Shown: positions 1 to 64,000 of the stretch, piece after piece
How positions within the stretch are numbered: position 1 is the stretch's first letter
How the letters are laid out: every line of letters begins with the position of its first letter
Assembly (NCBI RefSeq): GCF_009177095.1
Contig: NZ_AP021861.1
Location: 5,624,501 to 5,688,500 of the forward strand
Direction of reading: 5' to 3'
From: Lacipirellula parvula
GTDB taxonomy: Bacteria; Planctomycetota; Planctomycetia; Pirellulales; Lacipirellulaceae
DNA length: 64,000 nucleotides
Notes under the pieces: model-generated
Seen by the model: only the letters and a program-made list of their open reading frames with translations
Told to the model about the DNA's origin: nothing
Databases searched by the model: none
Translations under genes and position numbers: made by a program

Positions 1-36
1 TCCGGACCGCCATCGCGCCACTCGGGAGTGATTCGC

Positions 37-360
37 ATGGTTAAGAAGACGACGAACGCCCTCGACATCATCGCTCGCGAAACCGGCGTCAATCCCCGCA
101 CCGATTCGCAGGTGCAAGGCTACCGGCAGTCGTTCGAAATCGCCCAGATGATTTACGACGCTCGCCAAGCCGCGGGACTCACGCAAAAGCAACTCGCCGA
201 GTTGATCGGCACGCAGCAGCCCGTCATCTCGCAGCTCGAAAACGCCGACTACGAGGGGCATTCGCTCACGATGCTGGAACGAATCGCCGAAGCACTCAAG
301 ATGCGAGTCGAACTCCGGCTGGTCCCCACGGAAGCGTCTGCAGTTGCCAAGGCCCCGTAG
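37..360 (+). CDS. XRE-family HTH regulator, HigA-like antitoxin
   Basis: This 107-aa protein carries an XRE helix-turn-helix at about residues 40-90, with the core LTQKQLAELIG followed by PVISQLEN, as in HigA-type antitoxins that bind their own operator. ATG at 37 is preferred because GGGAG lies 8 nt upstream; GTG at 28 is an in-frame alternative. HigA antitoxins normally follow a HigB/RelE-type toxin gene, which would lie off the left edge, so the pairing cannot be confirmed. The downstream gene is convergent. It could equally be a lone XRE regulator. The fold is seen in sequence; the antitoxin role is inferred. Confidence 0.75.
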   Translation: MVKKTTNALDIIARETGVNPRTDSQVQGYRQSFEIAQMIYDARQAAGLTQKQLAELIGTQQPVISQLENADYEGHSLTMLERIAEALKMRVELRLVPTEASAVAKAP

Positions 361-397
361 TGCACGACGGCATGATGAAGACGCCGCAGATTAGCGG

Positions 398-1147
398 CTA
401 CCAGTTCATCAGCCGCGCGACCTCGGCCTGCCATGCTTTGTACGCTCCCTCGTTGAGGTGCAGGCCGTCGCCGGTGTAGTCGGCGTTTAGTTCGCCTTTG
501 TCGTCGACCATGAGGGCATGGACGTCGACGTAGTCGTAGCCGAACTCTTCCGCCAGCTTCTTCAGCCGGTTGTTGAAATCGAGCACGTTGGCGTTGTGCT
601 TCGCGTAGCGGTCGCGCGTCGGCAGCAGCGATTGCACGTGGACGCGCACCTGCGGCGTCTTTGTTTTGATTTGCTGCAAGATGTCGCGGTAGCCCTGCTC
701 CATCACCTCAGGCGTGTGGCCAGAGCCAAGGTCGTTGATGCCGATCATTAGAAAGACGTCGGTCGCGGCGCAGTTGAAAACCGATTCGTCGAGCCGCTTC
801 AGCACGCCGCGATTGTCGTCGGCCGGCAGGTCGTTGCCGATCATGTCGGCGCTGATGCCGCGGTTCAACACCCGACGGCCAGGAAAGTACTTTGCAGCTT
901 CAAATCCTTCGGTAATGCTGTCGCCCAGCAACACGACGAACTGCAACTGCTCGTTCTGCTGCCTGAAGGCGGTGACGCGGTTGTTCCAGTGGAGCTTGAA
1001 GATCGCCGCCATGTCGACCGGCGGCGCCGGCTTCGCTTCGGCGGGTTTTGGTTTCTCCGCAGTTGCTGTTTGCGCGTAGGCGACGTCGCCAGTCGAGGCA
1101 AATAACACAATCGCGCAAGAAACGATGGCGAAGCGAAGCGATGGCAT
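398..1147 (-). CDS. Secreted SGNH/GDSL-family hydrolase
   Basis: This 249-aa protein has an N-terminal signal peptide (hydrophobic stretch around residues 6-24, likely cut after AYA) and a short Pro/Ala/Lys linker before the catalytic domain. The SGNH blocks are visible: LLGDSITEG (block I Ser), MIGNDL, IGINDLG (block III GxND) and DGLHLN (block V Asp-x-x-His). Such proteins are esterases or deacetylases; relatives resemble the platelet-activating-factor acetylhydrolase subfamily, but the substrate is unknown. It is probably periplasmic or secreted. It is convergent with the XRE gene and seems to be monocistronic. Confidence 0.85.
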   Translation of the reverse strand: MPSLRFAIVSCAIVLFASTGDVAYAQTATAEKPKPAEAKPAPPVDMAAIFKLHWNNRVTAFRQQNEQLQFVVLLGDSITEGFEAAKYFPGRRVLNRGISADMIGNDLPADDNRGVLKRLDESVFNCAATDVFLMIGINDLGSGHTPEVMEQGYRDILQQIKTKTPQVRVHVQSLLPTRDRYAKHNANVLDFNNRLKKLAEEFGYDYVDVHALMVDDKGELNADYTGDGLHLNEGAYKAWQAEVARLMNW

Positions 1148-1392
1148 ATGAAGGTCTCGGCGGTGCAGGATCGCGTGGAACTGCCGGATGCGGCAGAGTC
1201 GCCCATTAGAACGCGCGTTCCCCTCGGCCCGCTAGCATGTTCCGCCGGCCCCGTTGTGGTCCGTTTATACCGGTTCTGCCGGATATTCCCTCAACCGTCG
1301 CCGCTTGGCGTGCCGATTCTCCCCATAACGCTTTTACGCGCTGGAGTCCGCCTGCACGGGCTCGCGCCGCCATAAGCGAAGGGGGGATTTTC

Positions 1393-1719
1393 ATGCTTCG
1401 CAAGATTCTTTTCGCCGCATGCGTCGGCGTCGGGTGCGCTACGTTCTGCGCTGCCGACAACGCTCAGGCCCAGCAGGCCTATGGTCAGAATTGGGGCGGT
1501 ACCTACACGACCCAAGACTGGAACCGCTTCTACCACTATCCCTACGTCTACTATCCCCAGAACTTCTGGGGTAGCGAGTACTACCGCAGCGCCGACAGCC
1601 TGTACTACCGCTATCCGCCCGAAATGCGGATCCCGGTCTACAACCGCAAGTGGCACAACTACTATCCGAACCGCACCAAGTATCACAGCGGTCATCACTT
1701 CGTGCTCGACGTGTTTTAA
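1393..1719 (+). CDS. Small secreted tyrosine-rich protein
   Basis: This 108-aa protein starts at ATG 1393, preceded by a purine-rich AAGGGGGGA that acts as a Shine-Dalgarno. Residues 1-27 form a signal peptide (KILFAACVGVGCA, cut near NAQAQ). The mature part is very rich in Tyr, Pro, Trp, Asn and His (for example FYHYPYVYYPQNFWG and YYRYPPEMRIPVYN) and ends in HHFVLDVF. No enzyme domain is recognised. Small Tyr-rich exported proteins of this type are common in Pirellulales and poorly characterised. A structural or surface role is only a guess. Confidence 0.7.
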   Translation: MLRKILFAACVGVGCATFCAADNAQAQQAYGQNWGGTYTTQDWNRFYHYPYVYYPQNFWGSEYYRSADSLYYRYPPEMRIPVYNRKWHNYYPNRTKYHSGHHFVLDVF

Positions 1720-1760
1720 GTCGACCACGATCGGATAGCGATGCGAGGTCTTGCTTAGAG

Positions 1761-1862
1761 AATCGCTTGTGGGAGGCGTCTCCGACGCCGATGCCGGTCA
1801 CCACTGCAAGCGATTGTGGTAGCTCAACGCTGCTTCGGGGTCGGAGACCCCTCCCACAGATT
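1761..1862. repeat. Intergenic imperfect hairpin, family C
   Basis: Two inverted arms carry the core GGGAGGCGTCTCCGACGCC and its counterpart GGGTCGGAGACCCCTCCCAC, with a second inner pair (AATCGCTTG / CAAGCGATT). A related copy lies at 12651-12740. It lies between convergent genes. Confidence 0.75.
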
Positions 1863-1897
1863 GTTTGGGCAAAGACCACGATGCGAACGATCAACGT

Positions 1898-1928
1898 TAG
1901 CCTCCGGCAAGCTTGCCGGAGGCTAATT
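1898..1928 (+). terminator. Perfect 28-nt palindrome with T-rich tail
   Basis: A perfect 14-bp inverted repeat (TAGCCTCCGGCAAG and its complement) is followed by ATTTTG. It lies between the convergent Tyr-rich gene and the M20 peptidase gene, so it could terminate transcription from either side. Confidence 0.65.
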
Positions 1929-1965
1929 TTGTGCGCTGCGTATCAATCGCGTCCGCGTGCATGTA

Positions 1966-3228
1966 CTACATGCCGCAGGCGATGCGGTAGTAGATCTCGA
2001 CCGCCAGTTCCAGCTGCTCGATCGCAATCCACTCGTCCGCCGTGTGCGCCTGCGCAATCGAACCTGGCCCCAGCACAGCGCTCGGAATGCCCGCCGCCGC
2101 GATCGACGCCGCGTTCGTCCCGTAGGGGACGCCGCCGAGCCGGCTCTCGATGCCCGTCGATCGGACGACGCCGGCAAGTTGCTCGGCCCACGCGCGGTTC
2201 GCCGCGAAGTGCAACCCGCGGCTCTGCATCCACGGCGCGTGATGCTCTAAGCGGCATTCGCCCAGATCCGCGCGAGCATCGAGCCATGCCGTCAGTTCGC
2301 GATACGCTTCCTCCGGCGTTTCGTCAGGGCAGAGCCGACGGTCGACGTCGATTACCGCCAAATCGGGAATCGTGTTCGGCCCGGCCCCGCCGTGGAACGT
2401 GGTGACGCAGGCCGTCGAGGGACCGCACATCGCATCGCCCGGCCGCGAGGCTAACGTGTCGCGGTGAAACTCCTCGACCAGTTGCACGATGCGAGCCATC
2501 GCGTAGACGGCGTTGGCGCCCTCTTCTGGCCGCGATGAATGCGCGGCCCGCCCGTGCACCGTGCACTGCCAACGGGCGACGCCGCGGTGAGCGACGACGA
2601 CGTTGAGCTCTGTTGGCTCGGCGATGAGCGCCGCGATCGGCCGCAACGCAGCAATCTCGCGCAGAGAAAGCTGTCCCCCTCCCTCGAAGGGAGGGGCCAG
2701 GGGAGGGATTCCCGAATCAACCGGTTCTACGGCCGCTCCATGCTCGCCCCCGCCGCGCCACAAGTCCGCGATGGCTCGCGCCCCGCTGAAGCCGCACTCT
2801 TCGTTGATCGCACAAGCAAACAAGATGCTGGGCCGACCTTCAATCGCCTGAGCGCTCACCCGCACCAGCGCGGCTAGCATCGCCGCCATCGAGCCCTTCA
2901 CGTCGCACGCCCCGCGACCGTAGACGCGGCCGTCGCGTACGGCTGCCTCAAAGGGGTGCACCGTCATGCCCTGGACGCTGACCGTATCTTGGTGGACTTC
3001 CCAGAGCAGCACATCGCTGCCACCGCCCGGAATCAGCGCAAAGAAGTTCGATCGGCCCGGCTCGACCGGCTGCATTCCCCATCGCCATCCCTGCGCGGCG
3101 GCGAAGCGGCCGAGCCACTCGGCCATGCGGTGCTCGCCCGCCTCAGGGGCATCGGGCGCTGCCAGCCGCGGGTTCACGCTTGGCTGGGCAATCAGTTCGC
3201 TCAGCAATTCAACGACGCTTGCAGGCAC
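1966..3228 (-). CDS. M20-family metallopeptidase (ArgE/DapE-like)
   Basis: This 420-aa protein is a zinc-dependent deacylase or aminopeptidase of the ArgE/DapE/carboxypeptidase G2 class. Metal-site motifs are LLWEVHQDT (His plus following Asp), GRGACDVKG and INEECGFSG (Glu-Glu); a dimerisation domain follows. GTG at 3226-3228 is chosen as start because the mRNA has GGAGAGGGGG just upstream; the open frame extends much further but into the divergent mrp region, so longer versions are unlikely. Around residues 173-186 the protein contains an in-frame copy of a GC-rich palindromic repeat (encoding PPLAPPFEGGG) that also occurs between genes. The substrate cannot be told from sequence. Confidence 0.85.
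   Translation of the reverse strand: MPASVVELLSELIAQPSVNPRLAAPDAPEAGEHRMAEWLGRFAAAQGWRWGMQPVEPGRSNFFALIPGGGSDVLLWEVHQDTVSVQGMTVHPFEAAVRDGRVYGRGACDVKGSMAAMLAALVRVSAQAIEGRPSILFACAINEECGFSGARAIADLWRGGGEHGAAVEPVDSGIPPLAPPFEGGGQLSLREIAALRPIAALIAEPTELNVVVAHRGVARWQCTVHGRAAHSSRPEEGANAVYAMARIVQLVEEFHRDTLASRPGDAMCGPSTACVTTFHGGAGPNTIPDLAVIDVDRRLCPDETPEEAYRELTAWLDARADLGECRLEHHAPWMQSRGLHFAANRAWAEQLAGVVRSTGIESRLGGVPYGTNAASIAAAGIPSAVLGPGSIAQAHTADEWIAIEQLELAVEIYYRIACGM
2673..2712. repeat. GC-rich palindrome (family I) inside M20 peptidase gene
   Basis: The arms CCCTCCCTCGAAGGGAGGGG, then CCAGGGGAGGG, match half of the intergenic element at 15221-15319. The copy keeps the reading frame. Confidence 0.65.
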
Positions 3229-3321
3229 GCAGCCCCCTCTCCGACGGCAAATGTAGCCAAGGCGAAACTTCCTGCCCGGCAACGGGTTGCGTTTTCGGCC
3301 CGGAATTCGCCGGGGAACTGT

Positions 3322-3350
3322 TTGCATCCCGCCTCCGCTGAGGATACACT
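3322..3350 (+). promoter_or_regulatory. Candidate promoter for a short transcript upstream of mrp
   Basis: TTGCAT (3322-3327), a 17-nt spacer and TACACT (3345-3350) resemble a sigma-70 promoter; the -35 match is weak. Transcription would begin near 3357, just before an intrinsic terminator. Confidence 0.35.
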
Positions 3351-3428
3351 TAGCGTTTGCGTGGGTTAACCCCTGCGCTAACACCCTTCCGCGGGTTGCT
3401 GCCCCACTCGCGGAGGGGCTTTTTTTTG
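3350..3428 (+). ncRNA. Candidate small RNA or mrp leader attenuator
   Basis: The stretch has an outer stem (TTAGCG at 3350 pairing with CGCTAA at 3376-3381), then a 10-bp GC stem (3384-3393 with 3409-3418) followed by eight T residues, which is a textbook intrinsic terminator on the plus strand. No plus-strand gene lies upstream for it to serve: the M20 gene is divergent and mrp begins 110 nt later. It therefore either ends a short RNA of about 70 nt or attenuates transcription into mrp. No known RNA family was recognised. Confidence 0.4.
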
Positions 3429-3537
3429 CGCGCATCTCACGCGCTGGGCCGCTCGGAATACGCCGGCCCCTCGGGTATGGTAAGAGATTCGCCCGCGACC
3501 GACGCTGGTCGCCGCGTTTTCTGCCAGGAATTCCGCC

Positions 3538-4617
3538 ATGCCCGCCGATTCGATTGATCCCGCCCAAGCTCGCGCCATCGTGGAGCAGTTCCCCGATCCC
3601 GAGACCGGCCGCCCACTCGGCACGATGGGCCAGGTGAACAACGTCGCGGTCGATGGCGACAAAGTCACCGTGCAGGTCGCGCTCACCTCGCATTCGACGA
3701 TGCTGTGGGGCGAGACGCGACACGCACTGCGCGATCGCCTGCGGCAGCAGCTTCCTGGGCCGCCGGAAGTCGTCGTCGACATCATCGAACACCAACGCCG
3801 CCCCGAGGCGATTGGCGCCATCGGCCTCACCGCGAAGAGCGTCATCGCGGTCGGATCGGGCAAAGGGGGCGTCGGCAAAAGCACAATGGCCGTCTCGCTC
3901 GCCATCGCGCTGAAAGGCGCCGGCGCGAAAGTCGGCCTGATGGACGCCGACGTTTACGGCCCGAGCGTGCCGCACCTGCTGGGCCTAACCGGCCAGCCAA
4001 TGGTTTCGAACGGCAAGTTGCTGCCGGTCGACTGCAACGGCATGCCCGTAATGAGTATGGCCTTCCTCGTGCCGAAGGAAGAAGCCGTCGTCTGGCGCGG
4101 TCCGATGCTCCACGGAGCGATTACGCAGTTCCTCCGCGATACGGCCTGGGGCGATCTCGACTACCTGATCATCGACATGCCGCCGGGCACCGGCGACATC
4201 GCGCTGACGCTCTCTCAGGCCCTGCCGCTCACCGGCGCCGTCGTCGTCTGCACGCCGCAAGACGTTGCACTGCTCGACGCGGTGAAGGCGATCGCCATGT
4301 TCAACAAGGTGAGCATCCCGGTGCTGGGGCTCGTCGAGAACATGAGCTACTTCCTCTGCCCCGACAACGGCAAGCGATACGACATCTTCGGCAACGGCGG
4401 CGCGCGGGCGAAGGCCGAAGAGATGGGCGTGCCATTCTTGGGCGAAGCGCCGATTCAGATTCCAATTCGCGAACGGGGCGACGCCGGCCAAACGGCGGGC
4501 AACCTGGCCGATATCGAAAGCGCGCCGTATTTCGAGCGAATCGCCTACAACATCGTGCGAAACCTAGCGATGGACCGGGCGAGCGCCCCGCCGCTGCCGA
4601 CGTTGTCGGTGCTGTAG
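3538..4617 (+). CDS. apbC: Mrp/ApbC/NBP35-family Fe-S cluster carrier ATPase
   Basis: This 359-aa protein has an N-terminal MIP18/DUF59-type domain (about residues 8-85) and a ParA/MinD-like P-loop ATPase domain. The deviant Walker A GKGGVGKS is at residues 108-115, and DMPPGTGD is the second nucleotide motif. The family loads 4Fe-4S clusters onto apoproteins in the cytoplasm. The usual CxxC near ENMSYF is altered here: the sequence reads CPDNG at residues 274-278, so the second Cys is Asn. That may change cluster binding. It starts at ATG 3538; a possible attenuator or small RNA lies upstream, and hairpins follow the stop. Confidence 0.9.
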   Translation: MPADSIDPAQARAIVEQFPDPETGRPLGTMGQVNNVAVDGDKVTVQVALTSHSTMLWGETRHALRDRLRQQLPGPPEVVVDIIEHQRRPEAIGAIGLTAKSVIAVGSGKGGVGKSTMAVSLAIALKGAGAKVGLMDADVYGPSVPHLLGLTGQPMVSNGKLLPVDCNGMPVMSMAFLVPKEEAVVWRGPMLHGAITQFLRDTAWGDLDYLIIDMPPGTGDIALTLSQALPLTGAVVVCTPQDVALLDAVKAIAMFNKVSIPVLGLVENMSYFLCPDNGKRYDIFGNGGARAKAEEMGVPFLGEAPIQIPIRERGDAGQTAGNLADIESAPYFERIAYNIVRNLAMDRASAPPLPTLSVL

Positions 4618-4646
4618 CGACAATCGCTCTGCGACCCAATCCATTA

Positions 4647-4674
4647 GCCCCCGGTCAGTGACCGGGGGTTTTTC
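4647..4674 (+). terminator. Intrinsic terminator after mrp
   Basis: A GC stem (CCCCGGT / ACCGGGG) with loop CAGTG is followed by TTTTTC, 30 nt after the mrp stop codon. Confidence 0.75.
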
Positions 4675-4703
4675 ATTGGCAGACCGAGAAGCCAACGCCG
4701 ATT

Positions 4704-4726
4704 CCCCCGGCTTGAAGAGCCGGGGG
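4704..4726. repeat. REP-like hairpin, family J
   Basis: Arms CCCCCGGCT and AGCCGGGGG enclose TGAAG. Similar short elements occur at 15158-15178 and 21692-21717. Confidence 0.65.
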
Positions 4727-4752
4727 CTAAATTGGGCCGTTTCCGTCGGCGC

Positions 4753-4792
4753 AATAAAAAAGGGACCGCTGCCCGCTAAGGGCAACGACCCC
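4753..4792 (-). terminator. Intrinsic terminator of the H1-like gene
   Basis: Read on the minus strand, an imperfect 14-bp stem with loop TTAGC is followed by TTTTTTATT. It lies 45 nt after the stop of the lysine-rich gene. Confidence 0.7.
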
Positions 4793-4837
4793 TCGATTCG
4801 CAAAGCGCGAAAAGGTTGGTTCCAACCGAAGTTGAAA

Positions 4838-5014
4838 CTAGGCCTTCTTCGCGGTCTTCTTCTTGGCGGTCTTCTTCTTCGCAGCCTTCTTCTTGGCTAC
4901 CTTCTTCTTGGCAGTCTTCTTCTTGGCTACCTTCTTCTTCGGGGCTGCCTTCTTCTTGGCAACCTTCTTCTTCGCAGCCTTTTTCTTGGCAGCTTTCTTC
5001 TTGGCCACAGTCAT
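4838..5014 (-). CDS. Histone H1-like lysine/alanine repeat protein, 58 aa
   Basis: This short gene encodes 58 residues built almost entirely of a five-residue repeat, [AVT]AKKK, with a single Pro at 25; more than half of the residues are Lys. An excellent Shine-Dalgarno (AAGGAGGA) lies directly before the ATG at 5014, and a minus-strand terminator follows. Such peptides resemble the C-terminal tail of eukaryotic histone H1 and bacterial H1-like proteins (Hc1, AlgP-type repeats), which bind and compact DNA. Nucleoid binding is inferred; no globular domain is present. The repeats make its length prone to change by slippage. Confidence 0.85.
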   Translation of the reverse strand: MTVAKKKAAKKKAAKKKVAKKKAAPKKKVAKKKTAKKKVAKKKAAKKKTAKKKTAKKA

Positions 5015-5204
5015 TCCTCCTTAAAAAGGTCTAGGCGCCGCGTCTCTCGTCAACTGTGAGGAGAAGTTTGTTCGTCGTCGCCTTCCAAAGAAACCGGCCG
5101 CCCTTCCAGGGCGACAAGTCGTATCGCGCTCTCATCGAGCATGGCCGCGTTCTGCGATCCGAATAACTTTGGTTACCCGAACTGTTAACCGATTGCATCC
5201 CAAC

Positions 5205-5233
5205 TAAATACTGCGTTCAACAATGGTTGACAA
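5205..5233 (-). promoter_or_regulatory. Possible promoter of the H1-like gene
   Basis: On the minus strand TTGTCA (5228-5233) is separated by 17 nt from TATTTA (5205-5210), giving a leader of about 185 nt before the ATG at 5014. Confidence 0.4.
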
Positions 5234-5408
5234 CGCCACGTCCATGTCTTCGTCGTATTTGTACGCAGGATTTATTTTTCTGCAACACTTTTTTGTGGAT
5301 TTTCGGTCCGCCGCGCGTTATGGAGACCGCGCGCGAACAACTTTTGATGCGCTGCACGAGCTCGCGCGCAACGTGTAAACGACTCGATCGCGCGCTCTGA
5401 ATCGCGCG
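5234..5408. other. Intergenic, no gene seen
   Basis: This AT-richer then CGCG-rich spacer follows the SGNH gene stop and precedes the H1-like promoter. No ORF, hairpin repeat or RNA was recognised in it. Confidence 0.5.
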
Positions 5409-6242
5409 CTAATAGATCGAGATGCGCGTCCCGTCGAGGCAACGCAGCGCCGGTTGTTCAGCGCGCCGCACGACGCCGAAATGCGCGTACTCGAGCGCTC
5501 GCAAACGGCGATACGTGAGCATCATCGCAGCGCTCGGTCGCACGAGCTTGGCGCCCCCTGCCGCGCCGCTGAGCGCGCCCAACATGCGACTCCAAATCTC
5601 GCCCGCCGAAGCCAGCCGCGGGTGAATCGGATCGAGCCCGTACCAGCCCCGTTCCGCAGAAAACGCCGAGATTTCTCGCGTGGCTGCGAGCTGAGACAGC
5701 CGCTCGCTGAGTCGTTCCGCGCGGTCGATAATTTCGCCGCGGCTCAGTTTGCAATTCGGAAACAACACCTCGCGGAAGGCGTAGTAACGCGCCGTGCCGA
5801 CGCCGCGCAACGACTCGATCGGCAGGTTGTTGAGCGCGACGCGCGCGTCATGAATCGCCAGCCGATCGAGCGCTCGTTCGACCCACTCGACGATCTTGTC
5901 GACCGGCGCTTCGTACGCCAAATCATTGCCAATATCGGCGACGATCGCGACCGTCGGCAACGGTCGCGCGCGGTTGAGCGCAGGCCATAAACCGCTCGAT
6001 AAAATTCCTGGAAATTTTTTTCCAAAAAATTTCGAATGCAGGCCATACGACCTCCCAAAACCCTTTGCGACATGAAGCTCGATTGGATGCGCGAACATCG
6101 CGCGTAACGATTCAACGATCGTCGGAAACATGATCGAGAGGTTACTCGCGCCGATTAACACGACGCGCTGTTGCGGTTCGCGAGTCTCAATCTGAGATGC
6201 AACGCGATCGTCTAATGGCGATGGTTCACTCATTGAATTCAT
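5409..6242 (-). CDS. SGNH-hydrolase-like protein
   Basis: This 277-aa protein shows a weak SGNH pattern: VVLIGASNLS (block I, Ser in GASN), DIGNDL (block III-like) and DPIHP (block V Asp-x-x-His). No signal peptide is seen, so it is probably cytoplasmic. The start is placed at ATG 6240-6242 (or 6231-6233), because sequence upstream belongs to an intergenic repeat starting at 6245; a longer open frame runs through that repeat. Around 6000-6050 the gene contains unusual A and T runs for this GC-rich window. Function and substrate are unknown. Confidence 0.7.
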   Translation of the reverse strand: MNSMSEPSPLDDRVASQIETREPQQRVVLIGASNLSIMFPTIVESLRAMFAHPIELHVAKGFGRSYGLHSKFFGKKFPGILSSGLWPALNRARPLPTVAIVADIGNDLAYEAPVDKIVEWVERALDRLAIHDARVALNNLPIESLRGVGTARYYAFREVLFPNCKLSRGEIIDRAERLSERLSQLAATREISAFSAERGWYGLDPIHPRLASAGEIWSRMLGALSGAAGGAKLVRPSAAMMLTYRRLRALEYAHFGVVRRAEQPALRCLDGTRISIY

Positions 6243-6244
6243 TT

Positions 6245-6418
6245 GAACCGCCAAGGACGCCAAGAGCGCCAAGGAAGAGATCTGAAACCGCCGATGAACG
6301 CAGATAAAACGAGCTAATGACGAGCCTAGAAGCTCAATCATCTGCGTTTATCGGCGTTCATCCGCGGTTCCAAAGTTCTTCGCATTTCCTTGGCGCTCCT
6401 GGCGTCCTTGGCGGTTAA
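6245..6418. repeat. Concentric (nested) inverted repeats, families D and E
   Basis: The outer arms carry CCGCCAAGGACGCCAAG (6251 onward) and its complement (to about 6417). The inner arms, about 6283-6310 and 6343-6370, carry CCGCCGATGAACGCAGAT and ATCTGCGTTTATCGGCG. The whole could fold as one long interrupted hairpin. Nested structures of the same design lie at 29428-29648 and 61627-61851. Confidence 0.8.
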
Positions 6419-6471
6419 TTCTTTCGGTTTGAAACAATCCAGGCTGATCAATCATCGCGCTGTGGGTGAAT

Positions 6472-7251
6472 CTACCAACGATCATCGCGGTAGGCCTGTA
6501 ACGTTTGGTAATTCGAGTAAGCCAGGTAACCAAATAAGATTGCCGTGAACATCAGTTGCCAATAAACGGCCGCAACAAACGCCATCACGATCGCGGTAAC
6601 CGCCGAAATTTGCAACGAGAGGACTATTCCGCCGCGCGGATTGTGAAGAGTCAGCGCCTCGCGCGAGACTCTACCGCCATCGAGCGGATAGACCGGCAAT
6701 AAGTTGATGAGGCCCCACACGATGTTCACAAGGAGCACATCGCCCAAAATTGAATTCGCAAACGGCGAACCAAGCGGCTCCCACAGCACCCAGAAGCGAT
6801 AAATGGGGAAGCCAACCATCGAGGCCATCCGCAGTTGAGGCTTTTCCGCCCACTGCAGCGATGTCGCGTGCCCCATTAAGTTCAACAGGAATAGCGTCGC
6901 GAGCGCCAACAAAAATCCTGCAACTGGCCCCGCCAGGGAAATCAGAATCTGGCTGCGCGGGCTGCGGTCCTCATCGTCGCAAGATGCTAAGCCGCCTAAG
7001 CCGTACAACGTGATCCAGGGATGCCCGCCGTAGCGTCGCTGCAGAAACGCGTGCCCGAGTTCGTGCACAAGAATTGACACGAATACGACGGCGACCCAAC
7101 TCAGCAGCTCCGATGGAGTCGTCCCCTTCCCTCCTGGCCGTAATCGCATGACGGCTGTGATGATCCAAAACATCGGATGGACGCGCACCGGGAACCCGAA
7201 GACTCGGAAGTGAAGGTCTCCCTGACTTGGCGGCGGTTCGGTGAGCAGCAT
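6472..7251 (-). CDS. M50-family (site-2-protease-like) membrane metalloprotease
   Basis: This 259-aa integral membrane protein has the zinc motif HELGH (HExxH) in a hydrophobic helix, and a second motif NLLPVYPLDGGR that supplies the third ligand. About five hydrophobic segments are visible. Site-2 proteases cut transmembrane substrates such as anti-sigma factors; no PDZ or CBS domain is present here. ATG at 7249-7251 (MLLTEPP) is chosen; upstream sequence runs into an intergenic repeat. The substrate is unknown and the gene seems to stand alone. Confidence 0.85.
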   Translation of the reverse strand: MLLTEPPPSQGDLHFRVFGFPVRVHPMFWIITAVMRLRPGGKGTTPSELLSWVAVVFVSILVHELGHAFLQRRYGGHPWITLYGLGGLASCDDEDRSPRSQILISLAGPVAGFLLALATLFLLNLMGHATSLQWAEKPQLRMASMVGFPIYRFWVLWEPLGSPFANSILGDVLLVNIVWGLINLLPVYPLDGGRVSREALTLHNPRGGIVLSLQISAVTAIVMAFVAAVYWQLMFTAILFGYLAYSNYQTLQAYRDDRW

Positions 7252-7360
7252 AGTGCGATCGTGCAGGAGTGAGGCCGCAGTGAATCGCTGCGCGAGTTCG
7301 CAGTGCGATGCGGGTTCCCCATTATAACTCGCCCATTTAGCCGCAGGGCTGGCCCTGAAC

Positions 7361-7440
7361 GGTGTGCCACTGGCATCTTGCCAGTGCTGAAGTGGGTGCA
7401 CGCTCGACACTTCTCACTGGCAAGATGCCAGTGGCACCCA
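7361..7440. repeat. Intergenic hairpin, family B
   Basis: The arms GTGCCACTGGCATCTTGCCA and its complement face each other across a loop of about 30 nt. Related copies are at 10841-10917, 24779-24856 and, as one arm, 17273-17299. Confidence 0.8.
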
Positions 7441-7467
7441 TCTAAACGCCCTTCGCAAGCGTCGGGG

Positions 7468-8757
7468 CTAAATGGCCGTATTCAGCGGCGACGCCTTGCG
7501 CTGTTGCGTCGCACCGCGCTGCAGCATGTGCGGCGGCGGAATCTTACCCGCCGTGACGCTGCCGCTATCGTGCGACGCCAACACGTTCGTGATGTAATCC
7601 GCCGCCCGCTCCGAGGCCCCGCCGCCGGCGTGCTGGTCGCGCAACAACCGCAGCGCGGCGACGCGACGCCACCGTGCGTCGGCGTCGGTCAGCCACTCCA
7701 CGCAATGCGCGGCAAGCTGCGCCGACTTGTCGGTTCGCGTGAGATACTCCGGCAACAGTGCGCGCGCGTCCGCCGGATCGTTGGCGTCGTACAAGTGCGC
7801 TGGACGCGGCGTGGCGATCTCCTTCGCCGTCAACAGATTCACCAGCGTGATGTACCGCACGCGGCGATACCGCTCCTGCACGATGAAGCCGAACCGCGAG
7901 ATCTGATACAAAATCACGCTTGGCTTCGCGTGATACAGCAGTTCCAGCGACACCGAACCGCTGCACGCGAGGCAACACGCCGCCGAGTGAATCAGCTCCG
8001 GCGTGCGGCCGACGTACACTTCCGCCTTCACGCCCGCCTCCGCGACGAACTTGCGGATCGTCTCGGCCTGCGATTCCTTGAATGCCGCCACGGCAAACCG
8101 TGCATCGGGCACTTGCTCGGCAATCAGTCGCGCCGCTTTGAGGAACGACTGCGTGTTAAGCTCCACCTCTTGCGTCCGCGAGCCAGGCAGAATCGTCACG
8201 AGCGGCCGCGCATCTTTCGCTAACTCTGCAACGAATTGCTCATCGAGCGTCCGATTGCGCAGTTCGTCGAAGTAAGGATGCCCCACATAGGTCGCGTTGC
8301 AACCACGCTCGCGAAACCACGGCTCTTCGAACGGCAGCTTGCAGAGCACGTGGTCGACGAACCGCTGCATCTTCTTCACGCGGTGACTCGCCCACGCCCA
8401 CACCTGCGGCGTGCCGTAGTAGATCACCGGAATGCCGCGGGCCTTCGCGCGACGCGCGATCCACCAGTTGAAGCCGGGGTAGTCGATCATCACGACGGCG
8501 TCGGGACGCTCGTCGCGAAAGTACCGGTCGGCTTGAATCAGCAAGCCAATGAACTTGTGCAGGTTCACCAACACGCGAGCGATCCACATCACCGCGAGTT
8601 GCGTGAGATCGGCGTGGAGCTTGCAGCCCGCTGCGGCCATCCGCGGACCGCCGTAGCCGACGTACTCCCAATCGCTGTGCCGTCGCTGGAATGCGCGAAT
8701 GAGGTTGGCGCCATGCAAGTCGCCGCTCGGCTCGCCGACGGAGAAGAAGATTTTCAC
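7468..8757 (-). CDS. lpxB: Lipid-A-disaccharide synthase
   Basis: LpxB joins UDP-2,3-diacylglucosamine to lipid X to form the lipid A disaccharide at the inner membrane. The 429-aa product begins VKIFFSVGEPSGDLHG, the family's N-terminal signature, and keeps glycosyltransferase GT19 features (PVIYYGTPQVWAW, TILPGSRTQEV, CSGSVSLELL). GTG at 8755-8757 is preferred because GGGAG lies 7 nt upstream; ATG at 8781 would add eight residues. The last ~30 residues (PPPHMLQRGATQQRK) are an unusual tail. Its presence supports a Gram-negative-type outer membrane. No other lpx gene is adjacent. Confidence 0.92.
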   Translation of the reverse strand: MKIFFSVGEPSGDLHGANLIRAFQRRHSDWEYVGYGGPRMAAAGCKLHADLTQLAVMWIARVLVNLHKFIGLLIQADRYFRDERPDAVVMIDYPGFNWWIARRAKARGIPVIYYGTPQVWAWASHRVKKMQRFVDHVLCKLPFEEPWFRERGCNATYVGHPYFDELRNRTLDEQFVAELAKDARPLVTILPGSRTQEVELNTQSFLKAARLIAEQVPDARFAVAAFKESQAETIRKFVAEAGVKAEVYVGRTPELIHSAACCLACSGSVSLELLYHAKPSVILYQISRFGFIVQERYRRVRYITLVNLLTAKEIATPRPAHLYDANDPADARALLPEYLTRTDKSAQLAAHCVEWLTDADARWRRVAALRLLRDQHAGGGASERAADYITNVLASHDSGSVTAGKIPPPHMLQRGATQQRKASPLNTAI

Positions 8758-8911
8758 GCCACTGCTCCCATTCGCCCACAAAGTCTCAAGGGGCGAGAGT
8801 ATGGCAAAATACGGAGATTGGCGAAAGCTCGGTTGAGCGGGAAGTGCTGAGGGTTCGGGGTTCAGGGTTTAGAAGGCCGCAGTCATCCAAGCCCTCGCGA
8901 CAGTCGTCGCC

Positions 8912-8950
8912 AAAAAAAGAAGGCCGGCGCCCTTCATGAGAACGCCGGCC
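8912..8950 (-). terminator. Intrinsic terminator of charged-repeat gene
   Basis: On the minus strand the stem GGCCGGCG / CGCCGGCC is followed by CTTCTTTTTTT, just after the stop at 8972. Confidence 0.8.
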
Positions 8951-8971
8951 CCCCAACCAAATCAGCACGCA

Positions 8972-9529
8972 CTAAACGTGCTTTCCCTCGTGATCGTGAT
9001 CCTCGTCGGCGAGCAACTCCCCATGCTCCCCGTCCTTCTTGTCCTCGTCGGTGACAAACAGGTGCTTGTCTCCCTCGCCATCCTTGTGATCTTCGTCGGC
9101 TAGCAGCTTGCCGTGATCGTCATCCTTTTCTTCATCGTTGGCCAACAGCTTGCCGTGGTCATCGTCTTTCTCTTCGTCGTTAACGAATAACTTCCCGTGA
9201 TCATCGTCCTTTTCTTCGTCGTTCGCGAAGAGCTTGCCGTGGTCGTCATCCTTTTCTTCATCGTTGACCAGCAGCTTGCCGTGGTCGTCGTCTTTCTCCT
9301 CGTCGTTCACGAACAGTTTGCCGTGATCATCGTCCTTCTCTTCGTCAGTCGCAAAGAGCTTGCCGTGATCATCGTCCTTCTCCTCATCGGCGAGGAAATG
9401 GCCATCGGCGTCTTCGCGCTTTTCATCGGTCGAGAAAGCGTTCATGGCCGCCTGATCGACGCCGCACGGCAGCATCCACAAAGCCATGGCCGATAGCAGC
9501 GAAAAACCGGTCCAACGATTCGAAGTCAT
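8972..9529 (-). CDS. Secreted acidic tandem-repeat protein (DEEKDDDHGKL)
   Basis: This 185-aa protein has a signal peptide (residues 1-28, hydrophobic core SLLSAMALWMLPC) and then at least seven near-identical 15-residue units of consensus NDEEKDDDHGKLFV, ending in shorter variants (ADEDHKDGEGDKH). The mature part is extremely acidic with regular Lys and His. The Asp/His spacing suggests metal or cation binding, but that is inference. The next gene (9999-10535) has the same plan with Cys and Lys. ATG at 9527-9529 precedes the signal peptide. No domain is recognised. Confidence 0.75.
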   Translation of the reverse strand: MTSNRWTGFSLLSAMALWMLPCGVDQAAMNAFSTDEKREDADGHFLADEEKDDDHGKLFATDEEKDDDHGKLFVNDEEKDDDHGKLLVNDEEKDDDHGKLFANDEEKDDDHGKLFVNDEEKDDDHGKLLANDEEKDDDHGKLLADEDHKDGEGDKHLFVTDEDKKDGEHGELLADEDHDHEGKHV

Positions 9530-9779
9530 CAGAGGTGCCCTCAAACAAGAAAAGTAGAAAAGAGTGTTGGTCGCCCGAAACGGGTCGACCGGTGAGTCGT
9601 TGAACAAAACCTGTGTCGAGAAGGCCGAGTTGGCAACTCGCGGCGATGATTTTGGAATCGAAAGTCGGAAGTCAAATGAAAAGCCCGACAGCTGGCGGAA
9701 AGTACTTGAGAATTCGTACGCGGCGCAATCGGCACAACCAGTTGTTCAAGCTCCCAAGACTGGCGAGGCGGTTCGTTTT
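9530..9779. other. Intergenic, no gene seen
   Basis: This is the leader and upstream region of the acidic repeat gene. No convincing ORF or RNA was recognised; promoter elements could not be assigned with confidence. Confidence 0.4.
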
Positions 9780-9858
9780 CACCACAGAGAGCACAGATGA
9801 ATGCCTGGAAGAACACATGGTTCCCGGCTTTCTCCGTGTCCTCTGTGTTCTCTGAGGT
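9780..9858. repeat. Intergenic hairpin, CACAGAGAGCACAGA type
   Basis: The arms ACCACAGAGAGCACAGA and TCCTCTGTGTTCTCTGAGGT are inverted around about 40 nt. A second copy lies at 16219-16324. Confidence 0.7.
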
Positions 9859-9914
9859 AAAAGCATTCGACGCAGCGAGCCGCCCAACTTATCGCTCGCC
9901 CTGGAGTAGCCAAC

Positions 9915-9950
9915 AAAAAAACGGGGCGTCCCCAGTTGGAGACGCCCCGT
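9915..9950 (-). terminator. Intrinsic terminator of Cys/Lys repeat gene
   Basis: On the minus strand an 11-bp stem (ACGGGGCGTCT / GGACGCCCCGT) is followed by TTTTTTT, downstream of the stop at 9999. Confidence 0.85.
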
Positions 9951-9998
9951 CAGCGTGTTTCGAATTGAGCCGGCGAGTTTCGCCGACGCCGCCGTCAC

Positions 9999-10535
9999 TT
10001 AAGCGACGAGCAGCAGTTCGCCTTCCTTGTCGCCCTTCTTGCACTTGTCGGCGACGAGGTCCTTGTCCTTCTTCTTCTCGCAATCTTCGTCAGCGAGCAG
10101 TTCCTTCTTGTCGCCATCCTTTTCGCAGTCGTCGTCGGCGAGCATGTCGCCTTCTTTGTCACCCTTCTTGCACTTGTCGGCGAGCAACTCGCCATCTTCC
10201 TTATCGCCCTTCTTGCACTTATCGGCGACGAGGTCCTTGTCCTTCTTCTTTTCGCAATCTTCGTCGGCGAACAGTTCGCCTTCCTTGTCGCCCTTCTTAC
10301 ACTTGTCGGCGAGCAGTTCGCCTTCTTCCTTGTCGCCCTTCTTCTTTTCGCAATCTTCGTCCGCGAACAGTTCCTTCTTCTCGCAATCGCCGTCCTTTTC
10401 GCAGTCATCGTCGGCAACGACGGCGACGGCGTCCTTGTCCTTCTTCTTTTCACAATCTTCGTCCGCGGCGATCGCCACCGCGCAGAACGCGAACAGCGAC
10501 GTCAAACCGAGGCCGACCAACCATGTGCTCTTCAT
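9999..10535 (-). CDS. Secreted Cys/Lys/Asp charged repeat protein
   Basis: This 178-aa protein has a signal peptide (KSTWLVGLGLTSLFAFCAVAIA) followed by irregular repeats of two units: ADEDCEKKKDKD and ADKCKKGDKEGELL. Each unit contains one Cys, giving about a dozen evenly spread cysteines in a charged, low-complexity chain. Cross-linking or metal binding is plausible but unproven. AGGAG lies about 10 nt before the ATG at 10533-10535. It lies head-to-tail with the acidic repeat gene at 8972-9529 and shares its architecture (signal peptide plus [LF][AVF]xD-type repeats), so the two are likely paralogues. No domain recognised. Confidence 0.75.
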   Translation of the reverse strand: MKSTWLVGLGLTSLFAFCAVAIAADEDCEKKKDKDAVAVVADDDCEKDGDCEKKELFADEDCEKKKGDKEEGELLADKCKKGDKEGELFADEDCEKKKDKDLVADKCKKGDKEDGELLADKCKKGDKEGDMLADDDCEKDGDKKELLADEDCEKKKDKDLVADKCKKGDKEGELLLVA

Positions 10536-10840
10536 ACGAATCTGGCTCCTGTGAAAGTTTCGGACACAACGCCGCCGTGGCGAAACTATCCGATTCAGAT
10601 GAAACCGCCGGGCTCCCAGCAAGTTTCGATGGTCCTGCATTCTTCACGGCTAGCGAGTGCCGGGTCAAGAAATTTTGGGGCTAGCCGCGAAAGTTTGATT
10701 GCAAACCTGCGGCGAAATGGCGAAGGATTTCCGCAAACGCCGATTATTTCGACACGAAACCCTGCCGCCGCTTACAGTTCCGTCATTTCGAACCGCTAGA
10801 AAGATTTCCCACCCCACGACGCCCATTCCTCGTTCAATGG

Positions 10841-10917
10841 GGTGCCACTGGCATCCTGCCAGTGCTGAAGTGGAAACTCGCTTGACGCTTCTCACTGGCA
10901 AGATGCCAGTGGCACCC
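10841..10917. repeat. Intergenic hairpin, family B
   Basis: This is the same element as at 7361-7440, with arms GGTGCCACTGGCATCCTGCC and its near complement. The remaining spacer 10536-10840 and 10918-10975 shows no gene. Confidence 0.8.
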
Positions 10918-10975
10918 GTTCGCGCGGGCTGAATAGCCGTCGCGGCATTGGGAATCGACCGCACCAGCCACTCAC

Positions 10976-12406
10976 CTACTCACTCCCCAAATACTCCGAC
11001 CGCTCAAACCGCGTCCCCGCCTTCACGCGTTTCGCGACTTCCTCGGCATCGAGCGCATACAGCGGGCTGATCTCCACATGCACGCCCGGCGCCACCTGGG
11101 CGCCCGCCGCCTCCAGCCACCGCCGATGCTGATCCAGCAAAAACCTGTGGACGTATTCGGGCGTATCCTTCGGCGCCCCCGACGCATTCTTCAGCGGCGC
11201 GAACGCTTCCTCCTCCGCATACTCAACCACGATCGGCCGCTCGGCATGCGGCAGCAAATCGAAAATGAACCGCTCGAACTTCAGCGCATTCGGTTCGCTC
11301 GGCTTAGCGAGTTTCCCGTCGTTGCCGATGTACTCAGCCTTCTTCCGCGCCACATGGAACGGCAGCGTATCCTTCAGCTTCAGCGAGCGTTCCAAGAACG
11401 CCACGTCGAACACATGAATCGCCACGCTCCCCGCCCAATAGACAAGTTCGCCGTTCGCGTCGCGCTGCTCGGCGACGTCGTCGGGAAAATCGCTGTACTC
11501 GATGATGCTCACGCGATCGTTGATCATCACGAAGTTGCCGAGCCGCTCCTGCGGCGACTGCTTCGCAATGGCGAGCGACGTCAGCTCCGACTTCGCCAGG
11601 ATGTGGAAGCCAATGAGCTCCGCATCGCAGATCGGCGCCAGCGGGTTGTCGACCTGAAAGTAAAACAGATGCTTGATGCCGCGGTGCCGCATGTGGTCGA
11701 ACGCCCCGCTCGCGCCGAGCGCCGCCACCGTACCGCCGTGGCCGTCCGGGCTGAGGAAGATGGAATCCTTCGCTTCGAGCAGCACTTGCCCTGACTTCGC
11801 ATCGACCGCCGGCATCGTTCCCTGGCAGAAGACGAACAAGTCGTCCTTCGCGAGACCGAAGTGCGCGTTGTCGGCGAGGAACTCGAGCGTGTCGTCGTGC
11901 GTGACGGGACTCGTCATCATGTAGAGCGGCGTCGACTTGCCATGCCGCTTGGCAATCGCGCGAATCTTCTCGAGATGAATCTGTGCGAGCGTTGCCTTCG
12001 ACAACGGACCAATCGGGTACATCCCCTTCGGCTTCTCGAACCCGAGCCGACTCCCCTGCCCGCCCGCGACGAGGATCACACCGACCTCGCCCGCCTCGAG
12101 CGCCGCCACGCCCGCGCGTCGCGCCGCCTCGGCCGTGATATGCAAAGGATTGGTCGCCCCCGGCGCCCGCTCGTGCAAGCGTACCGCCGGCGGGGGGGAC
12201 GCCTGCCGCGCGAGCTCCGCCCAATCAGGCTGATCGATCTCGTCGCGGAACAGCGAATCGAGCAGGTCGAAGTCAATTGACCGCACCTGCCCAGCCAGTT
12301 GCTCGCGCCCCGCGGCGTCGAGTTCATCCCAAAACTGCAACACATGCAGCTGGTTGTGTGGCCGCAGCAGGGATTCGAGTTCCGACTTATTGATTGTGGC
12401 GGTCAT
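10976..12406 (-). CDS. UDP-sugar pyrophosphorylase (UDPGP family)
   Basis: This 476-aa enzyme transfers UMP from UTP to a sugar 1-phosphate to make a UDP-sugar. The nucleotide-binding signature GGQGSRLGFEKPKGMYPIG is the eukaryote-like UDPGP/AGX motif and separates it from bacterial GalU. Length and overall sequence fit UDP-N-acetylglucosamine or UDP-glucose pyrophosphorylases; which sugar is used cannot be decided by eye. The product feeds cell-surface glycans. It begins at ATG 12404-12406 (MTATINKSELESLL), 9 nt after a possible 35-aa membrane peptide gene on the same strand. Confidence 0.85.
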   Translation of the reverse strand: MTATINKSELESLLRPHNQLHVLQFWDELDAAGREQLAGQVRSIDFDLLDSLFRDEIDQPDWAELARQASPPPAVRLHERAPGATNPLHITAEAARRAGVAALEAGEVGVILVAGGQGSRLGFEKPKGMYPIGPLSKATLAQIHLEKIRAIAKRHGKSTPLYMMTSPVTHDDTLEFLADNAHFGLAKDDLFVFCQGTMPAVDAKSGQVLLEAKDSIFLSPDGHGGTVAALGASGAFDHMRHRGIKHLFYFQVDNPLAPICDAELIGFHILAKSELTSLAIAKQSPQERLGNFVMINDRVSIIEYSDFPDDVAEQRDANGELVYWAGSVAIHVFDVAFLERSLKLKDTLPFHVARKKAEYIGNDGKLAKPSEPNALKFERFIFDLLPHAERPIVVEYAEEEAFAPLKNASGAPKDTPEYVHRFLLDQHRRWLEAAGAQVAPGVHVEISPLYALDAEEVAKRVKAGTRFERSEYLGSE

Positions 12407-12415
12407 GGTGAATTC

Positions 12416-12523
12416 TTAGCCTCGCACCCATCGATAGGCCAACCAGCAAAGCAGCGGGAAACCAATGAAGATGACGCTGTAGGTGAACAACGTCGTCCAA
12501 AAGTGTCGCGGCCAGCGGGCCAT
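12416..12523 (-). CDS. Possible 35-aa single-span membrane peptide
   Basis: This small ORF encodes a Trp/Phe-rich peptide beginning MARWPRHFWTTLF and ending CWLAYRWVRG, with one clear transmembrane helix in between. It ends 9 nt before the UDP-sugar pyrophosphorylase start, so the two may be cotranscribed. No strong Shine-Dalgarno is seen, and the frame is also open upstream. It could be a real small membrane protein or a chance ORF. Confidence 0.4.
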   Translation of the reverse strand: MARWPRHFWTTLFTYSVIFIGFPLLCWLAYRWVRG

Positions 12524-12650
12524 GGGCAGGGATCGTTTCGAGTGAAATAGGAAGAAGCCGTTGCGGAAAAGCGCGCCGCGCGGCCGCAGTGGCCGATTAT
12601 CCGCAGTCGCGGCGGGCTTGCTAGTGGCTCCTTCTGTAGCAGGCTGCCTT

Positions 12651-12740
12651 CTGTGGGAGGCGCTCCGACGCCGATAACGGTCACCGCTCTCGAGCGACTC
12701 CAGAAGCGACGCGAAATCGGCGTCAGAGACGCCTCCCACA
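12651..12740. repeat. Intergenic hairpin, family C
   Basis: The arms CTGTGGGAGGCGCTCCGACG and GTCAGAGACGCCTCCCACA match the element at 1761-1862. It lies between divergent genes, immediately upstream of the metK promoter. Confidence 0.7.
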
Positions 12741-12775
12741 AATCCCCAGCCCCGCGGAGGCGTGATTCCAGCCGG

Positions 12776-12805
12776 TTGCCGCCCGGCGAACCAAACAGCT
12801 ATACT
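12776..12805 (+). promoter_or_regulatory. Probable metK promoter
   Basis: TTGCCG (12776-12781), an 18-nt spacer and TATACT (12800-12805) match a sigma-70 promoter. The leader would be about 70 nt. No SAM riboswitch motif was recognised in it. Confidence 0.6.
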
Positions 12806-12882
12806 GCCAGTTCCGCGCCACCAAGCGCGGCCTCACTCTATTTAACGCTACTAATTTTTTGCTACCTGTGGAGACGACGTTC

Positions 12883-14055
<1,173 letters not shown>

Positions 14056-14083
14056 GCGGCGATTTAAATTGAAGTACTAACGA

Positions 14084-14120
14084 GCAGCCCCGACCTAGCT
14101 AGGTCGGGGCTGCTTTTTTA
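14084..14120 (+). terminator. Intrinsic terminator after metK
   Basis: A 13-bp GC stem (GCAGCCCCGACCT and complement) with a 4-nt loop is followed by TTTTTTT. Confidence 0.92.
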
Positions 14121-14210
14121 TTTCGTTCGCACTCACCCCACCCTGCCCGATCAACGCAACTTTTCAATCCGACTTGGCCGCGCGCCCCCTCGTCGGGTAT
14201 CGTACTCGGC

Positions 14211-15152
14211 ATGGCGACGGTTGGATCCTCCGCTACCCTCCCTGAACGGACGCGCAACCTCACGATCACGTGGGTCCGGGCCGCTGCGCCTGGCGGCGTT
14301 ATCGCCCTGCTCGTCGTCGGCTCGGTGCTCGTCACCCGCCGCGCGGCCGGCGCCTTCACCTCGCACCTGCCGACGTTGCCGCTGCTGGCAACGATCCTGC
14401 TCACGGCGCTGGTCCTCCTCGGCGGCCGCGTCGCTTGGCGATTCACCAGCCCGCCGCGGCGGCGGGAACAACTCCAATTCCGTGAACAACTCGTCGGCTG
14501 GGGGGGCACGCTCACGCTCGGCCTGATGTTCCTCGGCTGCTCATTTCCGTCGTTCGACTATTGGAACTGGCTCTGCTGGCTGCCGCTCATCGTCGCCGAC
14601 TATCTGCAGCGCGACTGGTTCTTCGACGCCGCCCCCGGTTGGACGCCGCGACTGGTCGATCACGAATCGGGCCTCGGCCCCTGGCGCCCGCGCGGCGAAC
14701 TAGTCGACTCGTCCGACGTCCTCTCGCTGCGTGAAGAGCGGCGCGAACACTACCCGCTGTTCGATCGCGAGTTCGACGACGCGGAACTTAAGACCGCGCT
14801 CCACGAGGAACACGACGAAGAACTTGAGGATGCTGAACACGCTGTTGACTCGCTCGACGCCAATGTTCTGCAACAACTCACCCGCATTCGCGACGAGGCC
14901 GGCGTCGAAACCATCTTCGGCACGCTCCGCGCCGAGTTCGTCGCCGGGCAACGACACGCGACGCTCCACGTCGGCTTCTGCCCGCCGCTCGCCGGGCGGC
15001 CTACGATCGAAGCCGACCCGTCGGACGGCCCCGACGCCACGGTGAAGGTGATTCAATCGCTCGCCCACGGCACGCGGCTCGAAGTTCGCCTCGCAACGCC
15101 GGCCGCCGAGGAGTGTTCGGTGTTAATCGAGTTCACCGCGACGCCGACATAA
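14211..15152 (+). CDS. Hypothetical membrane protein
   Basis: This 313-aa protein has about four hydrophobic segments in the first 150 residues (around 28-45, 55-72, 95-112 and 118-132) and then a soluble, charged C-terminal part of about 160 residues with an acidic stretch (HEEHDEELEDAEHAVD). No domain was recognised. The segment from about 210 to 313 has alternating hydrophobic residues, as in a beta-rich domain. A possible promoter ends only 7 nt before the ATG (TTGGCC at 14174, TATCGT at 14198), so the mRNA may be nearly leaderless. The downstream spacer holds two repeat elements. Confidence 0.7.
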   Translation: MATVGSSATLPERTRNLTITWVRAAAPGGVIALLVVGSVLVTRRAAGAFTSHLPTLPLLATILLTALVLLGGRVAWRFTSPPRRREQLQFREQLVGWGGTLTLGLMFLGCSFPSFDYWNWLCWLPLIVADYLQRDWFFDAAPGWTPRLVDHESGLGPWRPRGELVDSSDVLSLREERREHYPLFDREFDDAELKTALHEEHDEELEDAEHAVDSLDANVLQQLTRIRDEAGVETIFGTLRAEFVAGQRHATLHVGFCPPLAGRPTIEADPSDGPDATVKVIQSLAHGTRLEVRLATPAAEECSVLIEFTATPT

Positions 15153-15157
15153 CTCTA

Positions 15158-15178
15158 GCCCCGGGCTCCGCCCGGGGG
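15158..15178. repeat. REP-like hairpin, family J
   Basis: A 9-bp stem GCCCCGGGC / GCCCGGGGG with a 3-nt loop lies directly after the stop of the membrane protein gene. Confidence 0.65.
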
Positions 15179-15220
15179 TCGCCCACCACGCCGGCAACCG
15201 TCGCCCGCATGAAAGTTGAG

Positions 15221-15319
15221 GTCCCCTCCCTTTGAGGGGGAGGGTTAGGGAGGGGTGACGGCAGCGGGTACCAGGGTTCTTAACCCCCTCCCCAGCCCTC
15301 CCCTCAAGGGGGAGGGAGC
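15221..15319. repeat. Bipartite GC-rich palindromic element, family I
   Basis: Two small hairpins face each other: CCCCTCCCTTTGAGGGGGAG plus GGTTAGGGAGGGG at the left and their counterparts at the right, around a core with AGCGGGTAC. The same core and arms occur inside the RNase R gene at 63305-63418. Short outer arms GAAAGTT / AACTTTC extend the structure. Confidence 0.8.
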
Positions 15320-15381
15320 CGGAACTTTCAATTCAATGGAGTTAGCGTTGAAGTAAGTTTCGCGTTTGGTGTCAAAAAACC

Positions 15382-16191
15382 TTACGTCCCGCTCTTATTC
15401 CACCCCTCCGCCGTCTGCACAAACCGCTGCGGCGGCGTGCCGACAAACGTCCGGCCGTTCCACGTCCGCACCTCCAGCGTCAGCGTCGCCCCGTCAACGG
15501 TGAGCACGTTGTACGCATTCGGCTCATCGCGGCGACGATGCGAAATCGCCGTCCCCGCCTGAATCACCAGAATCGACCGCTTCACTTCCACATGATGCGG
15601 CCGCACGTCACCTGAATACGCCACGTGCAAGTGGCCGGCGAGAATCAGATGGCAGCCGCACGCTTCAAACACCCGCAGCGCCGCCGGTCCGCCGTCGACC
15701 AGTGCCGCGTTTGGCTCCTTCGCCGGCGGAATGAACGGATGATGCGCGACGAGAATCTTGCACGCCGCATCCGCCTGGGCAACGAAGAACTGCCGTAACC
15801 GCTCGACCTGCTGCGGCGAGATGCGACCATCCTTCCAAGTGTTCGAGCGAGCCGTGTTCACGCCCGCCACCGCGAGTTCCGCATCGTAAAACGTCGGCTC
15901 AACGTTCACGCCGATGAACCGCCGGTAGTTATCAAGCGGCGTCAGCCAGCGTGCGATCGCGTTGTACAGCGGGATGTCGTGATTCCCCGGCACGACAATC
16001 CGCGGCAGTTCAATGTGCTTGAGGAATCGCTCCGCATCGGCGAACTGCGACGCCCGCGCTCGCTGGGTGAGGTCGCCGCTCACCACGAGCAACTGCGCCG
16101 CTTGCTGATCGATATCTTTCAACAAACCTTCCGCGATCGCCGGCTCCTCGGCGCCAAAGTGGAGGTCGGAAAGATGAATAATGCGTCGCAT
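15382..16191 (-). CDS. Calcineurin-like metallophosphoesterase
   Basis: This 269-aa protein has the full dimetal phosphoesterase motif series: HLSDLHFG (D-x-H), VVSGDLTQ (GD), VPGNHDIP (GNHD), VAHHPF and LAGHLHV (GHxH). It is closest in plan to class III cyclic-nucleotide phosphodiesterases and related cytoplasmic phosphoesterases; the substrate is not fixed by sequence. ATG 16189-16191 (MRRIIHLSDLHFG) is chosen because the fold begins at once and the upstream frame enters a repeat. Confidence 0.88.
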   Translation of the reverse strand: MRRIIHLSDLHFGAEEPAIAEGLLKDIDQQAAQLLVVSGDLTQRARASQFADAERFLKHIELPRIVVPGNHDIPLYNAIARWLTPLDNYRRFIGVNVEPTFYDAELAVAGVNTARSNTWKDGRISPQQVERLRQFFVAQADAACKILVAHHPFIPPAKEPNAALVDGGPAALRVFEACGCHLILAGHLHVAYSGDVRPHHVEVKRSILVIQAGTAISHRRRDEPNAYNVLTVDGATLTLEVRTWNGRTFVGTPPQRFVQTAEGWNKSGT

Positions 16192-16218
16192 GGCGGATGC
16201 AAAAACCGGAATGCTATT

Positions 16219-16324
16219 TAACACAGAGAGCACAGAGAAAATGCAATCGCGACACAACGATTGTTTCATTTTGCTGAATTAGACGTTGCTCGCCTTTCTC
16301 TGTGCCCTCTGTGTCCTCTGTGTT
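16219..16324. repeat. Intergenic hairpin, CACAGAGAGCACAGA type
   Basis: The arms AACACAGAGAGCACAGAGAA and TCTCTGTGCCCTCTGTGTCC face each other across about 50 nt. The related copy is at 9780-9858. Confidence 0.75.
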
Positions 16325-16335
16325 GAGAATCTTCT

Positions 16336-17247
16336 TTATTCAGATCGTTCGTTAGGGACGAGGACATTCAGCGCCCGCGGCAAAATCTCATAATGCAGCG
16401 GCGCCTCCATCCGCATCACCTCCCCGTCCGCCGCGAGGTGAAGCCGACTCCGCCGCGTCTCCATCCACACCTCGCGCGGATAGAGCGTTTCAAAATCGCG
16501 GTCTTGCTGCAAGCGGCCCAGTGCTCCGTTGAGCAGCAACTTCAACATCCCCCACCGCGTTTGCGCGCGAGCGACGTATAGCGACAGCACACCTTCGTCG
16601 AGCCGATCGCGGGCGCCAATCTTCAGTAGATCGAGCCGGTACCGATTGTTGCCCACGAAAATGAGGGGCGTCTTCAAGTGGTCAACCTTCCCCTCGACAT
16701 CGAGGCGCACCTGAATCATCGGCGCCCGCACAAACGTCTTCATTGCCGCGAGCGCCATCGCCGGCCACTTGCTGAGCTTCAATCGGCTCCGCGTCGCATC
16801 GCGATCGACAACCGCACGGGCATAGACGCCGACGGACGAGTTGTTGATGAAGATCCGGTCGTTCACTCGCGCGAGATCAACCGGGCGAGCGTTACCCGCG
16901 GCGATGACCTTCGCCGCTTCGGCAAGGTCGAACGAAATGCCGAGGTCTTTCGCGAAATGATTGAGCGTTCCCAGCGGCAATACGCCGAGCGGCGTCGGCC
17001 CGCCGACGAGCGCGGCCGCCACGGTGCTGATCGTCCCGTCGCCGCCGCCGGCCACCACCGCATCAACGCCCGCCTTCACGGCAGCCCGCGCTTCGTCGTC
17101 GAGTTGATCGCCGGCCACGCTCCGCACATCGGCGTCAACGCCGGCGGCGGAGAGTGCATCAGCCACTTGCTGAGCAGGATCGGTATTGGCGTTCGCATTC
17201 GCGGCATATGTGCCGGAATCGCGGTTCAGGAGGGCGATGACCTTCAT
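16336..17247 (-). CDS. Diacylglycerol/lipid kinase family protein (YegS-like)
   Basis: This 303-aa protein has the lipid-kinase catalytic loop AGGGDGTISTVAAAL (GGDGT) and the following GVLPLGTLNHFAKDLGI block, typical of YegS/DgkB kinases that phosphorylate diacylglycerol or related lipids at the membrane. ATG at 17245-17247 (MKVIALLNRDSGTY) is chosen; a longer frame upstream runs through repeat sequence. It lies just downstream of ruvB on the same strand but separated by about 150 nt of repeats. Its lipid substrate is unknown. Confidence 0.87.
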   Translation of the reverse strand: MKVIALLNRDSGTYAANANANTDPAQQVADALSAAGVDADVRSVAGDQLDDEARAAVKAGVDAVVAGGGDGTISTVAAALVGGPTPLGVLPLGTLNHFAKDLGISFDLAEAAKVIAAGNARPVDLARVNDRIFINNSSVGVYARAVVDRDATRSRLKLSKWPAMALAAMKTFVRAPMIQVRLDVEGKVDHLKTPLIFVGNNRYRLDLLKIGARDRLDEGVLSLYVARAQTRWGMLKLLLNGALGRLQQDRDFETLYPREVWMETRRSRLHLAADGEVMRMEAPLHYEILPRALNVLVPNERSE

Positions 17248-17272
17248 GCGGCGGTGGCTCTGATTGTTTGCG

Positions 17273-17299
17273 GGTGCCACTGGCGTGTCGCCAGTGTGC
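17273..17299. repeat. Family B single arm
   Basis: The arm GGTGCCACTGGCGTGTCGCC continues into CAGTGTG; the facing arm is missing or decayed. Confidence 0.6.
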
Positions 17300-17350
17300 G
17301 GCGGAGACTCGGTCGCCACTTCACCTTCGTTGGATGCGGGTGACGGAGTC

Positions 17351-17379
17351 GCTCCGGCGGGTCGTTGACCCGCGGCTAC
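17351..17379. repeat. Family A palindrome
   Basis: A 29-nt imperfect palindrome with the core GCGGGTCGTTGACCCGC. It is one of seven clear copies in the window plus a decayed one at 24728. Confidence 0.8.
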
Positions 17380-17394
17380 CTCGCAAGGCAAACC

Positions 17395-18489
17395 CTATTC
17401 CGCAAATAGCGGCCGGTCGCTGTCGTCATTTCCCCGCCGCGGACGCCCGCCGTTGATCACCGCGTCTGGGCTCACGCCCAAATGCTCGTACCCCTTCGCG
17501 GTCAGCTTCCGCCCGCGCGGCGTCCGAACGACCAACTCCGAGCGGAGCAGAAACGGCTCCACTTCGTCGGTGAGCGTATCGACCGCCAGGTTGAGCGTGT
17601 GGGCGATCGCCTCGACGCCCGCCGGACCGCCGTGGAAGACGCGGAGGATCGTCTCCATATATTTGCGATCTTGCGGATCGAGGCCCAGCGGATCGACGCC
17701 GAGCATGCCGAGCGCCGCCTCGGCCACCGGCAGCGTGATCTTCCCCGCCGCCTTCGTCGTCGCGTAGTCGCGCACCCAGCGGAGCCGGTTGTTCGTGATC
17801 CGCGGCGTGCCGCGACTGCAGATGGCGATCTTCAGCGCCGCCTCGTCGTCGATCTCCACCCGCAGCTTGCGGGCGTTGCGGCGAGTGATCTCAGTCAACT
17901 CCTCGTGCGAGTAAAAGTCGAGATGCTCGCGCACCTGGAACCGATCGCGCAACGGCGCCGACAGCAAGCCGCTACGCGTCGTGGCGCCGATGATCGTGAA
18001 CGGCCGCAGCGCCATGTTCACCGTGCGAGCGCTCACCCCTTCGCCGAGCGTGATGTCGATGCGAAAGTCTTCCATCGCCGGGTACATGAACTCTTCCACC
18101 GCCTTCGGCAGGCGGTGGATTTCGTCGATGAACAGCACCGACCCTTCTTGGGCGTTCGTCAGGTACGGCAGCAAATCTTTCGGCGCGCTGAGCGCGGCGC
18201 CGCTGGCGATTTGCAGCGGCACGTCGAGCGCTCGCGGAATGCACGTGGCAAAGGTCGTCTTGCCGAGCCCCGGCGGCCCATCGAGCAAAATGTGCCCCAG
18301 CGTCTCCTGCCGAATCCGGGCGGCGTCGACGGCGATCATCAGCCGCTCGTACACCTCGCGCTGGCCAACCATATCCTCCATCCGCTGCGGACGGAGAACC
18401 TGATCGTCCTCGCGGCCAAGCGGTGTGTACCCCGAGGGCTCGTCGGGTTCGAAAGCGTCGTCACTGGAAATAATCGGCTCGCGCGACAT
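17395..18489 (-). CDS. ruvB: Holliday junction branch migration ATPase RuvB
   Basis: RuvB is the hexameric motor that drives branch migration with RuvA. The 364-aa product has Walker A GPPGLGKTT, Walker B LFIDEIHRL, the sensor/arginine-finger region GATTRSGLLSAPLRDRF and the C-terminal winged-helix part (GGPAGVEAIAHTL, ending RGRKLTAKGYEHLG). The N-terminal ~35 residues and a charged tail (GRPRRGNDDSDRPLF) are slightly extended. It starts at ATG 18487-18489. It is separated from ruvC-ruvA by PrsW-like and hydrolase genes, unlike the classic ruvAB order. Confidence 0.96.
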   Translation of the reverse strand: MSREPIISSDDAFEPDEPSGYTPLGREDDQVLRPQRMEDMVGQREVYERLMIAVDAARIRQETLGHILLDGPPGLGKTTFATCIPRALDVPLQIASGAALSAPKDLLPYLTNAQEGSVLFIDEIHRLPKAVEEFMYPAMEDFRIDITLGEGVSARTVNMALRPFTIIGATTRSGLLSAPLRDRFQVREHLDFYSHEELTEITRRNARKLRVEIDDEAALKIAICSRGTPRITNNRLRWVRDYATTKAAGKITLPVAEAALGMLGVDPLGLDPQDRKYMETILRVFHGGPAGVEAIAHTLNLAVDTLTDEVEPFLLRSELVVRTPRGRKLTAKGYEHLGVSPDAVINGGRPRRGNDDSDRPLFAE

Positions 18490-18686
18490 GAAGCACAGCT
18501 GAAAGGCAGAGGAATGAATTCAAAGGTCGACGGCAAGCAGCGAACAAGCGAGCCGGGGCGTCCCCGCCCCCGGCGCTTGCGAACTTTCTGAACACTTGTA
18601 CGCTACCGCTGGTGGTACTATACCCGAATCCAACGGGATAGGTGAACCGCGAAACGGCGGCCCGATGCACGTACCAGGGCGGAACG

Positions 18687-19844
18687 ATGGCTGAGATCGT
18701 CTGGCGAAACTACCTACGCACGAAGACCCGCAATCCGCGGTTTCTGTGGAAGATGGTGATCTCGATCCTCACGATCGGCGTGGTCGTCGGGCTGGCGGTC
18801 GACGCCTCAGTGCCAGCATGGATCAATACCGACGAGGTTAAAGAAGAGGAAGCGACTGATACCCCGAAGCCAACTCCCGAGAAGGAGCGTTGGAATCAGC
18901 TCGGGGAACTGGCTGACAACGGCCAATGGCAGGAACTATTTTACGCGATCCCGGAACTCGCTTCGGTCCGTTGGCATCACTGGGGAACGACAGCGCTAGC
19001 CGTACTCACCGCGGCCTGTTGGATGTCGTTCCTGCTGCAAGCGATTCAAATTCGCGGCCCCGCGGACTACCGCTGGTGGGGCGCACTCCTTGGACTGGCG
19101 CTCGGCGTCGTCAGCATCTGGCCGACGATCTTCTTTATCTTTTGGCAAGAACGCGTCTGGGGGCTAGTCGAGAGCGCCGAGTTGGCGGCCGGCATTCGCG
19201 ACAACGTCCTCGGCGTCGGCTTGCGGGAAGAACTTTCAAAATTCATCTGCTTCTTGCCGCTGCTGCCGCTCGTGGTCTGGAAGCGCGATGAGTTGGCCGC
19301 ACTGCTGTTGGCAGGAGCGGTCGGCTTGGGCTTTGCGATGGAGGAAAACATCGGCTACGTCGGCGCAAGCGCCGGCACGCAGACCATTGGGCGTCTCCTC
19401 ATGCCCGCTCCGTTTCACATGGCGATGACCGGCCTGATTGGCCTCGCCGCGTACCGCGCCTGCGTCTGGCCGCGGCAGTGCGGCCCAGTGTTCATCGCCA
19501 TCTTCGGAGTCGTGGCGATGGCTCACGGTTTCTACGACGCATTCATCTTGGTTGAAGTGCTCGCAGAGTATTCCATCGTCACGAGCCTGATCTTCATCCT
19601 ACTGATGTACCAGTTCTTTCGAGAACTCCGCGCGCTTCAACGCACCATGCCGAACTCCCCCGTGAGCCTGACGGCCAACTTCCTGTTCTGCATTTCGACC
19701 GTTGCCGCCGCAACGTTCATTTACCTCTCGGCGGCGATTGGATCGAAAATGGCGGGCGACGTGATGGTCTTGGGAATCGTCGCCGAGAGCGTGATGGTCT
19801 ACCTCTTCCTCCGCGAAATGCCGGAGACGATGGTGACGGTGTAG
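18687..19844 (+). CDS. PrsW-family intramembrane metalloprotease
   Basis: This 385-aa membrane protein has about nine hydrophobic helices and the PrsW motif set: GLREELSKF (EE), GFAMEENIGY (EExxxY-like), PFHMAMTGL (His) and AHGFYDAF (HGxYD). PrsW proteases release anti-sigma factors by cutting near or in the membrane. ATG at 18687 follows GGGCGGAA; an upstream in-frame ATG at 18642 lacks a ribosome site. A periplasmic or cytoplasmic charged segment (EVKEEEATDTPKPTPEKE) follows the first helix. Its target is unknown. Confidence 0.85.
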   Translation: MAEIVWRNYLRTKTRNPRFLWKMVISILTIGVVVGLAVDASVPAWINTDEVKEEEATDTPKPTPEKERWNQLGELADNGQWQELFYAIPELASVRWHHWGTTALAVLTAACWMSFLLQAIQIRGPADYRWWGALLGLALGVVSIWPTIFFIFWQERVWGLVESAELAAGIRDNVLGVGLREELSKFICFLPLLPLVVWKRDELAALLLAGAVGLGFAMEENIGYVGASAGTQTIGRLLMPAPFHMAMTGLIGLAAYRACVWPRQCGPVFIAIFGVVAMAHGFYDAFILVEVLAEYSIVTSLIFILLMYQFFRELRALQRTMPNSPVSLTANFLFCISTVAAATFIYLSAAIGSKMAGDVMVLGIVAESVMVYLFLREMPETMVTV

Positions 19845-20000
19845 TAGCCGCGGCTCAACAAGCCGCCGGAGCGAGCCACAAATGGAGAATGCTGAATGGG
19901 GAATGGGGAATGGGGAGAAGCGTTCTCCCCATTCCCCATTCCCCATTCCTCATTCGGCATTTCCTCTCACTGCTCCGGCGGGTCGTTGACCCGCGGCTAC
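19844..20000. repeat. Composite repeat: family A copies flanking a GGGGAATGGGG hairpin
   Basis: A diverged family A copy (19844-19872) and an exact copy in opposite orientation (19972-20000) enclose an inner hairpin (about 19888-19950) whose arms are GGGGAATGGGGAATGGGGAG and its complement. This makes a concentric structure between convergent genes. Confidence 0.8.
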
Positions 20001-20004
20001 CGCA

Positions 20005-20892
20005 TCACCCCGCGGCGGTGTGTTCGCGTTGACCAACGCCGCTGCCGACCGGTGGCAGCGAATCGAGAAACTCCCCAAGCGCCTTGTAGTACTCATCCGG
20101 CTGCGGGGCGTTGTGGCTTCCCTCTTCCACGACGAAGAACGTCTTCTGCGCCGTCGTCGCCGCGTCGAACAGCTTCTTCCCCATCTCGAACGGCACCACT
20201 TCGTCCGCCGTGCCGTGGCTTTGAAACAGCGGACCGCGATAGGTGACGATCCGCTCGATCGACGGGTAGCGATTCTTCATCACCCACCGCACCGGCAGCC
20301 AGGGAAAGTGATACGCGGCAGTTTCGACCATGTCGGCGAACGTTCGTTCGAGCACCATGCCGCGCACCGGATGTTCCGACGCGAGCCCCACCGCCACCGC
20401 GCCACCGAGCGAGCGGCCGTACACGACGATATCGCTCGGCTCCACGCCGGCCCGCTTGGCGAGCACCAGCTGCGCGGCCCGCGCGTCGGCGAGCAGGTTA
20501 CTCTCATGCGGCCGGCCGACGCTCTTGCCGTAACCGCGATAGTCCCACGCAAAGATGCTCACGTCGGTTCGATCGTGCAGCTTCTCGAGCAGCGGCCGCA
20601 ACTCGGCGACGTTCTCGCCATTGCCGTGGCAGAACAGCACGACAGCCTTCGGATTCGGATGCGGCACATACCAACCGTGGAGCTTGGCGCCGTCGGCGCC
20701 GTTGAACTCGATGTCTTCGTGTTTGAAATCGGCGGCGACCCAATCGCCCTCGCGGGCGCTCGGTGCGGGATAGACGAGCCAGCGTTCCACGAGGCTGAGC
20801 ATAACCACCACCGCCAGGTACGAGAAAAGGAGCGGCAGCACGACGCGACGCACGCGGCGGACGGCCTTCGCCATGGTCGGCGATATCTCCAT
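20005..20892 (-). CDS. Alpha/beta hydrolase (BEM46-like) with N-terminal membrane anchor
   Basis: This 295-aa protein has one N-terminal transmembrane helix (around residues 18-38) and an alpha/beta hydrolase domain. The catalytic triad is visible: nucleophile Ser in YGRSLGGA, Asp in HGTADEVVP, and His in EEGSHNAP; FCHGNGENV forms the oxyanion-hole region. It resembles the ABHD13/BEM46 group of membrane-tethered serine hydrolases with unknown substrates. It starts at ATG 20890-20892; a second Met at 20874 is possible. It lies downstream of ruvA, separated by a repeat. Confidence 0.83.
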   Translation of the reverse strand: MEISPTMAKAVRRVRRVVLPLLFSYLAVVVMLSLVERWLVYPAPSAREGDWVAADFKHEDIEFNGADGAKLHGWYVPHPNPKAVVLFCHGNGENVAELRPLLEKLHDRTDVSIFAWDYRGYGKSVGRPHESNLLADARAAQLVLAKRAGVEPSDIVVYGRSLGGAVAVGLASEHPVRGMVLERTFADMVETAAYHFPWLPVRWVMKNRYPSIERIVTYRGPLFQSHGTADEVVPFEMGKKLFDAATTAQKTFFVVEEGSHNAPQPDEYYKALGEFLDSLPPVGSGVGQREHTAAG

Positions 20893-20938
20893 TTTAGTCC
20901 CTCAAGCGGCTGGGGCGAGTTTTTGTTACCCCGAGGGC

Positions 20939-21022
20939 GTCCGTGGTCAGTAGTCCGTTGTCAGTTGCGGGAAAACGCCAAGATTTCTCCAGCAACTGAC
21001 GACTGACCACGGACAACTGACA
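20939..21022. repeat. Intergenic hairpin, family F
   Basis: The arms TCCGTGGTCAGTAGTCCGTT and GACGACTGACCACGGACAAC are inverted around about 35 nt, abutting the ruvA stop. Related copies are at 54744-54830 and, as single arms, 24691-24720 and 28091-28119. Confidence 0.8.
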
Positions 21023-21023
21023 C

Positions 21024-21650
21024 TTAGCCGTTCTGCCGCTGCTCATAAACAGCCCGCAGCATTTCATCGACGTCCTTATATTTCTTCTTACGGCCGAGCG
21101 CGTCATCGAGCAATTTGCGGGCGTCCGCTTCGCTGTGGCCGAGGGCCCGCAATGCATCAAACGTTTCGCTCAGCACGTCGCGCTCGGTCGCCGTGTCGGC
21201 CGGCAAGTCGCGGCCGACCAGCAGCGCGAACTTCGGCACCTTCCGCCGCAGCTTCGCAATCACCCGCTCCGCCGTCGCCGGCCCGATGCCGGGCAAGGCT
21301 GCGAGTCCCTTCGCATCTTGATCTTCGATCAACGCGGCCACTTCTTGGACAGGTCGCACCATCGACCGCAGCGCTTTTTTCACGCCGACGCCGTCGACCT
21401 GGCAAAAGAGCTCGAAAAACTCCCGCTCGATCGGATTGAGAAACCCCACGAGCCGCGGCGTCAGCCGGCTCGCCATCTGGTTTCCTTCGAGGTACTCAAT
21501 CGTGTGCAAACTCGTTTGGTGCCCAATCGACGCCTGCAACTGCCGGCGCGTGAATTCGGGAATCAGCACCTCATATTCAAACGCCCCGACGGCCAGCGTC
21601 AGCACGTCGCCCATCACAGAAATCGGCACGCCAGTAATCTTGGTAATCAT
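21024..21650 (-). CDS. ruvA: Holliday junction DNA-binding protein RuvA
   Basis: RuvA binds four-way junctions and loads RuvB. The 208-aa product has the N-terminal OB fold (MITKITGVPISVMGDVLTL), two helix-hairpin-helix motifs (FFELFCQVDGVGVKKAL and LAALPGIGPATAERVIAKL), and a C-terminal domain III (DALRALGHSEADARKLLDDAL). ATG 21648-21650 matches the family's start; the open frame extends upstream through a repeat. It follows ruvC on the same strand, so ruvC-ruvA is probably one transcript. Confidence 0.95.
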   Translation of the reverse strand: MITKITGVPISVMGDVLTLAVGAFEYEVLIPEFTRRQLQASIGHQTSLHTIEYLEGNQMASRLTPRLVGFLNPIEREFFELFCQVDGVGVKKALRSMVRPVQEVAALIEDQDAKGLAALPGIGPATAERVIAKLRRKVPKFALLVGRDLPADTATERDVLSETFDALRALGHSEADARKLLDDALGRKKKYKDVDEMLRAVYEQRQNG

Positions 21651-21691
21651 CAGCAGTTGCGAGTCACGAGTTTCGAGTTGTGAGTTAATTA

Positions 21692-21717
21692 GCCCCGGGC
21701 GCTTCAAGCCCGGGGGC
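21692..21717. repeat. REP-like hairpin (family J) overlapping the end of ruvC
   Basis: The arms GCCCCGGGC and GCCCGGGGGC enclose a 7-nt loop. The element supplies the last codons and the stop of ruvC. Confidence 0.65.
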
Positions 21718-22243
21718 GCGGCGCCACCGTCGGCGTCACCACCACATCCAGCCGCAGCCCGCCCGCCGACGCCGTCGACGAATACACATGGCACAATGCA
21801 ATCGCCAGCGCATCGGCCACGTCCGCTGGCTCCGGCAGCGTTGAGAGCCGCAGCTCGCGCTGCACGGCCAGCTGCATCTGCGACTTCGGCGCTCGGCCGT
21901 TGTCGGTGAGCGCCTTCTTTACTTGCGTCGCCGCGTAATCGTGCACGTCGATTCCCGCCTGCGCCGCCGCCAGCACAATCACCCCGCGGGCATGCCCCAT
22001 GAGAATCGCCGTCGTCGGCCGATCGTAGTGGGCGTAAATCTTTTCGAGCGCCAGCGCCTGCGGCTTGAGCGACGCGATCACGTCGGAGACGCCGTCGTGA
22101 ATCTCACGCACCCGCGCGGTGAGCGAACCCTTCGTCTTGCCGCGCACGACGCCCGCCTCGACGAGCCGCACCCGCCGATTGACGATCTCCAGCACCCCGT
22201 AACCGGTGGTGTTGAGGCCAGGATCGATGCCGAGGATACGCAT
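21704..22243 (-). CDS. ruvC: Crossover junction endodeoxyribonuclease RuvC
   Basis: RuvC is the dimeric resolvase that nicks Holliday junctions. The 179-aa product begins MRILGIDPGLNTTGYGV (first catalytic Asp at residue 7), with ALEKIY (Glu) and a C-terminal acidic cluster in PADVADALAIALCH. The C-terminal end (TPTVAPRPRA) is partly encoded by an REP-like hairpin and is not conserved family sequence. It is the first gene of the ruvC-ruvA pair. Confidence 0.95.
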   Translation of the reverse strand: MRILGIDPGLNTTGYGVLEIVNRRVRLVEAGVVRGKTKGSLTARVREIHDGVSDVIASLKPQALALEKIYAHYDRPTTAILMGHARGVIVLAAAQAGIDVHDYAATQVKKALTDNGRAPKSQMQLAVQRELRLSTLPEPADVADALAIALCHVYSSTASAGGLRLDVVVTPTVAPRPRA

Positions 22244-22289
22244 GGTGGCGGCTTCTTGCCGAAGGGACTACGAATCATTCGATTAATGT

Positions 22290-22559
22290 TTACAGCGACT
22301 TGAGCAGCCGCTCGTAAACTTCATGCTTGCCGATCCAAAACCAAACGATGTCGTCGCCGTCTACCAGACCGACGACTCGAAAGTCATCCGTAACTCTAGC
22401 GGAATAGACTGGGCGAGTAGGGTGAACCTTCTTGAACTGCAAGCTCCGGTGTCGCGGGTCAGCGTCGAACTGGCGGTAAGCAGCGCGAGCCCGATCACGA
22501 ATCTCTCTCGGAAGCTTCGCTAACAACTCGCGAAACGCCTCCGTCGTGTGCGACGTCAT
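22290..22559 (-). CDS. RelE/ParE-superfamily toxin
   Basis: This 89-aa protein has the compact RelE/ParE/HigB fold pattern: N-terminal helices (REIRDRARAAYRQFDADP), then strands FKKVHPTRPVYSARV, DFRVVGLVDGDDIVWFWIG and a C-terminal KHEVYERLL. Members cut mRNA at the ribosome or block gyrase; which applies here is unknown. The gene overlaps the upstream antitoxin gene by 4 nt (ATGA), the usual arrangement for translational coupling. Confidence 0.8.
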   Translation of the reverse strand: MTSHTTEAFRELLAKLPREIRDRARAAYRQFDADPRHRSLQFKKVHPTRPVYSARVTDDFRVVGLVDGDDIVWFWIGKHEVYERLLKSL

Positions 22560-22774
22560 AACGTTTCCGGATTGAGCGGCTTCGTCTTACCCGCACGATG
22601 TTCGGCCAATGCCTCGTCCGCAAGCTTGGAGAGCAGATCGGGCGAACGATTGAACAACTCATCCCATCGCTGTTCCGAATCGAGTTCGTGAAGCATCCAC
22701 GCACCAAATGCTTCTTGCTCGTCAGGCGGGAGCTGCGAAGCCCTTTCAAAAGCTTCTTGCAACGACTTGGTCAT
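22556..22774 (-). CDS. Antitoxin-like partner protein
   Basis: This 72-aa protein is mainly helical (LQEAFERASQLPPDEQEAFG, then LLSKLADEALAEHRAGKTKP, ending LNPETL). Short proteins of this pattern commonly sit directly before RelE/ParE-type toxins and act as their antitoxins. No classical DNA-binding motif is obvious. It comes first in the pair and overlaps the toxin gene by 4 nt. The antitoxin role rests on gene order and family resemblance. Confidence 0.72.
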   Translation of the reverse strand: MTKSLQEAFERASQLPPDEQEAFGAWMLHELDSEQRWDELFNRSPDLLSKLADEALAEHRAGKTKPLNPETL

Positions 22775-22914
22775 GGGAACGCCTCAACAATCGTCGGATG
22801 GTCTGCTATCTATTTTACCTTGCGAGCGGGTGGGGGGAATTGGAATCGCCGCCTTAAACCAGCCTTCCCTGACGGCTCAAATTCTCTTCGCTACGGCACA
22901 CGGCGGGCGCCTCG

Positions 22915-24681
22915 CTACCCTCGGCTCCACTCCGTCCCGCCGGCGCGATCTTCCAGGACAATCCCCGCCTCTTTCAGCCGATCGCGAATCGCATCGCTCG
23001 TCGCAAAATCTTTGTTCTTGCGAACCGTTTGCCGCAGCTCGATCAACATCGCCATCACCTTGTCGACGGCGCCGTCGCCGCCGCCGGTCCACTCGGCGCC
23101 GCTGGGGCGATCTTCGATCTTGATCCCCGCCGGGGCCAGCCCGTCGCGAATCGCGTCGGCCATCGCAAAGTTCTTCGCCGCGCGGGCGTTCGCCCGCAGG
23201 TCGATCACCAGCGGCATGATCTTGCCAAGCGTCTCGTCGCTGCCGCCGGCAGCCACCGCCGGCGCCTTCTGGAAGATGCCCAGAATGTTCGCCAGTTCCT
23301 TGATCGTCGCCATCAGCAGCGTCAGGTCGCCAATAGTGGCGTTGTCGGCGCCGCCGTTCTCGAGGTTCTTCTCATCGCAGTAGCGGTTCGCGATCTTCGC
23401 AAGTTCAAACAACTCGCCAATGGCGCCACCAGTATTAAAGTCGTCGTCCATCGCGGTGATGAACCGCGCTTTGCACGCCGCGGCGGCGTCGAGTGTTTCG
23501 TTGCCGGTCGGCTGCGCGTCGCCCTCGGTGCGATGAGCGCGGGCCTGCAGATGATAAAAATCGCCCTTCGTGATGCGGTGGTAACGCTTGAACAACCGGT
23601 AGAACGATTCGAGACCGATCGCCGCCTCTTCAATCGCCTCTTCGCTGAACAGCACCGTGCTGCGGTAATGCGTCCGCAACAGGAAAAAGCGGATCCGCTC
23701 GCCCCCCTGCTTCGCGATGAGCGTCGCCAACCCGCCGGCGCCCTTCGAACGGCTCATTTTGCCGCTCACTTGCTCTTCCGCCGGCGCTTCGGTCGCATCG
23801 CCGGTCCGCTCCGCACGGCCGCCAATCTTCCCAGCGTTCGCATCGCGCCGCAGCAGACCGTTATGCGCCCAATACGTGGCGAACGTCTTGCCGTGGCAGC
23901 ATTCGCTTTGGGCGATTTCGTTTTCATGATGCGGGAACACCAAGTCGAGCCCGCCGCCGTGGATGTCGAACGTCTCGCCCAGCAGCTTCTTGCTCATCGC
24001 CGAGCACTCGATATGCCACCCCGGCCGCCCCTTCGCCCACGGGCTATCCCACGCCGGTTCGCCTGGCTTGGCACTCTTCCACAGCGCAAAGTCGGCCGCA
24101 CTCCGCTTCCGGTCGGCCCCGCCGCCGCCGTCGCCCTGCACCTGGTCAAGCGTGCGGTTCGAGAGCTTGCCGTACTCGCGATCCTTCGCGACGTCGAAGT
24201 AGACGTCGCCCGCCGATTCATACGCATACCCGTTGTCGACGAGTGACTGGATGATCGCGATGATCTCGTCCATGCACTCGGTCGCCCGCGGGAAGTGATC
24301 GATCTGATCGACCCCCAGCGCCGTGAGGTTGCCGTTGTAGTCGGCAATGTTTTCCTCGGCGACGTCGAGCATCGAGATGCCACGCTCGTTCGCCTTGTTG
24401 ATCAGCTTGTCGTCGACGTCGGTGATGTTCACCACCCACGTGACGTCGTAGCCGCAGTACTTCAGGTAGCGCTTGATGCAATCGAAGATCACCGGCCCGA
24501 CCATGTGGCCGATGTGGGCCTTGTCGTACACCGTCGGCCCGCAGAGGTAGACGCCGACCTTCCCCGCCTGCACAGTGCGGAACGGCTCTTTTTTCTTGGA
24601 GAGCGTGTTGTAAACCGTCAGCGTCGGATGAGGAGCCGAAAGTTCGCCAGCCGGCGATTGCGTAGAAGCAGAAGCACTCAT
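22915..24681 (-). CDS. cysS: Cysteinyl-tRNA synthetase
   Basis: CysRS charges tRNA-Cys. The 588-aa class I enzyme has HIGH at residues 56-59, zinc-site Cys47 (YLCGPTVYD) with WHIECS and HHENEIAQSE, and KMSRS as the signature lysine loop. Two oddities stand out. An insertion rich in Ala, Gly and Glu (about residues 285-308) precedes KMSRS. The C-terminal helical module is duplicated: both AMADAIRDGLAPAGIKIEDR and ATSDAIRDRLKEAGIVLEDR are present in tandem. It lies downstream of ispF on the same strand. Confidence 0.95.
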   Translation of the reverse strand: MSASASTQSPAGELSAPHPTLTVYNTLSKKKEPFRTVQAGKVGVYLCGPTVYDKAHIGHMVGPVIFDCIKRYLKYCGYDVTWVVNITDVDDKLINKANERGISMLDVAEENIADYNGNLTALGVDQIDHFPRATECMDEIIAIIQSLVDNGYAYESAGDVYFDVAKDREYGKLSNRTLDQVQGDGGGGADRKRSAADFALWKSAKPGEPAWDSPWAKGRPGWHIECSAMSKKLLGETFDIHGGGLDLVFPHHENEIAQSECCHGKTFATYWAHNGLLRRDANAGKIGGRAERTGDATEAPAEEQVSGKMSRSKGAGGLATLIAKQGGERIRFFLLRTHYRSTVLFSEEAIEEAAIGLESFYRLFKRYHRITKGDFYHLQARAHRTEGDAQPTGNETLDAAAACKARFITAMDDDFNTGGAIGELFELAKIANRYCDEKNLENGGADNATIGDLTLLMATIKELANILGIFQKAPAVAAGGSDETLGKIMPLVIDLRANARAAKNFAMADAIRDGLAPAGIKIEDRPSGAEWTGGGDGAVDKVMAMLIELRQTVRKNKDFATSDAIRDRLKEAGIVLEDRAGGTEWSRG

Positions 24682-24690
24682 GGAATTATG

Positions 24691-24720
24691 TCAGTTGTCC
24701 GTGGTCAGTAGTCAGTTGTC
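24691..24720. repeat. Family F single arm
   Basis: The arm TCAGTTGTCCGTGGTCAGTA continues GTCAGTTGTC, just upstream of cysS. No facing arm is present. Confidence 0.65.
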
Positions 24721-24727
24721 TTGTGTC

Positions 24728-24756
24728 GTAGCCGCGGGCGGGCGGCCGGCCGGAGC
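24728..24756. repeat. Degenerate family A palindrome
   Basis: The ends GTAGCCGCGGGC and GGCCGGAGC match family A, but the centre has diverged. Confidence 0.5.
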
Positions 24757-24778
24757 GGCGCGAGTTGGGCTCTAAATG

Positions 24779-24856
24779 GTGTGCCACTGGCGTGTCGCCA
24801 GTGCGGAAACGGGTACTCGCTCGGCACTTCTCACTGGCGACACGCCAGTGCCACCC
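24779..24856. repeat. Intergenic hairpin, family B
   Basis: The arms GTGCCACTGGCGTGTCGCCA and its complement lie immediately after the ispF stop codon and may also end its transcript. Confidence 0.8.
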
Positions 24857-24857
24857 C

Positions 24858-25352
24858 TTACGTTTTGATTTGTTCCAGCAGCACCACGCACCGCGCCTCA
24901 ATCAGCTCTTCCAGCCCCACCGGCCCCACTCCCTCGCCGGTCTTCGCCTTCACGTTGACTTGGCTCGGCTCGACGCCGAGGATCGCGGCGACGCGATCGA
25001 CGATCGCGGCTTTATGCGGCGAAAGTTTTGGGCGCTGGGCATGGACGACGGCATCGAGATTCGCCAGCCGATACCCGGCGGCGACGACGCGGTCGTAAGC
25101 CAATCGCAGCATGTCGGCCGAGTCGCGGCCGCGGTTCACTTCCTCCGTGTTCGGGAACAAGACGCCGATATCGGGCAGTCCCGCGGCGCCGAGCAAGGCG
25201 TCGGTCACGGCATGCAGCAACACGTCGGCGTCGCTATGCCCCACCGCATGCCGATCGTGCGGCACGTCGAGGCCCCCCAACCGCAGCGGTCCGCCGGGCG
25301 CGAGGCGATGGGAATCCTCTCCCAGTCCGATCCGTGGTTGGTTTGCGTGAAT
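24858..25352 (-). CDS. ispF: 2-C-methyl-D-erythritol 2,4-cyclodiphosphate synthase, probable AUU start
   Basis: IspF forms MEcPP in the non-mevalonate isoprenoid pathway. Motifs: metal-binding Asp13 and His15 in RIGLGEDSHRL, GHSDADVLLHAVTDALLGAA, DIGVLFP and a C-terminal VKAKTGEGVGPVG. The only ATG/GTG/TTG in frame is TTG at 25278-25280, which would delete the conserved metal-binding N-terminus. Upstream of it the frame is open for 24 more codons back to a TAG. The first sensible codon is ATT at 25350-25352, with GGAGGGAG 8 nt before it. That gives 164 aa, the normal family length. AUU initiation is known from infC; its use here is inferred. Confidence 0.9.
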   Translation of the reverse strand: MHANQPRIGLGEDSHRLAPGGPLRLGGLDVPHDRHAVGHSDADVLLHAVTDALLGAAGLPDIGVLFPNTEEVNRGRDSADMLRLAYDRVVAAGYRLANLDAVVHAQRPKLSPHKAAIVDRVAAILGVEPSQVNVKAKTGEGVGPVGLEELIEARCVVLLEQIKT

Positions 25353-25360
25353 TGCCTAGG

Positions 25361-25368
25361 CTCCCTCC
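25361..25368 (-). promoter_or_regulatory. Shine-Dalgarno that fixes the ispF start
   Basis: On the minus strand GGAGGGAG ends 8 nt before the ATT codon at 25350-25352. It is the strongest ribosome-binding site near the gene, and no ATG, GTG or TTG lies at the right distance. Confidence 0.7.
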
Positions 25369-25422
25369 GCGCGGATTATAGCGGAGAGGGCAATCCGCGG
25401 CCTATAGGACATCCGCCCGCCA

Positions 25423-25451
25423 GTAGCCGCGGGTCAACGACCCGCCGGAGC
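25423..25451. repeat. Family A palindrome
   Basis: GTAGCCGCGGGTCAACGACC followed by CGCCGGAGC; an exact copy, opposite in orientation to 25635-25663. Confidence 0.8.
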
Positions 25452-25519
25452 AGTGATCGAAACCGCCACGCCCCCACGCGATTCATCCCAGCACCGAACG
25501 CCAACGGCGTTCCATCATC

Positions 25520-25594
25520 CAGCCCGGGGTTGATTGCAGCAGCAATCTACCCCGGGTCGCCCCAACGATTTCGGCCCTCAACCCTGAAGGGGTT
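25520..25594. repeat. Two short hairpins between family A copies
   Basis: First stem: CCCGGGGTTGATTGC with GCAATCTACCCCGGG (25520-25559). Second: AACCCTGAAGGGGTT (25580-25594). With the flanking family A copies they make another concentric cluster. The rest of 25353-25659 shows no gene. Confidence 0.65.
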
Positions 25595-25634
25595 GCATCC
25601 GAGGCGATCGAAAATGTGCGACTACCAATAAGCC

Positions 25635-25663
25635 GCTCCGGCGGGTCGTTGACCCGCGGCTAC
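25635..25663. repeat. Family A palindrome
   Basis: An exact inverted copy of 25423-25451. It overlaps the last codons of the AhpD-like gene. Confidence 0.8.
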
Positions 25664-26109
25664 TCCGCCCGTTTCGGCGGCCCCTGCCGAAAGCTAATCG
25701 CCAGCCGATTCCACGCATTCATCGCCCCAATAATCAGCGTCAGGTCCACGACGTCCTTCTCTTCGAAGTGCCGCCGCACTTCCGCGAACGCCTCATCAGG
25801 CACGCCCGTCTGCGACACCAGCGTCACCGACTCGGCCCACGCCAGCGCCGCCCGCTCGCGATCGTCGTACAGGTCGGTCTCGCGCCACACCGGCAAACAG
25901 TCGAGCCGCTGCTGCACCTCCCCCGCCGCTCGCGCTTCGCGCGAGTGCATGTCGACGCAGTACGCGCAGCCATTGATCTGCGAAGTCCGCAGTTCCACCA
26001 GCGCCCGCAGCCGCGGCGAGATCGCCGTCGATTGGATATAAGGCCGCGTCGCCGCCAGGGCTTTTACCGCCTCGGGCGCTACGCGGGCGTAATCAAGTCG
26101 CTTCGACAT
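25660..26109 (-). CDS. AhpD-like alkylhydroperoxidase / carboxymuconolactone decarboxylase family
   Basis: This 149-aa protein has the redox motif NGCAYCVDMHS (CxxC followed by xxxH) in LVELRTSQINGCAYC, as in AhpD-related peroxidases. The helical fold is complete (MNAWNRLAISF at the C-terminus). It probably reduces peroxides with the paired cysteines; the electron donor is unknown. The 3' end runs into a family A palindrome at 25635-25663, so the final residues (about PPKRAE) may have been shaped by repeat insertion. Confidence 0.87.
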   Translation of the reverse strand: MSKRLDYARVAPEAVKALAATRPYIQSTAISPRLRALVELRTSQINGCAYCVDMHSREARAAGEVQQRLDCLPVWRETDLYDDRERAALAWAESVTLVSQTGVPDEAFAEVRRHFEEKDVVDLTLIIGAMNAWNRLAISFRQGPPKRAE

Positions 26110-26464
26110 CTCGCCGTCTCCCGCTAAAAATCCACTTCCTTGGCGGCAAATCGCACTTGCCGCTCCGTTGCCGATTTGTAAGGCAATTCAAAATTTTTTT
26201 TGGCCCGAACCGCAGCTACCCGCAACCCGCTCGCGGCGAGCCGCAACGCCGCAGCCGCCGCGACATCGACGACATAAAGCATCGTCAATCATCGAGTTAC
26301 GCATCGCCGCCGGCATAATCGTTACGCCCAATCCGCGCGTTTCACAACTCGAACGTGGAGAGCCACGTTGACCGCACCACTTGAACCGCCCCGCCGTACG
26401 ACTAGTTTAACCTATTCGGGTCACCACTAGATGCACACCTTTTGATGATGAGTTGAGTAGTCTA
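26110..26464. other. Intergenic between divergent genes, no gene seen
   Basis: This spacer should hold promoters for the AhpD-like gene (minus) and the PEP-CTERM gene (plus). TTGAAC at 26381 is a possible -35 element, but no good -10 is at the right distance. No RNA or repeat was recognised. Confidence 0.35.
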
Positions 26465-27538
26465 ATGAAGAAAACGAGTCTGATTCCCTCCCTCCTGCGG
26501 GCCCGCTCGGCCGCCCGCGCCGGCGCTGCCGGCCTCCTCGCCTTGGCCCTTAGCGTCTCCTCCGCGAGCGCTAGCCTGCTCGGCACGGCCGGCCAATACG
26601 GCGAATTCATCCTCGGCAACTCGACCCGTTCGAACGTCGACGCCCAGGGCAAAGTCGCCGTCGGCGGCATCGCCAACTTCAACAACTTCACGGTCGCCAG
26701 CCAACAAGCCACGAACACGACGAACCTCGTCGTCGGCGGCACGTTGAGCGCCAATTCCGCCTCGGTGAAGGGTCACATCGTCACCGGCGGCAACGCCACC
26801 TACACGACCCCCACGGTCAACGGGAACTTCAGTTCGAACGGCAGCCTCACGTTCGGCAGCGGCGGCACGGTCAACGGCAACGTCCGCTACGGCACCACGT
26901 TCAACCAGAACGGCGCCACGATCAGCGGCACGATCACCGGCCCCGTCGCCACGCCCGTTCCGGTTGATTTCGCCGCCGAAGGCGCCTACCTGACGGCCCT
27001 CTCGGCCGCTCAAGTGAACCCGGCCGACCCGACGCCGACCTTCCAATTCAGCCAGATGTTCATCAACGCCGGCGCTGGCGCCAACTACTACAACCTCACC
27101 GGCGCCCAGATCGCCGGCTCCCCGGGCGGCTTCAACATTACCGCCCCGGCCGGCGCCACGGTCATCCTGAACGTCTCCGGCTCGGGCTTCACGATCCCCA
27201 ACACCGGCTTCAACCTGAGCGGCGGCATCACCGTCGCCAACCTGCTCTGGAACTTTTACGACGCCACGTCGTTCACGATCCAAGGCAGCGCCGCCGGCAC
27301 GTTCTTGGCCCCGAAGGCTGCGATTTCGACCTCGTTCGGCGGCTTCAACGGCAACCTGATTGCCGCCTCGCTGACCGGCAGCATCGAGACCCACACGCTG
27401 AACGGCGGCGGCGGCGTGCCGACGTTCTTCGACGGTCCGCTCCGCCCGATCCCGGTCCCGGAACCCGCCACCGCCGGCCTGCTGAGCATCGCCGCAGTTG
27501 CCGGCGTCGCGCTCCTGCGTCGCCGCCGCACTGCCTAA
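26465..27538 (+). CDS. Choice-of-anchor A family protein with PEP-CTERM signal
   Basis: This 357-aa exported protein has a signal peptide (about residues 15-37, AGLLALALSVSSASA), then a low-complexity Gly/Asn/Thr-rich beta domain of the choice-of-anchor A type (GEFILGNSTRSNVDAQGKVA near the N-terminus, TFLAPKAAISTSFGGFNGNL near the end). The C-terminus is a classic PEP-CTERM tail: PVPEPATAGLL, a hydrophobic helix and RRRRTA. Exosortase would cut and anchor or release it. ATG 26465 is chosen over TTG 26453. A terminator follows. Confidence 0.9.
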   Translation: MKKTSLIPSLLRARSAARAGAAGLLALALSVSSASASLLGTAGQYGEFILGNSTRSNVDAQGKVAVGGIANFNNFTVASQQATNTTNLVVGGTLSANSASVKGHIVTGGNATYTTPTVNGNFSSNGSLTFGSGGTVNGNVRYGTTFNQNGATISGTITGPVATPVPVDFAAEGAYLTALSAAQVNPADPTPTFQFSQMFINAGAGANYYNLTGAQIAGSPGGFNITAPAGATVILNVSGSGFTIPNTGFNLSGGITVANLLWNFYDATSFTIQGSAAGTFLAPKAAISTSFGGFNGNLIAASLTGSIETHTLNGGGGVPTFFDGPLRPIPVPEPATAGLLSIAAVAGVALLRRRRTA

Positions 27539-27589
27539 GGGCAGGCATCATCGCGAAGCGGTGAACGCCGAAGTTCACGCGAATTCCCC

Positions 27590-27625
27590 GGGCGAGGTCG
27601 TCCCAACGACCTCGCCCATTTTCTT
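27590..27625 (+). terminator. Intrinsic terminator after PEP-CTERM gene
   Basis: An 11-bp stem GGGCGAGGTCG / CGACCTCGCCC with a 6-nt loop is followed by ATTTTCTT. Confidence 0.85.
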
Positions 27626-27653
27626 GCGCTCAGACAACACTCCTCCCCACTTC

Positions 27654-27679
27654 GGACTGGTCGCTTAAGCGACCAGTCC
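27654..27679. repeat. Perfect 26-nt palindrome
   Basis: The 13-nt arm GGACTGGTCGCTT is followed directly by its complement. It has no T tract, so it may be a protein-binding site or a repeat rather than a terminator. Confidence 0.7.
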
Positions 27680-27920
27680 AATGCGGCCCCCACCAACCAA
27701 CGCCCCGCCCTTCGCGCAAAATTGCAAATTTTTGTGTCGAAACTAGGCCACCCGATTTGCTAGGCTCCAAGTTGCCTCTCACTGCAGAACAGACGGTACT
27801 AGGCCAGATCGCCGCGCAATCGGGCGACACGACCGCCCGCTCGCCCCTCCGCTCTTTGACAATCAACTCCGCCGCACCGCCCGTCGATGCAACCTGGCCG
27901 GGTAGCCCCGCACATGTCGC

Positions 27921-27961
27921 GTCGCCCCTGATGTCGCCTCCAATGCGACATCAGGGGCGAC
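27921..27961. repeat. Hairpin with 17-bp perfect stem
   Basis: The arm GTCGCCCCTGATGTCGC and its exact complement enclose CTCCAAT, followed by ACAAAAA. It shares GTCGCCCCT with the cluster at 48150-48320. The flanks 27680-27920 and 27962-28235 show no gene apart from a family F arm at 28091-28119. Confidence 0.75.
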
Positions 27962-28090
27962 ACAAAAAGGCGTAACACGATCTAAGGCAACCACTTAGAC
28001 GCCGTTCCTTAGTGTCGCCTAAAATCGCACTTTGCTCTTCGACCCCACGCGACACGACACCAAAACTGCCAAAGCCGCCCCACTCCCCGC

Positions 28091-28119
28091 CACTGACCAC
28101 TGACAACGGACAACTGACC
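28091..28119. repeat. Family F single arm
   Basis: CACTGACCACTGACAACGGA continues CAACTGACC; there is no facing arm. Confidence 0.6.
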
Positions 28120-28235
28120 ACCCACGCCATTGACCACCCGCCCAGCCCCCTGTACCTTGAGCGATTCGACTTACTTTCCTGGCCCCTCGCGGGGCAACTG
28201 GATCCTTACTGGCTCCCCTTAGCGGAGCACCTGCC

Positions 28236-28415
28236 ATGGCCGTCCCCAAGCGCAAACACTCCAATTCCCGCACCGGCAAGCGTCGCTCGCACCACGGTCT
28301 GAAGCCGAAGCAGCTTCAATCGTGCCCCAAGTGCGCCACGCCGCAGCCGAGTCACGTCGTCTGCCCGAACTGTGGCCACTACATGGGCCGCACGATGGTC
28401 GAGACTGGGGAGTAA
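28236..28415 (+). CDS. rpmF: 50S ribosomal protein L32
   Basis: This 59-aa protein begins MAVPKRKHSNSRTGKRRSHH and contains the zinc-ribbon cysteines SCPKCATP and VCPNCGHY, both typical of bacterial L32. GGAG lies 8 nt before ATG 28236. L32 binds 23S rRNA near the peptidyl-transferase region. Its place just before fabD follows the widespread rpmF-fab linkage, although plsX and fabH, often between them, are absent here. The upstream yceD/DUF177 gene is also missing. Confidence 0.95.
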   Translation: MAVPKRKHSNSRTGKRRSHHGLKPKQLQSCPKCATPQPSHVVCPNCGHYMGRTMVETGE

Positions 28416-28427
28416 GGGAAGCTAGCC

Positions 28428-28506
28428 GGCTTCGGACTTCAGGCAGCAGGCAATTAAGAATCGAGCCTTTCGCTTCTGAAGCCTGCGGCCCGCTGCCTGT
28501 AGCCTC
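28428..28506. repeat. Intergenic hairpin between rpmF and fabD
   Basis: The arms around CTTCAGGCAGCAGGC and GCCCGCTGCCTGTAGCC are partly complementary. The element fills the 91-nt gap up to the fabD start codon, which leaves fabD without a clear Shine-Dalgarno. Confidence 0.45.
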
Positions 28507-29415
28507 ATGAAAACTGCTTTTCTCTTTCCCGGACAGGGCGCCCAAACCGTCGGCATGGGCGCGGAGCTCGCCGCCACGCTTCCGGCTGCTCGCGAGCTGT
28601 TCGATCGCTCCGCCGCGATCCTCGGTTACGACCTGCTCAAGCTCTGCGCCGAAGGCCCAGCCGAGCAGCTCAACGCCACCGAGTTCAGCCAGCCAGCCCT
28701 CTTCGCTTGCAGCCTCGCAGCGCTCGAGAAGTTCCGCGCTGAGCAGCCGCAGATCGTCGACGAGTGCGCCGCCACCGCCGGCCTGAGCCTCGGCGAGTAC
28801 ACCGCCCTGGTCTTCGCCGGCGCCATGGACTTCGAGACCGGCCTCCGCCTCGTGCAAGAGCGCGGCCGTGCAATGCAAGCCGCCGCCGACCTCACGCCGA
28901 GCGGCATGGTCAGCATCCTCGGCATGGAACGCGACCGCATCGAAGAGCTTTGCAACGAAGCCCGCAATGGCGACGTCCTGCAAGTGGCCAACCTGCTCTG
29001 CCCCGGCAACATCGTCGTCTCCGGCGGTCGCGAGGCGTGCAGCCGCGTCGCTCAGCTGGCTGAAGCCGCCGGCGCCATGAAGGTGATCCCGCTCACCGTG
29101 GCCGGCGCCTTCCACACGCCGCTCATGCAGCCCGCCTACGATCGCCTCGCGAAGGCCGTCGCCGAGGCCGAGATCAAATCACCCCGCATCCCGGTGATTT
29201 CGAACGTCGACGCCGAGGCCCACAGCGACCCCGCCGAGATCCGCCAGCTGCTCGTCAAGCAGCTCGTGAGCCCCGTGCAGTGGGAACAATCAATGCGGAA
29301 CCTGCTCGGCCCGCACGGCGTCGAACGAGCCTACGAAATCGGCCCCGGCCGCGTGCTGACCGGCCTGATGAAACGAATCGAACGCAAGTTCCCCTGCGAG
29401 AACGTTGCGGCTTAG
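28507..29415 (+). CDS. fabD: ACP S-malonyltransferase
   Basis: FabD moves malonyl from CoA to acyl carrier protein for fatty acid synthesis. The 302-aa protein has FPGQGAQTVGMG near the N-terminus, the nucleophile elbow GLSLGEYTAL (Ser), the Arg-containing VQERGRAMQ and the His in VAGAFHTPLM. Length is normal. It heads the fabD-fabG-acpP-fabF run. A nested repeat separates it from fabG, so cotranscription is uncertain. Confidence 0.95.
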   Translation: MKTAFLFPGQGAQTVGMGAELAATLPAARELFDRSAAILGYDLLKLCAEGPAEQLNATEFSQPALFACSLAALEKFRAEQPQIVDECAATAGLSLGEYTALVFAGAMDFETGLRLVQERGRAMQAAADLTPSGMVSILGMERDRIEELCNEARNGDVLQVANLLCPGNIVVSGGREACSRVAQLAEAAGAMKVIPLTVAGAFHTPLMQPAYDRLAKAVAEAEIKSPRIPVISNVDAEAHSDPAEIRQLLVKQLVSPVQWEQSMRNLLGPHGVERAYEIGPGRVLTGLMKRIERKFPCENVAA

Positions 29416-29427
29416 CAAAGAAGAAAT

Positions 29428-29648
29428 GCAACCGCCAAGGACGCCAAGAGCGCCAAGGCGGAATGCGAGAGATCATTACCACAACGACACGACGGACACG
29501 ACGAAAGCCAAAAAGACGAGCGACTGGCAGTTATCGCATTTCATTCGTCATTCGGATTTCGTCATTCGTCATTAACTGAATTCCGTCGTGCTCGTCGTGC
29601 CGTCGTGGTTCAATTACCCCTTGGCGTCCTTGGCGTCCTTGGCGGTTA
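29428..29648. repeat. Three-level concentric inverted repeat
   Basis: The outer arms are family D (AACCGCCAAGGACGCCAAGA at 29430 and its complement ending 29647). The middle arms are ACCACAACGACACGACGGAC (29476 onward) and TCGTGCCGTCGTGGT (about 29596-29610). The centre holds a family G arm (TTCGTCATTCGGATTTCGTC, 29535-29575). It lies between fabD and fabG. Confidence 0.8.
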
Positions 29649-29682
29649 AGCAAAAGAACTTCCAAACAAACAGGCAAACGCC

Positions 29683-30450
29683 ATGGCAGACGTGAACCGT
29701 CGCATTCAAGTTGACCTCTCCGGCCAAGTCGCCCTCGTCACCGGCGCTTCGCGCGGCATCGGCAAGGCGATCGCCATCGCCCTCGGCAAGGCTGGCGCCA
29801 CCGTCGCGTGCCTCGCCCGCAACGAAGAGAAGCTCAAGGAGACCGCCGCCGAGATCACCGCGGCCGGCGGGAAGGCCTCGATCCACTCGTGCGACGTGAC
29901 GAACTCCGACGCCGCTCAGGCCTCGGTCGACGCCGTCGTCGAGCAGCATGGCCGCCTCGACATCGTCGTGAACAACGCCGGCATCACCAAAGACACGCTC
30001 CTGCCGATCATGAGCGACGACGACTGGGATCAGGTGATCGCCGCCAACCTGCGGTCGGTCTTCCTGTTCAGCCGCGCCGCCGCCAAGGTGATGATGCGGC
30101 AGCGTTCGGGCCGGATCATCAACATGTCGAGCGTCTCGGGTCTCGTCGGCAACCCAGGCCAGTCGAACTACTCGGCGTCCAAGGCGGGCATCATCGGGTT
30201 CACGCAAACCGTGGCCCGCGAACTCGCCAAGCGGAAGATCACCGTCAACGCGATTTGCCCCGGTTTCATCGCCACCGACATGGCCGAGGCCCTTGGCCCG
30301 GCGATCATCGACGAGGTGAAGAAGCGGATCCCGGCCCAGCGGATCGGCGAGGCCGACGAGGTGGCCGATGCGGTCCTGTACCTGTCGAGCGACTCGGCCA
30401 GCTACATCACTGGCCAGGTGATCACGGTCGACGGCGGGATGACCGCGTAG
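29683..30450 (+). CDS. fabG: 3-oxoacyl-[ACP] reductase
   Basis: FabG is the NADPH-dependent short-chain dehydrogenase that reduces 3-oxoacyl-ACP. The 255-aa protein has the cofactor motif TGASRGIGKAIA, NNAGITKD, the catalytic Ser in NMSSVSG, and Tyr/Lys in NYSASKAG. The C-terminal GQVITVDGGMTA is typical. It starts at ATG 29683. It sits between fabD and acpP, which supports FabG rather than another SDR. Confidence 0.95.
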   Translation: MADVNRRIQVDLSGQVALVTGASRGIGKAIAIALGKAGATVACLARNEEKLKETAAEITAAGGKASIHSCDVTNSDAAQASVDAVVEQHGRLDIVVNNAGITKDTLLPIMSDDDWDQVIAANLRSVFLFSRAAAKVMMRQRSGRIINMSSVSGLVGNPGQSNYSASKAGIIGFTQTVARELAKRKITVNAICPGFIATDMAEALGPAIIDEVKKRIPAQRIGEADEVADAVLYLSSDSASYITGQVITVDGGMTA

Positions 30451-30528
30451 AGGCCCTGTTTGCGGCAGTTTGCGTCGTTTCCGCAGACCGGGGGCGACCT
30501 GGACAGCCCCCCGACGAGACGTTATATC

Positions 30529-30558
30529 TTGACCTCCTTCGCAAGCCCCCTCTATCTT
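30529..30558 (+). promoter_or_regulatory. Possible acpP promoter
   Basis: TTGACC (30529-30534), an 18-nt spacer and TATCTT (30553-30558) resemble sigma-70 elements. A hairpin (GCAAGCCC / GGGCTTGC, 30540-30570) overlaps them. Confidence 0.5.
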
Positions 30559-30724
30559 ACAGGGCTTGCAAGGATAGCAGCGGGATGGCCCAGCATGCCG
30601 GCGCCAGCCGGAACAGTGACTACCAAAACGGATTTTGAGGAGCCTCGCGATCGTCTTCTGACGACGCCGTTTCCCCAAATCGAGACATATAGAATCAACT
30701 GGAATTTGTAGGGAGGAACTCAGC

Positions 30725-30964
30725 GTGGCTTCGATCATGGAACGCGTAACGGACATCGTCTCCGAGCAACTCGGCGTCGATAAGGACAAGATCACCGCTG
30801 AAACGTCGTTCGTGAACGACCTGGGCGCCGACTCGCTCGACACCGTCGAACTCGTGATGGAACTCGAGGAAGAGTTCGACATCAACATCCCGGACGACGC
30901 CGCCGAGAAGATCCAAACGGTCGGCCAAGCGGTCGCCTTCATCGAGCAAAACTCGAAGAGCTAG
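30725..30964 (+). CDS. acpP: Acyl carrier protein
   Basis: This 79-aa acidic helical protein has the phosphopantetheine site [12 protein letters not shown] (Ser). ACP carries the growing acyl chain. The GTG start at 30725 is supported by GGGAGGAA 7 nt upstream; ATG 30737 would remove conserved sequence. A separate promoter may lie in the preceding 270-nt gap. It is followed by fabF. Confidence 0.96.
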
Positions 30965-31135
30965 CTGGCAGCAGGTTCGTGCGGATCGCCGGGGGCAGAC
31001 TGACGTTGGCCCAATGGGTCCGACGCGCCGATAATATCAGCAGCGGTAACGCTGCAGCGACGAGGGCCTGAGCCTCGACTCGGTCGCTGCCTTCGACTGG
31101 ACTCCAGGCTCAGAATCCGTACTCCCTACGAAGCG

Positions 31136-32374
31136 ATGAAACGACGAGTCGTTGTCACAGGCATGGGCGCCGTCACCTCCCTCAGCTGCAAAGTTGAGGA
31201 GCTCTGGCAGCGCATCCTTGAGGGGCAAAGCGGTATCCATACGCTGCAGTGCTTCGACACTGCCGACTACAAAGTGCGCTTCGGCGGCGACGTCCATGAT
31301 TGGACGACCGACGGCTACGTCGATGCGAAGGACGCGAAGCGAGTCGATCGTTTCACGCAGTTCGCGCTCGTCGCTGCCATCGACGCCGTCGCGCAGTCGG
31401 GACTCGACTTCTCGAAGGAAGATCCCTACATGTGCGGAGCCATCATTGGCTCCGGCATCGGCGGGCTCAACGAGATCGAAGAGCAAGAGCGTCGGCTGAT
31501 CCTCAAAGGCCCGGACCGCGTTAGCGCGTTCACCATTCCGAAGCTGATGCTGAACGCCGCGAGCGGTCAGATCTCGATCCGCTTCGGCCTGCGTGGTCCG
31601 AACTACGCGATCGCTACCGCCTGTGCCAGCGCGACCAACGCGATGGGCGACGCCTACAAGGCCATCCAATACGGCGACGCCGACGTCATGGTCACCGGCG
31701 GCGCGGAAGCGGCCATCACGCCCATTGGCGTAAGCGGCTTCTCGAACATGCGGGCCCTCTCGGAACGGAACGACGACCCCGCTCGCGCGAGCCGGCCGTT
31801 CGATTCCGATCGCGATGGGTTCGTCCTTTCCGAGGGCGCGGGCATCCTGGTGTTCGAAGAGCTCGAACACGCGAAGGCCCGCGGCGCGAAGATCTTCGGC
31901 GAAGTCCTCGGCTACGGCGCCAGCGCCGACGCCGGGCACATCACCCAGCCCGATGAAAACGGCACCGGCGCGGCTCGCGCAATGAGCAACGCCCTCCGCG
32001 ATGCGAAGCTCGATCCGACCGCCATCGACTACATCAACGCCCACGGCACCAGCACCCCGCTTGGCGACAAGGCCGAGACGGTCGCCGTGAAGCGCGTCTT
32101 CGAAGATCAAGCCTTCAAGCTCAACGTCTCCAGCACGAAGAGCCAACTTGGCCACCTGCTCGGCGCGAGCGGCGGCGTCGAGTTGATCTTCTCGCTGCTA
32201 GCCCTCCGCGATCAGGTTTGCCCGCCGACGATCAACCTCGAGAATCCCGATCCGGCCTGCGATCTGAACTACACCGCGAAGGTTCCTCAACAGCGCAAAA
32301 TCAGTGCGGTGATGAGCAACAGCTTCGGCTTCGGCGGCCACAACGCCACGATTATCGCCGGGCTTTTGAAGTAG
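31136..32374 (+). CDS. fabF: Beta-ketoacyl-ACP synthase II
   Basis: FabF elongates acyl-ACP with malonyl-ACP. The 412-aa thiolase-fold enzyme has the full Cys-His-His set: TACASATNAMG (Cys), NAHGTSTPLGD (His) and KSQLGHLLGASGG (His). Its start MKRRVVVTGMGAVTSL and end GGHNATIIAGLLK are standard. It closes the fab run. A second, catalytically altered homologue lies at 46800-48113. Confidence 0.96.
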   Translation: MKRRVVVTGMGAVTSLSCKVEELWQRILEGQSGIHTLQCFDTADYKVRFGGDVHDWTTDGYVDAKDAKRVDRFTQFALVAAIDAVAQSGLDFSKEDPYMCGAIIGSGIGGLNEIEEQERRLILKGPDRVSAFTIPKLMLNAASGQISIRFGLRGPNYAIATACASATNAMGDAYKAIQYGDADVMVTGGAEAAITPIGVSGFSNMRALSERNDDPARASRPFDSDRDGFVLSEGAGILVFEELEHAKARGAKIFGEVLGYGASADAGHITQPDENGTGAARAMSNALRDAKLDPTAIDYINAHGTSTPLGDKAETVAVKRVFEDQAFKLNVSSTKSQLGHLLGASGGVELIFSLLALRDQVCPPTINLENPDPACDLNYTAKVPQQRKISAVMSNSFGFGGHNATIIAGLLK

Positions 32375-32506
32375 TTGCGGGAATTCGTAGGTCGGCCCAA
32401 TTCTGGAAGGCGTTCCTCGGAACGGCCTTGCGGCGAATCGATTTGACCTGGTACGAGTGCGACCTAGAGTTGCACAGCTCAAGACGTACCGCAGGTGATC
32501 GATACG

Positions 32507-32734
32507 ATGTCTCTCCCGAATACGAACGTTGGCGCTTTCGACGCCCGGACCCGCTTCTTCGAACTCCTCGAACGGATCGAGGCCGGCGAAGAAGTGACCA
32601 TCATGCGGCACGGCAAGGCCGTCGCCCGCATCGTCCCGCCGACGATCGCCGCCACGCCAAAGCCCCGCAAAGAGCGGGCGAGCAGCGTGCCGATGCCGAA
32701 CCTCTCGCGCTATGCCGAACTGGCTCTGAGCTAA
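32507..32734 (+). CDS. Phd/YefM-family antitoxin, orphan
   Basis: This 75-aa protein has the Phd/YefM N-terminal DNA-binding pattern: AFDARTRFFELLERIEAGEE followed by VTIMRHGKAVARIVP. A Phd protein normally represses its own operon and binds a Doc, YoeB or PIN toxin through its C-terminus. No toxin gene follows: the next gene is convergent and only 44 nt away. It may be an orphan antitoxin or a remnant. ATG 32507 with AGGTGAT upstream is preferred to GTG 32495. Confidence 0.82.
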   Translation: MSLPNTNVGAFDARTRFFELLERIEAGEEVTIMRHGKAVARIVPPTIAATPKPRKERASSVPMPNLSRYAELALS

Positions 32735-32778
32735 GGCGCAGAGTCGCGCGTGCTTCACCGCAGGCGACGCCCGCGGCT

Positions 32779-34206
32779 TTATGATTTGGCCGCGTTGTCG
32801 ACCTTCGGTGCGAATGCGAACTTCGCCACGATGCCGCTGAGGCCCACGATCCCGATCAAGTTCGGGAAGACCTGCGCGCCGTTGAGGATGTCGCCCCACG
32901 CCCACACGAGGTCGACCTTGGCCACAGCGCCGATGGGCACCAGCAGGCAGTAGAGCCAGCGGTACGGCATGACAATCCGCCGGCCGAACAGGTACTCGAG
33001 AAACTGCTCGCCGTAAAACGACCAACCCACCAGCGCCGTGTAGCCGAACAGCAGCACGGAGAACGCTACCATCCAGCCGCCGGCGGTCGGAATCGTGGTA
33101 TTGAACGCCTCGGCCACGGCGGCCGAGCTTTCCATACCGTCGAGCTTCCAGACGCCAGTCAGCAAGACCGTGAGAGCACTGATCGTCGAGGTGATGAAGG
33201 TGATGATGAACACTTCCATCACCGCATTGAGCCCTTGCTGCTCGGGCCGATCGCTCTTTGCCACGCCGTAAACCACGGCTGCCGTGCCGTAGCCGGCTTC
33301 GTTCGCATAGGCCCCGCGGGCAAGGCCCAGGCGAAGCGCCTGGCCCATCACCGTCCCCATGAAGCCGCCGACAGTCGCCCCGGCGATCGGCCGCAGCGAG
33401 AACGCCTCGGTGAAGACGTCGTGCAGCACAGCCGGCAGATTGCCGATGTTTATCGCGATGACCGCCACCCCGCCGAGCAAGTAGAACCCGACTTTGAAGG
33501 GCGAAAGCTTCTCTAGCACGCGGCCGATTGACTTCACGCCGCCGATGCACACCGCCCAGGCCAGCACGGCCAGGATGACGCCGACGACGAGTCTCATCGT
33601 CCGCAGGTCCGCCCCGGCGACGTTGAATGTGCCGAGGTCCATGCCGGCCTTCTTGAACTGGCTGTCGATAACGATCGCGATCGAATTCGGCTGGGTGAAG
33701 GGGGTCGTCAGCAGGCAGGCAATGCCGGCGACGAAGGCGTAGACCCAGGCCAGGGCGGGCGAGCCGAGGCCGTCGCGCAGATAGTACATCGGGCCGGCCA
33801 GCGTCTGCTCACCCTTGGCGATGCGGTACTTCAAGCCAAGCGCCGCTTCGCCGAATTTCACCGCCATGCCGAAGAAGCCGTAGCACCAAATCCAGAACAG
33901 GGCGCCCGGCCCGCCGGTGATGATCGCCGCCGCGACGCCGGCGATGTTGCCGACGCCAATGGTCGAGCCAAGGCCCATCATGAACGCCTGGAACGGCGAG
34001 AGAGCGCCGCCGGCCCCCGCCTGCTGCGACGCGACCATCGTCGAGAAGGCTTCGCGAATCCGCCGCACCTGCACGAAACCGCTGCGAAACGTGAAGAAGA
34101 TGGCCACCCCAAACAGCAGGCAGATGGCCCACGGCCAGTACATGGTCGCCGAAATTTTGTCGACCGACTCGGCGAGAGAGTCCATCCAGGAGACAGATTG
34201 AGGCAT
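32779..34206 (-). CDS. Sodium:alanine symporter (AgcS family)
   Basis: This 475-aa inner-membrane protein has about ten to eleven transmembrane helices and AgcS signature segments: FQAFMMGLGSTIGVGNIAGV near the N-terminus and GLARGAYANEAGYGTAAVVY in the middle. The family imports alanine or glycine with Na+. ATG 34204-34206 (MPQSVSWMDSLAES) is chosen; a longer frame adds a charged N-terminus not expected in the family. It is convergent with the Phd gene. Confidence 0.92.
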   Translation of the reverse strand: MPQSVSWMDSLAESVDKISATMYWPWAICLLFGVAIFFTFRSGFVQVRRIREAFSTMVASQQAGAGGALSPFQAFMMGLGSTIGVGNIAGVAAAIITGGPGALFWIWCYGFFGMAVKFGEAALGLKYRIAKGEQTLAGPMYYLRDGLGSPALAWVYAFVAGIACLLTTPFTQPNSIAIVIDSQFKKAGMDLGTFNVAGADLRTMRLVVGVILAVLAWAVCIGGVKSIGRVLEKLSPFKVGFYLLGGVAVIAINIGNLPAVLHDVFTEAFSLRPIAGATVGGFMGTVMGQALRLGLARGAYANEAGYGTAAVVYGVAKSDRPEQQGLNAVMEVFIITFITSTISALTVLLTGVWKLDGMESSAAVAEAFNTTIPTAGGWMVAFSVLLFGYTALVGWSFYGEQFLEYLFGRRIVMPYRWLYCLLVPIGAVAKVDLVWAWGDILNGAQVFPNLIGIVGLSGIVAKFAFAPKVDNAAKS

Positions 34207-34464
34207 AGGGATTCGCTGACCAGGGAAGGCTGTGGAAACGACTCGCCGCCAGACGATAAGCGGCATCTTAACAAGTGGTTGATGCCAATGCTGGCGCCGC
34301 CGGGAGTTGCGGCGAGCTTCCGCGCAAAAACATTCTCAGCGTGCGCAAGCACGAGCGTCGGCCCCGCCCCGTGGCCGACCTTGCCGGCCCCTGCCCGCTT
34401 TCCTAAACTCCCCGCCCCTGCAATCCCGCCGTCTCGCCGAATCGATTTTTCGGAGACTCGATCC

Positions 34465-35742
34465 ATGTCGCGCTCACTCCTCCTCGCCCTCCTCTCGCTC
34501 GCGTGCGCCGCACCGACCGCGCTCGACCGCGCCGCCGCTCAGGCGCCGGAAGTCACCGGTTGGAAGGCCGCAGCGCCGACGGCCGATTCGCGCTACGGCG
34601 ATCCGAGCGCTGCCGCAGCTCAACCGCTGCCCGGCGGAGCACCAGCCGCCGCGCCAATCACGCCCACCCCCATGGCGGCCAACGAGCCGATCACGCATGC
34701 CCAAGTCAGCCGCGGCACGAACCAGCTGCCGAACGACCACGGCCAAGTCTGGCGCGAGTATGACATCAGCCCTTACACGATCCGCTTGGAGTCGAGCGCT
34801 CACCCCGAGCAATTGATCGTCGACTGGATCCTCCGCGAAACTGGTTTCGAAACCTGGCACTCGACGCCAGTCGGCCTCCTCTCGGCCGATCGCAAGACGC
34901 TGCGCGTTTATCACACGCCGCAAATGCAGGCAGTGGTCGCCGACATCGTCGACCGTTTTGTCAGCACGAAGGCCCAGAACCATGGCTTCGGGCTGCGGAT
35001 CCTCACGCTGAAGAACCCCAACTGGCGAACTCGTGCGATTCCGCTGATGACGCCGATCCCCGTCCAGTCGCCGGGCGTCCAGGCCTGGATCATGGCTCGC
35101 GAAGACGCCGCGGTGATGCTTGCCGAGATGCGCAGCCGCACCGACTTCCGCGAACACACGACCGCTCATCAAATGGTTCTCAACGGGCAGACGTCGATCG
35201 TCTCGACGATGCGACCGCGAACCTACTCGAAGGGCATCATTGCGAACCAAACGACCTGGCCCGGCTTCCAACCGGAACTCGGCCAAATCGACGAAGGTTT
35301 TTCGTTGGAGTTCAGCCCGCTGCTGTCGACCGACGCGGCGACGACCGACGCCGTGGTGAAGCTGAAGCTGTCGCAGATCGAAAAGATGATCCCGGTGCAG
35401 CTCGAAGTTCCGTCAGTGGCTGCGGCGAATCAAAAAGCGCAGATCGACGTCCCGCAAGTGACGGCCGTGCAACTGCACGAACGCTTCCGCTGGCCGACCG
35501 ACCATGTGCTGCTGCTGTCGATCGGCGTCGTCGCGACGCCGGGCCCCGAGAAGGCGAACCCGCTCACCGACATCCTGCCGCTCCCCAAGAGCGCCCCGCG
35601 GGCCGATGCGCTATTGCTCGTCGAAAGCAGCGGCACCGTCAACCAACCGATGCCGAGCGTCGCCGGCACGCCGGGCGTCACGCCGCTCGCGGTTCCGATG
35701 ACGGCGCGGCAAACGACGCCGACGTTCCACGGGCGGTACTAG
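34465..35742 (+). CDS. Secreted protein with secretin-like C-terminal region
   Basis: This 425-aa protein has a signal peptide (MSRSLLLALLSLACAAPTAL, cut near AAAQA). A Pro/Ala-rich linker leads to a domain with DRKTLRVYHTPQMQAVVADI, which recalls the N-domains of secretins. The C-terminal half (GFSLEFSPLL, PVQLEVPSV, HVLLLSIGVVATPGPE) resembles the beta-rich secretin core but is short. GGAG lies 9 nt before ATG 34465. It could be a lone pilotin- or secretin-derived envelope protein. No secretion-system gene is adjacent, so a role in secretion is only a suggestion. Confidence 0.6.
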   Translation: MSRSLLLALLSLACAAPTALDRAAAQAPEVTGWKAAAPTADSRYGDPSAAAAQPLPGGAPAAAPITPTPMAANEPITHAQVSRGTNQLPNDHGQVWREYDISPYTIRLESSAHPEQLIVDWILRETGFETWHSTPVGLLSADRKTLRVYHTPQMQAVVADIVDRFVSTKAQNHGFGLRILTLKNPNWRTRAIPLMTPIPVQSPGVQAWIMAREDAAVMLAEMRSRTDFREHTTAHQMVLNGQTSIVSTMRPRTYSKGIIANQTTWPGFQPELGQIDEGFSLEFSPLLSTDAATTDAVVKLKLSQIEKMIPVQLEVPSVAAANQKAQIDVPQVTAVQLHERFRWPTDHVLLLSIGVVATPGPEKANPLTDILPLPKSAPRADALLLVESSGTVNQPMPSVAGTPGVTPLAVPMTARQTTPTFHGRY

Positions 35743-35873
35743 GGCGGTGACTGACGACTAGTGACTAGTCAGTGGCCGATTTTAGCCACTGCATCAAACC
35801 CATTAGGCGACCTATACTTTGGCAGTCCAACGAGGACATTCGGTTCCCGTTTGCCCGTCTGAGGTTCGTCGCC

Positions 35874-36584
35874 ATGTCGACCATCGACTCCGCCAGCGTG
35901 AAGGCTGTGTTTGAACAGCGTTCGATGTACGACGCCGTCGTCGACGGCGACTACATGTTTCATGTTGAGATCAACGCCGCGTTCGGCGAGTGGGCGCGAG
36001 CATTTGGCCGGCCGTTGCGAATCGTTGACCTCGGCTGCGGCGACTCTGGCGTTGCGGCTCGCGGGTTCACTGACGCCGAGGTGGCAAGCTACGTCGGCGT
36101 CGATCTGGCCGAGTCGTCGATCGCGGAAGCCCGCCGCAGCACCGCGGCCTGGAGTGATCGCGTCGAACTCATTTGCGGCGACTTGCTCGACGCTCTGCAG
36201 CAACTGCCCGCCGGCTCCGCCAACGTCGTGCTGGCCAGCTACTCGCTCCACCATTTCAGCACGGCGGAGAAGCAAACGCTTCTGGCCGAGATCGCCCGCG
36301 TGCTCGAACCCAATGGCGCCCTGCTCTGGGTCGACGCGGTGCGGCGGAACGACGAATCGCGCGACGAATACATCGCCGCGCTCACCAGCGAAGTGATGGA
36401 TTCGTGGACGGCCCTCACCATCGACGAGCGCGAACGGGCCTGCGAGCACATCCGCACCGCCGACTTCCCGGAGACGGAGGCCTGGATGATGGAAGCGATT
36501 GCGGCGGCAGGGTTTAAGGTCGAAAAAACCCTCTTCCGAGAGGAGCTATTTCGCGGCTGGGAACTTCGGAAACGGCAGCGCTAA
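35874..36584 (+). CDS. SAM-dependent methyltransferase
   Basis: This 236-aa class I methyltransferase has motif I IVDLGCGDSG, motif II region VGVDLAESS, and the later motifs DLLDALQQLP and VLASYSLHHF. The substrate is not evident; the overall pattern is that of small-molecule methyltransferases. ATG 35874 follows GAGG at about 10 nt. It stands alone upstream of the ELWxxDGT genes. Confidence 0.85.
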   Translation: MSTIDSASVKAVFEQRSMYDAVVDGDYMFHVEINAAFGEWARAFGRPLRIVDLGCGDSGVAARGFTDAEVASYVGVDLAESSIAEARRSTAAWSDRVELICGDLLDALQQLPAGSANVVLASYSLHHFSTAEKQTLLAEIARVLEPNGALLWVDAVRRNDESRDEYIAALTSEVMDSWTALTIDERERACEHIRTADFPETEAWMMEAIAAAGFKVEKTLFREELFRGWELRKRQR

Positions 36585-36652
36585 CGCGTCGGAGGCTGCC
36601 CCGCCTCGCTTGCCCCCTTCCCGCCAGCCCTTCCGCCGGAAATGAGATTTAG

Positions 36653-36682
36653 TTGACATTTGTAAGTCAATTCGATTAGTCT
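36653..36682 (+). promoter_or_regulatory. Possible promoter of the first ELWxxDGT gene
   Basis: A perfect -35 TTGACA (36653-36658) is followed after 16-18 nt by weak -10 candidates (ATTAGT or TAGTCT). The leader would be about 90 nt. Confidence 0.35.
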
Positions 36683-36777
36683 CTCCCTGCCAGAACAGCG
36701 GCGTTTACTGAACGCCTGCGGCAGACGATCTGGAACGTCGGCCTGCCGCCTCTCATCAATTCAAGAAGGGGCATATC

Positions 36778-39700
36778 ATGGGCTACAAGCGCAATGCTGC
36801 GCGGCGGGGACGCTGCGCTGCGAAGAGTGCGTCTCGCAACTCTCGCTCGCTAAGCGTAGAGAGTCTGGAAGATCGCCGGGTGATGGCCGTCGACTTCTCG
36901 TTGCTCAGCGATGCGAACGTCGTTCCGAACGTCAGTTCGTCATCGCTACCGAGCAACTACGTCGAAGTGAACAGCACCGTGTTCTTCACCGCAGCCGATG
37001 GAGTCCGCGGCGTTGAACTCTGGAAAACCGACGGCACGGCTGCAGGAACGCAACTCGTCAAAGACATTCAGCCCGGCGGCCTCAGTTCGACGCCGAGCAG
37101 TCTCGTCAATGTGGGGGGCGTGCTCTACTTCGCGGCCAACGACGGCTCTTCCGGCGTGGAACTCTGGAAGAGCGACGGCACGGCGGAGGGAACCGTGCGC
37201 GTCGCGGATATTCGGCCCGGCGCCAATGGTTCATCTGTGCGCTACCTGACTGACGTTGGCGGAACGCTCTTCTTCGTCGCCAATGACGGCGCCCACGGGT
37301 ACGAGCTTTGGAAGAGCGACGGCAGCAGCAACGGTACGGTGCTGATCAAGGACATTGAAGGGCTTCAGGTTCCGTTGCCAAACGGCGCTCTGGAGAGCAT
37401 GAAGTCGCTTACCAACGTCAACGGCACGCTCTACTTCGTGGCCAATGACGGCGCACACGGTCGCGAAGTCTGGCGAACGGACGGAACCGCCGCGGGAACC
37501 ACGCTGCTAAAGGATATTGGCGATCAGGGAATGTATCCGCGGGCAGGCTCCAACCCGCTGCAACTCGTAAATGTTTCCGGGACGCTGTACTTCACCGCGA
37601 GCGAGTTCTTTAATTTTGGGCCGTTCAACGACCTATGGAAGTCGGACGGATCCGAAGCTGGCACGACTAAATTGACCAATACGGGAGGAGGTGAACAGTT
37701 GCCTGTTGGCAATCTTGTCAATGTCAACGGCACGCTGGTGTTCTCCGCAAACTCCGTAAATCTCGGAACTGAACTTTGGCGCACCGACGGCACGCCGGCA
37801 GGAACGACGCTGCTCCGCGACATCAATCCGGGACAGGCTTCAGGATTCTCCAGCACGCTGAAATCACTCGTTGTCGGAAACCAGCTCTACTTCGCAGCGA
37901 ACGACGGCACGCACGGCTTCGAACTTTGGCGGACCGACGGCACCTCCGCAGGAACGGAATTGGTTTCCGACATTCGCCCAGGACTAGCTGGAAGCGCACC
38001 GACGAATTTCACCGCCATCGGCGGTACGGCGTACTTCACCGCCACGACCGATGAGTTCGGCTCCGAACTGTGGCGCTCTCAAGGAACCGCCGCGACCACG
38101 CAACTAGTAGCTGATACGACCCCCGGCCCGGGATCTCTCAACGTCGGTCTCCCCCTGGCGGGCGAGTCGATCTTCGCGGGCGTGGGGAACGCCGTCTACT
38201 TCCGCAACAACGACGGCGTCAACGGCTCCGAGTTGTGGCGCAGCGATGGCACGGCAGCCGGCACAGGAATGGTGAAGAACATTTCTAGCTTGGCGGGAAG
38301 CTCCGGACCGGCATTACTCACTCCATTCAAAGGATTTACCTACTATATCGCGAACGACGGCGTTCACGGCTACGAACTATGGCGAACCGACGGCACTCCC
38401 GCAGGAACGGCGATGTTCAAGGACCTGCTGCCCGGAGACGCCGGCTCGACGCCAAGCCAGTTGCTGGTCGCCGGCGACTTCCTCTACTTCACGGCGATCT
38501 ACGAATTTGGTCGCGAATTATGGAAAACGGACGGGACCTTCGAGGGAACCACGCTGGTGAAGGACATCCGCCCTTTCGGCGACAGCAGTTCAATTGCCCA
38601 ACTCATCGAAGTTGAAGGCGTGCTCTACTTCACTGCCAACGACGGCCTGACGGGAGTCGAGCTGTGGCGCAGCGATGGAACAGCAGCTGGCACACAGCTC
38701 GTCGTGGACATCGCCGCGGGAGTAGAGAGCAGCCAACCGACCGCGCTCACAAAAGTAGGCAACCGGCTTTACTTCGTCACTGGGGGGTCCTCGTTCAACT
38801 TATGGCAAAGCGACGGCACAGCGGCGGGAACTTCGATGATCGCGAGCGTCCATCCGCAGTCTGGTTCGGCGCCTGGTTCGATAACTGAAGTCAACGGAAC
38901 GCTGTTCTTCCGCACCGGAAATGAGTTGTGGAAGAGCGACGGCACCGCCGCGGGAACCTTGCTTGTGCGAGGATTCAGCTCCTCGAACTACAATACAAGC
39001 GAGTTATTCAACCTCAACGGCGTCCTCTATTTCAGCGCGAACGGAGATTCAGCCGGCACGGAACTATGGCGCAGCGACGGCACAACGGCCGGCACGGTGC
39101 GGGTCAAAGACATTAATCCAACGGGCAGTGGAGCGCCTCAGCGCTTTGTTGAGTTCAATAGTGAACTCTACTTCGTTGCCAATGATGGAACGACCGGCGC
39201 GGAGCTGTGGAAGAGCGACGGCACCGCCGCAGGGACGCAACTCGTGAAGGACGTCTTCCCGGTGCGCGATACAAACATCCCCTTGGATCTCACGAACGTT
39301 CATGGCACGCTTTACTTCAGCGCCAGGAACTCGACCTTTAACAACGAGCTCTGGTCGAGCGACGGCACTGCGGAAGGAACCGTGTTAACGAAAGACTTTA
39401 ACGGGGACTTCAGCGGGAGTCAGCCTAACAACATCACCGTTGTGGGCAACAAGCTGTTCGTAACGGCGGCGACCCCGGCTGAAGGGCTTGAGCTATGGGT
39501 CGCCGATCTCCCTCGTCAAGCAGGCGACTACAACGATGACGGCCGCGTCGACGGCGCCGACTTCCTCGCATGGCAGCGAGACTTTGGTTCTGCAGCGACG
39601 CCCACGGGGAGCGGCGCCGACGGAGACGGCGACGGAGCGATTGGCAGCGGCGACTTGGATGTGTGGAAGGAGGCGTTCGCGCCGCCGGCGATCGCCGCGC

Positions 39701-39933
39701 CGCTGCTGGCTCCCGCGATGACGGCGGAGCAGACGCTGAGCATCGACGAGGTCGCCATCGTGGATACGGAGACGCCAGAATTGCGGCGGACGCCGTTCAC
39801 GGCGCCAACCGTGCCGAGCACTGCACGCTTGGTCGCCCGCGATCAGTTCTTCGCCATCGGCGACGTGTCGAGGATGTTCTCGATTGAAAATGACGGGGCG
39901 ACCGATTGGCTAGCGAAACGCCGGCGGCGGTAA
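36778..39933 (+). CDS. Giant ELWxxDGT-repeat protein with dockerin-like domain (copy 1)
   Basis: This 1051-aa protein begins with a basic N-terminus and the LEPR-XLL-like motif [18 protein letters not shown], found at the start of many planctomycete extracellular proteins. About 17 ELWxxDGT units ([16 protein letters not shown] and so on), each in a ~45-60-residue beta module with LYFxANDG, fill residues 70-900. A dockerin-like calcium-loop module ([18 protein letters not shown] and [15 protein letters not shown]) follows. The tail ends [16 protein letters not shown] and KRRRR. Surface location is inferred; function is unknown. It is the first of three tandem paralogues. Confidence 0.9.
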
Positions 39934-40000
39934 GATTCGCGGCATTATTCGGACAATTGCCGCTCGATCGAATAATTGCAGCGTTTGGCGGGAACAACTA

Positions 40001-40026
40001 GACTGGGGAGGTTCACCTCCCCAGTC
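40001..40026. repeat. 12-bp hairpin between ELWxxDGT copies 1 and 2
   Basis: GACTGGGGAGGT and its complement enclose TC. There is no T tract; the next start codon is 35 nt downstream, so it may shape the 5' leader of copy 2. Confidence 0.7.
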
Positions 40027-40060
40027 CGCCGCCAGCCCGTTGCCCCGACCGCAGATCAAC

Positions 40061-43000
40061 ATGCCGTACGGTCCATCCGATTTCACTCGACGCCCCCAAG
40101 GCAGGTCGTTGCGCGTTGAGACGCTCGAAGAGCGCCGCGTGCTTTCCGTGACAGTGGAGATGCTGACCGACATCGGTTCGATGCCTCAATCTGGCGATTC
40201 CAATCCTTACGGGTTCGTTGAGATCGGCGAGCTGACATACTTCCGCAGCCGACCGTCGTCGTTTGAGCCCGAACAAATCTGGGTCACCAACGGGACGACG
40301 AACGCGACGCGACGATTAAGCGAACTGCTGCCAGGCAACCTGAACGTCAGCGGCATCGCGGGAGACGTCGCCGGCAAGCTCTACTTTTTCGTGAGCGAGA
40401 CGATCCCGTTCCGCTACACGTTGTGGCAGTGGGAAGGATTTGGCAGCGAGCCGACGCCTGTGCTCGACGCCAACGGGCAGAGCGTCGCCGCCGCGACGTC
40501 GCTCACGGAAGTCGACGGCGTTTGGTACTTCGGCGGCGGCGCCGCGAGTTCCGAACTGTGGCGAACCGACGGCACGCAAGCGGGCACGTTCCGCGTCAAG
40601 ACGATCCGCCCGGATGGATTCGCATCGTTCGCACTAGCGATGTTCAACGCGAACGGGACGCTGTTCTTCTCCGCCGACGACGGCACTCACGGCAGGGAAC
40701 TATGGAAGAGCGACGGCACGGAAGCGGGCACCGTGCTTGTGAAAGACATAAATCCGGGGAGCTCAGGAGCCTGGTCGGAACTCGCCGACAAGACGGCTGC
40801 ACTTGTCGGCGACGTCCTTTACTTCGGCGGGAACGATCCCACGGGCGGCGCCGAACTCTGGCGCAGCGATGGCACGGAAGCGGGCACGTTCCGCGTGAAG
40901 GACATCGCCGGCGGCACGAATAGTTCAAATCCGAAGTACCTGACGAACATAGGCGGCGTTCTGTACTTCACGACGAGCCTCAGCGACGTTGGGTTGAACT
41001 TACTGTGGAAAAGCGACGGCACGGAGGCAGGAACCACCGCCATTCCGTTTGGAGGGAGCACCCCGTTCGATTTGACTGAATTCCATGGCGCGCTTTACTT
41101 CGGCGCCAGCGGCGCCCTCTGGCGCAGCGACGGCACGACGGCGGGTACTCAGCGGATCGGAAGGAGCGACTCGCAGTATTTTGGCCTCACGATTCCGTCT
41201 CCTCTGCATCCTGGCAGTACGCTCCATCGCGACAACATCGTTAACTTCAACGGCACGCTCTACTTCCTCAGCGGCAACAGCGCCGGCGGTACTAGCCTAT
41301 GGAAGCTAGCCGAGGGCGAAGCGAACGCGACGTACGTCTTCGGCAGCAACACCCCGCCCCCGCCCTCGCCCTCCTCTCCGATTGTCGATCCGTTGCAGTA
41401 TCTGACCGTCGCGGGCGACAAGCTCTACTTCGCCGGACGTTCCAGCTATTACGGCATCGAGCCGTGGGTTAGCGACGGCACGGTCGCCGGCACGCGCATG
41501 CTGAAGGACATCACCGGCGCCAGTTCCTCCTCGGAAGTCGGCGGACTGATCAACGCCAACGGCACGCTGCGGTTCTTTGGCAGCACTGGAACGACCGCGG
41601 CGCGGCCGCGCGGCTTGTGGTCGAGCGACGGGACGATTCCCGGCACCACGAGCTTCGTTGAGATCGGCGGAAGACTGGACCACTATTCGGTTCTCGGCGT
41701 CGCCGGAGGGTTTACGTTCTTCAAATCAACCGGCGGAAACGCCAACGATTGGGAACTGTGGCGAACCGATGGCACGGCGGCGGGAACGCTGCGGGTGAAA
41801 GACATTCGCCCCGGCGTCGAGAGCAGTCTGGGGAACGGGTTCAGCAACGCCGTCGAGATGAATGGCTTTCTGTACTTCCACGCGAATGACGGTGCGGGCG
41901 GCTTCGAGCTGTGGCGCAGCGACGGCACGGAAGCGGGGACGACGATGGTCGCCGACGTCGCCTCCGGCGCGCCCGCCGGCTTCATCTCGGGATATGGCAC
42001 GTTGGCGAACGTCGGCGGGACGCTCTACTTCGTCGGCAACGACGGCGTGAACGGCTACGCCCTGTGGAAGACGGACGGCACGTCGGCGGGAACTTCGCTC
42101 GTGCGCGGCTTCGCCACTTGGCCCCCGGCCAATCTCTTCAACGCGAACGGTACGCTGTACTTCTGCGGGGGCGACTCGGAACATGGATTCGAACTGTGGA
42201 CCAGCGACGGCACGACGGCGGGGACGCTTCTTGTTAGAGACATCGGGCCCGGCCATTCGCTGTCGCCAACCGATTCGCCAGGCTTTGTGAATATCGGCGA
42301 CACGCTTTACTTCGCCGCCAACGACGGCACCGTCGGTTGGGAATTGTGGCGCAGCGACGGCGCCGCGGACGGCACGCAACTCGTCAAAGATATCCGGCCC
42401 GATGGCGGCAGCGCCTTCACGGGCAGACCCCGACTTACCGTTGTGGGGAACACGGTCTACTTCTTCGCCAACGATGGCGCCCTGGGGGAGGAGTTGTGGA
42501 AGAGCGACGGCACGGAGGCGGGAACCGTGCTCGTGAAAGACATTCAAGTCGGACCGACTTCTTCGCAAGTCGGGGTGATGGCAGAGCCCGTCAACGTCAA
42601 CGGCATTCTCTACTTTGCCGCACGCACCAGCACGACCGGCGTTGAATTGTGGCGCAGCGACGGAACCGACGCAGGCACCTACATGGTGCGCAACCTCAAC
42701 ACGACGATTGGCGGCGCCGGGGGTTCCGATCCGGCCTTGCTCACGAACATCAACGGTCTCCTTTACTTCATCGCGAACGACGGTGTTCACGGCCAAGAGT
42801 TGTGGGTTGCGCGTCCCGAAGCCGTCGAGCCGCTTGCCGGCGATTACAACAACGACGGCCGCGTCGACGGGGCCGACTTCCTGGCATGGCAGCGCGGCTA
42901 CGGTTCTGCAGCGACGCCCGCGGGAAGCGGCGCCGACGGAGATGGCGACGGCGCCGTTGGCGCTAGCGATCTCGACGTGTGGAAGAACCACTTCGGTTCT

Positions 43001-43273
43001 TCAACGCCAAGCACCGCGGCGAGCTCGGCGGCGGTCGCCGCGTTCGTGGCTCCGGCGATCACGGCAGCCGACGAGTTTGAAATTGATGAATTCAACGCCA
43101 CCGCCGCCGCCGTCTCGACAACCGAGGCTGGGGCGACCTCGTCGCGTCTCGCTGCGCGAGACGCCTTATTCGCCGCTGGAGATTTCTCGCGAGTGTCAAC
43201 GATCGAATCGGCGACCGAGTCTTGGGGCGTCAATCGCCGCCGCGGCCGGACCAGCTTGCGGACGCCAACCTGA
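40061..43273 (+). CDS. Giant ELWxxDGT-repeat protein with dockerin-like domain (copy 2)
   Basis: This 1070-aa paralogue of the neighbouring genes has the N-terminal motif SLRVETLEERRVLSVTVE, about 14 ELWxxDGT-type units and the module [18 protein letters not shown] with GDGDGAVGASDLDVW. Its tail SSRLAARDALFAAGDFSRVS is followed by WGVNRRRGR. ATG 40061 is preferred to TTG 40040. The dockerin-like block is almost identical in DNA to those of copies 1 and 3, although the repeat regions differ much more. Extracellular location is inferred. Confidence 0.9.
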   Translation: MPYGPSDFTRRPQGRSLRVETLEERRVLSVTVEMLTDIGSMPQSGDSNPYGFVEIGELTYFRSRPSSFEPEQIWVTNGTTNATRRLSELLPGNLNVSGIAGDVAGKLYFFVSETIPFRYTLWQWEGFGSEPTPVLDANGQSVAAATSLTEVDGVWYFGGGAASSELWRTDGTQAGTFRVKTIRPDGFASFALAMFNANGTLFFSADDGTHGRELWKSDGTEAGTVLVKDINPGSSGAWSELADKTAALVGDVLYFGGNDPTGGAELWRSDGTEAGTFRVKDIAGGTNSSNPKYLTNIGGVLYFTTSLSDVGLNLLWKSDGTEAGTTAIPFGGSTPFDLTEFHGALYFGASGALWRSDGTTAGTQRIGRSDSQYFGLTIPSPLHPGSTLHRDNIVNFNGTLYFLSGNSAGGTSLWKLAEGEANATYVFGSNTPPPPSPSSPIVDPLQYLTVAGDKLYFAGRSSYYGIEPWVSDGTVAGTRMLKDITGASSSSEVGGLINANGTLRFFGSTGTTAARPRGLWSSDGTIPGTTSFVEIGGRLDHYSVLGVAGGFTFFKSTGGNANDWELWRTDGTAAGTLRVKDIRPGVESSLGNGFSNAVEMNGFLYFHANDGAGGFELWRSDGTEAGTTMVADVASGAPAGFISGYGTLANVGGTLYFVGNDGVNGYALWKTDGTSAGTSLVRGFATWPPANLFNANGTLYFCGGDSEHGFELWTSDGTTAGTLLVRDIGPGHSLSPTDSPGFVNIGDTLYFAANDGTVGWELWRSDGAADGTQLVKDIRPDGGSAFTGRPRLTVVGNTVYFFANDGALGEELWKSDGTEAGTVLVKDIQVGPTSSQVGVMAEPVNVNGILYFAARTSTTGVELWRSDGTDAGTYMVRNLNTTIGGAGGSDPALLTNINGLLYFIANDGVHGQELWVARPEAVEPLAGDYNNDGRVDGADFLAWQRGYGSAATPAGSGADGDGDGAVGASDLDVWKNHFGSSTPSTAASSAAVAAFVAPAITAADEFEIDEFNATAAAVSTTEAGATSSRLAARDALFAAGDFSRVSTIESATESWGVNRRRGRTSLRTPT

Positions 43274-43463
43274 TCAGGCATGCCGCGCCCAGCAGCGTCT
43301 GCTTCTTCCCCGCCCGGCGGCTTGATGACGTCGAAATCGCCCGCGCCGAGTCGACCTGAGCTTGCCCGTACCCGCCAAGGCGACTAGCTTGTCGGCATTG
43401 GCTCAACGGCGGCGAAGCGATTTCATCGCTGCGGAACGAGCAGACCAAGAAGGATCTTCGTCG

Positions 43464-46400
43464 ATGGGGCGCGCCATGAATGGATTCGGCAACAGCAGCA
43501 GTTCGCCTAGTTGCAGGCAAGCGAACGGCAACCGCCGCTTGCGCGTTGAGCAGTTGGAACAACGCCAATTGCTCAGCATCTCGCCCTCGATGGTCGTCGA
43601 TGCGAACGACGCGCCCAATTACCTGAGCCTGTCGAAGCATGAGCTCACGGCAGTCGGCGACGACGTCTTCTATGTCGGCCGACCAGACCTCCAAACGACG
43701 GGGCTATGGCGCGTTAACGACTCCACGGGCGAGACTGTGCTCGTAAAAGACTTCCCGCCCGTTGGCCAATTGCCCGAATTACCCCGATATCTCGCCGGCG
43801 TAGGGGGAAAGCTGTTCTTCTGGACGAACAGCGGCGAAGTATATCGCTTGTGGACAAGCGACGGCACGGAGGAGGGTACCCAGCCGTTGCGTACTTTCAA
43901 CCTCTCGATTTCCTATGGCGGATTGGGAATCTTCGCCAATTGGGAGGAAATGAACGGCGACTACTATTTTTCCGCAGACGGCGGCGAAGACGGCTTCGAA
44001 CTCTGGAAGTCGGACGGCACGCTGAGCGGCACGGTCCAGGTCGCCGACGTCAACGCTGGCGTGGCTGATTCATCGCCGACGACGTTTGCGAACGTCAACG
44101 GACTGCTTTACTTCGGAGCCACCAGCGGGACCGCGGCGAGCGAACTGTGGCGTAGCGATGGAACCGAGGCAGGAACGCTGCGAGTGGCGATCCTCCCTGG
44201 AAATTACAGCTACCTGGGAGAGCCTACGGCAGTCGGCGATCGCCTGTTTTTCCGCTACTACGACGGCACGAACGAGCAGGAACTGTGGACCAGCGACGGA
44301 ACGGCGGCCGGGACGAAGATCGCCCGAGACCTATTCACTCCGTCGACAGGCTCGGGACGCGTCGAGCAGTTAACCAACCTCAACGGGGTTCTCTATTTCA
44401 GAGCGAACTCCGGCGCCAACCAGGGCATGTGGCGGAGCGACGGGACCGAGTCGGGCACGCAGCGCATCAATCTGCCGGGCCTAGGCAATCATCCCACGCA
44501 ACTCGCCAACGCTAACGGGACGCTGTACTTCGTGAGTGGCGGGACGGTTCGAACCTACGACCCTGTTACTAACAGCTCGACGCTGCTGGCGGAGTCGCTC
44601 AACGCGCCGTCGTTTCTCGCGTCGGCCGGCGACGTCCTCTACTTCCGAGCCAACGATTACTATCCGGCCACGGGTTACCATCCCGTCATTTACAAGACCG
44701 ATGGAACGCCGCAAGGGACGGCCAAAATCAAAGAGTTCCCCAAGTCGGAATTGTACCTTCAGCCGTCGGCCGTTGCTGCCGTCGGCGAGTCGCTGTACTT
44801 CACCGCGCTTGATCCGACGAGCGGCGAACAGCAACTTTGGAGGACGGAGCCTGGAGTCGGCGCGAACGTCGAGATCCTCGGCAGCCACGATGCGCGAACC
44901 CTCGGCGGCGAGCCCGTTGGTTTCACGGTTGTCGGCGACTGGATGTACTACATCAGCCGCAGTTCAACGCACTGGACGAGCCTGTGGAGAACCGACGGCG
45001 TCAACGCCGAGCTAATCAAAAATCTCCGTCCAGCCGCCTCCGGCGACTATCGCCGCCGTGAGACCGAATTGATCAATGTCGCCGGCACGCTCTACTTCAC
45101 CGCCACCGACGGCGAGCATGGCTATGAGTTGTGGAAGAGCGACGGCACGACGGCGGGCACGCTGATGGTCAAAGACATTCTCGTCTCCGACCAATCGCTG
45201 AAAGCTGCTTACCCGCAAATGCTCACCAACGTCGAAGGCGCCCTCTACTTCACGGCTTCCGACACGACTTGGAACTCTCCCGTACTGTGGAAGAGCGACG
45301 GAACCGCCGCGGGGACGGCGCCGCTGGCGGGGCACGTTTCGTATCCGAAGCGCCTCGTCAGCTTCAAGGGAGAGCTCTACTACACCGCTGGCTCAGGCAC
45401 GGTGATAGGCAAGACCGACGGGACTGCGGCGGGAACTGTTCAAGTCAGCCCGGCGGGAACCTTCTTTCAGTTTGACCCTTCGTCTCGTTTGATTGTTTCA
45501 GGCGACGCGCTCTATTTCCTTGCCAACGACGGCGTCTCCGGGACGGAGCTCTGGAAATCGGACGGCACGACGGCCGGAACGCATTTGATCAGACAGTCGG
45601 CGCCAGGAATCGGGGCCATGCCGATCGATTCGCTGTTCGGCGCCTACGGCAAGCTCTACTTCGCGGAGAGCGGATGGCTGTGGTCCACCGATGGCACGGC
45701 CGGCGGTACGACCAAAATTCTCTCGCTCGATGCAGCTTCAGGTTTCGATGGGAAGTTCGCCGCGCATGACGACTACGTTTACTTCACGTCTGAGGAATAC
45801 TCCCCTCCGACAAGAACGCCGATCGTGTGGAAAACCGACGGCACGGCCGCTGGCACGGCGGTCGTCGCTCGTCTAGCCGCCACGCCTGTCAACGAGTATT
45901 CGGAACGGCGATTTACCGCCGTCGACGACCGACTTTATCTGGTCAGCATCTGGTCAGACCAGCTGAAGGCGGCGTGGGAAATCGGCGAGACGTCGGCGAC
46001 TTCGCTCGGCGCTCTACCCTTGCAATTGAAGGTGGATTACTTCTGGCCGGCAATCGCCTTCAATTCTGACATTTATTTCAGCGGAAACGACGGCGTTCAT
46101 GGTGCAGAGCTCTGGAGGCTATTCGGCCCGAAGAAGCTAGCGGGCGACTACAACGACGACGGCCGCGTCGACGGGGCCGACTTCTTAGCGTGGCAACGCG
46201 GATACGGTTCCGCAGCGACGCCCGCGGGCAGCGGCGCCGACGGGGATGACGACGGGACGGTTGGCGCCGGCGATCTCAAGGTGTGGAAGGGGAATTACGG
46301 CGCAAACACAGCCGTAACATCCGCAGCAATGGCGACGTCCGACGCGCCGGCGATCGCTGCCGCGGCGCTCGTGGCGAGCGAAGAGTTTGAGGAAGGCGCG

Positions 46401-46526
46401 TTTGATGGCGACGCCCTCCCAACGACGGTGCGCGACCGCATCTTCGCTGCCGGCGACTTCTCGCTCCTTTACACGACTGACAGCGAGCAAGATTTCGTCC
46501 GCGAGCGCTGGCGGCGACGGCGATAG
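43464..46526 (+). CDS. Giant ELWxxDGT-repeat protein with dockerin-like domain (copy 3)
   Basis: This 1020-aa paralogue has the N-terminal motif RLRVEQLEQRQLLSIS, about 13 more degenerate repeat units (WKSDGT, IYKTDGT, VWKTDGT), the dockerin-like block [18 protein letters not shown] and the tail TVRDRIFAAGDFSLLYT ending RERWRRRR. ATG 43464 is chosen because AGAAGGA lies 9 nt upstream; ATG 43476 is an alternative. It is the most divergent of the three. The dockerin-like module could bind cohesin-like partners; none is seen in the window. Confidence 0.9.
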   Translation: MGRAMNGFGNSSSSPSCRQANGNRRLRVEQLEQRQLLSISPSMVVDANDAPNYLSLSKHELTAVGDDVFYVGRPDLQTTGLWRVNDSTGETVLVKDFPPVGQLPELPRYLAGVGGKLFFWTNSGEVYRLWTSDGTEEGTQPLRTFNLSISYGGLGIFANWEEMNGDYYFSADGGEDGFELWKSDGTLSGTVQVADVNAGVADSSPTTFANVNGLLYFGATSGTAASELWRSDGTEAGTLRVAILPGNYSYLGEPTAVGDRLFFRYYDGTNEQELWTSDGTAAGTKIARDLFTPSTGSGRVEQLTNLNGVLYFRANSGANQGMWRSDGTESGTQRINLPGLGNHPTQLANANGTLYFVSGGTVRTYDPVTNSSTLLAESLNAPSFLASAGDVLYFRANDYYPATGYHPVIYKTDGTPQGTAKIKEFPKSELYLQPSAVAAVGESLYFTALDPTSGEQQLWRTEPGVGANVEILGSHDARTLGGEPVGFTVVGDWMYYISRSSTHWTSLWRTDGVNAELIKNLRPAASGDYRRRETELINVAGTLYFTATDGEHGYELWKSDGTTAGTLMVKDILVSDQSLKAAYPQMLTNVEGALYFTASDTTWNSPVLWKSDGTAAGTAPLAGHVSYPKRLVSFKGELYYTAGSGTVIGKTDGTAAGTVQVSPAGTFFQFDPSSRLIVSGDALYFLANDGVSGTELWKSDGTTAGTHLIRQSAPGIGAMPIDSLFGAYGKLYFAESGWLWSTDGTAGGTTKILSLDAASGFDGKFAAHDDYVYFTSEEYSPPTRTPIVWKTDGTAAGTAVVARLAATPVNEYSERRFTAVDDRLYLVSIWSDQLKAAWEIGETSATSLGALPLQLKVDYFWPAIAFNSDIYFSGNDGVHGAELWRLFGPKKLAGDYNDDGRVDGADFLAWQRGYGSAATPAGSGADGDDDGTVGAGDLKVWKGNYGANTAVTSAAMATSDAPAIAAAALVASEEFEEGAFDGDALPTTVRDRIFAAGDFSLLYTTDSEQDFVRERWRRRR

Positions 46527-46799
46527 ACGGGCTGTCCTTAGCTCAGGTTCGAAGCAACTCGTAGCTGCTACAGCCAACGCGAAGGGGGGCCTTGCGCAAC
46601 CGATCCGCCTTGGTTGCGCGACCTCGAAGTCGCATCTACGGGCCAATTGCGGCTCGGCGCAGCCGCATGCTAGTAGCCGGCGTACCGGCCGGGGTAGGCG
46701 ACCCGGCGGGGGGGCGGTAGGCTGATTGTCTGCCGGAGAGCCCGGGCGGAGCGCCGGGGTCGAGACGGCCCGGCTCGCTGTTGTCTGTTGGAACTTGCT

Positions 46800-48113
46800 A
46801 TGTCTGCTGCTGATCGTCGTGTTGTCATCACTGGCTTGGGGATCGTTTCGCCGCTGGGGAGCGACCTGACAGAATTCTGGTCGGCGCTCATCGGCGGCCG
46901 TAGCGGGATCGAGACGCTGGTGAACCTCCCTGCCCTCGACGGCAAGGTCGCGTTCGGCGGCGAGTGCCGGCAGTTTGCGGGCGAGATCGACAACTTCGGC
47001 GAACTCGAAAAGGACCTGAAGAAGTCGATCCGCAAGGCGCTCAAAATGATGTGCCGCGAGTCGATGATGGCGGTCGCCGCGTCGCAGCACGCGATCGTCG
47101 ACGGCGGCTTCGGCGCCACGCCCATGGAGGCTGAACGCTCGGGCGTCGTCTTCGGCAGCGACTACATGCTCAGCCCGCCCGAGGATTTCATCAGCGCGAT
47201 GAAGAAGGCGGGGATCGGCGCCGGCGGGTTCGAGTACGGCAAATGGGGGACCGACGGCCTCCGCGACATGAATCCGCTGTGGATGCTCAGCTACCTGCCC
47301 AACATGCCGGCCAGCCATGTGGCGATCTTCAACGACCTGCAGGGGCCGAACAATTCGCTCACGATGCGCGAGGCGTCGGGGCTGATGGCGATCCGCGAGG
47401 CGGCGCAAACGATCGCCCGCGGCCATGCCGACCGGATGATCGCCGGCGCCACGGGAACGCGCATCCATTCGTTCAAGACGGTGCATGCGACGCAGTCGGA
47501 GCAGCTCGCGAACCCCGAGTTGCCGGCCCACGAAGCTTGCCGGCCGTTCGATCTCAACCGCAGCGGCATGGTCGTCGGCGAAGGCGCCGGCGCCATCTTG
47601 CTCGAAGAATACGAGTCGGCAAAAGCTCGCGGGGCCAAGATCTACGGCGAGTTGCTCAGCACCGGCAGTAGCGCGGTGGCCGACGCGAACCTGAAAGGGG
47701 CTCGCGAAGTCGCGCTGGCGAACGCCGCGAAGGCCGCCCTCGCCGCATCGGGAATCGATCCGGCACAGCTCGGCCACGTCTCGGCCCACGCGATGGGCAC
47801 CCGTGCTGGCGACGTCGAAGAAGCGGTCGCCCTCCGCGAGGCGCTCGGCGACCGCGTGAAGGAAGTGCCGGTGGTCGCCGCGAAGAGCTTCTTCGGCAAC
47901 CTCGGCGCCGGCGGCGGCGTCGTCGAAACGGTCGCCAGCCTGCTGGCCCTCCGCGAAGGGACGCTGTTCCCGACGCTCAATTTTTCGACGCCCGATCCAG
48001 AGTGTCCGGTGCGCGCCTCCGGCGCCGCGGATCTCTCGGCTGGCCAGAGCTTTTTGAAACTGAGCGTCACCCCGCAGGGCCAAGCGGCCGCGTTGGTAGT
48101 CGCCAAGGTGTAG
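46800..48113 (+). CDS. Beta-ketoacyl synthase homologue lacking catalytic Cys (KS-beta-like)
   Basis: This 437-aa thiolase-fold protein aligns with FabF over its length (start RRVVITGLGIVSPLGSDL, end LSVTPQGQAAALVV), but its active site is changed. The Cys position in TACAS is Glu191 in SLTMREASG. The first His remains (H330, SAHAMGTRAGD). The second His is Asn367 in KSFFGNLGAGGG. It cannot do normal condensation. Similar substitution is known in chain-length factors and decarboxylating KSQ domains. It may partner a KS-alpha such as the FabF here or act as a scaffold. It sits upstream of the nusA operon behind repeats. Confidence 0.85.
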   Translation: MSAADRRVVITGLGIVSPLGSDLTEFWSALIGGRSGIETLVNLPALDGKVAFGGECRQFAGEIDNFGELEKDLKKSIRKALKMMCRESMMAVAASQHAIVDGGFGATPMEAERSGVVFGSDYMLSPPEDFISAMKKAGIGAGGFEYGKWGTDGLRDMNPLWMLSYLPNMPASHVAIFNDLQGPNNSLTMREASGLMAIREAAQTIARGHADRMIAGATGTRIHSFKTVHATQSEQLANPELPAHEACRPFDLNRSGMVVGEGAGAILLEEYESAKARGAKIYGELLSTGSSAVADANLKGAREVALANAAKAALAASGIDPAQLGHVSAHAMGTRAGDVEEAVALREALGDRVKEVPVVAAKSFFGNLGAGGGVVETVASLLALREGTLFPTLNFSTPDPECPVRASGAADLSAGQSFLKLSVTPQGQAAALVVAKV

Positions 48114-48149
48114 CTCGCCACGAGTTAGTCACGGCAGTCGCCCAAGCGC

Positions 48150-48320
48150 CGGTAGGGGCGACACGTTGTAGCCAGGGGCGCGAGCCCCTAGGTAGATGCC
48201 TCGCCAAAGTCCGTGAACCCCGGAGGGGCGACACTGCTTTTTCGGCAAAGCAAAGAAGTGTCGCCCCTCCGGGGCTTTCCATTCATGAAACACCGGCGAC
48301 CGGGGGATCACGCCCCCGGC
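48150..48320. repeat. Cluster of intergenic hairpins, family K
   Basis: Several short stems occur in series: GTAGGGGCGACAC, AGGGGCGCGAGCCCCT, CCCCGGAGGGGCGACAC facing GTGTCGCCCCTCCGGGG, and CGGGGGATCACGCCCCCG. The GTGTCGCCCCT arm also occurs at 27921-27961. The rest of 48114-48725 shows no gene, and the rimP gene usual before nusA is absent. Confidence 0.7.
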
Positions 48321-48500
48321 TACAATATTCCGCTCCTTCGGAGCTGGGGACCACCTTAAAGCACGGCCGAACGCCTCTAACCATCCTCCTGCGTTCTTCG
48401 GTCGCCACTCATTTCCCTCCCCTTCCGCGCGATCGTTCCAACCGCTCTGCCGAGGGTGGCGGGGTCGCGTTCGGCCCGGCGTCGCCCCATTCCAGCGGGT

Positions 48501-48529
48501 TGACACCCCACTTTGGCGCCGGTAACCTA
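48501..48529 (+). promoter_or_regulatory. Probable nusA operon promoter
   Basis: A perfect TTGACA (48501-48506), a 17-nt spacer and TAACCT (48524-48529). The leader to nusA would be about 190 nt. Confidence 0.55.
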
Positions 48530-48725
48530 ACCTGATTGCGGAACGCCTTAAGTGCTTCCGTAGAACGAGCTTTGGCGTTTCGTCCGACAGTACGCGGGCG
48601 AACTGCGCTGAAAGTTCACCCGCGGTCGACGCCTGCTACAGGCTCTCGGCGGCGAACAATTTGAACAACTCGAACATCCTGGTGTGCCACGCGACGGGCG
48701 AATACGCCGCGAAAGCAAACAGCCT

Positions 48726-50063
48726 ATGAATCCCAACGAAATCCTCCGCATCGTCGATGCGATCCATCGCGACAAGAACATCGGCAAAGAGATCGTGTTC
48801 GAGGGGATCGAGGCTGCGCTCGTCTCAGCGCTGAAGAAACACTACGGCGAAGAGGCCGACATCACCGTCACGATCGATCGCCAGTCGGGCAACGTCTCGG
48901 CCGTCTGCGACGGCGAAGCGCTCCCCTCCGAGGAAGTCGTCGGCCGTATTGGCGCCCAGACCGCTAAGCAGGTGATGATTCAGAAGATTCGCGAAGCGGA
49001 GCGCGACGCTCTGTTCGACGAATACACCGAACAAATCGGCGACATGGTCAGCGGCGTCATCCACCGCTACGAAGGCGCCGCCGCGACGGTCGCCTTGCCG
49101 AACGTCGAAGCCATCCTGCCGCGCAGCGAGCAGATCCCCGGCGAAACGCATCATGTGAACGAACGCGTCCGCGCGACGGTGTTCGAAGTTCGCAAGAGCG
49201 GCAGCCGCGTGAAGGTAATCCTCAGCCGCACCCGCCCGCAGTTGGTGCAGCGGCTGTTCGAGCAAGAAATCCCGGAAATCATCGACGGCGTCATCGAAGT
49301 TCGCGCCATGGCTCGCGAGCCCGGCTACCGCTCGAAGGTGGCCGTCAGCTCGAGCGACGCCCGCGTCGATTGCGTCGGCGCCTGCGTCGGCGTTCGCGGC
49401 AACCGCATCAAGAACATCGTCGACGAGCTCGGCGGCGAGCGGATCGACATCGTCCGCTGGGACGACAACCTGGAAGTCCTCATTCCGAACGCCCTACAGC
49501 CGGCCGAAGTCGAGCAGGTGATTCTCTGCAAGATGCTCGGTCGTGCGATCGTGCTGGTCCGCGAGGATCAGCTGTCGCTGGCGATTGGCCGTCGCGGGCA
49601 GAACGTTCGCCTAGCGAGCAAGCTGTCGGGCTGGGACATCGAAATCATGACCCAGGACGAACTGGCCGAATCGATCGACCGGGCCGTCACCGGGTTCAGC
49701 CAGCTCGACGGCATGAGCATCGAGTTGGCCGAGCGGCTCGTGGAAGAAGGCTTCCTGAGCTACGACGACTTGTCGGTCATCGAGCCGGACGCGCTCATGG
49801 CGATGGGCGAGATGAGCGAAGAAGAAGTCGACACGATTGTTTCCCAGGCGGAGGACAAGGCGATGGAAGCCGAAGCCGCCGCCCAGGAAGCGCGTCGCAA
49901 GAAGCGTGAAGAAGATCGGATCGCGGCCATTGAAGCGGAACATGTGGCCGCCGACATTGCCGCTGGTCGCTTGCCGACGGCGCCGACCGCTCCGGTCGAC
50001 GGCGGCGAGAGCGAAGCATTGGCGGAAGAAGTTGCTGAAGAAAGCGAAGGTTCGGCGCCATGA
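48726..50063 (+). CDS. nusA: Transcription termination/antitermination factor NusA
   Basis: NusA binds RNA polymerase and nascent RNA. The 445-aa product has the N-terminal RNAP-binding domain ([20 protein letters not shown]), an S1 domain ([20 protein letters not shown]), two KH domains ([20 protein letters not shown] and [20 protein letters not shown]) and a helix-hairpin-helix region ([20 protein letters not shown]). An acidic tail follows. ATG 48726 is chosen; earlier frame sequence is not conserved. It leads the nusA-infB-rbfA run. Confidence 0.95.
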
Positions 50064-50192
50064 TCGACGCCGGACGACGCAAGACGTTTTTGAAGGAGCA
50101 AACCGATGGCGGTTTAAGTGCTAGGGCTTTAAATGCCGGCGTGGCGTGCGGAGGGGTCATCCGCCGCCGCTCGGCGATAACGGGAGATCATC

Positions 50193-53033
50193 TTGGCGGT
50201 TCGTATTTATTCACTCGCGAAAGAACTGAAGGTCGACAGCAAAGAGCTGGTCGATCTCTGCACGCAAATTGGCATCACCGGCAAAGGGTCGGCGCTAGCC
50301 AGCTTGTCTGAAGACGAAGTCGTCAAGATTCAAGACTATTTTAAGGGCTCGAGTTCGAAGCCCGCCGCCGCCAAGGGAGGATCCGCGGGCATCGCCGCTC
50401 CGGAACGCCCCCGCGAGCGAGCCGCCGCCGGCAACCGCATGCCGGTGATCGTCACTCAAAAGACGTCGGACCCGCTGGCCAGCCTGCGCAAGCTGCGCGA
50501 CGAAGAACAGGCCGCTGATCCCGTCTTTGAGGAAGCAGCCGAACTCGCCGCCCCGCTGGCCCCCGCCGCCGAGGCGCCCGCGGCGGAAGAAGCCGCCGTC
50601 GTCGAACCACCGGTTGAACCGGCGCCGCCCGTCGCCCGTTCCGCCCCGCCCGAGGCGGACGTTCCGCGCTCGCCTGGCCCGCTCGCCGGCGTCATGCGTC
50701 GCGACGATTACGTCGGCCCTGGCAACATGATGGGCAAGCCGCCCGTCTTCGAAGAACCAAAGTCCGGCAACCGCGGCGGCAACGCCGGCAAGCCCGCCGG
50801 TTCGCCCCCGCCGAAGGCTCGTCCCGCCATCAAGCTCGCGCCGATGCCCGCCGTCGAACCTCCCAAGCCGGTCCGCGGCAAGGCAGGCGGCGAACAGGTG
50901 ATGAAGCCCGACATGAAGCTGCCCGCCGACGCGATGCGCGCCGGCAAGAGCGGCAGCAAGCCGCTGGCGGCCCACCTGCGGCGCCATGAAGACGCCGTCG
51001 ACGCCGCGAAGAAAGCCAAGGCTGCGGAAGACGAAGCCGCGAAGGCCGGCAAGCGCGGCGGTCGCGCCAAGCCGATGATCGACGGCAAGGCCGGCGAAGG
51101 CGGCGGTCCGCTGCTCGGCGGTCGCGAAGAGCGCCAACTCGCCCGTCGTCGCACTGGTAACCGCCCCGGCGATGATGACCGCCCGGTCCGCGGCCCGCGC
51201 CGGAATCGGCCGAAGCGCCGCGCCGGCGTTAGCTCGACCGCGCCGCGAAAAGAGCGTATTAGCATCCAGCTCCCCTGCACCGTTCGCGAGCTTTCCGCCG
51301 CAGCGGGCGTACCGGGCGTCGATATTCTGCGGATCTTGATGAGCGAGGGCGCCATGGCGACCCTCAACACTCAGATGGATCCCGACATGACGGAGCTCAT
51401 TGCCGCGGAACTCGGCATCGTCATCGACTTCAAAGCTCCCAAGAGCCTCGAAGACGAGTTCCTCGACGAAATCCGCAGCATGGTCGATCCGGAGGAGTCG
51501 CTCGTCCAGCGGCCGCCGGTCATCACCTTCCTGGGGCACGTCGATCACGGCAAAACGTCGCTCATCGACAAGATCATCGGCATCAACGTCGCGAAGGGCG
51601 AAAGCGGCGGCATCACGCAGCACATTCGCGCCTACCAAGTCGATCGTAACGGAAAGCGGATTTCCTTCGTCGATACGCCGGGCCACGAGGCCTTCACCGA
51701 GATGCGGGCCCGCGGCGCCAACGTCACCGACATCGCGGTGATCGTCGTGGCCGCCGACGACGGCGTCATGCCGCAAACGGAAGAAGCGATCAGCCACGCC
51801 CGCGCTGCGGATGTGCCGATCGTGATCGCGCTTAACAAGACCGATCTCCCGGGCATCGACTTCGACAAGATCTATCAGCAGCTCGCCACCAACGACTTGC
51901 TTCCGAGCGAGTGGGGCGGCGACGTGGAAGTGGTGAGAACCAGCGCTACTACCGGCGCCGGCATCGAGAATTTGCTCGACACGCTGCTCACCGTCGCGGA
52001 ACTTCACGAGTATAAGGCCAATCCTTCGCGCGAAGCCCTCGGCACCTGCTTGGAAGCCTTGCAGATGGCCGATCGCGGCGTCATGGCGAAGTTCATGGTC
52101 CAAAACGGCACGCTGCACGTGGGCGACGTCGTCGTCTGCGGCGATTCGTTCGGCCGCGTGAAGAGCATGGACGACACGCTCAACTCGCGCGTTCGCTACG
52201 ACGAAGCGCTCCCGAGCATGCCCGTCAACATCTGGGGCCTCGACATCGCTCCTGCCGCCGGCGAGCACTTCTACGTGCTTGACGACATTGGTTTGGCTCG
52301 CGAAATCGCCGAGGCTCGCGCCAAGCGGGTCCGTTCGGAATTCCTCAGCGGCGTCGCTCCGACTCACGTCACGCTGGAAAACCTCTTCGACCGCCTCGAT
52401 GGCGCCGTCGAGGTCTCGACGCTCAACATCATTCTGCGGGCCGATACCCGCGGTTCGATCGAAGCGATCCGCAAAGAGCTCGGCAAGCTTGACCACCCGG
52501 AAGTCAAGCTGCGGATCCTCCAAGCGACGGTCGGCGGCGTTACTGAAGCCGACATCATGCTGGCCGACGCCTCCGACGCGATCGTGATTTCCTTCAACGT
52601 CGTTCCCGACGAACGAGCGAAGTCGGCTGCGGATCAACGCGGCGTCCAGGTTCGTCGTTACGAGGTGATCTACAAGATCGCCGACGATCTGAAGCAATCG
52701 CTCGAAGGCATGCTCAAGCCGGAAGAGCGCGAAGTCGACCTCGGTCGAGCGCTCGTGCAGCAGGTGTTCAAGATCAGTCGCGTGGGCGCCATCGCTGGTT
52801 GCCGTGTTCTTAACGGCATCATCGCCCGTGACGCCCGCGTCCGCATCATTCGCGACAGCACGATCGTCGGCGACTACGCCATCGACACGCTGAAGCGTGA
52901 AAAGGACGACGCGAAGGAAGTCCGTGAAGGCCTGGAGTGCGGTATCAAGCTCTCCGGCTACAACGACATCAAAGAAGGCGATCTGCTCGAGGCCTACCGC
53001 ATCGAGGAAATCGGACGCAAGTTCGACAGCTAA
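50193..53033 (+). CDS. infB: Translation initiation factor IF-2
   Basis: IF-2 delivers fMet-tRNA to the ribosome. The 946-aa GTPase has IF2_N at the start ([20 protein letters not shown]), a long Ala/Pro/Lys-rich linker (about residues 60-350), a second IF2_N-type segment ([20 protein letters not shown]), and the G domain with [18 protein letters not shown] and NKTD. C-terminal domains II-IV follow. The TTG start at 50193 has GGGAG 7 nt upstream and gives the standard N-terminus. The gap of 129 nt after nusA has no other gene. Confidence 0.96.
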
Positions 53034-53039
53034 CAATGA

Positions 53040-53134
53040 AAATGACTGAATGACGAAGCACGAATGACGAATGCGGGAACGCCCGTCGGCTATTTCGCAT
53101 TTCATTCGTCATTCGGATTTCGTCATTCGTCATT
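53040..53134. repeat. Intergenic hairpin, family G
   Basis: The arms AATGACGAAGCACGAATGAC and TTCGTCATTCGGATTTCGTC lie between infB and rbfA. The related copy at 62967-63052 even shares the leading AAAATGACTGAATGACGAA. Confidence 0.8.
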
Positions 53135-53184
53135 TAGGCCCCGCGCCGCATCGCCTTTAACCTGTATTTCGACTGTATCGCCTT

Positions 53185-53577
53185 ATGAGTTCACGACGCG
53201 TACTGAAAGCTGCCGAAGCGATTCGGGAAGTCGTTGGGATGGCGATCCTGGCCGACTTGAAAGACCCGCGCATCGAGGGCGTGACCGTCACGAAAGTGGA
53301 AGTCTCGCCCGACATGCGGCAGGCGAAGGTTTTCGTTTCCATCATGGGCGACGACCGCGCCGCAGACCTGTGCATGCACGGTTTGCAAAGTTCCGCCGGC
53401 TACTTGCAGCAAAAGATCGCCAAGCGGATCGACACCCGCTACACCCCGCGCGTCATTTTCGAACTGGACATGGGGGTGAAAAAGTCGATCGCGATCGCTC
53501 GGCTGCTGGACGATGTCTTGCCGGAGGAATCGGCACAATCGGAAGCCGATGAATCCGCTGAGGATTCGCCGGAGTAA
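53185..53577 (+). CDS. rbfA: 30S ribosome-binding factor A
   Basis: RbfA helps mature 16S rRNA. The 130-aa protein has the KH-like fold with typical segments: RRVLKAAEAIREVVGMAI, DPRIEGVTVTKVEVSPDM, AKVFVSIMGDD and RYTPRVIFELDMGV, and an acidic tail. It follows infB as usual, though a repeat lies between them and truB/rpsO are not next. Confidence 0.93.
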   Translation: MSSRRVLKAAEAIREVVGMAILADLKDPRIEGVTVTKVEVSPDMRQAKVFVSIMGDDRAADLCMHGLQSSAGYLQQKIAKRIDTRYTPRVIFELDMGVKKSIAIARLLDDVLPEESAQSEADESAEDSPE

Positions 53578-53776
53578 GGCCTGCGGCTCGCACGGGCCTA
53601 CGGGCCGAAAAGCCTCGCCGCAAATGCCCGAAACCTGCTCGCAGACGGACTTTACGAGCGATAATTAGACAAACTGCGTTCACCGCAACGCGACCAAAAC
53701 AAGGATTCGGCCGCTGCGTTCAGGAGGAACCGCCGCCGCGAAAAAACATAGCAGCTATCAACTGAGACATTCGCCC

Positions 53777-54736
53777 ATGGCCAGCAAGAATCGCGCAGCG
53801 CTCATCACCAAAGTGCTCAAGGTCGTCAAAAAGCACTACAAGCCGACCGCTCCGCCCAAGGAGCGCTCGTTGCTGGAGAATCTAATTTTCTCCTGCTGCC
53901 TGGAGAATTCGCTGCACGAGCCGGCCGAGAAGGTGTTCCATTCGCTCTCGACCGACTACTTCGACTGGAACGAAGTCCGCGTCAGCACGATCAAGGAACT
54001 CGCGGAGGTTCTCAAGCCGCTCAACGACCCGGCCGAATCGGCGACGCGCCTGAAGCGCGTCCTGCAGAGCGTGTTCGAAACGCACTACTCGTTCGACCTC
54101 GAGCCGCTGAAGAAGCAAAACATCGGCGTCGCGGTGAAGACGATCGAAAAATACAACGGCAGCACGCCGTTCATCGTCGCCTACGTGACGCAACAGTCGC
54201 TGGGCGGACACTCGATTCCGGTGAACCAGGGCCTACTCGAATCGATGCGCGTCGTCGGCGTGGTGACCGACGCCGAAGCGGCCAAGGGCGCCGTGCCGGG
54301 CCTTGAACGAACCGTGCCGAAGAACAAGGGCGTCGAAACCGGTTCGCTGCTCCATCAGTTGGGCGTCGAGATGCACCGCAGCCCGTACGGCCCAACGATC
54401 CGCAAGTTGCTGCTGGAAATCGAACCCGACGCCAAGGACAACCTGCCGAAGCGTCCGAAGGCCGATGAACCTGCCCCGCCGGAACCAGTGAAGGCTCCCG
54501 CTGCGGCGGCGCCTGCCAAGGCCGCCCCGGCTCCCACGAAGGCTGCCGAGCCCGCGAAGAAGCCCGCGCCCAAGAAGGAAGAACCAGCCAAGCCGGCCGC
54601 GACGAAGAAGCCGGAAAAGAAACCAGAAAAGAAGGCGGCTCCGCCCGCGAAGAAGCCGACGGCCAAGGCCGCTCCGCCAGCGAAGAAAAAGCCGACGACG
54701 GCGACGAAGAAACTTGTGAAGAAGAAGCCTCGTTAG
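53777..54736 (+). CDS. Endonuclease III-fold protein with H1-like Lys/Ala/Pro tail
   Basis: This 319-aa protein has an N-terminal part (residues 1-215) resembling the HhH-GPD fold of endonuclease III (RSLLENLIFSCCLENSLHEP, DWNEVRVSTIKELAEVLKPL, SIPVNQGLLESMRVVG). The hairpin LPGVGxKTA with its catalytic Lys is not seen, the catalytic Asp (VDTH in the family) is Asn in IPVNQG, and no Fe-S cysteine cluster follows. Residues 216-319 form a Lys/Ala/Pro-rich tail like histone H1. It may bind DNA without cutting. Fold assignment is by pattern and should be tested. Confidence 0.65.
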   Translation: MASKNRAALITKVLKVVKKHYKPTAPPKERSLLENLIFSCCLENSLHEPAEKVFHSLSTDYFDWNEVRVSTIKELAEVLKPLNDPAESATRLKRVLQSVFETHYSFDLEPLKKQNIGVAVKTIEKYNGSTPFIVAYVTQQSLGGHSIPVNQGLLESMRVVGVVTDAEAAKGAVPGLERTVPKNKGVETGSLLHQLGVEMHRSPYGPTIRKLLLEIEPDAKDNLPKRPKADEPAPPEPVKAPAAAAPAKAAPAPTKAAEPAKKPAPKKEEPAKPAATKKPEKKPEKKAAPPAKKPTAKAAPPAKKKPTTATKKLVKKKPR

Positions 54737-54743
54737 AAGTAAC

Positions 54744-54830
54744 GTCAGTGGTCCGTTGTCAGTAGCCAGTTGCGGCTGTCGCTGTCACAATTCGCATTGA
54801 GCCACTGACGACTGACTACGGACAACTGAC
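54744..54830. repeat. Intergenic hairpin, family F
   Basis: The arms CAGTGGTCCGTTGTCAGTAG and GACTACGGACAACTGACC are inverted around 40 nt, between the EndoIII-like gene and yebC. Confidence 0.8.
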
Positions 54831-54841
54831 CAAAGGCACCC

Positions 54842-55591
54842 ATGGCCGGCCATTCACACTGGGCGAACATCGCCCACAAAAAGTCCGCGATCGACAACAA
54901 GCGCGGCAAGCTCTGGAGCAAGCTCTCCAAGGCGCTCATCGTGGCGGCCAAAGAAGGGGGCGGCGACCCCACGACCAACCTGAAGCTCCGCTACGCGATC
55001 AACGATGCCAAAGCGGGAAACATGCCGAAGGACACGATCGAGCGATCGATCAAAAAGGGGACTGGCGAACTCGAAGGCGGCAACCTCGAGCAGGTGCTGT
55101 ACGAAGGTTACGGCCCGGCTGGCGTCGCCGTGCTGTGCGAAATCCTCACCGACAATCGCAATCGCACGGCGCCCGAAGTTCGCAAGATCTTCGAAGTCGC
55201 CGGCGGCAAGCTCGGCGCCACCGGCTGCGTCGCATGGATGTTCGACCGCAAGTTGCTCGTCCGCGTCGCCAAAGAAAAGATCGGCGAAGAGGCCCTGATG
55301 GAAGTCGCCATCGAAGCGGGCGCCGACGACGTCCGCACTGAGGGCGAACTCTACGAGATCATCGCCGAGCCGGAATCTTACGCCACCGTCTGCTCAGCCC
55401 TCGAAGCGGCCGGCATTCAAACGGATGGGAGCGAGATCACTCGCATCCCCAAAGACACCGTCGACATCTCGGGCGACGACGCCCGCCGCGTGCTGAAGAT
55501 GATGACGGCGCTCGACGATCACGACGACGTGCAAACCGTCTCGGCGAATTTCAATATTCCCGACGAGGCGCTGGCCGAGTTGGAACTGTAA
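54842..55591 (+). CDS. YebC/PmpR-family DNA-binding regulator / translation factor
   Basis: This 249-aa protein begins MAGHSHWANIAHKKSAIDNK, the family signature, and keeps GNMPKDTIERSIKKGTGE, YEGYGPAGVAVLCEILTDNR and TGCVAWMFDRK. YebC proteins act as transcription regulators, and some ease translation of proline stretches. The start is unambiguous. It is often linked to ruvC in other bacteria, but here ruvC is 33 kb away. Confidence 0.95.
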   Translation: MAGHSHWANIAHKKSAIDNKRGKLWSKLSKALIVAAKEGGGDPTTNLKLRYAINDAKAGNMPKDTIERSIKKGTGELEGGNLEQVLYEGYGPAGVAVLCEILTDNRNRTAPEVRKIFEVAGGKLGATGCVAWMFDRKLLVRVAKEKIGEEALMEVAIEAGADDVRTEGELYEIIAEPESYATVCSALEAAGIQTDGSEITRIPKDTVDISGDDARRVLKMMTALDDHDDVQTVSANFNIPDEALAELEL

Positions 55592-55689
55592 GTTCCGCAC
55601 TGCCGCCAGATAGTGCCGTGCGGCGCTCCACACCGCCACGCACATTTAGCCCCGTCCGCTCGCGGCAGACATATCTAGATCGCAAAGCC

Positions 55690-56133
55690 ATGCTCGCAAC
55701 TCTACTCGAGAAGCTCACAGGCAGAGACGACCTGGAGCGAATTGCGCACAAGAACGATATTGCTGTACTTACCAGCTACTTGCAGAAACGGCCGGTATTT
55801 ATTCCCCAACAGCCTAAACGGTTTCTAGATGCCGCGAATTTTACGCAGCAAGAGTTGCTTGAATTGATTCAAGCGGATGCAGCACAATTAGCCAATGAAC
55901 CGTTTGAGCCATGGCTTCTCGACGTCGATGGTGAGAAGTTGCTGCCGGTTTTCTCTAACCAAGACAGAATGACGACGTTTGCGAGTAAAATCTCACAAGA
56001 CCTGAACAAAGTCTTCGGTCTTGGATTTGGTTCCTTCCTTCTAGAGAGTCTCACGAACCAAGTGGAGATCGACGTGGTCGATATCAATCGGTTTAGCAAA
56101 CACGGCTTTGAAATCCGTTTAAGAACCCGGTAA
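55690..56133 (+). CDS. SseB-like protein, lower GC than neighbours
   Basis: This 147-aa protein contains KLLPVFSNQDRMTTFASKIS and GSFLLESLTNQVEIDVVD, resembling the SseB N-terminal domain (enhanced serine sensitivity protein). Its base composition is visibly lower in GC than the flanking genes, which suggests transfer or relaxed selection. It starts at ATG 55690; an upstream in-frame ATG at 55618 lacks support. Function is unknown; SseB-like domains also occur in immunity and secretion contexts. The following 270 nt hold no gene. Confidence 0.6.
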   Translation: MLATLLEKLTGRDDLERIAHKNDIAVLTSYLQKRPVFIPQQPKRFLDAANFTQQELLELIQADAAQLANEPFEPWLLDVDGEKLLPVFSNQDRMTTFASKISQDLNKVFGLGFGSFLLESLTNQVEIDVVDINRFSKHGFEIRLRTR

Positions 56134-56401
56134 ACATCTGATCGATAGATAGCTGCCCGGTTATTAGCCGAATTTCAACATCCCAGGCAAAGTGATGGCG
56201 GAACCGTAGCCGTAAGCTCCGTCTGAGGTGGTGAAGCACTGGGCGACATTACACGCCGCAGCGGCCATTTAAACTCGCTCGCTGCGGGTCGCGCTGCGTC
56301 CGACCTCATTTTCAAAACTAGCGGGCTATCGCCGCGCGGCTAAATGGGTCCAACGACGTGGGCTACGGCAAACGGGGCTGCGACGCACTCAGATGCGAGC
56401 G

Positions 56402-57934
56402 CTAGTCCTTGCCCACGTGCTTAATGTGCGGCCAGTACTTCTGGAAGTCGAAGTCAGGGCTGTTGTCGAGGTCGTGGCACTCCATGCAGTTCTTCACTAC
56501 CGTGCCGTACGTCTGCCCGTCTTTGTTCCCTTCGTTGGGGGCGATCTTCATCCGTAACGCCGTCTGCAGGGCGATCTTCTCGGCGTCGGTCGCGTCGATC
56601 TCGCCGCTCTCGGCCTTTACATGGGCGCCGGCGGGGCCGTGGCAGTTCTCGCAGCCGTTCTGCGTCATCAGCGGCGTTTCGGTGAGGCCGAGATAGCCGC
56701 TCTTGTACGGAAAGTATTGCTGCGCGTTCCAGCCGGTCACATGGCACGACAGGCATTCAGGATCAAAATGCCGCGGCGGATCGAGCTTCACCAGCGTGTC
56801 GGTCGCGTGGGCGTGGGGCGTTTTTTCGAACACTTCCCAAGCCTTCGCATGGCACGCGGCGCACGATTCTGAACCGGCGAACTCGCCGTCCGGATGGGCG
56901 ACCGGCTTCAGCCCCAGGCCTTCGAACGTCGCCGTCTCGAGTTCTTTCTGATAGTCGACAAGCCGCTTCTTCATCTTCGGCCCTTCGACAAACCGCGAAT
57001 CGAGCGGCACGCGCTGGTAGCGAATCGGCTGTTGGGCGTCGGCGAAGAAGCCGAGCACAATAACGTACATCCCTTTGTGCCCCGCTTCGATCAGCAGCGT
57101 CTTCGTGCCTGGGATGACCTTCGGACTGCTGGGGGGCTCCTCGGCGCCGCCGGTCGTGGCGACGACTTGGAACTGCGGGAACTGCTGAGCGAGCGTCGTC
57201 GCCTCGGCCGGATCACCGTGGACCATCAGCACCTGAAGGTTGCACTTCTCGGCGGCCAACAGCGGCACAACCTTCGCAAGGGCTTCGGCCGGCGGGAGCG
57301 TCGCAATGTCGGTCCGGCCTTTGATCGCGGCGATATGCTTGGCGCCGAGGACCGACGTCACGCCGATCCGCTTGCCGCCCGCCTCCACGACGCGGAAGCG
57401 AGCCGTCATCCCCATCTCGACCGATTCGTCGAGCCCGTAGACGCCGACGTTGGCCGAGGTGACCGGGTTCTTCGCGGGGTCGAGGTTCATTAGCGCGACG
57501 GAGACCGCTTCGACGTTCCCCAGCGACAACTCGTTCACGCCAAGTCCGATCGCGTTGTAGTCGAGATCGACGAGCGACTCAAGGGCGTACTTATACTTGA
57601 TCTCGGCCTGGACGCCGTCGCGTTTGACGAGGCCGCCCATGTCGAGCTTCACCAGCGGCCAACCCTTAGCGCGGAGGTCGTTGAGCAGCGTTTCGCGACG
57701 CTTGAGGCCCCCCTTCTGATTTTCGAGCCCCGCGCAGCCGCACGGTTCGAGATAGCCGTCGAGTTCGCCGGAGATCACCAGCGCGAACTCTGGCTTCGGC
57801 CAACCGACGAAGATCTCGCCGTTCGCCTTGATCGGATCGATCGTCGGCTTGGCGGTCGGATCGGCGGCGTTGCCGACAAATGCTAGCAGCCCGAGAACGA
57901 CGAACGCGGAGGCCGCAAAGGTGACAATTCGCAT
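56402..57934 (-). CDS. Tetrahaem cytochrome c with metallophosphatase-like N-domain
   Basis: This 510-aa exported protein has a signal peptide (MRIVTFAASAFVVLGLLAFV). The N-terminal domain (about residues 35-330) resembles UshA/5'-nucleotidase-type metallophosphatases (LEPCGCAGLENQKGGLKRR) but lacks the canonical metal ligands. The C-terminal part has four haem motifs: CAACH, CLSCH, CENCH and CMECH. It is likely a periplasmic electron carrier; the redox partner is unknown. ATG 57932-57934 gives a proper signal peptide. It follows a DUF1573 gene on the same strand, as in other planctomycetes. Confidence 0.85.
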   Translation of the reverse strand: MRIVTFAASAFVVLGLLAFVGNAADPTAKPTIDPIKANGEIFVGWPKPEFALVISGELDGYLEPCGCAGLENQKGGLKRRETLLNDLRAKGWPLVKLDMGGLVKRDGVQAEIKYKYALESLVDLDYNAIGLGVNELSLGNVEAVSVALMNLDPAKNPVTSANVGVYGLDESVEMGMTARFRVVEAGGKRIGVTSVLGAKHIAAIKGRTDIATLPPAEALAKVVPLLAAEKCNLQVLMVHGDPAEATTLAQQFPQFQVVATTGGAEEPPSSPKVIPGTKTLLIEAGHKGMYVIVLGFFADAQQPIRYQRVPLDSRFVEGPKMKKRLVDYQKELETATFEGLGLKPVAHPDGEFAGSESCAACHAKAWEVFEKTPHAHATDTLVKLDPPRHFDPECLSCHVTGWNAQQYFPYKSGYLGLTETPLMTQNGCENCHGPAGAHVKAESGEIDATDAEKIALQTALRMKIAPNEGNKDGQTYGTVVKNCMECHDLDNSPDFDFQKYWPHIKHVGKD

Positions 57935-58114
57935 GGTGGCAAGCCGCCGGAGATGGAGCCGTACAAGATCGCTGATGAACCTTGATGGTACCGGTTGCGG
58001 CAAAACGGGGCCACCGCGGTTGGGTGTGGGAGCGGTGGGCAGTAAAGAAGCAAGGTTCCGGGCTGAGTGTTACTCAACCGCCCCCTGCCGACTGCGCACT
58101 GCCCACTTTCTCCC

Positions 58115-59314
58115 TCACGGCTTCACCGTAAACGCCACCCGCAACCGTACCTCGGAGGTTTCAGGATGGGTCGTCGACAGGATGATCTCGCCTTCGCCCC
58201 CTTGGTCTTCGCCCATCATTACCATCGGCCGCGTTCCCTTGGGGATCTCGACGATCAGCGGCGTCTGTACGAGGTTGTCGCGAATCGCCTTCGGATCGCC
58301 GAGCGTCGCCTTCAGTTCTTCAGGCTTCACCGACGCGATCTTCAGCGTCGTCGCCTTCGCATGTTCGCCGCGAATGGAGATGCTCAGCCGCGTCGTCGAC
58401 CCCTCGGCGCTCGTCGTCGGCGCGAGCCGCAGCACGCCGCTCGGTTCGTTCCAGCCGGCGCCGAAAATGGAAATATCGCCCTTCACCGAGCCGTAGATCG
58501 GCACCTCGATGCTCGGAGCCCGCTTGAGATTCGTCTTCATCTTGAGCGAGCCGACGAACGGGCCGATCGCCCCCTTCGGCTTGAACGTCGCCACAACCCG
58601 CGCCGCGGCCTCGGCGCCCTGCGGCAACTCAGCCTTCGCCACCTCTTCAACCTTGACGTCGATTTGCTCGGCCAACTTCGCGTCGACGACCTCCGTCGAT
58701 TCAACCTTCACTTCGGATTCGAGAGCCGTAGTGACGAGCATCTCGGCCACCCCGTCCGTACCGATGTTGACGCTGCCGAAGTTCAGCACCGACGGCGACA
58801 GCGTGGTCGAATCAACGATGTCGCCTTCGACCATTAGCTCCAGGCGATCGCGAGCCGGGTCGTTCGTACGGAACGTGGCGCCATGGCGAAACGGGCCGGG
58901 CGGAACCTTGGCCGCCCATTCGAGCATCACCTTGGCCGACTCGCCTGGTTTGACCGTCGCGCCGGCGCCCGGCTCGACGTCCTGTCCGTTAAGTTCGACC
59001 GTCGTGCATTTGCAGGTGTGCGAGACGAACTCCAAATCGAGCGGCGACTTGCCGCCGTTCTTGATTTCGAACGTATGCTGCTGCTTGGTGCCGCTCTCCA
59101 TCTTGTCGAAGTCGAACGTCGTTTCGTCGATCACCGCCTGGGCGGCATTGCTCGGCGGAGCGTCGTCGCCCTTGGCTGCCGGCTCAGTCGCCGCCAGTGC
59201 AGGCTTTGAGCCGTTGGACATCGTCCAGGGGCGGGCTTCCCAGTAGCCGAGTGCCGCGCCTGCCGCAATGCCGAGGGTCGCTGCCGTGAGGAACCAAACG
59301 AGGGTCGTTTTCAT
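58115..59314 (-). CDS. DUF1573-domain exported protein
   Basis: This 399-aa protein has an N-terminal membrane anchor or signal (MKTTLVWFLTAATLGIAAGA), then a DUF1573 domain with FEIKNGGKSPLDLEFVSHTC followed by KCTTVEL (TCxCT motif), PGESAKVMLEW and FRTNDPARDRLEL. DUF1573 adopts an immunoglobulin-like fold and is common in Bacteroidota and Planctomycetota envelopes; its role is unknown. ATG at 59312-59314 is preferred over 59329. It lies between ProS-DUF4416 and the cytochrome gene on the same strand. Confidence 0.85.
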   Translation of the reverse strand: MKTTLVWFLTAATLGIAAGAALGYWEARPWTMSNGSKPALAATEPAAKGDDAPPSNAAQAVIDETTFDFDKMESGTKQQHTFEIKNGGKSPLDLEFVSHTCKCTTVELNGQDVEPGAGATVKPGESAKVMLEWAAKVPPGPFRHGATFRTNDPARDRLELMVEGDIVDSTTLSPSVLNFGSVNIGTDGVAEMLVTTALESEVKVESTEVVDAKLAEQIDVKVEEVAKAELPQGAEAAARVVATFKPKGAIGPFVGSLKMKTNLKRAPSIEVPIYGSVKGDISIFGAGWNEPSGVLRLAPTTSAEGSTTRLSISIRGEHAKATTLKIASVKPEELKATLGDPKAIRDNLVQTPLIVEIPKGTRPMVMMGEDQGGEGEIILSTTHPETSEVRLRVAFTVKP

Positions 59315-59409
59315 CGTGATCGCCGCCAAGAGCGTGAAAGTCGGAGCCGGAGTCTACGGCCGCGGAATCGCAGCGTAGCTTCGATTCTAGATGCCGCCTC
59401 CGCGGGGCG

Positions 59410-59949
59410 TCAATTTTGCCGGCGGACGCGCGGCAGCAATTCCCGGCAACTCGTGAAGAACGCCTGAAAGTCGGCCCGGCGATAATCGGGATAAGTCCAC
59501 TCAAACGGCTGCCAGCCCGCCTTCCGGTACGACAGCGTCACCTCGGCATAGATGCCATCGGCGAGGTAGATGCGGTGGGCATGATCTTTCGTCGAGGCGA
59601 GCACGAGCTTCGCGAGGGTGATGTAACCAGGATCGAGGTTGAGCGGACGGGGTTCGGCGTGGAGCTTCAGGCCAGCGTACTCGGCTTCGAGGAAGTTCGT
59701 CTGCCGCTTGATCGCCGGCAGCCGGCCCGGATCGACCAGTTGCTCAAAGACCCAAAACTGCTTCTTGAGCCCGACGCCCATCTCGGCGTCGTAGTAGTTC
59801 GTCTCGGTGAAGTCGAACGCTGGGCTGATCGCGGCGGCGGGGCCGTACTCGGCTTCGCACTCACGCAGGCCCCAAACCAACGCCTCCTCGTAACGGCTGC
59901 TAGCCGCGACGAGGAGTTGAACTGGCAGCGGTTCGTGAATGTCGCCCAT
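59410..59949 (-). CDS. DUF4416 family protein
   Basis: This 179-aa protein matches the DUF4416 pattern: PVQLLVAASSRYEEALVWGL at the start, FTETNYYDAEMGVGLKKQFW in the middle, and NLDPGYITLAKLVLASTKDH, then DGIYAEVTLSYRKAGWQPFE near the end. Function is unknown. It starts 9 nt after the proS stop, so the two are probably translated from one mRNA. Confidence 0.88.
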   Translation of the reverse strand: MGDIHEPLPVQLLVAASSRYEEALVWGLRECEAEYGPAAAISPAFDFTETNYYDAEMGVGLKKQFWVFEQLVDPGRLPAIKRQTNFLEAEYAGLKLHAEPRPLNLDPGYITLAKLVLASTKDHAHRIYLADGIYAEVTLSYRKAGWQPFEWTYPDYRRADFQAFFTSCRELLPRVRRQN

Positions 59950-59958
59950 CCAACCGCC

Positions 59959-61473
59959 TTAGTAAGACTTCGCGAACACGCCGCGCTTCGTGCTCGGCTT
60001 GCCGGTGAAGATGCACGTCCCCGCTTCCGCTTCGCCATCAAGCGGCACGCAGCGGACAGTCACCTTCAGCTCTTTGAGCTTCTCTTCGATCTCGGGCGAA
60101 TCGACGAAGTGGCAGTACGCCAGTCCGCCGTGGATCTCGGGGTTGTCGGCGTTCTTCGGCGTGAAGAACTTTTCGAACTCGGCGAGCGAGTCGATCTTCA
60201 CCGTCGCTTCGTCGCGCAGCTTCGCGGCACGGTCGAACAAGCCCTGCTGCATCTCAGCGAGCACTTCGGCAATCTTCGCCACAAACTCCGCCGGCGCGAC
60301 TTTCTCGCACTTCACGCCGTCGCGACGAGCCGGGAAGAGCGTGCCGTTGTCGATATCGCGGGGACCAACTTCGATGCGGATCGGTACGCCGCGTTTCACC
60401 CACTGCCACTTCTTGTCGCCGCCGCGGATGTCGCGGTCGTCGATCCGCACGCGGACCGCTTCGCCGGCGTACTGCTGGGCGGCGAGATCCTTCTTCAACC
60501 CTTCGCAGAACGGCATCACCTTGGCCCGTTCTTCGGGCGTCTTGTAAATCGGCAGAATGATGACGTGGGCCGGAGCGAGCTTCGGCGGCAGCACGAGGCC
60601 GTCGTCGTCGGAGTGGGTCATGATGAGGCCGCCGATCAACCGGGTCGAAACGCCCCAGCTGGTGGTCCAGGCGTACTCGAGCTGGCCCGCTTCGCTTTGG
60701 AACTTGATCTCCTGGGCCTTCGCAAAGTTCTGGCCGAGGAAGTGGCTCGTTCCCGCTTGCAGTGCTTTGCGGTCCTGCATCATCGCTTCGATGCTGTAGG
60801 TGCTCACAGCGCCAGGGAACCGCTCGCCGGCGGTCTTCTCGCCCTTGATGACCGGCATCGCCATCGAGCCTTCCGCGAACTCGGCGTACACGTCGAGCAT
60901 CTGCCGCGTCTCGATTTGCGCTTCCTCGGCCGTCGCGTGAACGGTGTGCCCTTCCTGCCAGAGGAACTCCGTGGTCCGCAGGAACATCCGCGTCCGCAGT
61001 TCCCAGCGGACGACGTTGGCCCATTGGTTAATGAGAATCGGCAGGTCGCGGTACGACTGCACCCACCGCGCGAACGTGGCGCCGATGATCGTCTCGCTCG
61101 TCGGCCGCACGATCAGCGGCTCTTCGAGTTCGGCCGATGGCGCCGGCCGAAGCCCTCCCTTGCCGTTCGGCTCCAGCCGATGATGCGTCACGACGGCGCA
61201 TTCCTTCGCGAACCCTTCGACGTGCTCCGCCTCCTTTTCGAGGAAGCTCATCGGGATGAACAGCGGGAAGTAGGCGTTCTCGTGCCCGGTCGCCTTGAAC
61301 ATCGCGTCGAGTTGCCGCTGAATGTTCTCCCAGATCGCGTAGCCCCACGGCTTGATCACCATGCAGCCGCGGACGTCGGAATTCTCGGCGAGGTCGGCGC
61401 CCTTCACGACTTGCTGGTACCATTCCGGGTAGTTTTCGCTGCGGGTGGGAGTGATGGCGGTTTTACCGGACAT
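59959..61473 (-). CDS. proS: Prolyl-tRNA synthetase, archaeal/eukaryote type
   Basis: ProRS charges tRNA-Pro. The 504-aa class II enzyme lacks the bacterial editing insertion and has the archaeal-type layout: DVRGCMVIKPWGYAIWENIQ (motif 1 region), RPTSETIIG, RTTEFLWQEGHTVHAT (motif 2) and a motif 3 region GLIMTHSDDDGLVLPPKLAP. The protein ends FAKSY, with the C-terminal Tyr typical of this type. It starts at ATG 61471-61473. It leads a minus-strand run with DUF4416, DUF1573 and the cytochrome gene. Confidence 0.95.
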   Translation of the reverse strand: MSGKTAITPTRSENYPEWYQQVVKGADLAENSDVRGCMVIKPWGYAIWENIQRQLDAMFKATGHENAYFPLFIPMSFLEKEAEHVEGFAKECAVVTHHRLEPNGKGGLRPAPSAELEEPLIVRPTSETIIGATFARWVQSYRDLPILINQWANVVRWELRTRMFLRTTEFLWQEGHTVHATAEEAQIETRQMLDVYAEFAEGSMAMPVIKGEKTAGERFPGAVSTYSIEAMMQDRKALQAGTSHFLGQNFAKAQEIKFQSEAGQLEYAWTTSWGVSTRLIGGLIMTHSDDDGLVLPPKLAPAHVIILPIYKTPEERAKVMPFCEGLKKDLAAQQYAGEAVRVRIDDRDIRGGDKKWQWVKRGVPIRIEVGPRDIDNGTLFPARRDGVKCEKVAPAEFVAKIAEVLAEMQQGLFDRAAKLRDEATVKIDSLAEFEKFFTPKNADNPEIHGGLAYCHFVDSPEIEEKLKELKVTVRCVPLDGEAEAGTCIFTGKPSTKRGVFAKSY

Positions 61474-61514
61474 GGGCAGAGAGGGTTCAGGTGTTGGGGT
61501 TCAGGGTTCGGCGA

Positions 61515-61543
61515 GTAGCCGCGGGTCAACGACCCGCCGGAGC
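61515..61543. repeat. Family A palindrome
   Basis: GTAGCCGCGGGTCAACGACC followed by CGCCGGAGC. It is the outermost left arm of a cluster closed by 61940-61968. Confidence 0.8.
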
Positions 61544-61626
61544 GAACTGGCGAAAGCGGGCCATTCTAAACGACTCCCCTCCCCTGCGGAATGCGAGCGC
61601 GGGCCGCATGAGATTCCGGGGAAAGG

Positions 61627-61851
61627 CAACCGCCAAGGACGCCAAGACCGCCAAGGAAGAAAGGCATTTAACCACGAAACACACAAAACACACCAAAAGA
61701 GAAGAAGGCGAACTAAGGAGTCTGCAGCGATAACCTGCTTGGATGCAGTCACCCTTAGTCGAACTCACTACTTAATCCTTTCGTGTTTTTCGTGTGTTTC
61801 GTGGCAAATCTCCCCGTATTTCCTTGGCGATCTTGGCGTCCTTGGCGGTTG
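61627..61851. repeat. Concentric inverted repeats (family D plus CACGAAACACAC type)
   Basis: The outer arms carry CCGCCAAGGACGCCAAG (61630 onward) and its complement (ending 61851). The inner arms are CCACGAAACACACAAAACAC (from 61672) and TTCGTGTGTTTCGTGG (to about 61803). Family A copies at 61515 and 61940 add a third outer level. The intergenic stretch 61474-61996 shows no gene. Confidence 0.8.
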
Positions 61852-61939
61852 CCTTTTCCAGCATCGCGAGCCAGCACCGCCTCAGCCGGCGGCAAATACG
61901 GGCGGGGCTGGTTTTGGTATGATTGTCCTTCCTGTACAC

Positions 61940-61968
61940 GCTCCGGCGGGTCGTTGACCCGCGGCTAC
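61940..61968. repeat. Family A palindrome
   Basis: GCTCCGGCGGGTCGTTGACC followed by CGCGGCTAC, inverted relative to 61515-61543. Confidence 0.8.
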
Positions 61969-61996
61969 CTGAACCCTGAACCCCGAACCCTTCGCA

Positions 61997-62965
61997 ATGC
62001 CTGATCGTCGCTTCGTCAGCCAGCTCGCCCACAACGAACCGGTCCAGCAGGTCTTTCTCGCCTCCGAGAAGCTGCTGCGGCCCAACAAGAACGGCAACCT
62101 CTACCTCCAGGTCGATCTGAGCGACCGGAGCGGGTCGATCAATACCCGCATGTGGAATGCCAGCGAGGACGACTACAAGGCGTTCGAGAACGGCGACTTC
62201 GTGGTCGTCGACGGCGCGACGCAGCTGTTCCAGGGGAACATGCAGCTAATCGCCAACCGCATCCGCCGCGCGCGGCCGGACGAAGTTTGCGAAGCCGACT
62301 TCATGACGCTGCAGTCGGCCGACGTCGACCGGATGCGCGCCCGACTGGTCGAGATCCTCGGCAAGATCCAAACGCCGCCGCTGCAGCGACTGGTGAAGGC
62401 GTTCACCGACGACTCGGTTTTCATGGACAAGTTCTGCATCGCCCCTGCTGGCATGAAGAACCACCATGGCTACAAGAGCGGCCTGCTCGAACATGTCGTC
62501 AGCCTGCTGGAGCTCGTGCTCGTCGTCGCCCCGCGCTACCCGCAGCTCGACCAAGACAAGCTGCTCGTCGGCGCCTTCCTCCACGACGCCGCGAAGGTCG
62601 ACGAGCTGAGCTACGACCGCGACATCTCCTACACCGACGAAGGCCAGATGCTCGGTCACATGATCATGGGCGTCACGATGGTCGACGACAAAGTCCGCGA
62701 AGCCGTTCGCAAGGACGGCATGCCGATGCCGGAGAAGCTGATCACCGAGATCAAGCACATGATCATCAGCCACCACGGCGAGTACGAGTACGGCAGTTCG
62801 AAGCTGCCGATGACGCTTGAAGCGGTGGCGCTCCACCACCTCGACAACCTCGACGCGAAACTGGCGAGCTTCACCCAACTGATCAACGACTGCCCGAACG
62901 CGGATAGCCCGTGGACGCAATACTTCACGCAGATTGGACGGAAACTTTACAAGGGAGCGATGTGA
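61997..62965 (+). CDS. YhaM-like 3'-5' exoribonuclease (OB fold plus HD domain)
   Basis: This 322-aa protein has an N-terminal OB-fold nucleic-acid-binding domain (LYLQVDLSDRSGSINTRMWN, residues 30-100) and a C-terminal HD phosphohydrolase domain with HHGYKSGLLEHVVSLLELV, GAFLHDAAKVDELSYD and SHHGEYEYGS. The architecture matches YhaM/CBF1, a metal-dependent 3'-5' exonuclease. It begins at ATG 61997. It is followed on the same strand by RNase R, so two RNA-decay genes sit together, separated by a repeat. Confidence 0.9.
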   Translation: MPDRRFVSQLAHNEPVQQVFLASEKLLRPNKNGNLYLQVDLSDRSGSINTRMWNASEDDYKAFENGDFVVVDGATQLFQGNMQLIANRIRRARPDEVCEADFMTLQSADVDRMRARLVEILGKIQTPPLQRLVKAFTDDSVFMDKFCIAPAGMKNHHGYKSGLLEHVVSLLELVLVVAPRYPQLDQDKLLVGAFLHDAAKVDELSYDRDISYTDEGQMLGHMIMGVTMVDDKVREAVRKDGMPMPEKLITEIKHMIISHHGEYEYGSSKLPMTLEAVALHHLDNLDAKLASFTQLINDCPNADSPWTQYFTQIGRKLYKGAM

Positions 62966-62966
62966 A

Positions 62967-63052
62967 AATGACTGAATGACGAAATCAGAATGACGAATGT
63001 CGAAAGGCTTTGAGGCCATTCATTCGTCATTCTGATTTCGTCATTCGTCATT
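62967..63052. repeat. Intergenic hairpin, family G
   Basis: The arms TGACGAAATCAGAATGACGA and TCGTCATTCTGATTTCGTCA are nearly perfect complements. It begins directly after the exoribonuclease stop codon. Confidence 0.85.
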
Positions 63053-63095
63053 GTTCTTCGCGAACAGTCGACACATCTCAAACGACATCGGCATC

Positions 63096-64000
63096 ATGCA
63101 ACATCTCCGCGAAGAAATCCTCTCGATCGTCAATCACGCCGACTACAAGGCGATGAAGCCGAAGATGATCGCCAAGCGGCTCGGCCTCAGCGGCGACGAG
63201 GCGGAGACGGTGCGCAAGACCGTCAAGAAGATGGTCCGCGAGGGGCTGCTGGCGTACGGCTCGAACCACATGGTGCTGCCAGTTGCCAACGCTCCCCGTG
63301 TGGCTCCCTCCCCCTCCGAGGGGAGGGCTGGGGAGGGGGGCGAAGCGGGTACAGACGCTGACGACAACTTACAGGGCGACACCCCTCCCCTATCCCCTCC
63401 CCATCAAGGGGAGGGGGACCAATCGAATTCAAAGCGCAAAAAGAAAAAGTCGAACCGCGACCCGAATCACATCGTCGGCGCCTTTCGCCGGATGGAAGCC
63501 GGCTTCGGCTTCGTTCGCCCCGAGGGAACGCAGCGCGTCGAAGGCCGTGACGCCGACATCTTCATCCCTGCCAACGCCAGCGGCGATGCAGCCAGCGGCG
63601 ACACGGTGAGCGTCCGGCTCAGCCATCGCGGCCGCGGCGGCAAGATGGAAGGCCACATCATCGAGGTCGTCACCCGCGCCACCAATCGCTTCGTCGGCAC
63701 CTACTTCGAGCAGGGCGGCATGGGAATGGTGCAGATCGATGGCAAACTATTTGCCCAGGCGATCTACGTTGGCGACCCGGGCGCCAAGGGAGTGCAGCCC
63801 GACGACAAAGTCGTCATCGAAATGGTCCGCTTCCCCTCGCATGTTCACGACGGCGAAGGGGTGCTCATCGAGGTGCTAGGCGGTCGCGGCCTGCCGGGGG
63901 TCGATACGCTGTCGATCATGCACGAGTACAGCCTCCCCGGTCCGTTCGCCGAGGACGCCCTCGAAGAAGCCCGCGCTCAAGCAGAAAAGTTTGACGAATC
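63096..64000 (+). CDS. rnr: Ribonuclease R, 5' part (runs off the window)
   Basis: The visible 301 codons encode the RNase R N-terminus: a winged-helix domain ([20 protein letters not shown], then [17 protein letters not shown]), a linker, and cold-shock/OB-type domains ([40 protein letters not shown]) leading to [19 protein letters not shown] at the start of the RNB region. RNase R is a processive 3'-5' exonuclease. The linker at residues 70-108 is encoded by a family I palindromic repeat in frame ([23 protein letters not shown]). The catalytic RNB domain lies beyond the right edge. Confidence 0.9.
63305..63418. repeat. Bipartite GC-rich palindromic element (family I) inside rnr
   Basis: The left half is CCCTCCCCCTCCGAGGGGAG plus GGCTGGGGAGGGG; the right half is CCCCTCCCCTATCCCCTCCC with CAAGGGGAGGGGG. 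The core AGCGGGTAC is shared with the intergenic copy at 15221-15319. It keeps the reading frame and contains no stop. Confidence 0.8.

Follow-up and report, generated by a model that had tools for sequence, protein, structure and literature searches.

A membrane-helix-free C-terminal tail accompanies LEPR-XLL-type N-termini in Lacipirellula, with a looser motif in other Pirellulales

The C-terminal tail shared by three tandem ELWxxDGT proteins of Lacipirellula parvula is paired with an LEPR-XLL-type N-terminus, occurs on unrelated protein bodies, has a core that is conserved above the adjoining linker, and contains no membrane helix. The three proteins are encoded in a 64,000-nucleotide stretch of the genome, the whole of which is referred to here as the window. 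The tail may be a sorting or attachment tag that is paired with the LEPR signal and serves as a counterpart of the PEP-CTERM/exosortase system, a reading to which we give somewhat less than an even chance. For this tail we infer a sorting role, a receptor, and processing.

Results

Three window proteins with a common C-terminal order

The features of the three proteins, all on the + strand, are as follows.

36778..39933, +, ELWxxDGT protein 1, 1051 aa (open reading frame; TIGR04534, 929 bits)
36844..36894, +, LEPR-XLL-type N-terminal motif of protein 1 (PF07595, 18.3 bits, below the cut-off of 25.5)
39520..39663, +, dockerin type I-like module of protein 1 (PF00404, 19.9 bits, below the cut-off of 22.9)
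39835..39882, +, tail core (16 residues) of protein 1 (sequence reading, identity comparison)
39883..39930, +, basic end ...AKRRRR of protein 1 (sequence reading, identity comparison)
40040..43273, +, ELWxxDGT protein 2, 1077 aa (open reading frame; TIGR04534, 635 bits)
40097..40153, +, LEPR-XLL-type N-terminal motif RSLRVETLEERRVLSV of protein 2 (PF07595, 15.8 bits, below the cut-off of 25.5)
42836..42991, +, dockerin type I module of protein 2 (PF00404, 24.8 bits, above the cut-off of 22.9)
43154..43201, +, tail core ARDALFAAGDFSRVST of protein 2 (sequence reading, identity comparison)
43202..43270, +, basic end ...NRRRGRTSLRTPT of protein 2 (sequence reading, identity comparison)
43362..46526, +, ELWxxDGT protein 3, 1054 aa (open reading frame; TIGR04534, 373 bits)
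43533..43574, +, LEPR-XLL-type N-terminal motif RRLRVEQLEQRQLLSI of protein 3 (PF07595, 17.6 bits, below the cut-off of 25.5)
46140..46280, +, dockerin type I-like module of protein 3 (PF00404, 16.9 bits, below the cut-off of 22.9)
46428..46475, +, tail core VRDRIFAAGDFSLLYT of protein 3 (sequence reading, identity comparison)
46476..46523, +, basic end ...RERWRRRR of protein 3 (sequence reading, identity comparison)

All three proteins exceed the TIGR04534 (ELWxxDGT repeat) cut-off of 65 bits, and at about 1,050 aa they were overstated as "giant" in an earlier sequence-only reading. The TTG at 43362 may not be the true start of protein 3, which may lie downstream. In the N-termini, which score under the PF07595 cut-off, the pattern RxLxxExLExRxL is plain, and two EF-hand-like motifs are visible in the dockerin stretch of each protein. 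The body of protein 1 is predicted to be all-beta, and its top-ranked Foldseek hits are chains of LRP/megalin and GH74, which we take to be propellers, with TM-scores of 0.13–0.21.

The same C-terminal order was seen in 3/3 window proteins, namely the dockerin, a variable linker, a core of the form [AV]-R-D-x-x-F-A-x-G-D, and a basic end, which confirms the shared motif after a dockerin-like module that the sequence-only reading had described. The tails of proteins 2 and 3 are ARDALFAAGDFS and VRDRIFAAGDFS, respectively. The claimed Arg-rich terminus holds insofar as the runs KRRRR, NRRRGR, and RWRRRR are present in proteins 1, 2, and 3; it does not hold as a strict terminus, because the run of protein 2 is followed by seven more residues (TSLRTPT), nor as a general feature.

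The two ends of a protein are matched in type

In the genome of L. parvula, 47/52 matches to the LEPR-XLL-type N-terminus were classed (matches up to E 3; one 8078-aa frame and four matches with E>1 were left out), and some of these 47 LEPR frames are perhaps not true members, because just 13/52 matches pass the PF07595 cut-off. The N-terminal search scored 150/246 candidates and the dockerin search 150/379, and 150 of the 154 dockerin matches entered the census.

The strict [VIL]PEP motif was found in the last 60 aa of 0/47 LEPR frames, the window proteins included, and a loosened PEP pattern in one, where a helix-less tail contains LPEA by chance. Among dockerin carriers, the loosened pattern was found in 0/24 LEPR frames versus 113/115 complete LEPR-less frames (Fisher p 6e-25), and one of the two PEP-less exceptions is an LEPR protein split by a frameshift. 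Conversely, D.[AVLI][FY] was found in the last 100 aa of 17/24 LEPR versus 7/115 LEPR-less dockerin carriers (p 3e-11). These results show that, in this genome, the kind of C-terminus can be predicted from the kind of N-terminus, and that the dockerin is common to both classes.

The genome contains 109 frames with the strict PEP motif and an exosortase (TIGR02602, 122.1 bits; cut-off, 105.55), which presumably serves the PEP class. In 80 named Pirellulales loci, none of the 16 definite LEPR frames was a PEP frame (C-terminal end visible in 12; the other four run off the contig), and none of the 43 PEP frames was an LEPR frame (N-terminus cut off in seven). The sequence-only reading did not include the association of the tail with the LEPR-XLL N-terminal class, nor its exclusion of PEP-CTERM.

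Hydrophobic helices at the two ends

Within the final 45 aa, the most hydrophobic 12-residue stretch scored 1.04 in protein 1, 0.75 in protein 2, and 1.22 in protein 3, compared to a median of 2.32 for PEP proteins, in agreement with the earlier claim that the tail, unlike PEP-CTERM, has no hydrophobic helix. With a threshold of at least 1.8, the last 45 aa were hydrophobic in 1/46 LEPR versus 112/113 PEP proteins. Within the first 245 aa, a hydrophobic stretch was found in 14/46 LEPR proteins (mid-protein control, 10/46) versus 108/113 PEP proteins (control, 28/113). When scored around the N-terminal motif, 45/46 LEPR proteins were without a hydrophobic stretch, whereas the PEP comparison was scored from any start in the first 200 aa; with both classes scored alike, the N-terminal contrast is weaker than under the motif-centred scoring, yet it stands. 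For the most part, both ends are without a hydrophobic helix in LEPR proteins and with one in PEP proteins.

The tail as PEP-CTERM or another catalogued tail was rejected, as it has no PEP, no helix, and no Pfam or NCBIfam fit. Pfam matched 0/21 tails at E<=1; NCBIfam matched 1/21, at E 0.055, and no model fits the tail; no solved structure matched it at E<=1.

Substrates of type I (ABC exporter) systems typically carry C-terminal signals of low conservation that include a short helix. The tail might be a secretion signal for such a system, or for a comparable one-step route, an arrangement suited to proteins that have no hydrophobic signal peptide; 45/46 LEPR proteins have no hydrophobic stretch around the motif, and 32/46 have none over the first 245 aa. 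However, no HlyB-type or PrtD-type exporter scored above the cut-off in the genome (the curated cut-offs are strict, and a divergent exporter may score below them), and the three full-length exporters detected had their highest scores with cyanophycin-associated or MsbA models, in every case under the cut-off. In addition, LEPR proteins that end in calcium-binding repeats show no tail by eye. We consider type I secretion, disfavoured by the exporter profiles, quite improbable.

The core is conserved above the linker

Tail identity, charge, and length were compared for 16/19 tail-bearing proteins, the three others having no match to the dockerin regular expression. Over 99 between-genome pairs, the identity was 0.53 for the dockerin (0.26 when shuffled), 0.34 for the linker (shuffled, 0.32), and 0.37 for the basic end (shuffled, 0.27). 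The 16-residue core reached 0.56 (0.19 when shuffled), a value that is partly ascertained because 13/16 compared proteins were chosen wholly or partly by their tails. These identities bear out the earlier statement that the tail stands out from a poorly conserved linker. The linker is 12–49 aa long, and 14–23 aa separate the core from the stop. The K+R content is 32% in the basic end and 4% in the linker, and the net charge of the last 12 residues was +2 to +6 in 16/16 measured proteins; the layout, a core and then a basic end, is that of a sorting signal, as previously noted. The strict string RDxxFAxGD was absent from the 43 other LEPR tails of the genome and reached at most 1/43 in any of 500 shuffles, indicating that its presence in 3/3 window proteins is not due to chance.

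In a predicted model of the dockerin and tail of protein 2, a low-confidence helix covers part of the core (pLDDT about 60). The full-length predicted model has a mean pLDDT of 62.6, with a tail of about 30 and both ends of low confidence, and no confident contact of the tail with the propeller or the N-terminus could be read from these low-confidence ends. An amphipathic helix in the core was not supported, as the cores were no better than shuffles.

A short core tethered by a linker that is disordered and changes fast, next to a dockerin that is itself a docking module, is also what would be expected of a motif that binds a partner after export. The tethered short helix would then dock to another protein of the matrix or wall, or to a neighbour's N-terminal motif, and would aid surface-layer assembly with no part in sorting; LEPR proteins are often long and of surface type, in our census and in passages of PMC8567305. 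Partner binding alone, however, leaves the LEPR link and the exclusion of PEP-CTERM unexplained, although the dockerin is present in both classes, and we regard it as somewhat unlikely.

Spread of the tail in the genus and the Pirellulales

The sequence-only reading had suggested searching for the tail in other proteins. A profile of five tails, run on 43 genomes of the family with all candidates scored, identified 16 further copies (E<=0.012) in 4/5 other genomes of the genus, including Lacipirellula limnantheis, for which 10 of 20 selected stretches were examined. The bodies of these carriers are of repeat-propeller, peptidase-like, SdrD, and other types, and 15/16 have an LEPR-XLL-type N-terminus of the PF07595 kind. 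The tail is kept within the genus and occurs on other protein types, which rules out a relic of the three paralogues, so the refuting condition named in the sequence-only reading does not hold. Outside the genus, no AAGDF form with a basic end was found in searches of 396 and 392 genomes with 19 candidates scored per genome. For a profile of 21 tails, 21/22 strong matches arose by construction, the only new one being L329.

A looser motif was seen in more distant relatives, represented by 40 of 82 matches from other genera and 20 of 26 matches from three other families; these were sampled mostly from the better-scoring, longer frames (58/60 complete, 57 of those at least 400 aa). The strict D.[AVLI]F, picked after inspection of the L. 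parvula tails, was found in 23/43 LEPR tails of that genome, 15/40 of other genera, and 8/18 of other families, the last value being equalled by the highest count among 1000 shuffles and among 1000 internal draws. For D..FA, which was defined on the window proteins, the counts were 10/43, 8/40, and 5/18, respectively, each above all 1000 shuffles and internal draws.

De novo motif discovery gave log-likelihoods of 136–145 for the 47 L. parvula tails versus 102–110 in eight shuffles, and 156–157 for 57 tails from ten other Pirellulales genomes versus 105–117 in eight shuffles (250 starts each for real and shuffled sets; 400 starts for the real sets against 250 for the shuffles gave the same result). 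An internal-window control at width 8 scored 210–218, above the tails (143), and was judged unusable because the windows contain repeats; shuffles were used instead. In other Pirellulales, the looser h-D-x-A-F-x-x-L is enriched at LEPR C-termini, and de novo discovery recovered it from those tails. About half of the LEPR proteins are without the strict motif, and some end straight in globular domains or calcium-binding repeats. The window tail looks like a genus-specific form of this looser Pirellulales motif, a link that the sequence-only reading did not make, and the Arg-rich end belongs to the Lacipirellula form.

The restriction of the AAGDF form to the genus, within the searches made, and its partial occurrence in tandem paralogues are consistent with an evolutionary passenger, that is, a block of dockerin, linker, and tail that spread by duplication and recombination in the genus with no function of its own; the inspected copies all come, by eye, after a dockerin-like stretch. 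The linker identity, on the other hand, is at chance while that of the partly ascertained core is above it, the dockerins of the PEP class are without the tail, and other genera show enrichment of the looser motif. We hold the passenger explanation to be unlikely.

Discussion

Returning to the sorting or attachment tag, the tagged proteins would make up a single export class among the surface proteins of planctomycetes, beginning with an LEPR-XLL-type motif in place of a clear hydrophobic signal peptide and carrying, after a disordered linker, a short, possibly helical h-D-x-A-F segment at the C-terminus. In Lacipirellula, the segment takes the form A-x-D-A-h-F/Y-A-A-G-D-F-x-x-L-F, followed by the basic end. 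The tag would occupy the position of PEP-CTERM, which the other class of the genome combines with a hydrophobic N-terminus, a membrane helix, and a basic end. An envelope receptor or protease may recognise the tag, thereby either retaining or releasing the protein at the cell surface; the analysis found neither a receptor nor a processing enzyme for the tail. Overall, the interpretation offered by the sequence-only reading is partly supported.

More tentatively, the Pirellulales may have a second sorting code beside PEP-CTERM/exosortase, with the LEPR-XLL motif and the helix-free h-D-x-A-F tag as a matched pair. Putative machinery would read this pair and both export and fix large surface proteins without a classical hydrophobic signal peptide, and the tag would have diversified by lineage (AAGDF with a basic end in Lacipirellula and, in two other genera, perhaps an ELLExVFG-type end). 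A C-terminal partner exclusive of PEP-CTERM, on proteins that for the most part have no hydrophobic helix at either end, would provide a second handle on the LEPR pathway and open it to direct genetic and biochemical tests.

In Rhodopirellula baltica, the N-terminal PF07595 motif has been described as a novel export signal (Studholme 2004, cited in PMC8567305). Passages of PMC8567305 give no pathway for this motif and mention no matching C-terminal element, and among the matches listed, literature titles and abstract openings contained nothing on such a C-terminal motif.

Among known systems, the tail resembles PEP-CTERM/exosortase (EpsH), a system reportedly examined by phylogenetic profiling (PMC1569441), in being a short C-terminal region with a variable linker before it, a basic end, and a distribution over unrelated exported proteins, whereas it has neither a PEP motif nor a membrane helix and is found on another protein class. 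The tagged proteins bear the planctomycete extracellular motif (PF07595, LEPR-XLL) or a close variant, which is N-terminal, whereas the tail is C-terminal. The tail shares with type I secretion signals a C-terminal position, weak conservation, a possible short helix, and the absence of an N-terminal signal peptide; it differs in that no canonical exporter was detected by the HlyB and PrtD models and in that the Lacipirellula tail has a basic end. Finally, a dockerin type I or dockerin-like module lies immediately before the linker and tail; because the PEP-CTERM class has the dockerin too, this module is not what defines the tag.

The three ELWxxDGT proteins of the window

Translation and a repeat profile identified three tandem ORFs encoding ELWxxDGT-repeat proteins in the window (5,624,501-5,688,500 of the 6.92-Mb, single-contig genome of Lacipirellula parvula), two of the following frames being antisense to longer coding frames:

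36778-39933 (+), protein 1, ELWxxDGT-repeat protein
40040-43273 (+), protein 2, ELWxxDGT-repeat protein
43362-46526 (+), protein 3, ELWxxDGT-repeat protein
41726-42991 (-), long antisense ORF
46185-48083 (-), long antisense ORF

The two antisense ORFs are most likely by-products of the high GC content. The ELWxxDGT bodies resemble beta-propellers in the predicted model, with TM-scores of 0.13-0.21 for the top structural matches cited. At its N-terminus each protein carries RxLxxExLExRxL, a planctomycete extracellular-type motif that scores below the PF07595 cut-off, and it ends in the same order of dockerin-like module, linker, core ([AV]-R-D-x-x-F-A-x-G-D type) and basic end, the last two forming the tail. 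A methyltransferase gene lies on one side of the trio, and an ORF that we read from its translation as beta-ketoacyl-synthase-like, together with a nusA-like gene, lies downstream; these neighbours give no hint of the function of the trio.

Copies of the tail in the genus Lacipirellula

A profile built from the three window tails gave good E-values in the L. parvula genome for those three only. Two of its ten weak matches (E = 0.5 and 1.6), however, were the C-termini of two further ELWxxDGT proteins, which end in ...SAVDAFYASGDLMHLFSDAR... and ...AAVDALYAAGDFTSLFAEAR... A second profile of all five tails, read at E<=0.012, added 16 copies from four of the five other Lacipirellula genomes and none from the fifth (G038) or from the 37 remaining genomes of the family, where the best E-value was 0.018. 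The third profile, of 21 tails, gave nothing convincing outside the genus among the best 19 candidates per genome in a set of 396 from the Pirellulales, the next match having E = 0.0035; among the best 19 per genome of 392 phylum-wide genomes, only its own members reached E<=0.001.

The bodies carrying the new tails are ELWxxDGT proteins (nine), proteins with a zinc-peptidase-like HELGHTLGL stretch (three; two, when scanned, matched reprolysin/M66 models below the cut-offs, and the third is alike by eye), one SdrD-B-containing protein and three others, of which two have no other significant Pfam domain and one is FG-GAP-like by eye. A LEPR-type N-terminus was found in 15 of the 16 (nine by PF07595 in frame, two by pattern, four by eye) and was not seen in the 430-aa frame L287. 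The sequence-only reading had held that a tail confined to the three window paralogues and lost in orthologues would speak against a selected tag, and had proposed searching other secreted proteins for it; the 16 copies, on several unrelated bodies, rule out a relic of the three paralogues.

Three of the tails (L292, L295 and L296) finish in [RG]R[RW]GRAPLARRG. RAPP and RAPG are arrest-peptide motifs, and the likeness is possibly due to chance.

The N-terminus type predicts the C-terminus type

Open frames of the L. parvula genome matching Dockerin_1 or PF07595, drawn from the best 150 of 379 dockerin and the best 150 of 246 N-terminal candidates, numbered 164: 47 with the LEPR-type N-terminus, weak matches included, and 117 with dockerin only. 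A strict [VIL]PEP in the last 60 residues was found in 0/47 LEPR frames, whereas 109/117 dockerin-only frames contained it. With a loosened pattern that allowed PEA/PEC types, the counts were 113/115 dockerin-only frames (two cut by the stretch end being omitted) versus 0/24 frames with both LEPR and dockerin, and 1/47 over all LEPR frames; this single match is an LPEA, and its tail has no membrane helix. Of the two exceptions in the set of 115, one is a protein that bears the tail and has its LEPR start in the adjacent frame, owing to a frameshift; the other has an end of the AEPAS type.

At L174 (5,523,546-5,520,255, minus strand), an ELWxxDGT gene has its LEPR N-terminus and its remainder in two different frames, a frameshift that could be genuine or stem from an error in sequencing.

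A 12-residue hydrophobic stretch in the last 45 residues was present in 1/46 LEPR versus 112/113 PEP-CTERM proteins. Under one rule for both, the first 245 residues contained such a stretch in 14/46 and 108/113, respectively (mid-protein controls, 10/46 and 28/113), and the LEPR motif itself was surrounded by one in 1/46. An exporter of the type I kind would fit this absence of a signal peptide, but no exporter in the L. parvula genome passed the cut-off with HlyB and PrtD models, and the three full-length exporters found scored best against cyanophycin-associated or MsbA models. It is very unlikely that the tail is a type I secretion signal. An exosortase is encoded in the genome.

The separation recurred in 80 loci on named Pirellulales contigs, where none of 16 definite LEPR frames (C-terminal end visible in 12) was of the PEP type and none of 43 PEP frames (N-terminus cut off in seven) was of the LEPR type. 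The census, the hydropathy and this repeat together indicate that dockerin is common to both classes and that the two ends of the protein pair up.

A looser motif in the LEPR class

The strict tail is absent from the LEPR class at large. A de novo search of the last 120 residues nevertheless returned A-[VLR]-D-A-A-F-A from the 47 L. parvula LEPR proteins and [LRVA]-D-[AE]-[AV]-[FL]-[AE]-x-[LW] from 57 LEPR proteins of ten other Pirellulales genomes, with log-likelihoods above those of shuffles at equal effort. Its occurrences were concentrated at the C-terminus in both LEPR sets, and not in the PEP proteins.

Table. De novo motif, scores and occurrence by 50-residue bin.
Set; log-likelihood; eight shuffles; last two bins; bins beyond
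L. parvula LEPR; 136-145; 102-110; 15/47, 8/47; 1 to 5
Relatives' LEPR; 156-157; 105-117; 13/57, 13/57; 2 to 6
PEP proteins; -; -; 2/113, 2/113; next 10, 6

The pattern D..FA, set beforehand from the window proteins, occurred in 10/43 L. parvula, 8/40 other-genus and 5/18 other-family tails, above every one of 1000 shuffles and 1000 internal draws, and in 1/109 PEP proteins. By eye, five of eleven L. parvula frames with at least three ELWxxDGT-like repeats carry the AAGD form and the rest a looser h-D/N-x-A-F/L. Judged from the common D-x-x-F core and its position, with descent not demonstrated, the reported tail is probably a Lacipirellula elaboration of a wider, weak LEPR C-terminal motif. 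The strict motif is missing in about half of the LEPR proteins. That the tail is an evolutionary passenger is unlikely.

Other ends were also seen by eye. LEPR C-termini of WLxDELLExVFG type or looser in two other genera (L229, L234, L238, L243, L247 and L252, in genomes G011 and G001) are possibly another lineage-specific end tag. Three L. parvula LEPR proteins of parallel beta-helix type (L085, L142 and L180) end in DQRG[FW]DR...DIGA[LV]EL and a few residues, with neither linker nor tag thereafter. L113 (L. parvula), L268 and L269 (relatives), also LEPR proteins, terminate directly after hemolysin-type calcium-binding repeats, the usual type I secretion tail being missing.

Possible function of the tail

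Because the tail is a short C-terminal element on a fast-changing linker, occurs on unrelated bodies and is predicted by the N-terminus type, we tentatively favor it as a sorting or attachment tag. A sortase embedded in the membrane would be an unlikely reader of a tag that has no membrane helix; a protease, or a receptor that is soluble or at the surface, would be likelier. In the predicted dockerin-tail construct, the initial portion of the core is modelled with low confidence as a helix (residues 100-115, then 121-126), as it is in the protein 1 model at residues 1015-1027. No docking site for the tail could be read from the predicted structures. A binding motif acting after export is a somewhat unlikely account of the tail.

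Comparison with known sorting signals

Neither Pfam nor NCBIfam holds a profile for the tail, solved structures include no relative at E<=1, and the matches listed in literature searches contained nothing on such a C-terminal tail. The N-terminal motif is already known: the proteome paper PMC8567305 regards this motif as a novel signal for export, reporting its presence on 8 of the 10 longest T. immobilis proteins. The tail resembles PEP-CTERM in position and layout, and in this the initial impression of a sorting signal held; it lacks two defining features of PEP-CTERM, the PEP motif and the membrane helix, so that membership is ruled out and the distinction drawn from the missing hydrophobic helix stands. 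In kind, the tail is a variant of the C-terminal sorting-type homology region that has no membrane helix and is accompanied by a matched N-terminal signal.
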